Shown piece by piece: positions 1-32,977 of a stretch of DNA of 32,977 nt. Below the pieces are notes generated by a model that saw only the letters and a program-made list of their open reading frames with translations, was not told where the DNA came from and did no database searches. The position numbers and the translations under genes are program-made. Origin of the DNA: Thermoleophilia bacterium (GTDB lineage: Bacteria > Actinomycetota > Thermoleophilia > Miltoncostaeales > Miltoncostaeaceae); NCBI GenBank assembly GCA_017853415.1, contig JAFMJQ010000006.1:1-32977 (forward strand), read 5' to 3'. Every line of letters begins with the position of its first letter. Positions within the stretch are counted from its first letter, which is position 1.

Positions 1-35
1 TGGTGCTGGTGCGCGCGGGCGAGTTGCTCGCATGA
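1..35 (+). other. Possible 3' end of an upstream gene
   Basis: In the third frame the first bases read VLVRAGELLA and then a TGA stop at 33-35. This looks like the tail of a coding region running in from before the window. Ten codons are too few to name a family or to exclude chance. Bases 36-89 hold nothing else I recognise. Confidence 0.25.
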
Positions 36-89
36 TCGCGCCGGGACGTGCCGCCGCCCGAGCGATCGCCCGGCGCCCCGGTGCGCTCA

Positions 90-95
90 TATACT
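90..95 (+). promoter_or_regulatory. -10 box of uvrC, leaderless type
   Basis: TATACT is followed by six bases and then the ATG at 102, so transcription would begin at or next to the start codon. No Shine-Dalgarno sequence is present. No clear -35 box is seen. Confidence 0.55.
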
Positions 96-101
96 CGGGC
101 C

Positions 102-2033
102 ATGGGCACGGAGCCGCTTCGCGATCAGCTCGCCGCGCTGCCCGACGCGCCGGGCGTTTACCTGTTCCGCGATGCGGACGACCGCGTGATGTACGTGGGC
201 AAGGCGAAGTCGCTGCGCAAGCGGGTGTTCTCGTACTTCGAGGCACCGGTGCGCGGCCAGGACGGATCGGGCGAGGGGCGCCCGGGGCCCAAGGCCGGGC
301 TGCACCCGCGCATCTCCGAGATGGTCTCGCGCGCCGGGCGCGTGGAGGCCCTGGTGGTGAACAGCGAGCAGGAGGCCCTGATCCTCGAGGGCAACCTCAT
401 CACCACCCACCGGCCGCCCTTCAACGTGAAGCTGCGCGACGACAAGAGCTACCCCTACATCGGCATCAGCCTCGACGAGGCCTACCCGCGCGTGTACTTC
501 ACCCGCGAGCGTCACCGCCGCGACCGGGTGTACTTCGGTCCGTTCTCGAGCGCATCGAAGGTGCGCGAGACGCTGTCGCTGATCGGCAAGATCTTCCCGA
601 GCAGGCCATGCGAGGGCTCGGAGCCCGGGCGCCCATCGGGCATCCCGTGCCTCGATTACCACATCAAGCGCTGCATGGCGCCGTGCGTCGACTACATCAG
701 CCTGCAGGACTACCGACACCTCATCGACCAGATCATCGCGTTCCTCTCGGGGCGCTACCGGGGCCTGGAGCAGGAGCTCGAGCAGCAGATGGCCGCGGCC
801 GCGGCCGCCCAGAGGTTCGAGGAGGCCGCGGTGTTCCGCAATCGCCTCAACGCCGTGCGGCACCTGATGGAGCGGCAGCTGATGAGCAGCGACTCGATGG
901 AGTCGCTCGACGTGCTGGGCGTGGCGGTGGACGACGACGGCGAGGCGGCCAACGTGCAGGTGCTGCAGGTGCGCGACGGCGTGCTGGGCGACCGGCAGTC
1001 GTTCTTCGTCGATGCCGCGGGGTCGCGCGATGAGGCGACGATCCTCGAGCAGTTCGTGATGGAGTACTACGCGTTGGGCATGGCGATTCCGCCGCTGGTG
1101 GTGGTGCCGCTGGGCATGGACACCCGTGGCGTGGAGGCCCTGCTGGCCGAGCGCCGGCAGGCCGGCGTGGAGGTGCGGGCATCGGAGCGCGGCGAGAAGC
1201 GCCGCATGCAGGAGCTCGCCGAGCGCAATGCCCAGCTGGCCCTCGACCAGGATCGCGCCCGGGCGGCCCGCACGCGCGAGCGGCGCACCGCGGCGCTGGG
1301 CGACCTGCAGCGCGCGCTGGGCCTGGACGCCCCGCCCATGCGCATCGAGTGCTTCGACATCTCGAACCTGGGGTCCACCTACGCCGTGGCGTCGATGACG
1401 GTGATGAACGGCGGGGCGCCCGACCGCAAGCACTACCGGTCGTTCACCATGCGGTACGACGGCGGACCCGACGACTTCGCGCGCATGGAGGAGGCCATCG
1501 GGCGCCGCATGGCCCGCCTGGCATCGGGCGACGCCGACGCCAGCCTCGGGGCCGCGCCGTCGCTGGTGGTGATCGACGGGGGCAAGGGCCAGCTGGGTGC
1601 CGCGCAGCGCGCGATGCGCGAGGCCGGCGTGGATGTGCCGATGGTCGGCCTCGCCAAGCAGCAGGAGGAGGTGTTCGTGCCGGGCCGATCGGAGCCGATC
1701 CTGCTGCCCGAGGGCTCTCCCGGCCTCACGCTGCTGCAGCAGGTGCGCGACGAGGCCCACCGCTTCGCCCTGCGCCACCACCGCTCGCGTCGCGGCCGGG
1801 GGATGACCGCCAGCGCGATGGACTCCCTCCCCGGCATCGGCCCGGCCCGCCGCCGGGCGATCCTGCGACACTTCGGATCGCCGGAGCGCTTCCTCGCCGC
1901 ATCGCGCGAGGAGATGGAGGCCGTGCCGGGGCTGCCGCCGAAGGTGGCACGCGACATCTACGAGCACCTCAACAAGACGGGCGGTCCCGACCAGGTCGAG
2001 ACCCTCGCGGGATCGGGCAACGGGTGGAGCTGA
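102..2033 (+). CDS. uvrC: Excinuclease ABC subunit C (UvrC)
   Basis: UvrC is the nuclease of nucleotide excision repair; it cuts both sides of a lesion bound by UvrB. The 643 residues carry, in order: a GIY-YIG nuclease (GVY at 18-20, YVG at 31-33, with the conserved glutamate region near 87-96); four cysteines (170, 183, 191, 195) spaced as in the [4Fe-4S] cluster reported for UvrC; a UVR helix pair for UvrB contact around 222-257; the RNase H-like second nuclease (CFDISN, then VVIDGGKGQL); and a C-terminal helix-hairpin-helix pair beginning near the LPGIGPARR motif. The GIY-YIG domain has a Gly/Pro-rich insert of about 20 residues near 50-67. An in-frame ATG at 48 would add 18 residues, but the -10 box at 90-95 would then lie inside the gene, so 102 is preferred. 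The last ten bases overlap rapZ. Confidence 0.96.
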   Translation: MGTEPLRDQLAALPDAPGVYLFRDADDRVMYVGKAKSLRKRVFSYFEAPVRGQDGSGEGRPGPKAGLHPRISEMVSRAGRVEALVVNSEQEALILEGNLITTHRPPFNVKLRDDKSYPYIGISLDEAYPRVYFTRERHRRDRVYFGPFSSASKVRETLSLIGKIFPSRPCEGSEPGRPSGIPCLDYHIKRCMAPCVDYISLQDYRHLIDQIIAFLSGRYRGLEQELEQQMAAAAAAQRFEEAAVFRNRLNAVRHLMERQLMSSDSMESLDVLGVAVDDDGEAANVQVLQVRDGVLGDRQSFFVDAAGSRDEATILEQFVMEYYALGMAIPPLVVVPLGMDTRGVEALLAERRQAGVEVRASERGEKRRMQELAERNAQLALDQDRARAARTRERRTAALGDLQRALGLDAPPMRIECFDISNLGSTYAVASMTVMNGGAPDRKHYRSFTMRYDGGPDDFARMEEAIGRRMARLASGDADASLGAAPSLVVIDGGKGQLGAAQRAMREAGVDVPMVGLAKQQEEVFVPGRSEPILLPEGSPGLTLLQQVRDEAHRFALRHHRSRRGRGMTASAMDSLPGIGPARRRAILRHFGSPERFLAASREEMEAVPGLPPKVARDIYEHLNKTGGPDQVETLAGSGNGWS

Positions 2034-2896
2034 CGATCATCACCGGCCTCTCGGGGGCCGGGAAGTCCGGGGCGATGGGCGCGTTCGAGGATGCCGACTT
2101 CTTCTGCATCGACAACCTCCCGCCGCAACTGCTGCCGTCGCTCGTCGACCTCTTCGGGCTCGAGGGCAGCAGCGTCGAGCGCGCCGCGCTGGTGTTCGAC
2201 GTGCGCGGCGGCGTGTGGTTCGACGAGCTCGCCCGCGAGCTCGACCGCATCGCGCAGATGCCCGACATCAACCTGAGCGTGCTGTTCCTCGAGGCGTCCG
2301 ACGACGTGCTGCTGGCGCGGTTCCGCGAGACGCGCCGTCGGCACCCGCTGGCCGAGGGGGGAGAGGTGCTGCGCGGCATCGAGAAGGAGCGCGCGCTGCT
2401 GCAGGACCTGCGCGACCGCGCGGACGTGGTGATCGACACCAGCGCGATGAACACCTGGCAACTGCGCGAGGCCGTGGCGCAGGAGATGCAGCCGGCCGAC
2501 CGCCCCCACATGCGGGTGACCTTCGCGTCGTTCGGCTTCAAGCACGGCGTGCCGCGCGAGGCCGACCTGATGTTCGACGTGAGGTTCCTGCGCAATCCGC
2601 ACTACGTGCCGGAGCTCACCGCGCTCACGGGCGAGGACGCCGCCGTGGCCGGGTATGTGGCCGAGGACCCGGGATACGAGGGATTCATGGATCGCCTCGT
2701 CGCCCTGCTCGACTACGTGCTGCCGCTCTACGCGGCCGAGGGCAAGCGGCACCTGGTGGTGGCCATCGGCTGCACGGGCGGCCGTCATCGCAGCGTCACG
2801 GTGGCCGAGGCCCTGGCCGCGCGCTATGCGCAGTCGCTCGACGTGACGCTGGCCCACCGCGACTCGGGCCGCCCGGCCGAGGTGAGGTCGGCGTGA
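2024..2896 (+). CDS. rapZ: RapZ/YvcJ family nucleotide-binding protein
   Basis: P-loop protein of the RapZ (YvcJ) family. In E. coli RapZ is an RNA-binding adaptor controlling GlmS levels; in Gram-positives the family binds and hydrolyses nucleotides and its target is less clear. The 290-residue protein starts with a Walker A motif (GLSGAGKS at 8-15). The C-terminal half has the family hallmarks FKHGVPREADLMFDVRFLRNP and IGCTGGRHRSV. The GTG start at 2024 lies inside the end of uvrC and directly precedes the P-loop strand (VELTIITG), matching the usual N-terminus; any earlier start would add unrelated sequence. Overlap with uvrC (10 bases) and yvcK (4 bases) implies translational coupling. 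The gene trio is common in Gram-positives. Confidence 0.94.
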   Translation: MELTIITGLSGAGKSGAMGAFEDADFFCIDNLPPQLLPSLVDLFGLEGSSVERAALVFDVRGGVWFDELARELDRIAQMPDINLSVLFLEASDDVLLARFRETRRRHPLAEGGEVLRGIEKERALLQDLRDRADVVIDTSAMNTWQLREAVAQEMQPADRPHMRVTFASFGFKHGVPREADLMFDVRFLRNPHYVPELTALTGEDAAVAGYVAEDPGYEGFMDRLVALLDYVLPLYAAEGKRHLVVAIGCTGGRHRSVTVAEALAARYAQSLDVTLAHRDSGRPAEVRSA

Positions 2897-3873
2897 ACAC
2901 GCCGCACGTGGTGGCCCTGGGCGGCGGCACGGGCCTCTCGTCGCTGCTTCGCGGCCTCAAGCGCCGCGACCTCGACATCTCGGCCGTCGTGGGCGTGTCG
3001 GACGACGGGGGATCGTCCGGCCGCCTGCGCCGCGAGCTCGGCATGCTGCCCCCGGGCGACATCCGCAACGTGCTGGTGGCCCTGGCCGATGACGAGTCGC
3101 TGATGGGCCGGCTGTTCCAGCACCGGTTTGCCGACGGCGACCTGTCGGGGCACCCGTTCGGCAACCTGATCCTCGCCGCCCTCACCGAGGTGACCGGCTC
3201 GTTCGACGAGGCCGTGCGCGAGGCCTCGCGGGTGCTCAAGGTGAACGGGCGGGTCATTCCCGGGGCCCTCGAGCACGTGCGGCTGTGGGCCGAGCGCGAG
3301 GATGGCTCGGAGGCCTGCGGCGAGACCCTCATCGCCTCGGGCGTCGGGGCCTGCCGGCGCGTGTGGCTCGACCCGGAGCCCGCGGCCCACCCGGACGCCA
3401 TCGCCGCCGTGGCCGATGCCGACCTGATCCTGCTGGGCCCCGGATCGCTGTTCACGAGCGTGCTGCCGCACCTGGCCGTGGGGGAGATCGCCGATGCCGT
3501 GGTGCAGTCGCGGGGGCTGCGGGCCTACGTGTGCAACATCATGACCCAGCCGGGTGAGACCGACGGCATGGACGCCGTCACCCACCTCGACCGCGTGCTC
3601 GAGATGGCCCCCGGCGGCGTGGACGTGGTGGTGGTGCATGCCGGCGCGCTCGAGCCGGCCGCGCTGGCGCAGTACGCCGCGCAGGGGCAGGAGCCGGTGC
3701 CCGTGGACGTGGCCGCCCTGGAGTCGCGGGGCGTGCGCGTGGTGGCCGCGGACATCGCCGAGGACGACCAGGTGGTGCGCCATGCGCCGGAGGCGCTGGC
3801 CGACGTGCTCATGCCCCTCGCGCGGGAGGGTGCCGACCGCCGCGCGGCGTCGGGTTCCGCGCACCCCGCGTGA
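2893..3873 (+). CDS. yvcK: YvcK/GlmR (CofD-like) family protein
   Basis: Member of the YvcK/GlmR family, related to CofD. In Bacillus and mycobacteria it binds UDP-sugars and links carbon metabolism to peptidoglycan precursor supply. The 326-residue protein opens with the nucleotide-sugar binding loop GGGTG (10-14), followed by VSDDGGSSGRLR and PPGDIRN, which are diagnostic of the family. GPGSLFTSVLPHL lies in the middle. The GTG start overlaps the rapZ stop in a GTGA quadruplet, so the two are co-translated. In most Actinobacteria and Firmicutes the next gene is whiA. Here the following DNA holds an unrelated membrane protein instead. Confidence 0.94.
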   Translation: MNTPHVVALGGGTGLSSLLRGLKRRDLDISAVVGVSDDGGSSGRLRRELGMLPPGDIRNVLVALADDESLMGRLFQHRFADGDLSGHPFGNLILAALTEVTGSFDEAVREASRVLKVNGRVIPGALEHVRLWAEREDGSEACGETLIASGVGACRRVWLDPEPAAHPDAIAAVADADLILLGPGSLFTSVLPHLAVGEIADAVVQSRGLRAYVCNIMTQPGETDGMDAVTHLDRVLEMAPGGVDVVVVHAGALEPAALAQYAAQGQEPVPVDVAALESRGVRVVAADIAEDDQVVRHAPEALADVLMPLAREGADRRAASGSAHPA

Positions 3874-3892
3874 ACATTACGACTGCGTAAAC

Positions 3893-3907
3893 CGCCCGCT
3901 CGTAGCG
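3893..3907 (+). terminator. Weak hairpin after yvcK
   Basis: CCCGCT and AGCGGG form a six-base stem around a three-base loop, about 20 bases after the yvcK stop. No T-run follows, so termination here would be weak or factor-dependent. Confidence 0.25.
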
Positions 3908-3951
3908 GGGAAATTGCGCATGTTCCGTGTTGCGGGAAGGGTATGTAGCAC

Positions 3952-3981
3952 TTGTGACGAAAAGCGGGACGCCCGTAGAGT
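3952..3981 (+). promoter_or_regulatory. Sigma-70-type promoter for the DUF1097-like gene
   Basis: TTGTGA (3952-3957) and TAGAGT (3976-3981) are separated by 18 bases. Both are good matches to actinobacterial housekeeping promoters. Transcription would start near 3988, giving a leader of roughly 90 bases. The whole 3874-4076 gap is less GC-rich than the neighbouring genes and holds no other gene. Confidence 0.6.
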
Positions 3982-4076
3982 GCTGTCAGCACGACAGCAG
4001 TGCTGCGTGCAACCGCGAAACCCACCTCATCTCATTCGGGTTAGCGGGGATCCCTGTCCTATCCAAAGGAGCTCAA

Positions 4077-4730
4077 ATGGGTGCTCGCGCTAAGGCGATT
4101 TTTCCGCTCGCGCTTGTCATCGGAGTTCTGTCGTTCCTGTGGACCGAGTTCTCGCTGAACTTCACGTTCCACTGGGTCACCGTCGCCGGCACGGACACGC
4201 CGGGCGCCGTCGGTGTGCCGCAGAACTTCCACTTCATCCTCCCCACGGCATTCATCACGTGGGGCCTGTTCTTCGCTGCTGGTGGTGACAACGCCGCCTT
4301 CGGCAAGATCTTCCTGGCTGCCGTCTTCGGCACCGTCGCTGCACTGATCACGATTCCGCTGGCCTACAAGACGGCTGCATTCCCCGACTTCTGGGGCATC
4401 GCCCTCTGGGTCGGCGTCTTCGCCTTCATCCTCGTGATGATCCTGATCGCCGGTGACTGGTACTACGTCGCCGGTACGTTCCCGTGCTTCGCAGCGGTCT
4501 TCCTCTGGTGGGTTGCCACCGGTATGGACGGCTGGGCGCCGGTGGGTGCTGACACCCCCGCCGCTGAGGGTGCTGCCGTGCCGGGTCTGGGTGCTTTCGG
4601 TGGTCTTATCTCGACCCCGTGGGCCTGGGTGTGGTTCGACTCGCTGGTGACCCTGATCGTCGGTGTCATTCTCGGCATCGTCTCGGGCAAGCTCGCGGCT
4701 CTGCTTACCCCGAAGCCCAAGGAGGCCTAG
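4077..4730 (+). CDS. DUF1097-like membrane protein, probably highly expressed
   Basis: Integral membrane protein of 217 residues with about five or six hydrophobic segments. The central part (WGLFFAAGGDNAAFGKIFLAAVFG, then GDWYYVAGTFPCFAA) resembles the DUF1097 (YcdZ) family, whose function is unknown. A loop rich in Ala, Pro and Gly lies between the last two segments, and the tail ends in PKPKEA. The ATG at 4077 follows a near-perfect SD sequence (AAAGGAG). An in-frame ATG at 3927 lies upstream of the promoter and is rejected. Codon use differs from the neighbours: GCT, GGT and CTT are frequent where flanking genes use GCC, GGC and CTG/CTC. With the strong promoter, SD and terminator this points to high expression rather than recent transfer, but that is inference. 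It occupies the slot where whiA would be expected. Confidence 0.8.
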   Translation: MGARAKAIFPLALVIGVLSFLWTEFSLNFTFHWVTVAGTDTPGAVGVPQNFHFILPTAFITWGLFFAAGGDNAAFGKIFLAAVFGTVAALITIPLAYKTAAFPDFWGIALWVGVFAFILVMILIAGDWYYVAGTFPCFAAVFLWWVATGMDGWAPVGADTPAAEGAAVPGLGAFGGLISTPWAWVWFDSLVTLIVGVILGIVSGKLAALLTPKPKEA

Positions 4731-4759
4731 GCCCAGCGCCTGGACATCCTTTGCTTCAC

Positions 4760-4787
4760 CTCCGGGGGGCCTTCGGGCCCCCCGGAG
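4760..4787 (+). terminator. Strong hairpin terminator with TTCG loop
   Basis: A perfect 12-base-pair GC-rich stem (4760-4771 with 4776-4787) is closed by a TTCG tetraloop and followed by TCGTTT. It lies 30 bases after the DUF1097-like stop and should end that transcript. Confidence 0.85.
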
Positions 4788-4890
4788 TCGTTTCCGGGGC
4801 CGTTCGGGCACGGCGACCCCGGGCCCGCGTGAAGGAGATCGCGGCCCCCGCGCGGAATCATCGGGGAGTCGATCCCACCCGGGGGTACCA

Positions 4891-6408
<1,518 letters not shown>

Positions 6409-6409
<1 letters not shown>

Positions 6410-7617
6410 TGGCGCCGCTGGTCCAGGTGGACTCCCCGGGCCAGTCCTGGGCAGAGGAGCGGGTGCTGGTGCGCGCCGACCTCAACGCGCCGCTCGAGGA
6501 GGGCCCGGGCGGCGTGCCGCGCGTGGCCGACGACGCCCGCATACGCGCATCGGTGGCCACCCTGCGGTACCTGCTCGACAACGGGGCCGCGGTGGCCGTG
6601 TGCTCGCACCTCGGGCGGCCCAAGGGGAACGCCTCGCCGGATCTCTCGCTCGCGCCGTGCGCCGCCCGGCTCTCGGAACTGCTGGGCCAGCCGGTCGAGC
6701 TGCTGCCCGACTGCGTGGGGTCGCAGGTGGAGGCCCGCATCCGCGCCCTCAAGCCGGGCGAGATCGTGATGCTCGAGAACCTCCGGTTCCACCCTGGGGA
6801 GGAGGCCAACGACGCCGCGTTCGCCGACCGCCTGGCCGCCGGCTTCACCAGGTACGTGGACGACGCCTTCGGGGCCGCGCACCGGGCGCACGCATCCACC
6901 GAGGCCGTGGCGCGCCGGCTCGACCCCTGTGCCGGGCTGCTGCTGGCGCGCGAGGTCGAGGTGCTGGGCGGGCTGCTCGAGAGCCCCGCACCGCCGTTCG
7001 TCGCGGTGCTCGGCGGCTCGAAGGTGAGCGACAAGCTGCCGCTCATCGAGAACCTGCTCGACCGGGCCGATCGCATCCTCATCGGCGGCGCGATGTGCTT
7101 CACGTTCCTCAAGGCCCTCGGCGACCCGGTGGGCACATCGCTGCACGAGGACGAGCAGGCCCAGGCACTGGCCCTGCGACTGCTCGACCGCGCGGGCAAG
7201 GTGAACTGCACGCTGCAGCTGCCCACGGACATCCTCGTGGCCGACCGCTTCGACGCCGGTGCCGAGCTGCAGGTGGTTCCCAGCGACGAGATCCCCGACG
7301 GCTGGATGGGCGTGGATATCGGCCCGCGCACGGCGGAGGCCTACCGCGAGGTCATCATGGGGGCCGGGACGGTGTTCTGGAACGGCCCGATGGGGGCCTT
7401 CGAGATCGCTCCCTTCGCCGAGGGCACCCGTGCGGTGGCCGAGGCCATGGCGGCCTCGTCGGCTGCCACCGTGGCCGGCGGCGGCGACTCCGGCGCGGCC
7501 CTCGGCGACATGGGCCTGGCCGACCAGCTCACGTGGGTGTCCACCGGCGGCGGCGCGGCCCTCGAGCTCATGGAGGGGCGCAGCCTGCCCGGCGTCGCGG
7601 CCCTTCCCACCGCATGA
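6409..7617 (+). CDS. pgk: Phosphoglycerate kinase
   Basis: Transfers phosphate from 1,3-bisphosphoglycerate to ADP. The protein has 402 residues, normal for bacteria. Family motifs in order: VLVRADLNAPL, the basic substrate patch SHLGRPKG, LGGSKVSDKL in the hinge area, FWNGPMGAFE and the nucleotide-loop GGGDSGAAL. The N-terminus is about ten residues longer than many homologues. Start and stop arrangement TAATG with gap and ATGA with tpiA implies re-initiation by the same ribosomes. Confidence 0.97.
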
Positions 7618-8366
7618 GCGCCCCACGGCGCCCGCTGGTGGCGGGCAACTGGAAGATGCACAAGACCGCCGGCGAGGCGCGCGATGCCTGCGCGGCCCTC
7701 GCGGCGCTGGTGGGCGGCGCCCCGGGGATCGACGTGGCCGTGTGCCCGCCCTTCACGGCGCTGCAGGCGGCGTCCGAGGCCCTCGCGGGCTCGCCCATCG
7801 CGGTGTACGCGCAGAACGTGCACGAGGCCGACCAGGGTGCGCACACCGGTGAGATCTCCGCGGCCATGCTGCGGGATGCCGGCGCCGCTGGCGCGCTGGT
7901 GGGGCACTCCGAGCGCCGCGCGGCGGGCGACACCGACGACCAGGTGGCGGCCCGGGTGCGGGCGGGAATCGATGCCGGCCTGCTCATCGTCATGTGCTGC
8001 GGTGAGTCGCTCGACACCCGGCGCGCGGGGGATACGCAGGCGTGGGTGACCCGCCAGGTGCGCGCGGGGCTGTCGCAGGCCACCGCGGCCGACGTCGACC
8101 GCCTGGTCATCGCATACGAGCCCATCTGGGCCATCGGAACCGGCGAGACGGCCACCCCCGAGCAGGCCCAGGAGGCCTGCGCCATCGTGCGCGCGGTGGC
8201 GGGTGAGGTGGTGGACGGCCAGGCCCTGCGCGTGCTCTACGGCGGCAGCGTGAACCCCGCAAACGCCGCGGAGCTCATGGCGTGCCCCGACGTGGACGGC
8301 GCGCTCGTGGGCGGGGCCAGCCTCGACCCGGAGTCGTTCGCCGCCATCGTGGCGGCCGCCTCGTGA
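7614..8366 (+). CDS. tpiA: Triose-phosphate isomerase
   Basis: Interconverts dihydroxyacetone phosphate and glyceraldehyde 3-phosphate. The 250-residue barrel has the catalytic lysine in GNWKMHKT near the N-terminus, the catalytic histidine in VGHSERR, the catalytic glutamate with flexible loop in YEPIWAIGTG, and the phosphate-binding YGGSVNPANA. ATG overlaps the pgk stop (ATGA); the stop overlaps the gpmI GTG (GTGA). Confidence 0.97.
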   Translation: MSAPRRPLVAGNWKMHKTAGEARDACAALAALVGGAPGIDVAVCPPFTALQAASEALAGSPIAVYAQNVHEADQGAHTGEISAAMLRDAGAAGALVGHSERRAAGDTDDQVAARVRAGIDAGLLIVMCCGESLDTRRAGDTQAWVTRQVRAGLSQATAADVDRLVIAYEPIWAIGTGETATPEQAQEACAIVRAVAGEVVDGQALRVLYGGSVNPANAAELMACPDVDGALVGGASLDPESFAAIVAAAS

Positions 8367-9871
8367 GCGGTCCGCTCGTGCTGGTCGTCATCGACGGCTT
8401 CGGCATCGCACCCTCCGGCCCCGGCAACGCCGTGGCGCTCGCACGCACCCCGGCCCTCGATGCGCTGGCGGCCGAGGGGTCGGCCACGCTCCTGCAGGCC
8501 AGCGGCCTTCCCGTGGGGCTTCCCGACGGCCAGATGGGCAACAGCGAGGTGGGGCACCTCAACCTGGGCGCGGGGCGCCGCGTGCCCCAGATGCTCGTGC
8601 GCATCGATGAGGCGGTGTCCGCCCCCGGCGGCCTCGCGGCGGTGCCCGCCCTCGGCGCGGCGCTCGCTGCCGCGCGCGGGTGCACCCTGCACCTCGTGGG
8701 CCTGGTGGGCGATGGCGGCGTTCATGCCAGCCAGCGCCATCTCGTGGCCCTGCTCGATGCGGCGCGCGCCGAGGGCGTGCAGCGCGTGGTGGTGCATGCG
8801 ATCACCGATGGTCGCGACTCGCGCCCCGATTCGGCGCTGCCCGCCATCCGCGCGCTCGAGGAACAGGGCGCGGTGGTGGGCACGGTCGTCGGCCGCTACT
8901 GGGCCATGGATCGCGACCACCGCTGGGACCGCACCCAGCGCGCCTACGACGCCATGGTGCACGGCAGGGGCGAGGGCGCCGCCACCGCGGCGGAGGCCGT
9001 GCAGCGCTCGTACGACGCCGGGGTGACCGATGAGTTCATCGAGCCCTGGGTGATCGGCGATGCCGCCGAGGGGCGCATTCGCCCCGGTGACCAGGTGATC
9101 GTGTGGAACTTCCGCCCGGATCGCGCGCGGCAGGTCACCGAGGCCCTGGGCGCCCCGGCATTCGAGGGCTTCGACCGCGGCTCGGCGCCGCCGCTGCCCG
9201 CCATCACCACCATGACCCGCCTGCGGCGCGAATGGGGTTACCCCGTGGCGTTCGAGGCCGAGGACGTGCGCCAGGGCCTTGCGGAGTCTGTGAGCGACGC
9301 CGGGCGCCGCCAGTTGCACGTGGCCGAGACCGAGAAGTACGCCCACGTGACCTACTTCTTCAACGGCGGCCGCGAGGATCCGTTCGGCGGCGAGGATCGC
9401 GTGCTCGTGCAGAGCCCGCAGCACGTGGCCACCTACGACGAGGCCCCCGAGATGAGCGCCGAGGGGGTTCGCGACGCCGTGGTGGGTGCGCTCGGCGAGG
9501 GCGGCCGCGAGTTCATCGTCGTCAACTTCGCGAACGCCGACATGGTGGGGCACACCGGCGTGGTGCCGGCTGCCGTGCGCGGCATCGAGGCCGTGGACCG
9601 CTGCATGGCCGACATCCGCACCGCGGTGGCCGCGGCCGGCGGGCTGCTGGTGGTGACCGCCGATCACGGGAACTCCGAGGCCATGATCGAGCCGGATGGC
9701 AGCCCCAACACCGCGCACACCACGAACCCCGTGCCGCTGTGGATCGACCGCCCCGGCCTGCCGCTGCGCGAGGGCCGCCTCGGGGACGTCGCGCCCACCG
9801 CATGCGCGCTCATGGGCTGGGACGCCCCCGCGGCGATGACCGGGGACGTCCTGCTGGACCCGGCCAAGTAG
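8363..9871 (+). CDS. gpmI: Phosphoglycerate mutase, cofactor-independent
   Basis: Converts 3-phosphoglycerate to 2-phosphoglycerate through a phosphoserine intermediate with two Mn ions. The 502 residues belong to the alkaline-phosphatase fold: VVIDGFGIAP at the N-terminus, the nucleophile serine in QMGNSEVGHLNLGAGR, substrate contacts TDGRDS and RYWAMDRDHRWDR, and metal ligands in ADMVGHTG and TADHGNSE. The usual NYANPDMVGH reads NFANADMVGH, with the Pro replaced. The GTG at 8363 overlaps the tpiA stop and sits right at the first strand. An in-frame ATG at 8282 inside tpiA is less likely. This enzyme differs from the cofactor-dependent GpmA used by many Actinobacteria. Confidence 0.95.
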   Translation: MSGPLVLVVIDGFGIAPSGPGNAVALARTPALDALAAEGSATLLQASGLPVGLPDGQMGNSEVGHLNLGAGRRVPQMLVRIDEAVSAPGGLAAVPALGAALAAARGCTLHLVGLVGDGGVHASQRHLVALLDAARAEGVQRVVVHAITDGRDSRPDSALPAIRALEEQGAVVGTVVGRYWAMDRDHRWDRTQRAYDAMVHGRGEGAATAAEAVQRSYDAGVTDEFIEPWVIGDAAEGRIRPGDQVIVWNFRPDRARQVTEALGAPAFEGFDRGSAPPLPAITTMTRLRREWGYPVAFEAEDVRQGLAESVSDAGRRQLHVAETEKYAHVTYFFNGGREDPFGGEDRVLVQSPQHVATYDEAPEMSAEGVRDAVVGALGEGGREFIVVNFANADMVGHTGVVPAAVRGIEAVDRCMADIRTAVAAAGGLLVVTADHGNSEAMIEPDGSPNTAHTTNPVPLWIDRPGLPLREGRLGDVAPTACALMGWDAPAAMTGDVLLDPAK

Positions 9872-9874
9872 GAT
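9869..9874 (+). promoter_or_regulatory. Possible -10 box of the DUF2510 gene, using the gpmI stop
   Basis: TAGGAT begins with the gpmI TAG stop codon and is followed by nine bases and the ATG at 9884. The layout matches the leaderless genes elsewhere in the window. Confidence 0.4.
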
Positions 9875-9883
9875 GCCGCTCCG

Positions 9884-10288
9884 ATGAGCACCCGCCCACA
9901 GGAATGGCTTCCCGATCCCTCCGGCCGCCACGAGCTGCGCTGGTGGGACGGCACGCGCTGGACCGAGCACGTGAGCGATGCGGGTGAGGCGTCCACCGAC
10001 CCCGAGGGCGAGCAGGGCAACCCGCCGCCGCCCCCGCGCGGATCCGAGCCCGGGGCCCCGCGCGAGCGCTCGGGGCGCGCCACGGCCTCGCTGGTGCTGG
10101 GCATCGTCGGGGTGCTGGTGTTCCCCGTGGTGTGCTCGACGCTGGCGATCATCTTCGGGGCGCTTGCCCTGCGCGACATCGGCGACCGCAAGGACATCGC
10201 GGGCCGCAACATGGCGTGGTGGGGCCTTGGCCTCGGCATCGCCGGGCTGGTCATCGGCATCGCGCTCATCGCCTACCGGTTCGCGTAG
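9884..10288 (+). CDS. DUF2510 and DUF4190 domain membrane protein
   Basis: 134 residues. The first 30 form a DUF2510 motif (EWLPDPSGRHELRWWDGTRWTEHV), a Trp-rich module frequent in actinobacterial membrane proteins. A Pro- and acid-rich linker follows, then two hydrophobic helices (LVLGIVGVLVFPVVCSTLAII and WGLGLGIAGLVIGIALIAY) separated by a charged loop, as in DUF4190. Function is unknown; the DUF2510 part is expected in the cytoplasm. It has no clear link to the glycolytic operon before it. Its TAG shares one base with the GTG of the next gene. Confidence 0.88.
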   Translation: MSTRPQEWLPDPSGRHELRWWDGTRWTEHVSDAGEASTDPEGEQGNPPPPPRGSEPGAPRERSGRATASLVLGIVGVLVFPVVCSTLAIIFGALALRDIGDRKDIAGRNMAWWGLGLGIAGLVIGIALIAYRFA

Positions 10289-10743
10289 TGGGCGCGGTCT
10301 CGGGGCGCATCAGCCTCAAGGGGGGATCGCCCGATGGCTATCGCGCCCTCGCCGGGCTCACGCGCGCCGGGCACCCCGACCACGCGCTTGCCGAGATCGT
10401 CAAGCTGCGTGCGTCGCGCATCAACAACTGCCGCTACTGCGTGGACTCCCACACCGAGGGGGCGCGCAAGGCCGGCGTGTCGGACGAGCGCATCGCGGCA
10501 ACGGCCGACTGGCAGGCATCGGAGCTCTTCGACGACCGCGAGCGTGCCGCGCTGGCCCTGGCCGACCTGCTCACCCGCACCGACGACCTCTCGCGTGCCG
10601 AGCACCCGGCGGCCGCGCCCGTGTGGGACACCGCCGCCGAGGCGTTCCCCGGTGACGAGCTGGTGCAGCTGGTCATCACCATCGCCGGCATCAACACCTG
10701 GAACCGGATGATGATCGCGGAGGCCGTCAGCACCGGGGAGTGA
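10288..10743 (+). CDS. AhpD-like carboxymuconolactone decarboxylase family protein
   Basis: 151-residue member of the CMD/AhpD family. The sequence LAEIVKLRASRINNCRYCVDSHTEGARKAG contains the AhpD active site: a glutamate, the redox pair CxxC and a histidine four residues later. Such proteins act as thiol-dependent alkylhydroperoxidases or reductants, though substrates are seldom known. The GTG at 10288 overlaps the preceding TAG, indicating coupling. The C-terminal half (IAGINTWNRMMIAE) is also typical. No dedicated partner such as ahpC is in the window. Confidence 0.9.
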   Translation: MGAVSGRISLKGGSPDGYRALAGLTRAGHPDHALAEIVKLRASRINNCRYCVDSHTEGARKAGVSDERIAATADWQASELFDDRERAALALADLLTRTDDLSRAEHPAAAPVWDTAAEAFPGDELVQLVITIAGINTWNRMMIAEAVSTGE

Positions 10744-10757
10744 GGCGACGGGCACGC

Positions 10758-10780
10758 GGGCCCTCGCGGCACGAGGGCCC
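10758..10780. terminator. Bidirectional terminator between convergent genes
   Basis: GGGCCCTCG and CGAGGGCCC form a nine-base-pair stem around a five-base loop. It lies in the 38-base gap between the AhpD-like gene and the end of the minus-strand tusA-like gene, so it can serve both. Confidence 0.7.
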
Positions 10781-10781
10781 C

Positions 10782-11015
10782 TCAGCCCACGCGTATGAGC
10801 GACGTGATGACATCGCGTCGCTGCTCCATCGAGAGCACCTCGTGCCCGGCGTCGTGACACCAGGCGGGAAGGTCGAGGAACACCATCGGGTCGTCGGCCA
10901 GCACCTCGAGCACCTCGCCGGGTGCCATGGCGGCGATGGCGTCGCGCGCCATGGTGACCGGCACCGGGCACCAGGTGCCCAGGGCGTCCACCGACCTGGC
11001 GGGCGGGGTGCTCAT
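10782..11015 (-). CDS. TusA/SirA-like sulfur carrier protein
   Basis: 77-residue member of the TusA family, small proteins that carry persulfide sulfur on one cysteine. The hallmark CPxP is present (LGTWCPVPVTMARDAI, Cys at about residue 16), with the expected second half (GEVLEVLADDP, AWCHDAGHEVL). TusA normally receives sulfur from a cysteine desulfurase and passes it to tRNA-thiolation, molybdopterin or dissimilatory sulfur enzymes; none of those targets is nearby. The ATG overlaps the stop of the NifS-like gene by four bases, so the two are made together. The odd point is that this partner lacks the residues needed to release sulfur from cysteine. Confidence 0.9.
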   Translation of the reverse strand: MSTPPARSVDALGTWCPVPVTMARDAIAAMAPGEVLEVLADDPMVFLDLPAWCHDAGHEVLSMEQRRDVITSLIRVG

Positions 11016-12151
11016 GCGGGGGCCATCCCGCGCAGGGCCCGCACGGCGTCGCCGAAGGCGGCGACCGCCTCCGCGACCTCGGCATCGGTGGTCGCGGGCC
11101 CCGCCGTCAGCAGCACGGCCGAACGGGCGGAATCCTCGTCGAGCCCCATGGCCTGGAGCACGGGCGACGCCTTGCCCGCGCCGAACGTGCACGCGGATCC
11201 CGGCGACACCGCCACGCCACGCGCCGCCATCGCGAGCGCCACGGCCTCGCCCTCCACGCCCTCGGCGCATACCTGCACGTGGCCCGGCAGGCGGTCGTCC
11301 ACCGGCGGTCCGTTCAGGCGGGTGCCCGGCACGGCCAGCAGGCCATGTGCCAGCGCGGCGGCCTGGCGGCGCATGTGGGCGGCACGCGCAGTGCCCTCGG
11401 CGCGGGCCTCGCGCGCGGCCGCGCCGAGGGCGGCGATGCCCGGCACGTCGTGGGGCCCGCCGCGCTTGCCGCCCTCCTCGAGCCCGCCCTCGATCACCGG
11501 GTGCAGCCGCGTGCCGGGACGCACCAGCAGGGCCCCGGTCCACGGCGGGGCGCCGAGCGTGCGCCCGCCGATCACCAGCAGGTCCGCGCCCAGGGCGTCG
11601 TCCAGGGCCATCAGGCCGGCGGTCTCCTCGGCGTCCAGCACGATCACGGCCTCGGGCGCCGCACTGCGCGCTGCGGCCACCAGCGCGGGGACATCCTGGA
11701 CGGTGCCCACCTCGGGCTGTCCGTGGGTGATCAGCACCAGGTCGCCGGTGGCCCCCCCGAGGTCGGCGGGGGAGACCCGGCCAAGGCCATCAACCGGCAC
11801 GAGGTGCAGGTGGCCACCGCGGCGGGTGAGCGTGCGTGCGACGGCCAGCGACGACGCGTGCGCGAGGGGGTCGGTGACGATCACGGGCGCGCTGCCCCCG
11901 GTCGCGGCCAGCGCGCCCTTGATTGCCAGGTTGCGGGCCTCGGTGGCGCCCGCCGTGAAGATCACGCACTCGGCGGGCCACCCCGTGACGGCCGCCAGCT
12001 CCTCGCGCGCCGTTGCGATGGCGTCCGCCGGCCCGCGCGCGGCCTCGTGCAGCGCCATGGGACTTCCCACGTGCCCGGTCCAGCGCTCCATCTCGGCGCG
12101 TACCGCATCGGAGAGCGGCCAGGCCGAGGCGTGGTCGAGGTAGGCCGTCAC
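11012..12151 (-). CDS. NifS/IscS-like class V aminotransferase-fold protein lacking the PLP lysine
   Basis: 379 residues with the full cysteine-desulfurase layout: LDHASAWPLSDAV at the start, FTAGATEARN, histidine 98 (DPLAH), aspartate 173 (VLDAE) that would hold the pyridine nitrogen, and cysteine 321 in the loop SPGSACTFG. Three residues needed for PLP chemistry are replaced. The Schiff-base lysine, expected in a motif like SxHKxxGPxG, reads GGRTLGAPPWTG, so Thr198 is at the lysine site (codon 11558-11560). The substrate-carboxylate arginine (…RxSLG…) is Leu347 in AVLLTAGPATT. The NN of the usual HxNNE reads QP. The reading frame is intact throughout, so this is not a simple pseudogene. The GTG start overlaps the upstream stop (GTGA); the stop overlaps the tusA-like ATG. 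It may be a pseudoenzyme using Cys321 as a sulfur or persulfide relay; that is inference. Confidence 0.85.
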   Translation of the reverse strand: MTAYLDHASAWPLSDAVRAEMERWTGHVGSPMALHEAARGPADAIATAREELAAVTGWPAECVIFTAGATEARNLAIKGALAATGGSAPVIVTDPLAHASSLAVARTLTRRGGHLHLVPVDGLGRVSPADLGGATGDLVLITHGQPEVGTVQDVPALVAAARSAAPEAVIVLDAEETAGLMALDDALGADLLVIGGRTLGAPPWTGALLVRPGTRLHPVIEGGLEEGGKRGGPHDVPGIAALGAAAREARAEGTARAAHMRRQAAALAHGLLAVPGTRLNGPPVDDRLPGHVQVCAEGVEGEAVALAMAARGVAVSPGSACTFGAGKASPVLQAMGLDEDSARSAVLLTAGPATTDAEVAEAVAAFGDAVRALRGMAPA

Positions 12152-12885
12152 CGGCCCTCCGCCAGGCGCGCGCCGAGTTCGGCGGGCAGGCCCGCCACCT
12201 GGATGGCGTTCTGCGCCCCGGGCACGTCGTAGGGGGTGCGCCTGAACCTGAGGGTGAGGGCCTCGAGGTCGAGGATCGCCCACGAGGCACGCGGGTCGAG
12301 GTCGCGCGGCTGGCCCACCGAGCCGGGGTTGATGAGCCACCTGCCGGACTCGATCGAGATCGTCTCCTCGCCGCGCACGAGCCCGCCGTCGAGGCGGCCG
12401 TCCTCGCCCAGGCGCCACGCGCCCGCCAGGTGGGTGTGGCCGATCAGCATGATGCGCGCGGGGTGCGCGTCGAAGGCCGCGCGCGCCTGGTCGCCGTTGA
12501 TCACGTATTCCCAGATGGGGTCGCGCGGGCTCGCGTGGAACATCGCCACCTCACCATCGGGGTCCTCGGGCTCGAGGGCCATGAGGCGGTCCAGCGAGTT
12601 GCGGTCGAGCCGCGTGCGCGTCCACTCGATGGCGGCGCGTGCATGCGGGGTGAACTGCTCGGCGCGCACCCGGCCGGCCGCGGCCAGGTCGTGGTTGCCC
12701 GCGATGCAGCGCTCCGACTCGGTGACGCACACGCGCAGGCATTCCGCCGGGTGCGCTCCGTAGCCCACCATGTCGCCGAGGCACCAGGTGCGCGAAACGG
12801 ACGCCTGGCGGATGGCGCGGCGGACGGCCTCGAGCGCGTGGCGGTTGCCGTGGATGTCGCTGATGATGGCGATGCGGTCGCTCAC
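12148..12885 (-). CDS. Calcineurin-like metallophosphoesterase (YfcE/MJ0936 type)
   Basis: 245-residue metallophosphoesterase. All five motifs of the dinuclear metal centre are seen: DIHGN near residue 10, GDMVGYG, GNHD, a histidine in FHASP and GHTH, followed by INPGSVGQPRD. Relatives are YfcE-like phosphodiesterases of unclear physiological substrate. The GTG start at 12885 is 19 bases from the divergent rlmH start. It is the first gene of a coupled three-gene operon with the NifS-like and TusA-like genes. Whether it works with them or is only co-transcribed cannot be read from the sequence. Confidence 0.92.
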   Translation of the reverse strand: MSDRIAIISDIHGNRHALEAVRRAIRQASVSRTWCLGDMVGYGAHPAECLRVCVTESERCIAGNHDLAAAGRVRAEQFTPHARAAIEWTRTRLDRNSLDRLMALEPEDPDGEVAMFHASPRDPIWEYVINGDQARAAFDAHPARIMLIGHTHLAGAWRLGEDGRLDGGLVRGEETISIESGRWLINPGSVGQPRDLDPRASWAILDLEALTLRFRRTPYDVPGAQNAIQVAGLPAELGARLAEGR

Positions 12886-12892
12886 CGCGGCC

Positions 12893-12898
12893 TACAGT
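12893..12898 (+). promoter_or_regulatory. -10 box of rlmH, leaderless type
   Basis: TACAGT is followed by six bases and the GTG at 12905. The 19-base gap between divergent genes leaves no room for a leader, so rlmH mRNA should start at the GTG. Confidence 0.5.
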
Positions 12899-12904
12899 AA
12901 TGGC

Positions 12905-13387
12905 GTGAGCCGCCTCATCCAGTTCGTGGTCGTCGGGCGACTGCGTGCGCCGCTCGCCGACGCCGGGGCGGAGTTCGAGGCGCGCATCGCCCGAATGGCC
13001 GACCTGCGCGTGGACGAGGTGGCCGCGGAGCCCGTGCAGCACGGCGACGACCAGGTGTTCCGCCGCGAGGGCGAGCGCATGCGGGCGAAGGTGCCGCAGG
13101 GCGCGTACCTGGTGGCCATGGACTCGCGCGGGAAGGCACCGAAGAGCAGCGAGGCGCTCGCGCAGTGGATGGGGCGCCGGCTCGAGGACACCCGGCCCAC
13201 GTGCTTCCTCATCGGCGGTGCGATCGGGCTCGACCCGGCGCTGTCACGCGAGGCCGACGAGGTGATGTCGCTGGGGCCGCTCACCCTGCCGCACCAGCTC
13301 GCGCGCGTGGTGCTGGCCGAGCAGGTGTACCGGGCGCTCGCCGACCTCGCGGGGCACCCGTACCCCCGCGCGGGCGGCGCTCGCTAG
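12905..13387 (+). CDS. rlmH: 23S rRNA (pseudouridine-1915-N3)-methyltransferase
   Basis: SPOUT-class methyltransferase that methylates pseudouridine 1915 in helix 69 of 23S rRNA on assembled 70S ribosomes. The 160 residues show the knot-forming SAM site: LVAMDSRGK, CFLIGGAIGLDPAL and SLGPLTLPHQLARVVLAEQVYRA. The usual GG(x)xG sequence is present as GGAIG. An in-frame ATG at 12770 lies inside the divergent gene and is rejected in favour of the GTG at 12905, which begins the first beta strand. Its stop codon forms part of the argS -10 box. Confidence 0.94.
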   Translation: MSRLIQFVVVGRLRAPLADAGAEFEARIARMADLRVDEVAAEPVQHGDDQVFRREGERMRAKVPQGAYLVAMDSRGKAPKSSEALAQWMGRRLEDTRPTCFLIGGAIGLDPALSREADEVMSLGPLTLPHQLARVVLAEQVYRALADLAGHPYPRAGGAR

Positions 13388-13390
13388 CAT
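13385..13390 (+). promoter_or_regulatory. -10 box of argS, using the rlmH stop codon
   Basis: TAGCAT starts with the rlmH TAG and is followed by eight bases and the GTG at 13399. The same TAGCAT plus eight bases plus GTG layout occurs at 16368-16384 on the minus strand. Confidence 0.5.
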
Positions 13391-13398
13391 CGCGCGCC

Positions 13399-15060
13399 GT
13401 GCCGACGGATAGCCCCATCACACCGCTCGCGCGCGCTCTCGGGCGCGAGGCCTCGCAGGTCGCGGGCGGTGCCGACGCCGTGGCGGCGCTCGAGCCGCCC
13501 GCCAACGCGGAGTTCGGCGACCTCGCCACCAACGTGGCGATGACGCTCGCCAAGCAGGCCAAGCGCACCCCCCGCGAGATCGCGGACGACCTGGTGGCCC
13601 GCATCGGGTCGGCCGAGGGGCTCGCGGGCTACGTGGAGTCGGCCGAGGTCGCCGGGCCCGGGTTCATCAACCTCACCCTGAGCCCGAGGTGGTTCGCCGA
13701 GGCCGCCCGCGCAATCGCCGACGCCGGTGATGACTACGGCCGCGGCCAGGCCGACCCCGCGGAGCGCATCCTCATCGAGTTCGTGTCGGCCAACCCCACC
13801 GGGCCGCCGCACGTGGGGCACGCGCGCCAGGCGGCCTACGGCGACGGCGTGGCGCGCATCCTCGAGTACGCCGGCCACGCCGTGACACGTGAGTTCTACG
13901 TGAACGACTGGGGCCGGCAGATGGAGCTCTTCGGCGCGTCGGTGGCGGCCCGCTACGGGCAGCTGCTGGGCCGCGCCACCGAGGTGCCGGAGGACGGCTA
14001 CCAGGGCGACTACATCGTCGCCATCGCCGAGCGGCTGCGCGATGAGCTGGGCGATGGCTACGCCGACCGCCTCGACCCGGCCGACCCCGAGGTGCTGGCC
14101 CTGTTCGCGATGCGCGGCAAGGAGCTGATGCTCGCGACCATGACCGACGAGCTCGAGCGTTTCCGCGTGCGGTTCGACGACTTCTTCAGCGAGACGACCC
14201 TGCACGAGGGCGGCGCCGTGGAACGCGGCCTCGAGGCGCTCGTGGCGTCCGGCGACGCCTACGAGCACGACGGCGCCCTGTGGTTCCGCACCACGTCGTA
14301 CGGCGACGAGAAGGACCGCGTGCTCCGCAGGTCGGACGGTTCCACCACCTACCTCGCCGCAGACGTCGCGTACCACCTGCACAAGGCATCCCGCGGCGAC
14401 GACCGCCTCCTGGACGTCCTCGGCGCCGACCACCACGGCTACATCGCGCGCCTCCGGGCCGTGATCGCCGCCGGTGGGCACGACCCCGACATGCTCGAGG
14501 TGCCCATCGTGCAGCTGGTGTCGCTCACCGAGGGCGGCGAGGCGAAGCGCATGAGCAAGCGCGCCGGCACGCTGGTGACCCTCGGCGAGCTCATCGACGA
14601 CATCGGGGTGGACGCCGCGCGCTTCTTCCTCGTGCAGCGCAGCCACGAGACGGCCTTCGACCTCGACCTCGACGTCGCCCGCGCCGAGGGCAACGAGAAC
14701 CCCGTCTACTACGTGCAGTACGCCCACGCGCGCATCGCGGGGATCCTGGCCCAGCAGCCCGAGGCGCCCGCCGACGCCGGGCCGCCGGCCGAGCTCGACC
14801 CGGCCGAGCGCGCCCTGCTGCTGCAGCTGGCCCTGTGGCCGGAGGTCGTGCGCGAGGCCGAGCGCCGGCGATCGCCCCACCGCGTGGCCGCATACCTCAT
14901 GGACCTGGCCCGCGACTTCCACGGCTTCTACCACCGCTGCCGGGTGGTGGGGGAGGCCCCCGAGGTCGTGGCCTTCCGCATCGACCTCCTGCGCGCCACG
15001 CGGTCGGTCATCGCCACGGGCCTCGGCCTCATCGGGGTGGAAGCCCCCGACCGCATGTAG
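13399..15060 (+). CDS. argS: Arginyl-tRNA synthetase
   Basis: Class I synthetase charging tRNA-Arg. The 553 residues show the N-terminal Add-1 domain, the ATP-binding HIGH variant in ANPTGPPHVGHARQA, the ArgRS motif FYVNDWGRQM, LGADHHGYI, the KMSK-type loop KRMSKRAG and a helical anticodon-binding domain starting around NPVYYVQYAHARI. The GTG at 13399 is preferred because of the -10 box just upstream and because the protein there matches family length. Conserved serine-proline N-terminal residues do not discriminate further. Confidence 0.97.
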   Translation: MPTDSPITPLARALGREASQVAGGADAVAALEPPANAEFGDLATNVAMTLAKQAKRTPREIADDLVARIGSAEGLAGYVESAEVAGPGFINLTLSPRWFAEAARAIADAGDDYGRGQADPAERILIEFVSANPTGPPHVGHARQAAYGDGVARILEYAGHAVTREFYVNDWGRQMELFGASVAARYGQLLGRATEVPEDGYQGDYIVAIAERLRDELGDGYADRLDPADPEVLALFAMRGKELMLATMTDELERFRVRFDDFFSETTLHEGGAVERGLEALVASGDAYEHDGALWFRTTSYGDEKDRVLRRSDGSTTYLAADVAYHLHKASRGDDRLLDVLGADHHGYIARLRAVIAAGGHDPDMLEVPIVQLVSLTEGGEAKRMSKRAGTLVTLGELIDDIGVDAARFFLVQRSHETAFDLDLDVARAEGNENPVYYVQYAHARIAGILAQQPEAPADAGPPAELDPAERALLLQLALWPEVVREAERRRSPHRVAAYLMDLARDFHGFYHRCRVVGEAPEVVAFRIDLLRATRSVIATGLGLIGVEAPDRM

Positions 15061-15068
15061 CCGTGCGC

Positions 15069-15074
15069 TAGCCT
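15069..15074 (+). promoter_or_regulatory. -10 box of the tRNA-Gly gene
   Basis: TAGCCT lies 11 bases before the mature 5' end of the tRNA, and a T-run follows it. The gene can thus be transcribed separately from argS. Confidence 0.4.
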
Positions 15075-15085
15075 TTTCGCGACCC

Positions 15086-15158
15086 GCGGGTGTAGCTCAG
15101 TTGGTAGAGCATCAGCTTCCCAAGCTGAGGGTCGCCGGTTCGAGCCCGGTCGCCCGCT
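15086..15158 (+). tRNA. tRNA-Gly with anticodon CCC
   Basis: Full cloverleaf by eye. The acceptor stem pairs GCGGGTG with CGCCCGC (one G-U pair). The D arm is GCTC/GAGC. The anticodon stem is TCAGC/GCTGA with loop TTCCCAA, giving anticodon CCC for GGG codons. The T arm is GCCGG, loop TTCGAGC, CCGGT. The discriminator base is T. The CCA end is not encoded, as is common in Actinobacteria. Confidence 0.93.
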
Positions 15159-15186
15159 TCACGAGGCCGCACGATGATCGAGCACC

Positions 15187-15209
15187 CCCGCGCCCCCCGG
15201 GGAGGCGGG
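15187..15209. terminator. GC-rich imperfect hairpin between tRNA and glucosaminidase gene
   Basis: CCCGC (15187-15191) can pair with GCGGG (15205-15209) around an inner run of C then G. It lies between the tRNA and the end of the minus-strand gene and could terminate both. Pairing is imperfect and no T-run is seen. Confidence 0.3.
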
Positions 15210-15215
15210 TATCCG

Positions 15216-16370
15216 CTACGTGCGCGGGACGGCCACCAGGAACGACTTGACCACGCCCTCGCCGAAGCGGGCGGTCAGGCGCGCGCCGGACTTCGACGAC
15301 ACCAGCACGCTCGTGCTGCCCTTCGCGGCCTTCTTCCCGTAGAGCCTGCGCACCTTCGACAGCGGGTCTCCGGGCTTGAGGCCCTTGGCGGTGAGCCACT
15401 GCTGCCCGGTGAGCACGGCGGCGCGCACCCGGGACTCGCTGCCGCAGGGCTCTGATCCCGGGGCGGGCGCGAAGGTCATGATGGCCCCGAGGCTCGACCA
15501 GGTGACGCGGCAGTTGCCGTACGTCGCCCGCTTGGCGCCGGTGCCATAGGCCTTCTCGGCGGCGGCCAGGGTGCCCATGCGCCCGGCCAGGGTGCCCATG
15601 CGCACCGCGCCCTTGCGGGTGACGAGCACCGACAGCGGTCCGGTGGGCGCGCCCGACGCCACCGAGCGCAGCGTGGTGGTCTGGGGCTCCAGGCCGTTGT
15701 GGCGCAGCATCGATGCGTAGAGGCCGAGGATCTTCTCGGTGTATCCACCGCCCGTGGCCCAGTTGCCGTTGCCCATGGCCTCCCACGTGGGGGCGCGGCC
15801 ATACGGGCGCACCATGGCGAACCGCTTGTCGGCCAGCGGCCGGGCCACCTTGAGCGGGTCGGCGTTCGGGTCGGCATAGGCCCAGAGGTGCTGGATCTGC
15901 GCGCGCACGCCCTCCTCGGGGGTGGCGAAGATGTTGCCGCGACTGCAGGTGTCGCAGGCGCCGAGGCCCGAGAAGTTGTTGTCGGTGGGCTTCACCATGG
16001 AGCCCTCGTACCGGAACCAGCCGGTCTCGAGGATCGACTGCGCGAACGCGATGTCGCCGCGGATGTTCTGGGCGTTGCCCTCGTCCACGAAGATGCGCGC
16101 CAGGTCCGCGATGGGGATCGTGATGGCCGGGGTGATCTTCTGCTTCGCGAACCACGAGGCGATCTGGTCGCCGGTGAGGCGCGACTGCCCCATCACCGGC
16201 GTCACCGACGTGAGCGGCGTGGTGCCGGTGGGCGTGGTGCCCGTGGATGGCGCCGGGGCCGTGCCACCCGGCGGGGCGGGTGCCTGGGGCTGCGGAGCCT
16301 GCGTCTGGGCGGCCAGGCCCGCCGGGATGGCGAGCGACATGGCTGCCGCGATGAGGATGGGGTACCGCAC
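15216..16370 (-). CDS. Secreted glucosaminidase (LytG/FlgJ-like peptidoglycan hydrolase)
   Basis: 384-residue exported protein. The N-terminus is a signal peptide (VRYPILIAAAMSLAIPAGLAAQ), followed by a linker rich in Pro, Gln, Thr and Gly. The catalytic part has the glucosaminidase signature IAFAQSILETGWF with the acid glutamate in ETGW, then NNFSGLGACD and PEEGVRAQIQHLWAYAD, as in the endo-beta-N-acetylglucosaminidase family that cleaves the glycan strand. A Cys pair (CDTC) sits after the active site. The C-terminal third is a separate domain with no family I recognise. It contains an in-frame repeat (AGRMGTLA… from two near-identical 19-base copies at about 15567-15605). The GTG at 16370 is chosen because a -10 box precedes it; a start at 16406 would place the promoter inside the gene. 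Confidence 0.87.
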   Translation of the reverse strand: MRYPILIAAAMSLAIPAGLAAQTQAPQPQAPAPPGGTAPAPSTGTTPTGTTPLTSVTPVMGQSRLTGDQIASWFAKQKITPAITIPIADLARIFVDEGNAQNIRGDIAFAQSILETGWFRYEGSMVKPTDNNFSGLGACDTCSRGNIFATPEEGVRAQIQHLWAYADPNADPLKVARPLADKRFAMVRPYGRAPTWEAMGNGNWATGGGYTEKILGLYASMLRHNGLEPQTTTLRSVASGAPTGPLSVLVTRKGAVRMGTLAGRMGTLAAAEKAYGTGAKRATYGNCRVTWSSLGAIMTFAPAPGSEPCGSESRVRAAVLTGQQWLTAKGLKPGDPLSKVRRLYGKKAAKGSTSVLVSSKSGARLTARFGEGVVKSFLVAVPRT

Positions 16371-16378
16371 GGGGGGCG

Positions 16379-16384
16379 ATGCTA
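16379..16384 (-). promoter_or_regulatory. -10 box of the glucosaminidase gene, leaderless type
   Basis: On the minus strand TAGCAT is followed by eight bases and the GTG at 16370, exactly the layout seen before argS. Confidence 0.5.
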
Positions 16385-16445
16385 GGACAGCCGGGGGCCA
16401 CGGCACGCATCTCCCGTTGCGTGCATTACAGGACCCTTACGCGGC

Positions 16446-16451
16446 TACCCT
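16446..16451 (+). promoter_or_regulatory. -10 box of the alpha/beta hydrolase gene, leaderless type
   Basis: TACCCT is followed by six bases and the ATG at 16458. No SD sequence is present in the six bases. Confidence 0.45.
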
Positions 16452-16457
16452 CCTCAT

Positions 16458-17102
16458 ATGCAGGAGATTTCCCTTGCCACCGGGGCGCAGATGCGCCTTG
16501 CACGCCCCGGTGCGGGAACCGTGGTGATGTGCGTGAACGGCGGGGGCGCCACCGCCCGGCCGGGCAACTGGAGCCCCACCATCGAGTGGCTCGTCGATCG
16601 CCTGGCGCCGCGGTACCCCGACGCCGCATTCGCCGAGGTGAAGTACCGCGTGCGCTCGTGGAAGATGCTGCCCTCGTGCATCGCGGATGGCGCCGCCGCA
16701 CTGGCGGCCGTGCCAGACGCCGAGCGCGTGGTGATGCTCGGGTTCTCGATGGGCGGGGCCGTGAGCATCGCCTGCTCGGCCGACGCGCGCGTGACCGACC
16801 TCGTGGCGCTGGCGCCGTGGATTCCCGAGGAGCTCTCGCTGGCGGCGCTCGCCGGCGATCGCGTGACGATCATCCACGGAAGCATCGACGGGGTGATCCC
16901 CGGCGTGCCCGGCGTGCGGCCATCGCACTCCCTGCGCGGCGCCGACCGCCTGCGCGCCGCCGGGGCCGACGTGACCTACCGGCGAATCCCCGGGGCGGTG
17001 CACGGCGTGGCAATTCGCCGGGGCGACAGGCTGGTGCCGCTGCCGCGCGCGGGAACGTGGCTGCGCGACGTGGAGCAGGCGCTGGAGCGCGCCGGGCTCT
17101 AG
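16458..17102 (+). CDS. Alpha/beta hydrolase, uncharacterised
   Basis: 214-residue alpha/beta hydrolase. It has the nucleophile elbow GFSMGGA (serine near residue 98), a likely acid residue in HGSIDGVIPG and a likely catalytic histidine in PGAVHGVAIR. The N-terminal strand VVMCVNGGGA would form the oxyanion side. No signal peptide is visible, so the enzyme is probably cytoplasmic. The substrate cannot be inferred. It is divergent from the glucosaminidase gene and convergent with the desaturase, whose stop is four bases away, so it is probably a single-gene unit. Confidence 0.85.
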   Translation: MQEISLATGAQMRLARPGAGTVVMCVNGGGATARPGNWSPTIEWLVDRLAPRYPDAAFAEVKYRVRSWKMLPSCIADGAAALAAVPDAERVVMLGFSMGGAVSIACSADARVTDLVALAPWIPEELSLAALAGDRVTIIHGSIDGVIPGVPGVRPSHSLRGADRLRAAGADVTYRRIPGAVHGVAIRRGDRLVPLPRAGTWLRDVEQALERAGL

Positions 17103-17106
17103 GTCG

Positions 17107-18108
17107 CTAGGGCCGGGTGTCGGCCGTGGGGGCCGGGCCGCCGCCGCCATTCCCGGGTGCCGACTTCGCGCGGCGGATCTCCTGCCGCTCGTCGGTGGGC
17201 ACCTTGACGTCCCACACCAGCCCGACCTTCTGCATGCCGTAGATCAGCGCCCACGAGAGGTCGATCTGCTTCCAGTGCAGGCCGTGGCGCGCCGAGCCGG
17301 GGAAGGCGTGGTGATTGTTGTGCCAGGCCTCGCCGAACACCGGGATGGCCAGCGGCCAGAAGTTGCGGCTCTCGTCGTCGGTGGCGTAGTCGCGGCGGCC
17401 GTACATGTGGCAGATGGAGTTGACCGACCACGTGAGGTGGTCGAACACGAACACCCGCAGCAGGCCCGCCCACACGAAGCACTGGAAGGCCATCCACACC
17501 GAGCCGCCGCTCCAGGCGAACCCGACGAGCGCGGGGATTCCCAGCGACAGCCCGAGCCACAGCAGGTACAGCCGGTCGATGCGGCGGATGAGCGGGTCGG
17601 CGTAGAGATCCTTGCCGTAGCGCTCGCCGCGCTCGAGCCCCTTGGTGGTGAGGAGCCAGCCCACCTGCGCATGCCACAGCCCCTTGACCACGCCCTTCCA
17701 GCCCGGGCCCTGCCCGTGGTGGGGCGAGTGGGGGTCGCCCTCCTTGTCGGAGAGCGCGTGGTGCTTGCGGTGGTCGGTCACCCACTGCGTCACGGGCCCC
17801 TGGCAGGCCATCGAACCGAGGATCGCCCACACGGCCGTCATGAACCGCGTGGTCTTGAAGGCGCGGTGCGAGAACAGTCGGTGGAATCCGATGGTGATGC
17901 CCAGGCCGCAGAGCACGTACATGACCGCGAACATGATGAGGTCGATCGGGCCCACCGCCACGCCCCAGAGCAGCCCGGTGACCGACAGCAGCGCCAGCGG
18001 AGGCACCACGATGGCGATGAGCGTGATGATGCGGGCCGATGTGAGGGGCTTGTCGCGGACCGTCGCGACAAGGGGCTGGCGGCGATTGGCGGGATCCGCG
18101 GTGCTCAT
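17107..18108 (-). CDS. Membrane fatty acid (acyl-CoA/acyl-lipid) desaturase
   Basis: 333-residue integral membrane di-iron desaturase of the Ole1/stearoyl-CoA class. All three histidine boxes are present: HRLFSH (76-81), HRKHH (113-117) and HNNHH (263-267), together with GDPHSPH. Several hydrophobic segments lie before the first box and between the second and third. It should insert a double bond, probably at carbon 9, but the position cannot be read from the sequence. The C-terminal tail is Pro- and Gly-rich. An ATG at 18114 lies only three bases from a -10 box, so the ATG at 18108 is preferred. A desaturase next to a cyclopropane-type methyltransferase makes sense, because the latter acts on double bonds. 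Confidence 0.93.
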   Translation of the reverse strand: MSTADPANRRQPLVATVRDKPLTSARIITLIAIVVPPLALLSVTGLLWGVAVGPIDLIMFAVMYVLCGLGITIGFHRLFSHRAFKTTRFMTAVWAILGSMACQGPVTQWVTDHRKHHALSDKEGDPHSPHHGQGPGWKGVVKGLWHAQVGWLLTTKGLERGERYGKDLYADPLIRRIDRLYLLWLGLSLGIPALVGFAWSGGSVWMAFQCFVWAGLLRVFVFDHLTWSVNSICHMYGRRDYATDDESRNFWPLAIPVFGEAWHNNHHAFPGSARHGLHWKQIDLSWALIYGMQKVGLVWDVKVPTDERQEIRRAKSAPGNGGGGPAPTADTRP

Positions 18109-18117
18109 TCGCATCGC

Positions 18118-18123
18118 AGGCTA
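18118..18123 (-). promoter_or_regulatory. -10 box of the desaturase gene, leaderless type
   Basis: On the minus strand TAGCCT ends nine bases before the ATG at 18108. It points away from the divergent promoter at 18157. Confidence 0.45.
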
Positions 18124-18156
18124 GCCGCAGCCGCAGGCGCGCCGCCACCACATCGG

Positions 18157-18162
18157 TACCGT
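18157..18162 (+). promoter_or_regulatory. -10 box of the FAD oxidoreductase gene, leaderless type
   Basis: TACCGT is followed by eight bases and the ATG at 18171. The same hexamer with eight-base spacing precedes ccmE. Confidence 0.45.
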
Positions 18163-18170
18163 GGGGTCAG

Positions 18171-19415
18171 ATGGCCCGCATCGCGATCATCGGCAGCGGC
18201 ATCGGCGGGCTCGGCGCCGCCTGGTTGCTCTCGCGCGCCCACGACGTGCAGGTATTCGAGCGCGATACGCGCATCGGCGGGCACACCCACACCACGCGGG
18301 TGATCGGGCCCGACGGCGAGAACCTCGCGCTCGACTCCGGGTTCATCGTGCACAACGAGGTCACCTACCCGCTGCTCGTGCGCATGCTGGGCGAGCTCGG
18401 CGTGGCCACGCAGCCCTCGCGCATGGGCTTCGCGGTCACCTGCCGGTCGTGCGGCCTGGAGTTCTCGGGGGTGCGGCTGTGGACCCAGCCCGAGGCCTTC
18501 CTGAACCCGGCCTTCCTGCGCATGGTGCCCGATGCCATCCGGTTCCAGCGCACCGGTGACCGGGCGCTGCTGCCCGAATTCGCCGACCTTTCGTTGCGCG
18601 AGTTCGCCGCCGCCGAGGGCTACTCGCAGGCATTCACCGACCACTACCTCGTGCCGCTCACCTCGGCCATCTGGTCGGCGGGGCTCGATGATGCGCGCGA
18701 GTTCCCGGCGTCGTATGCCGTGGCGTTCTGGCGCAATCACGGAATCCTGGGATTCCGGCGGTTGCAGTGGCGCACGATCGTGGGCGGCAGCGACACCTAC
18801 GTGCGCGCCATCGTGCGCGGCCTGCCCGGCCGGGTGCACGCCGGGATGGGCGTGACCGAGGTGCGCCGCCACCCCGACGGCGTGGACGTGCGCACCGACG
18901 ACGGGCAGGTGCGGCGGTTCGACCACGTGGTGATGGCCGCCCACGCCGGCCAGTCGCTGGCCATGCTCGCCGACCCGAGCGACGATGAGCGGCGCATCCT
19001 CTCGGCGTTCCGCACCACCGAGAGCGACGTCACCCTGCACGCGGATTCCTCGCTGCTGCCGCGCCGACGCCGGTCGCGCGCGGCGTGGAATCATCACGTG
19101 GATGACTGCCACGCCCCGTACCCGGCCCCGGCCATGACCTACTCGCTCAACAGGCTCGAGAACCTGCGCTCGCGGGCCGAGTGGTGCGTGTCGCTGAACC
19201 GCGACGACGAGGTGCACCCGGCGCGCGTGGTCATGCGCACCCGCTACGCGCATCCGGTGTACGGATTCTCCGCGCTCGAGGCCCAGGGCGCGATGGGCGG
19301 GATCCAGGGCGTGCGGCGCACGTGGTTCAGCGGGGCGTGGATGGGCTACGGCTTCCATGAGGACGGCATGCGGGCCGCGGTGTCGGTGGCGCGCGGCCTG
19401 GGGGTGCAGTGGTGA
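18171..19415 (+). CDS. FAD-dependent amine-oxidase-like oxidoreductase
   Basis: 414 residues with an N-terminal dinucleotide fold (IIGSGIGGLGAAWLL), a second FAD contact ERDTRIGGHTHT and the GFIVHNEVTYP motif of the amine-oxidase-like branch usually found beside DUF1365 and cyclopropane-synthase genes. The typical C-terminal FAD motif appears as WFSGAWMGYGFHEDG. Its exact reaction is not established; genes of this type occur in lipid-modification clusters, including those for furan fatty acids in alphaproteobacteria. The stop overlaps the GTG of the next gene (GTGA), so the two are made together. Confidence 0.9.
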   Translation: MARIAIIGSGIGGLGAAWLLSRAHDVQVFERDTRIGGHTHTTRVIGPDGENLALDSGFIVHNEVTYPLLVRMLGELGVATQPSRMGFAVTCRSCGLEFSGVRLWTQPEAFLNPAFLRMVPDAIRFQRTGDRALLPEFADLSLREFAAAEGYSQAFTDHYLVPLTSAIWSAGLDDAREFPASYAVAFWRNHGILGFRRLQWRTIVGGSDTYVRAIVRGLPGRVHAGMGVTEVRRHPDGVDVRTDDGQVRRFDHVVMAAHAGQSLAMLADPSDDERRILSAFRTTESDVTLHADSSLLPRRRRSRAAWNHHVDDCHAPYPAPAMTYSLNRLENLRSRAEWCVSLNRDDEVHPARVVMRTRYAHPVYGFSALEAQGAMGGIQGVRRTWFSGAWMGYGFHEDGMRAAVSVARGLGVQW

Positions 19416-21487
19416 GGTCGGCCATCTACACCGGCACGCTCATCCACGCACGGCGCACGCCGGCCGAGCACGTGTTCCGCTACCCGGTGTGCTTCTACGC
19501 GATCGACCTCGACGAGATCCCGGAGCTCGACCGGCGACTGAGGCTCTTCTCGTACAACAAGCCGGGCGTCGTGACCCTGCGCGATTCCGACCACCTGGGC
19601 GACCCCGAGCGCCCGGTGGCCGAGAACATCCGCGCGCACCTCGAGGAGCGCGGAATCGCCGCGGCCGATGCCCGCATCACCATGCTCACCAACCTGCGCG
19701 TGGCGGGGTACGTGTTCAACCCGGTCACCTTCTTCTACGTGCACGGGCCCGGTGGCGAGCTGCGATGCATCCTCGCCGAGGTCAGCAACACCTTCGGCGA
19801 GCGGCTGCCGTACCTGCTCACCGACGCCGAGCGCATCGAACCGCTCAATGGCGAGCACGCCTTCCGCCACGACAAGCGCATGCACGTGTCGCCGTTCTTC
19901 CCGATGGACCAGGAATACATCTTCCGCATGGGGGAGCCGGGCGAGACGCTGGACATCCGCATGGACGTGCTGCAGGACGGCGAGCGGCCCTTCTGGGCGC
20001 AGCTCACCGGCACGCGGCAGCATCTGGACGACCGGGCGCTGGCCCGCGCCCTGGCGCGGTATCCGCTGATGCCCCTGCAGGTGATCTCGTTGATCCACGT
20101 CGAGGCGCTCCGCCTCTGGAGGAAGCGCGTGCCGTTCCACAGGAAGCCGAAGTTCGTGCCCTCCGAGGGCTCGGTCACCACGGCCCCCGATGCCGCCGGC
20201 GCCGGCGGCGTGGCCCGCGACCGCGGACTGCGACCCATTCCCGAGGCCGGCCGCTCGCCCTTCACCCCGGTGGCGAAGGCGCTGGCCATGCGCGGCCTGC
20301 GCAACCCCTCGGGCGGGTGGTTCGAGCTCGCGATGCCCGACGGCTCGGTGCATCGCATGGGCTCGCCGGCCAACGGCCCGCGGTTCGCGCGGGTCACGGT
20401 GACCGGCAAGGACTTCTTCCGGCGCATCGCCCGTCGCGGTCGCGTGGGGTTCGGCGAGGCCTACCAGGCCGGCGACTGGACGGCGGACGACCTGCCGGCG
20501 TTCCTGGAGATCCTCGCGCTCACCGCCGAGGACGTCCGCCGCCGCCCGCCCGCATCGCTCGTTCCCGCGGCCATCGCCAAGCGCCCGCGCCTGCCCAACC
20601 CGGCCGACCTGGTGCGCGCCCGGCGCGACGTGCGGTACCACTACGACCTCGGCAACGACCTCTACGAGGCGTTCCTCGACCCATCCATGACCTACTCGTG
20701 CGCGTACTTCGAGCACGAGGGCCAGTCGCTCGAGGACGCCCAGCAGGCCAAGTACCGGCGCCTCTGCGAGAAGCTGCGCATCGGGCCCGACCACCACGTG
20801 CTGGAGGTCGGATGCGGCTGGGGCGGGTTCGCCATGCACGCCGCCCGCGAGCGCGGCTGCCGCGTGACCGGCATCACGCTGTCCACCGAGCAGGCGGCCG
20901 AGGCCCGCCGCCGCGTGGACGAGGCCGGCCTGTCGGACCGCATCGACATCGTCATCTGCGACTACCGGCAGATGCAGGGCGCCTACGACCGCATCGTCTC
21001 GATCGAGATGATCGAGGCCGTGGGATACGACGGGCTCACCACGTACTTCGCCAACCTCGACCGCCTGCTGGCACCCGGCGGGGTCATCGGCATCCAGGCC
21101 ATCACGGTGCCCGACCAGCGGCTCGAGCGCTATCGCAGGGGCACCGACTGGATTCGCGAGTACATCTTCCCGGGCGCCTTCTGCCCGCCGCTGGCGTCGA
21201 TGGTGGATGCCATGCGCACGTCATCCGAGCTGCAGGTGGAGGGCATCGAGAACATCGGCATCCACTACGCCGACACGCTGCGCCTGTGGCGCGAGCGGTT
21301 CATGGGCAATGCCGACCGCGTGCGCGAGCTGGGATTCACGGATGAGTTCATCCGCACGTGGGAGTTCTACCTGGCCTTCTGCGAGGCGGGATTCCGCACG
21401 CGGGCGCTCGGCGACCTGCAGATGGTGATCAGCCGCCCGTACAACGCGGCGCTTCCCACCACCCCCGAGCCCCGGCTGAGCCTCTAG
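19412..21487 (+). CDS. DUF1365–cyclopropane-fatty-acid-synthase fusion protein
   Basis: One 691-residue protein joins two families usually encoded by adjacent genes. Residues 1-240 are DUF1365 ([57 protein letters not shown]), of unknown function. A variable linker spans about 250-285. Residues 286-680 are a SAM-dependent cyclopropane-synthase-type methyltransferase: [27 protein letters not shown] with Cys430, the SAM loop [12 protein letters not shown] (463-474), CDYRQM and Glu535 in SIEMIEAVG. The position of E. coli His266 (LLHTIG) is Gln562 (GIQAIT), as I recall for the branch clustered with amine-oxidase genes. It should methylate or cyclopropanate unsaturated phospholipid acyl chains. 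Start: GTG at 19412 gives the GTGA overlap; GTG at 19409 is also possible. Confidence 0.9.
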
Positions 21488-21897
21488 GACTCCCCCGGCG
21501 CGTCGCGGCCGTCGAAGTCGAGCGATGCCGAGTTGATGCAGTAGCGCATGCCCGTGGGGCCCGGGCCGTCGGGGAACACGTGGCCCAGGTGGGCGTCGCA
21601 GGCAGCGCAGCGCACCTCGATGCGGCGCATGCCGAACGAGCGGTCCTCCACCTCGGTGATGGCGTCGGGCGAGATGGGGGTGACGTAGCTCGGCCAGCCC
21701 GTGCCGGAGTCGAACTTGTGGGACGAGTCGAAGAGCGGCGCCTCGCAGCAGATGCAGCGGTAGATGCCGTCGTCGTGGTGATCCCAGTAGATGCCGGTGA
21801 ACGCCGGCTCGGTGCCGGCCTCGCGGGTGACGTGGTACTGCATGTCACTGAGCTTGGCGCGGTACTGGTCGTCGTCGGGTCCCGGTGTGCGTGCCAC
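21484..21897 (-). CDS. msrB: Peptide methionine-(R)-S-oxide reductase
   Basis: Reduces the R form of methionine sulfoxide in proteins. The 137 residues carry both zinc CxxC pairs (CICC and CAAC), [18 protein letters not shown] and the catalytic cysteine in [11 protein letters not shown]. The GTG at 21897 follows GGAGGA with a four-base gap (SD at 21902-21907), which decides the start. In-frame upstream codons to 21960 would cross the promoter. Its TAG stop and the TAG of the fusion gene on the other strand lie in the same palindromic CTAG (21484-21487). Confidence 0.95.
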
Positions 21898-21901
21898 AAA
21901 A

Positions 21902-21941
21902 TCCTCCGATTCGCGCGGGGGCCGGTGGACCCGTGATGATA
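21902..21941 (-). promoter_or_regulatory. msrB -10 box and Shine-Dalgarno site
   Basis: On the minus strand TATCAT (21936-21941) is a near-consensus -10 box. GGAGGA (21902-21907) is a strong SD sequence four bases before the GTG. The leader would be about 30 bases. This gene is thus of the SD-led type. Confidence 0.6.
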
Positions 21942-21967
21942 GGGGCAGTCGGCCCGCCATCCGGTGC

Positions 21968-21973
21968 TACCGT
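21968..21973 (+). promoter_or_regulatory. -10 box of ccmE, leaderless type
   Basis: TACCGT is followed by eight bases and the GTG at 21982. The ATG at 21964 lies before this box and is rejected as a start. Confidence 0.45.
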
Positions 21974-21981
21974 CGGATGTC

Positions 21982-22437
21982 GTGAAGTCACGCTCCCGTT
22001 TCGCAATCGCCCTGACCCTGGCCGTCGCGCTGGGCGGATGGCTCATCTGGACGAGCATCGGCGGCAGCATGGAGACCTACACCAGCCCCGCGGGCCTGGT
22101 GAAGTCCGACGGCACGACCTACCGCCTCAACGGCAAGGTGGCCCCGGGCAGCCCCGCCGACGCCGCCGAGCGGGCCCAGACCGCAGCCGGCCTGAGGTTC
22201 GTGGTGCGCGACAAGGAGCGCCCGTCGGTGACCGTGCCGGTGGTGTACCGCGGAAGCGTGCCCGACGCCTTCAAGGACGGCCGCGAGATCGTGGTGACCG
22301 GCCACATGGAGAACGGCGTGTTCCAGGCCGAGCGCGGAACGCTCATCACCCTGTGCCCGTCGAAGTTCATGCAGGAGGCGGCGGAGCAGGGCAAGCAGAT
22401 GCCGGGCGGCGTTCCGAAGGATTCCACGGGCACGTGA
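21982..22437 (+). CDS. ccmE: Cytochrome c maturation heme chaperone CcmE, cysteine type
   Basis: 151-residue CcmE, the membrane-anchored heme chaperone of System I cytochrome c maturation. An N-terminal anchor (FAIALTLAVALGGWLIW) is followed by the OB-fold: YTSPAGLV, YRLNGKV, LRFVVRD, VPVVYRGSVPDAFKDGREIVVTG. In the classical protein heme binds covalently to the histidine of a HxxxY motif. Here the aligned segment reads LITLCPSKFMQE, with Cys125 in place of His and Phe129 in place of Tyr. Cysteine-type CcmE (CxxxY) is known from archaea and some bacteria; the Phe makes this a further variant. The stop overlaps the ccmF start (GTGA). Confidence 0.92.
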   Translation: MKSRSRFAIALTLAVALGGWLIWTSIGGSMETYTSPAGLVKSDGTTYRLNGKVAPGSPADAAERAQTAAGLRFVVRDKERPSVTVPVVYRGSVPDAFKDGREIVVTGHMENGVFQAERGTLITLCPSKFMQEAAEQGKQMPGGVPKDSTGT

Positions 22438-24428
22438 CGCTCGTCGGTCGCGCAGCGCTCCTGCTGGCGTTCGCGGCCGCCCTCTATGCGGTGGGCGCAG
22501 CGCTCTGGTCGCGACGCAAGGGCCGGCGGGAGTTCCTGGCGTCGGCCGAGCGCGGCGTGTGGGCGGTGTTCGCGGCCACCACCACGTCGGTCGTGGTCAT
22601 GTGGACGCTGCTGCTGTCCGACCGCTTCGACGTGGCCGACGTCGCGGGCTACTCCAACCGCACGCTGGGCTGGCGCTACAAGATCACCGCGCTCTGGGGC
22701 AGCCAGGCCGGCTCGCTGCTGCTGTGGATGTGGTTCCTGTCCATCGCGGCCGTGCTCGTGGTCATCACCAACCGCAAGCGCAACCGCGCCCTCATGCCGG
22801 TGGTGGTGGCGGTGCTCATGGGCATCGCCGTGTTCTTCACCAGCGTGCTGTCGTTCATCACGAGCCCGTTCGAGACGGTGTCGCCGGTGCCGGCCGACGG
22901 GCGCGGGCTCAACCCGCTGCTGCAGAACCCCTACATGGAGAGCCACCCCCCGCTGCTCTACGTGGGCTACGTGGGCCTGTCGATCCCCTTCGCGTTCGCC
23001 ATCGCGGCGCTGGTGACCCGGCGCCTCGACTCGACGTGGATCACCTCGATACGGCGCTGGACGATCCTCTCGTGGATGTTCCTGACGATCGGGATCATCC
23101 TCGGGTCGCGCTGGGCGTACGAGGAACTCGGCTGGGGTGGCTACTGGGCGTGGGACCCGGTGGAGAACGCCGCGCTCATGCCGTGGCTCGTGGCCACCGC
23201 CTTCCTGCACTCGGTGATGGTGCAGGAGCGCCGGGGGATGCTGCGCATCTGGAACATGGTGCTGGTGATCCTCACCTTCACCCTGGCCCTGTTCGGGACG
23301 TTCCTCACGCGCTCGGGGATCCTCTCGTCGGTGCACGCGTTCGGCGAGAGCACGCTCGGGCCGTACTTCCTGGCGCTCATCGTGGTGGTGCTTGCCGGAT
23401 CGTTCGCGCTGCTCATCAGCCGCCTGTCGGCGCTGCGCAGCGAGAACTCGCTCGAGAGCTACATCAGCCGCGAGGCGATCTTCCTCTACAACAACCTGTT
23501 GCTGGTGGGGCTGGCCTTCGCGGTGTTCTGGGGCACGATGTTCCCGGTGCTGTCGGAGGCCGTGCAGGGACAGAAGATCACGGTGGGGCAGGGGTTCTTC
23601 AACCAGGTGGCGGCGCCCATCGGACTCGCACTGCTCTTCTTCACCGGCGTGGGGCCGCTGATCCCCTGGCGCAAGGCGTCCCCGCGCGAGCTCCGCCGCC
23701 GCTTCGCGTGGCCGCTGGTGATCGCCGCGATCGCGGTGATCCCCGCGCTCTACTTCGCCCAGGAGGGCGCCCACTGGTGGGCGGCGGCGGCAATCGTGCT
23801 CGGCGCCTTCACGATCGCCTGCATCATCGGCGAGTTCTGGCGGGGCATGAAGGTGCGCCACCAGCTGGGCGGCATCTCGTGGCCGGGCGCCCTGGGCCAG
23901 CTGCTCACGCGCAACCGGCGCCGCTACGGCGGGTACATCGTGCACCTCGGCGTGGTGTCGATCATCGTGGCCATCGCCTGCCAGGGGGCCTTCTCCACGC
24001 AGGGCGACCTCGCGCTTCGCACCGGCCAGACCGGCGAGGTTGCGGGATACCAGTTCACCAACGAGGGCGGCACGCGCTCGCGCGACGACCACAAGATGAG
24101 CGTGGGCGTGGCGCTCGGGGTGTCGGAGGGCGGCAACCGCTTCGCCACCCTCAACCCGGGCGTGGACGTCTTCACCGCGCAGATGCAGCGCTCGAGCGAG
24201 GTCGCGGTGGACACCTCGCCGTTCCGCGACGTCTACGTGGTGCTCGTGGGGCTCACGCCGGACGGCCTGGCGCGCATCAGCGTGTTCATCAACCCGATGA
24301 TGATGTGGATCTGGGTCGGGGGCATCGTGATGGTGCTCGGGTCGCTCATCGCCGTGTGGCCCTCGCGGCGGCGACGCGAGGCCGTGGCCCCCGCGGCGGC
24401 GGGGGCTGACGGCCGCGTGCGCGAGTAG
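22434..24428 (+). CDS. ccmF: Cytochrome c heme lyase CcmF
   Basis: 664-residue polytopic membrane protein that receives heme from CcmE and attaches it to apocytochrome c outside the membrane. About 14-15 hydrophobic segments are visible. The heme-handling WWD signature reads WGGYWAWDPVENAALMPWL, preceded by the conserved NPLLQNPYMESHPPLLYVGYVG and followed by TRSGILSSVHAFGES. The C-terminal periplasmic domain and last helix (MMMWIWVGGIVMVLGSLIAVWPSRR) are present. GTG start at 22434 overlaps the ccmE stop. No ccmA, B, C, D, G or H lies in the window, so the remaining parts must be elsewhere. Confidence 0.95.
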   Translation: MTLVGRAALLLAFAAALYAVGAALWSRRKGRREFLASAERGVWAVFAATTTSVVVMWTLLLSDRFDVADVAGYSNRTLGWRYKITALWGSQAGSLLLWMWFLSIAAVLVVITNRKRNRALMPVVVAVLMGIAVFFTSVLSFITSPFETVSPVPADGRGLNPLLQNPYMESHPPLLYVGYVGLSIPFAFAIAALVTRRLDSTWITSIRRWTILSWMFLTIGIILGSRWAYEELGWGGYWAWDPVENAALMPWLVATAFLHSVMVQERRGMLRIWNMVLVILTFTLALFGTFLTRSGILSSVHAFGESTLGPYFLALIVVVLAGSFALLISRLSALRSENSLESYISREAIFLYNNLLLVGLAFAVFWGTMFPVLSEAVQGQKITVGQGFFNQVAAPIGLALLFFTGVGPLIPWRKASPRELRRRFAWPLVIAAIAVIPALYFAQEGAHWWAAAAIVLGAFTIACIIGEFWRGMKVRHQLGGISWPGALGQLLTRNRRRYGGYIVHLGVVSIIVAIACQGAFSTQGDLALRTGQTGEVAGYQFTNEGGTRSRDDHKMSVGVALGVSEGGNRFATLNPGVDVFTAQMQRSSEVAVDTSPFRDVYVVLVGLTPDGLARISVFINPMMMWIWVGGIVMVLGSLIAVWPSRRRREAVAPAAAGADGRVRE

Positions 24429-24431
24429 CCT
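24426..24431 (+). promoter_or_regulatory. Possible internal -10 box using the ccmF stop
   Basis: TAGCCT begins with the ccmF TAG and is followed by nine bases and the ATG at 24441. It may give extra transcription of the ccmI-like gene. Confidence 0.3.
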
Positions 24432-24440
24432 CGCGCGGCG

Positions 24441-24728
24441 ATGGCCTACGTCCTCATCGCCGTCATCAGCGTCCTGCTCGTCGCGCTGATCGCATGGCCC
24501 CTGCTCCGTGGCGCGCCCGCCGACGAGACCGCCGCGCAGGGCGACGACCTGCGCGCGGTGGAGGAGGAGCTGCAGCGGTCGCTTGATGCCATTCGGGAGA
24601 TCGAGATGGACCACCGCGCGGGCAACCTGTCGGACGAGGACTTCGAGGCGCTCGACCGCGACGAGCGTGCCCGTGCCGTGGGCCTCATGCGCCGGCGCGA
24701 CACCCTGGCATCGGGGGGCGAGGCCTGA
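24441..24728 (+). CDS. Short CcmI-like cytochrome c biogenesis protein
   Basis: 95 residues: one N-terminal membrane helix (YVLIAVISVLLVALIAWPLL) and a charged helical region with the pattern EEELQRSLDAIREIEMDHRAGNLSDEDF. That last pattern is the hallmark of the N-terminal CcmI segment, which helps present apocytochrome c to CcmF/CcmH. The TPR domain of full-length CcmI is absent. It follows ccmF by 12 bases and overlaps the lipoprotein gene by one base (TGATG). Confidence 0.8.
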   Translation: MAYVLIAVISVLLVALIAWPLLRGAPADETAAQGDDLRAVEEELQRSLDAIREIEMDHRAGNLSDEDFEALDRDERARAVGLMRRRDTLASGGEA

Positions 24729-25702
24729 TGCGCCGCCGGCTGATCGCGGCCGTCGCGGTGGTGGCCGTGGCCGTGCCGGTGCTCTCGGGGTGCAGCGCGC
24801 GCCTGTCGCAGTTCATCGACGTCGGACCCGAGGGCGGCGGCACCCTGTCGCTCGAGTTGCGGCTCGATCCCGCCGCGCAGCAGGCCATCGACCTTCCGCG
24901 CCAGCTGCAGGAGGGCACCTTCGAGCGGTTCCTCGACGTTCGCAACGAGCGCTGGCGTGCCCCCGGCAATGGCGCGCTGGCGTTCCAGCAGCGCACCGAG
25001 GCCAACGGCACCGTGGTGCTGCGGTCGGTGCGCACGCTCAAGGCCGGCACGTCGCAGTTGGACGACCTGGAGAGCGCGCTGGGCGTGGAGCGGCCGCTCG
25101 GGCCCATCCTCGCGGCCACGGGGCGCTTCTGGGCGGCCCCAAACCCCGCCAATGCCCCCAACCGCAGTGGCTCGGGCGACTCGCCCCGCACGGGCACCGC
25201 CCCCGGTGGCTCGGCCCAGGCCGGCATCACCGGCCTGCCCGCCCGGGTTCCGCTGCAGACGTTGCTCGTGGATGAGTTCACCCCGAAGCGCACCGACCGT
25301 GGGCGCGTGCTGCTGCCCACGTTCTCCATCGCGTCGCGCGGCGGGGTGGGGGATGTCCTCGACCCGCCCTGCAACGCCGCGAGCAGGCGCACCGACTTCA
25401 CCCGTGCCGACCGCGCCCTGCAGGACGGCCTGCGGTTCGGCTACACGTGGGCCATGCCGGCGCGAATCTCGCTCTATTCCACGGGCGGGCGCCTGTCGGG
25501 CGACCGCTACGTGGCCTCGTGGGCCATGCCGTATGGGTCGTGCCAGCGCATGGAGATCTCCTCGGCCGGGTCCGAGGACGGCCGCGTGGTGAACGGCATC
25601 ATCCTGGGCGCGGCGATCCTGTTCCTGGGCATCGTGTTCGCGCTGCGCGCGGTTTCACGCCGAAGCCGGAAGAGGCGCGGGGAAACGCCGAGCGATGACT
25701 GA
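24728..25702 (+). CDS. Predicted lipoprotein with C-terminal membrane helix
   Basis: 324 residues. The N-terminus is a lipoprotein signal with lipobox VLSGC (lipidated Cys22). A beta-rich extracytoplasmic domain follows, with a low-complexity Asn/Pro/Gly/Ser stretch around 138-165. Near the C-terminus a hydrophobic helix (IILGAAILFLGIVFALRAV) is followed by a strongly basic tail (SRRSRKRRGE), so the protein would be anchored at both ends. The plan recalls LppM-like actinobacterial proteins, but I cannot confirm the family. Start ATG overlaps the preceding TGA, so it is co-translated with the ccmI-like gene; a role in cytochrome assembly is possible but unproven. Confidence 0.75.
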   Translation: MRRRLIAAVAVVAVAVPVLSGCSARLSQFIDVGPEGGGTLSLELRLDPAAQQAIDLPRQLQEGTFERFLDVRNERWRAPGNGALAFQQRTEANGTVVLRSVRTLKAGTSQLDDLESALGVERPLGPILAATGRFWAAPNPANAPNRSGSGDSPRTGTAPGGSAQAGITGLPARVPLQTLLVDEFTPKRTDRGRVLLPTFSIASRGGVGDVLDPPCNAASRRTDFTRADRALQDGLRFGYTWAMPARISLYSTGGRLSGDRYVASWAMPYGSCQRMEISSAGSEDGRVVNGIILGAAILFLGIVFALRAVSRRSRKRRGETPSDD

Positions 25703-25777
25703 AAATCCCTGCATAACGCCAAGAAATCGCGTCGATGTGGTGGCTGTCCCGCCTGCGTGATGCTTCCTCGGTCGTAC

Positions 25778-25794
25778 TGCAACAATTGGTTGCA
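25778..25794. repeat. Inverted repeat, possible operator
   Basis: TGCAAC and GTTGCA flank AATTG. This perfect six-base inverted repeat lies about 50 bases before the -35 box at 25844, in an AT-richer stretch. It could be a regulator site or a small hairpin. Confidence 0.35.
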
Positions 25795-25843
25795 ATGTCC
25801 CGGCAAAGCTCGCAAAAAATGAAAGTCTGCATACCGGAAGGGG

Positions 25844-25871
25844 TTGACTCCGCCGGACCCCCCGCTAAGTT
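25844..25871 (+). promoter_or_regulatory. Sigma-70-type promoter of the first M23 gene
   Basis: TTGACT (25844-25849) and TAAGTT (25866-25871) are 16 bases apart. The -35 box is the best match to consensus in the window. Transcription would start near 25878. Confidence 0.6.
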
Positions 25872-25877
25872 CGTCCA

Positions 25878-25987
25878 CGGCCAATGACCTCCGAGGGGCG
25901 TGTCCACCGGCCCGGTGCCGGACCCGGATGCGACCTACAGCCACGGAACACCCCCGATCACGGGGCCGTGGCGGAAAGGGAGCCAGG
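25878..25987 (+). promoter_or_regulatory. Structured leader of the first M23 gene
   Basis: About 110 bases of leader. It can fold CACCG/CGGTG (about 25905-25917) and a second hairpin, CCACGG (25941-25946) with CCGTGG (25966-25971). The second has an inner CCCC/GGGG stem and an AACA bulge. A strong SD (AAAGGGAG, 25975-25982) follows at once. Hairpin next to SD suggests a regulatory RNA. I could not match it to the c-di-AMP (ydaO) motif or another riboswitch class I know. The rest of the 25703-25927 gap holds only the promoter and the inverted repeat. Confidence 0.35.
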
Positions 25988-26905
25988 ATCATCGACCGCA
26001 CCGGCAGTTCCCCGCGCGACCTCACGCGCCCGCTTCGCACGGCGGCCGCAATCGTCGCCCTCCTCTCGCTGGGCGTGATCGCCCCGACGCTGGGTGCATC
26101 GCCGATGCCCGAGCAGCTGCCGGGCAGCGGCCCGAGTGCCGCGCCGGCGGGATCGGGCCTGCCCGGCCAGCCGGTGGCCGCCGCTCCTGCGCCGGTGCCC
26201 GCCGCCACGCCTGCCGCGCCGGTCACCCCGGCCACCGACGGCCTCAGGCCGGGCGCCAGCGGTGGCGATGTCAAGGCCCTGCAGCGCAAGCTGCGGGTGC
26301 GCGGCATCAAGGTGCCCGTCGATGGCAATTACGGCGCGCGCACCCGCGCCGGCGTGCGGATACTGCAGCGCAAGCTGAAGCTGAAGGCCACCGGCGTGGC
26401 CGACGCCGCCCTGCTCGCGAAGCTGGGGCTGAAGATCCGCGCGGTGGCGAGCAACCCCGCCACGCTCTCGGCCCCCGCCACGGCGCGATACCTCAAGGTG
26501 TTCCCGGTGGTCGGCGACTACTCGTACGAGGACGACTTCGGCGACCCGCGCGGCCAGGGTGCACACCAGGGCAACGACATCATCGGCACCATGGGCATGC
26601 AGCTCGTGAGCTGCGTCGATGGCACCATCTCGCGCCTCACGCGCGAGGAGACCGGGCTCGGCGGAATCTGGATCTGGATCGTCGACGGCCAGGGCAACGA
26701 GTACTACTACGCGCACATGGCGTCGATCTCGCCCGAGCTCAAGGCCGGGTCGAAGGTGACCGCCGGCCAGACCGTGGGCACCATGGGAATGACCGGCGAT
26801 GCCCGCGGCACGGTTCCGCACCTGCACTTCGAGATCCGGCCCAACGGCGGGGGGTCCATCAACCCCTTCACCGACCTGCGCGCGGTCGACCCCAAGCGCA
26901 AGTAA
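25928..26905 (+). CDS. Secreted M23 peptidase with peptidoglycan-binding domain
   Basis: Exported LytM-type endopeptidase for peptidoglycan cross-links. A signal segment (AAAIVALLSLGVIAPTLGA) is followed by an Ala/Pro linker, a PG_binding_1 domain (GASGGDVKALQRKLRVRGIKVPVDGNYG, then a second half) and an M23 domain with its metal ligands: H and D in HQGNDI, and HLHFEI. The start is uncertain. The only in-frame ATG with sensible length is 25928 (325 residues, long basic N-region, no SD). The strong SD at 25975-25982 instead lies five bases before in-frame ATC codons at 25988 and 25991, which would give a signal peptide of normal length. An overlapping ATG frame at 25884-26078 looks like noise. 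Confidence 0.87.
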   Translation: MRPTATEHPRSRGRGGKGARIIDRTGSSPRDLTRPLRTAAAIVALLSLGVIAPTLGASPMPEQLPGSGPSAAPAGSGLPGQPVAAAPAPVPAATPAAPVTPATDGLRPGASGGDVKALQRKLRVRGIKVPVDGNYGARTRAGVRILQRKLKLKATGVADAALLAKLGLKIRAVASNPATLSAPATARYLKVFPVVGDYSYEDDFGDPRGQGAHQGNDIIGTMGMQLVSCVDGTISRLTREETGLGGIWIWIVDGQGNEYYYAHMASISPELKAGSKVTAGQTVGTMGMTGDARGTVPHLHFEIRPNGGGSINPFTDLRAVDPKRK

Positions 26906-26973
26906 CGCATTCGCAACGCCCCGGGGGGCGCGCACCGTAGGACTGCGCCCCTGGCTGTCGAATCCGCATCCCC

Positions 26974-28176
26974 GTGACGCGGATTCCCACACGGGCGGCG
27001 GTGGTGGCGATGCTGGCGGCCGGCGCGGTGGCGTTGCCGGGGCCCCTCGGCGGTACCGGCATCACCGAGCGCAAGCAGGCCGTCGACCAGCGGCTCTACA
27101 GCGCCGAGGCACGGCTGCGCGCGGTGATCGACCGCCAGGCGGTGCTCACCTCGGACCTCGCCACCATCAATGCGCGGCTGCGCGACGTGAACCGCAGGCT
27201 ACGTCCGCTGGCCGCGCGCCGGGACGCAGCGGTGGATGCCCACCGCATGGCCGTGGGCACGCTCACCCAGGTGAACCGCGACCTGTCATTCCAGCGGCGC
27301 CAGCTGGGCATTGCCACGGGGCGCCTGCGCCTGCAGCGCCAGGCGCTGGTGGAGCGCATCCGCGAGATCTACCGCACCGGCGATGACGACCCCCTCCTCG
27401 GACTGCTGCAGGGCGGCAGCCTGGCCGAGCTGGCCGGTGCGACCACCGGCATCGAGCGTGCCACCGATCGCGACCGCGACATGATCACCGCGGTGGCCCG
27501 CTACCGGAACCTCACGCGCGCCACGGCGGCGCGCATCGCCGTGCTTCAGGATCGTGCCGCCGCCGCGGAGGACCGCGCCGCCGAGCGCGCCGCCGCGGCG
27601 AAGGAGGCCGCGCACGACCTCGACGTGGAACAGCGCGTGCTGCGCCGCACAAAGCGCGTGCGGGCGCGCATGCTGGCCAGCATCCGCGTGGATCGCGATC
27701 ACATCGAGGACGACACCAAGGGCCTGCGCGAGCAGTCGTTCGCGCTCGCGAAGCGCATCGCCGAGATCCAGGGCGTGCCGTACGCCGAGCCATCCGACGT
27801 CACCCCGTCGGCGGCGGGGTTCACGTGGCCCACATCCGGGCAGATCACCTCGGGATTCGGCCCGCGCTGGGGACGCATGCACGAGGGGCTCGACATCGCC
27901 GCGCCCACGGGCCGCCCGATCACCGCGGCCAAGTCGGGCAAGGTGATCGTGGCCGGCCCGTCGGGCGGATACGGCAACCTCGTGGTGATCGACCACGGCG
28001 GCGGCCTGTCGACGGCCTACGGTCATCAGAGCCGCATCGCCGTGAGCGTGGGTGATCCCGTCACCCAGGGTGGCCTCATCGGGTACGTGGGCAGCACGGG
28101 GCACTCCACGGGTCCGCACCTGCACTTCGAGGTGCGCGTCAGCGGCGCGGCGCGCGACCCGTTGCCGTACCTCTAG
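26974..28176 (+). CDS. Secreted coiled-coil M23 peptidase (EnvC-like)
   Basis: 400-residue exported protein. A short signal segment (AAVVAMLAAGAVALPG) is followed by roughly 230 residues of long charged helices, a coiled coil in the style of EnvC and related regulators, and a C-terminal M23 domain with metal ligands in MHEGLDIAAPTG and GPHLHFEV. In EnvC the M23 domain is degenerate; here the ligands are kept, so it may be an active endopeptidase for cell separation. The GTG at 26974 has neither a good SD nor a close -10 box. The 68-base gap after the first M23 gene contains only a short GC-rich repeat, so joint transcription is likely. Confidence 0.9.
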   Translation: MTRIPTRAAVVAMLAAGAVALPGPLGGTGITERKQAVDQRLYSAEARLRAVIDRQAVLTSDLATINARLRDVNRRLRPLAARRDAAVDAHRMAVGTLTQVNRDLSFQRRQLGIATGRLRLQRQALVERIREIYRTGDDDPLLGLLQGGSLAELAGATTGIERATDRDRDMITAVARYRNLTRATAARIAVLQDRAAAAEDRAAERAAAAKEAAHDLDVEQRVLRRTKRVRARMLASIRVDRDHIEDDTKGLREQSFALAKRIAEIQGVPYAEPSDVTPSAAGFTWPTSGQITSGFGPRWGRMHEGLDIAAPTGRPITAAKSGKVIVAGPSGGYGNLVVIDHGGGLSTAYGHQSRIAVSVGDPVTQGGLIGYVGSTGHSTGPHLHFEVRVSGAARDPLPYL

Positions 28177-28204
28177 GCCGGGCCGCCTGCAGCCCATCAC
28201 GGCG

Positions 28205-28228
28205 CGCCGCCCCTGTGACCGGGCGGCG
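28205..28228 (+). terminator. Hairpin after the second M23 gene, overlapping the argG promoter
   Basis: CGCCGCCC (28205-28212) pairs with GGGCGGCG (28221-28228), giving eight base pairs around an eight-base loop. No T-run follows. The possible argG -35 box lies in the loop. Confidence 0.55.
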
Positions 28229-28243
28229 GGGCCTGTCTACACT
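28214..28243 (+). promoter_or_regulatory. Promoter of argG
   Basis: TACACT (28238-28243) is a good -10 box. TGTGAC (28214-28219), 18 bases upstream, may be the -35. An AAGGA SD sequence at 28270-28274 follows in the leader. Confidence 0.45.
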
Positions 28244-28283
28244 CCGGGCCGTTCGCGACCCACACCAGCAAGGAAATCGCGCG

Positions 28284-29546
28284 TTGTCCCAGATGCAGCC
28301 CGCTCCCAAGACCGCCCAGTACCTGGCCGAGCCCCACGAGGTGCACCGCGTGGTGCTCCTCTACTCGGGCGGCCTCGACACCTCGGTGATGCTCAAGTGG
28401 ATCCAGGACGAGTACGACGCCGAGGTGGTGGCGCTGTGCATCAACCTGGGCCAGCCCGAGGATGACTTCACGGAGATCCTCGAGAAGGCGGTGAACCTGG
28501 GCGCGGTGGAGAGCCTGGTCATCGATGCCCGCGAGGAGTTCGCCCGCGACTACGTGGCGCCGGCGATCAAGGCCAACGCCCGCTACCAGGGTGGCTACCC
28601 GCTGTTCACCTCGCTCGGCCGCCCGCTCATCGCGAAGCTCGCCGTGCAGGAGGCCCGCCGGCACAACTGCGACACCATCGCGCACGGCTGCACGGGCAAG
28701 GGCAACGACCAGGTGCGCATCGAGGCCACCATCGCCACGCTCGCGCCCGAGCTCAAGATCATCGCGCCGGTGCGCGAATGGCAGATGGGCCGCGACGAGG
28801 AGATCGCCTACGCGCAGGAGCACGGCATCCCGGTGTCATCCAGCGTCGAGCGCCCGTACTCGATCGACGACAACCTCTGGGGGCGCTCGAGCGAGGGCGG
28901 CATCATCGAGGACCTCACCCAGGCGATCCCCGACGATGTCTTCCAGTTGGTCACGCCGCCCACCAAGGCGCCCGACCGGCCCGAGGACATCACCATCGGC
29001 TTCCGCGACGGGCTCCCCGTGAGCCTCGAGGGGGTCGAGATGCCGCTGCACGAGATCATCCCGGCCATCGCCGAGCATGCCTGCCGCAACGGCGTGGGGA
29101 TCATGGACCACATCGAGGACCGCGTGGTGGGGCTGAAGGTGCGCGACGTCTACGAGGTTCCGGCGGCCACGGTGATCCTGGAGGCCCACAAGGAACTCGA
29201 GAAGCTCGTGTGCACCGGGCGCCAGAACGCCCTCAAGCCCAACCTCGACCTGCTGTGGGCGCAGTTGGCCTACGAGGGCCTGTGGTACGAGCCCCTCATG
29301 AAGGACCTCAACGCGTTCATGGACCACGTGAACCGCAAGGTGGACGGCACCGTGACCGTGCGCCTCTACAAGGGGTCGGCCACGGTGATCACCCGCGACT
29401 CGCCGCTGGCCCTGTACGACCGCACGCTGGCCACCTTCGACGCCGACCCGAGCTTCTCGCAGAACGCCTCACCGGGGTTCATCGAGCTCTTCAGCCTGCA
29501 GAGCCGCATGGCCCACCAGATCGAAGAGGCGCGCGACCTGGGCTAG
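28284..29546 (+). CDS. argG: Argininosuccinate synthase
   Basis: Joins citrulline and aspartate with ATP in arginine synthesis. The protein has 420 residues with the PP-loop VVLLYSGGLDTSVMLKWI, followed by HGCTGKGNDQVR and the aspartate and citrulline contacts of the YSIDDNLWGRS region. Start: a TTG at 28284 is nine bases after the AAGGA SD. An ATG at 28293 would be 18 bases away, so TTG is preferred but the ATG (417 residues) is possible. No other arg gene is in the window. Confidence 0.93.
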   Translation: MSQMQPAPKTAQYLAEPHEVHRVVLLYSGGLDTSVMLKWIQDEYDAEVVALCINLGQPEDDFTEILEKAVNLGAVESLVIDAREEFARDYVAPAIKANARYQGGYPLFTSLGRPLIAKLAVQEARRHNCDTIAHGCTGKGNDQVRIEATIATLAPELKIIAPVREWQMGRDEEIAYAQEHGIPVSSSVERPYSIDDNLWGRSSEGGIIEDLTQAIPDDVFQLVTPPTKAPDRPEDITIGFRDGLPVSLEGVEMPLHEIIPAIAEHACRNGVGIMDHIEDRVVGLKVRDVYEVPAATVILEAHKELEKLVCTGRQNALKPNLDLLWAQLAYEGLWYEPLMKDLNAFMDHVNRKVDGTVTVRLYKGSATVITRDSPLALYDRTLATFDADPSFSQNASPGFIELFSLQSRMAHQIEEARDLG

Positions 29547-29560
29547 GCCCGATGACGGGC
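29547..29560 (+). terminator. Small hairpin after argG
   Basis: GCCCG and CGGGC form a five-base stem with an ATGA loop directly after the argG stop. It is short and lacks a T-run, so it is a weak candidate. Confidence 0.3.
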
Positions 29561-29594
29561 ATGGCGCCGGGGTCGGGGCGTCGGGCGGGCACGG

Positions 29595-29600
29595 TAGGTT
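29595..29600 (+). promoter_or_regulatory. -10 box of dnaE, leaderless type
   Basis: TAGGTT is followed by seven bases and the GTG at 29608. No SD sequence is present. Confidence 0.45.
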
Positions 29601-29607
29601 TCGACGG

Positions 29608-32600
29608 GTGAGCGGCAGCACACCATTCGCGCACCTGCACGTGCACTCCGATTACTCGATCCTCGATGGCGCGTGCAAGATCCCGCGGCTGCTCGACAGG
29701 GTGGAGGAGCTCGGCCAGACGGCCGTGGCGCTCACCGATCACGGCGTGATGAGCGGCGCCGTGGAGCTCTATCGCGAGGCCGGCAAGCGCGGCATCACGC
29801 CCATCGTGGGCCTCGAGGCCTACGTGGTGCCCGACCACCGCGAGCGACCCGGGCGCGAGCGCCGCAACCACCTCACGCTGCTCGCCGAGACCACCGAGGG
29901 CTACTACAACCTCATCCGCCTCTGCTCGGCGGGATACCTCGAGGGCTACCTGCGCCGTCCGCGCATCGACCACGAGCTCATGAGCCGGTACGCCGACGGC
30001 ATCATCGTGCTGTCGGGGTGCCTGTCGGGAACCATCTGCTCGCGCCTGGCCGATGACGACCTCACCGGCGCGCGCGAGGAACTCGACACCCTGTGCCAGA
30101 TCTTCGGGCCCGAGGACGTCTACCTCGAGCTGCAGGACTCGGGGATCGCCTCGCAGAAGCGCATCAACCAGCACCTGGCCACGCTGGCGGGCGAGACGGG
30201 CCTGACCATGGTGGCCACCGGCGACGTGCACTACGTGTGCCACCAGGACGCCGAGAGCCACGAGGCCCTGCTGGCCATCCAGACGCGCGACGTGCTGTCG
30301 AACCCGAACCGCTTCAAGTTCGACACGCAGGAGTTCTTCATCAAGAGCGCCGACGAGATGCTCGCCGCGCTGCCCGACTACCCCGAGGCGATCCCGGCCA
30401 CCATGGAGGTGGCCGACCGCTGCTCCGGCCTCGACCTCCCGCTGGGGGACATCAAGCTGCCGGTGTTCCCCGTGCCCACCGGCGAGAGCGACGACGTCTA
30501 CCTCGAGCGGCTGTGCCGCGAGGGCCTCGACCGCCGCTACGGGGAGGGCGCCTGGCCGGCCGAGGCCGACGACCGCCTGAGGTTCGAGCTCAGCACGATC
30601 CAGGAGATGGGGTTCTCGTCGTACTTCCTCATCGTGTGGGACTACATCAAGTGGGCGCGTGACAACGGCGTGGCGGTGGGTCCCGGGCGCGGGTCGGCGG
30701 CGGGATCGCTCGTGGCGTTCTCGCTGCGCATCACCGACCTCGACCCCCTCGAGCACGGGCTGCTGTTCGAGCGCTTCCTCAACCCGGGCCGCAAGTCGAT
30801 GCCGGACATCGACACCGACTTCTCGGTGGGCGGGCGCGACCGCGTGGTGGCCTACGTCACCGAGAAGTACGGCAGCGACGCCGTGGCCCGCATCGGCACG
30901 TTCGGCAAGCTGCTCGCCCGCGCGGTGGTGCGCGACTCCGGCCGCGTGCTGGGATTCTCGTACGGGCAGGTGGACCGCATCGCCAAGCTCGTGCCCGAGA
31001 AGCTGGGCATCAAGCTCGAGGAGGCCGCCGCCCCCGGCAGCGAGCTCGCCGCAGCGATGGATGCCGACGAGGGCGCCAAGCGCATCGTCGAGGTGGCGCG
31101 CCCGCTCGAGGGGCTGGTGCGCAACGAGGGCGTGCACGCCGCCGGAGTGGTGATCGCCCCCGGGGCCGTCACCGACTACCTGCCGGTGCGCGTGGACGAC
31201 CAGGGCGCCGTGGTCACCCAGGTGCCCGACCACGACGTCGAGGCGCTCGGCCTGCTGAAGATGGACTTCCTGGGCCTGCGCAACCTCGACATCATCCAGG
31301 ACGCCCTGCGGCTGGTGAAGGCCACCACGGGGGACGACCTCGACATCGAGGCCATCCCCATGGATGACGCGCCCACCTACCGCATGCTCGCCAAGGGCGA
31401 TGCCCTGGGCGTGTTCCAGTTCGAGTCGTCGGGCATGCGCGACGCGCTCCGCGAGGTGCGCCCCACCGAGTTCGCCGACCTGGTGGCGCTGGTGGCCCTC
31501 TACCGGCCGGGGCCCATGGCGTTCATCTCCACGTATGCGCAGAACAAGCGCGATCCCAGTCGCGTGCGGTACGCCGACCCCCGCCTCGAGCCGATCCTCA
31601 AGGAGACCAACGGCGTGTGCGTGAGCGGGGATGCCTGGGTGCAGGACGCCCGAACCGGGCGTCGCATGCGCCTGCGCGACGTGGGGGATGTGCCGGACAT
31701 GCTCATACAGGGCGTGGACGAGAACCTGCAGCCGGCGGCGGCGCGCGTGTCGCGATGGATCGACAACGGGGTGCGGCCGGTGGTGCGCGTGCGGCTGCAC
31801 GGCGCCGCCGAGATCACGGTCACCGAGGACCACGAGTTCCTCACCGAGGATGGCTGGCGCCCCATTCGCGACCTCGCGCCGGGCGACCACGTGGGCACGC
31901 CCCACGTGCTCATGGGTCCCGCGGCGTCGCCGCCGGCGGACTCCGGCCGTCGTGCGCGCCTGCGGGTGCTGGCCTACCTCATCGCCGAGGGCGCGCTCAC
32001 GTCATCAGGCTGCACGTTCGTCAGCGCGTCCCACGACATGGTCGACGAGTACCGGCGCTGCCTTGCGGAGGGCTTCGAGGGATTGGGCGTGCGCGTGACG
32101 GCACGGCCGGGCGGCGTGATGCAGGTGGATCCCTGCGTGGCCCGCAAGGAGCGCTACCACGAGCCGAATGCGCTGCTCACCTGGCTGCGCGAGTTGGGGA
32201 TGAAGAACCCGCCGGGCCGGCAGGGAGGAGTGCGCAGCGACGCCAAGTCGGTGCCGTCCTTCGTGTTCGAGCTGGGCCCCGACGACATCGCGTATTTCCT
32301 GGCGTCCCTCTGGGACGGCGATGGCCGCATGCAGTCGTCGTGCTGCACGTACGTCACCATCTCGGCCGACCTGGCCCGTGACGTGCAGGCCCTGCTGCAC
32401 CGGCTGGGCATCCCGTCCGTGGTGCACCGCGACCAGTACGACAGCGTGCGCGGCCGACGCACGGCGCACCGCGTGCTGGTGTTCGACACCGCCCGCCTGG
32501 CCGAGGAGCTGCAGCCGTTCATGGTCACGGCCAAGGCGGATGTTCGCTGCTCCGCCGTGGCACGGCGCACCCTCGGTCGCGATCGCGTGCTGGCCGAGGC

Positions 32601-32977
32601 GGACGCCATCTGGCCCCACAGCCGCTCGCGGCTGGGACGGGACCACGGGTTCGACCCCCAGCACTTCCGTACGTCGGCACGCGCCCGCCCGCGCATCGCC
32701 GTGGGGGCGCTCAGGCGCGCGGCGCAGGACATCCCGCTGCCCGCGGCCCTTCGCGACATGGCCGTCAACTGGCAGGCCATCGCCTCCATCGAGCCCGCCG
32801 GCGAGGAGCACGTGTACGACCTCGAGGTTGAGGGGATCCACAACTTCGTTGCCGACGGCATCATCGTCCACAACTGCGTGTACCAGGAGAACCTCATGGC
32901 GATCTCGCGGCAGATCGCCGCGTTCTCGCCCGCCCGCGCGGACGACCTGCGCAAGGCCGTGGGCAAGAAGGACAAGG
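29608..32977 (+). CDS. dnaE: DNA polymerase III alpha subunit with intein (3' end cut by window)
   Basis: Replicative polymerase of the C family; 1123 codons are seen and the frame is open at the window edge. The N-terminal PHP domain begins at HLHVHSDYSILDG. The catalytic aspartates of the palm are at 400 and 402 (MPDIDTDF) and 553 (LLKMDFLGL), nearly the E. coli numbering. GPGRGSAAGS is the conserved motif before them. At residue 670 the polymerase sequence (ILKETNGV) is interrupted by a 419-residue intein and resumes as CVYQENLMAISRQ, matching the family's TYGVxxYQEQVM segment. After splicing, the residue at the junction is Cys where Ile or Val is usual. The GTG start is right before the PHP strand and after a -10 box. 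Confidence 0.95.
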   Translation, partial: MSGSTPFAHLHVHSDYSILDGACKIPRLLDRVEELGQTAVALTDHGVMSGAVELYREAGKRGITPIVGLEAYVVPDHRERPGRERRNHLTLLAETTEGYYNLIRLCSAGYLEGYLRRPRIDHELMSRYADGIIVLSGCLSGTICSRLADDDLTGAREELDTLCQIFGPEDVYLELQDSGIASQKRINQHLATLAGETGLTMVATGDVHYVCHQDAESHEALLAIQTRDVLSNPNRFKFDTQEFFIKSADEMLAALPDYPEAIPATMEVADRCSGLDLPLGDIKLPVFPVPTGESDDVYLERLCREGLDRRYGEGAWPAEADDRLRFELSTIQEMGFSSYFLIVWDYIKWARDNGVAVGPGRGSAAGSLVAFSLRITDLDPLEHGLLFERFLNPGRKSMPDIDTDFSVGGRDRVVAYVTEKYGSDAVARIGTFGKLLARAVVRDSGRVLGFSYGQVDRIAKLVPEKLGIKLEEAAAPGSELAAAMDADEGAKRIVEVARPLEGLVRNEGVHAAGVVIAPGAVTDYLPVRVDDQGAVVTQVPDHDVEALGLLKMDFLGLRNLDIIQDALRLVKATTGDDLDIEAIPMDDAPTYRMLAKGDALGVFQFESSGMRDALREVRPTEFADLVALVALYRPGPMAFISTYAQNKRDPSRVRYADPRLEPILKETNGVCVSGDAWVQDARTGRRMRLRDVGDVPDMLIQGVDENLQPAAARVSRWIDNGVRPVVRVRLHGAAEITVTEDHEFLTEDGWRPIRDLAPGDHVGTPHVLMGPAASPPADSGRRARLRVLAYLIAEGALTSSGCTFVSASHDMVDEYRRCLAEGFEGLGVRVTARPGGVMQVDPCVARKERYHEPNALLTWLRELGMKNPPGRQGGVRSDAKSVPSFVFELGPDDIAYFLASLWDGDGRMQSSCCTYVTISADLARDVQALLHRLGIPSVVHRDQYDSVRGRRTAHRVLVFDTARLAEELQPFMVTAKADVRCSAVARRTLGRDRVLAEADAIWPHSRSRLGRDHGFDPQHFRTSARARPRIAVGALRRAAQDIPLPAALRDMAVNWQAIASIEPAGEEHVYDLEVEGIHNFVADGIIVHNCVYQENLMAISRQIAAFSPARADDLRKAVGKKDK
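31618..32874 (+). mobile_element. Intein in DnaE with LAGLIDADG-type endonuclease domain
   Basis: 419-residue in-frame protein insert. It starts with Cys1 (CVSGDAWVQD, block A). Block B is VTEDHEFLTEDGW with the TxxH pair at intein residues 69-72. The end is GIHNFVADGIIVHN (blocks F and G) with the penultimate His and terminal Asn, followed by the +1 Cys of the extein. All residues for standard class 1 splicing are therefore present. Between them lie two endonuclease dodecapeptides: LAYLIAEG (acid Glu794 of the precursor) and FLASLWDGDG (Asp905), so the homing endonuclease keeps acidic residues at both positions. Base composition and codon use resemble the host gene, with somewhat more irregular codons. 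Confidence 0.93.

Follow-up and report, generated by a model that had tools for sequence, protein, structure and literature searches.

Locus structure and genomic context

The DNA analysed here (the window) is a 32 977 nt stretch of a Miltoncostaeaceae MAG (Thermoleophilia, Actinomycetota). It contains a minus-strand cluster of a Metallophos_2 phosphoesterase gene, an open frame with a GTG start encoding a 379 aa protein of the NifS/IscS fold (hereafter psNifS) and a gene for a TusA-like sulfurtransferase. psNifS overlaps each of its two neighbours by 4 nt. An AhpD-like gene lies beside the operon, and MsrB plus CcmE/CcmF-like genes lie further on; these were named by eye from the sequence, and represent other redox or thiol functions in the same window. 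The coordinates of all features are collected in Table 1.

Table 1. Coordinates of the psNifS locus, its diagnostic codons and loci of related interest
Location	Strand	Feature	Remarks
Window 11012..12151	-	psNifS, lysine-less NifS/IscS-fold protein	379 aa, GTG start
Window 11558..11560	-	psNifS codon 198	Thr; PLP lysine K206 in E. coli IscS
Window 11111..11113	-	psNifS codon 347	Leu; R354 in E. coli IscS
Window 11189..11191	-	psNifS codon 321	Mobile-loop Cys; C328 of IscS
Window 11171..11173	-	psNifS codon 327	Lys; Glu/Asp in most active IscS (E334)
Window 10782..11015	-	TusA-like sulfurtransferase	77 aa, CPxP motif
Window 10968-10970	-	TusA codon 16	Cys of the CPxP motif
Window 12148..12885	-	Metallophos_2 phosphoesterase	Upstream of psNifS
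Window 10288-10743	+	AhpD-like gene	
Window 21484-24428		MsrB plus CcmE/CcmF-like genes	
Locus L111 (genome G000, contig C48), 1714 to about 3210	-	MnmA with N-terminal NifU_N/SufU-like domain	One open frame
Locus L109 (genome G013), 1649-2616		Clean loss of psNifS between TusA and phosphoesterase	Diverged TusA
Locus L143, 5639-8056		Lys-less IscS with Rrf2 regulator, DrsE_2 protein and TusA	Family f51; no IscU hit

psNifS has lost the PLP lysine and the substrate arginine

The psNifS protein matches PF00266 over its length (121 bits), but falls far below the NCBIfam desulfurase cut-offs, the best score being 208 bits to TIGR03402 against a cut-off of 531. Alignment to solved IscS proteins confirmed the residues described in the first-pass annotation: His98, Asp173 and Cys321 (within SPGSAC) are kept, Thr198 and Leu347 occupy the sites of the PLP lysine and the substrate-carboxylate arginine (R354 in the numbering of PMC9978102), and the usual NNE reads QPE. 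Further PLP contacts are also gone, with Q183 replaced by E176, S203 by G195, H205 by R197 and T243' by P233.

These changes are not explained by chance or sequencing error. In Miltoncostaeaceae, the lysine is absent in 34/34 sequences, the arginine is Leu in 33/33 and the loop Cys is kept in 33/33, whilst 26 Lys-intact relatives show K in 26/26, R in 26/26 and C in 26/26. The contacts Q183, S203, H205, T243' and N155 have been lost as well. It should be noted that Thr198 itself is not conserved (S10, T9, A8, P6, C1), whereas Leu347 is invariant. No other conserved lysine replaces the missing one. The only strongly conserved lysines of the family, K229 and K327 (the latter Lys in 33/33), align with M239 and E334 of E. 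coli IscS, corresponding to the partner-binding surface and the end of the Cys loop, and were rejected as a PLP site on the basis of alignment, without dimer coordinates.

Median dN/dS in the genus is 0.24, against 0.31 for TusA and 0.14 for the phosphoesterase, indicating purifying selection. AlphaFold2 predicted an IscS fold with a pLDDT of 93, in which only the loop segment 322-324 fell below 50. The best Foldseek hits were Archaeoglobus fulgidus IscS D199K (4r5f) and wild type (4hvk), with TM 0.91-0.94, and VIA-align gave Z 48-49 to Nfs1 and IscS with an rmsd of 1.6-1.9. Public MAG records titled 'Bifidobacterium breve' (loci L070 and L073) and 'Acidobacteria' (L069) also carry the Miltoncostaeaceae operon, and are probably mislabelled.

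TusA is the constant neighbour of psNifS

TusA directly follows psNifS in all 31 family genomes where the 3' end is not cut by a contig end, and it is nearly always the only TusA in the genome. The window TusA matches PF01206 (68 bits). In contrast, the phosphoesterase is a looser partner: it was not found in genomes G020 and G026 and is present in other families without psNifS, so we did not consider it an essential partner.

Genome G013 (96% complete) is the one complete-looking genome that has lost psNifS, and represents a natural knock-out. Only SufS answers a search with psNifS, and TusA abuts the phosphoesterase. The G013 TusA breaks four of 18 columns invariant in the other 34 family TusAs (L12T, V18E, P19V, A51D), while no other sequence breaks more than one; CPVP is invariant in those 34 and changed only in G013. 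The G013 TusA is only 65% identical to that of the window, although the phosphoesterase is 84% identical. V18 appears to correspond to E21 of E. coli TusA, which contacts IscS, and IscS C328 lies about 4 Å from TusA C19 in that complex (PMC2854127). However, G013 is a single case, and the E. coli TusA-binding residues of IscS are not kept in psNifS (W45 is R39, D52 is A46 in the window protein, and R220 is P212). This signature neither supports nor excludes contact, which is therefore inferred.

The genome also holds a suf operon (sufB, sufD, sufC, SufS with an intact HK motif, and sufU), and a SufS match was found in every family genome searched. psNifS is therefore the only IscS/NifS-type protein found, and active desulfuration can come from SufS. 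MnmA carries an N-terminal NifU_N/SufU-like domain in one open frame; the same pairing of PF01592 and PF03054, in one frame of about 490-550 aa, recurs in several Thermoleophilia families (designated f1, f4, f5, f6 and f7).

Lysine-less IscS proteins of other Actinomycetota

A profile of the clade was run over 296 Actinomycetota genomes, and many of the next-best matches also lacked the lysine. Of 79 non-redundant NifS/IscS proteins with context, 27 have L/Q/M/G and four have D at the lysine site; all 31 lack the arginine and keep the Cys, whilst all 48 with Lys keep Arg and Cys. TusA lies within 4 kb on the same strand in 30/30 judged Lys-less loci against 4/43 Lys-intact ones, the four all belonging to family f6. 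MnmA shows the opposite pattern (0/25 against 19/45). These counts are not independent of phylogeny, and the Fisher p values were not corrected for shared descent. Several genomes hold both kinds of protein with TusA beside the Lys-less copy only (for example G074, G133, G172, G231, G251 and G330).

Most other Lys-less loci also carry IscU next to the gene (29 of 31 counted), some carry DsrE and at least two an Rrf2 regulator. In many Actinomycetota families the Lys-less IscS is followed by IscU and TusA, some with DsrE, an Rrf2 regulator or a zinc-ribbon protein (loci L145, L146, L147, L149, L158, L161 and others), whereas L143 represents a second IscU-free lineage. In Thermoleophilia families f2 and f4, loci L118, L119, L120 and L062 carry a TusA-DsrE-IscS-IscU/NifU operon with Asp at the lysine site of IscS, kin of A. 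fulgidus IscS. At L142 (contig C91 of genome G314) a Lys-less NifS is interrupted by an in-frame TAG, reflecting a pseudogene or an assembly error. Two loci of family f6 (L056 and L060) have a Lys-intact NifS domain at the end of open frames of 1164 and 1227 aa, a possible fusion.

The Miltoncostaeaceae clade is monophyletic (100%), and so is the Asp type with A. fulgidus IscS. With all columns, the clade and the other TusA-linked Lys-less proteins share one side of a 99/98 branch. With active-site columns removed, it sits instead near Lys-intact, MnmA-linked enzymes of family f19 (support 87). AU tests rejected neither placement, and one to three losses of the lysine are possible.

A proposed PLP-free partner of TusA

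The residue losses, retention of the Cys loop, predicted fold, purifying selection, constant TusA neighbour and change in TusA when psNifS is lost lead us to favour, with moderate confidence, the hypothesis that psNifS is a pseudo-cysteine-desulfurase: an IscS-fold dimer kept as a thiol/persulfide platform for TusA. Unable to form the PLP-lysine aldimine, the protein very likely lacks desulfurase activity. E. coli K206A IscS has no desulfurase activity (PMC9978102), and A. fulgidus IscS with Asp in place of Lys is also inactive (PMC7585200). We infer that the mobile-loop Cys321 exchanges persulfide sulfur with Cys16 of the co-translated TusA, in the geometry known for IscS-TusA; in this model, the sulfur must come from another source (SufS/SufU, or inorganic sulfide/polysulfide via TusA). 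It should be noted that operon neighbours need not interact, and that in family f6 a Lys-intact IscS also sits beside TusA. Our analysis supports the suggestion of the first-pass annotation, which did not mention TusA, that the protein is a repurposed pseudoenzyme rather than a decaying gene. Of the two functions it proposed, persulfide handling on Cys321 is favoured because TusA is the constant partner, whilst regulation of a true desulfurase has no specific support.

Other explanations were considered. It is possible, though doubtful, that Cys321 serves as a ligand of an Fe-S cluster or metal on a partner, as proposed for A. fulgidus IscS, which gives a Cys ligand to the [2Fe-2S] cluster on IscU (PMC7585200) and is the best sequence and Foldseek match to psNifS. 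The presence of IscU at most other Lys-less loci is consistent with such a role. However, no IscU gene was seen next to psNifS in Miltoncostaeaceae, where the NifU_N proteins are the SufU of the SUF operon and the domain fused to MnmA, and TusA carries sulfur and no cluster in known cases. A regulator or decoy of SufS, or of the SufU/MnmA sulfur route, for example by sequestering TusA, is conceivable given that an active desulfurase is at hand, but appears unlikely: it would not explain the invariant Cys321 and the re-made loop (K327, G326), SufS is type II and does not share the IscS loop, there is no linkage to the suf operon, and SufS is also present in G013, which lacks psNifS.

Less likely still is an enzyme that holds PLP or another cofactor without a Schiff-base lysine and processes cysteine or another thiol by a different chemistry. 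K206A IscS retains some PLP and slow partial chemistry (PMC9978102), and His98 and Asp173 are kept in psNifS, so weak PLP binding is possible; nevertheless, the equivalents of R354, Q183, S203, H205 and T243' were lost together with K206, and no conserved lysine lies in the pocket by alignment. Gene decay, or an assembly or sequencing artefact, is very unlikely. Although the gene was lost in G013, and is dispensable in at least one species, and its dN/dS is higher than that of the phosphoesterase, the frame is open across the family under purifying selection, with 37 invariant columns, and is found in genera assembled independently, including one single-contig genome (G030).

More tentatively, we speculate that lysine-less IscS proteins form a widespread class of PLP-independent sulfur-transfer platforms working with TusA. 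Sulfur would probably run from TusA (charged from inorganic sulfur, DsrE or SufS) onto the IscS loop cysteine and, where IscU is present, on to Fe-S assembly, the reverse of the E. coli relay. Lysine loss may have arisen more than once, each time beside TusA. The near-perfect tie between lysine loss and a tusA neighbour makes a testable case that IscS-fold proteins can serve as cofactor-free sulfur handover partners, which bears on how cells, including anaerobes, feed sulfur into Fe-S clusters or thiolation without cysteine desulfuration.

Comparison with known systems

Lys-less IscS is already known from archaea. What appears to be undescribed, amongst the open-access papers searched, is the strict TusA linkage of Lys-less IscS proteins across Actinomycetota, together with the family-wide fixation in Miltoncostaeaceae. 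A. fulgidus IscS (IscS2; PDB 4eb5, 4eb7, 4hvk; D199K mutant 4r5f) shares with psNifS the IscS fold, the missing PLP lysine, Leu at the Arg354 position and the loop Cys, and is reported to be without desulfurase activity. It differs in having Asp at the lysine site, in keeping residues such as S203 and in its IscU partner, and lies in a separate clade with the TusA-DsrE-IscS(D)-IscU loci of Thermoleophilia families f2 and f4. Methanosarcina acetivorans IscS1, an archaeal protein paired with IscU1, is also reported to lack the catalytic lysine (PMC7585200).

psNifS shares the loss of Lys and Arg, the retained Cys, Lys at the E334 position and an adjacent TusA with the TusA-linked Lys-less IscS of other Actinomycetota. 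The actinobacterial IscS encoded next to SufU/IscU and MnmA (family f19 loci L155, L171, L185 and L190) is possibly the closest Lys-intact kin when active-site columns are left out, and shares Lys at the E334 position, but has K206 and R354 intact and is adjacent to MnmA, with no TusA. psNifS is not a member of the cysteine desulfurases by their defining residues, and is proposed to work most like a stripped IscS in an IscS-TusA relay. E. coli IscS with TusA (PDB 3lvj) has the same fold (Z 48.3, 1.9 Å over 370 residues), the loop Cys and a partner of the TusA gene family; however, E. coli IscS is an active PLP enzyme that donates sulfur to TusA, and its K206, R354, Q183, H205 and TusA-binding residues are not kept in psNifS.
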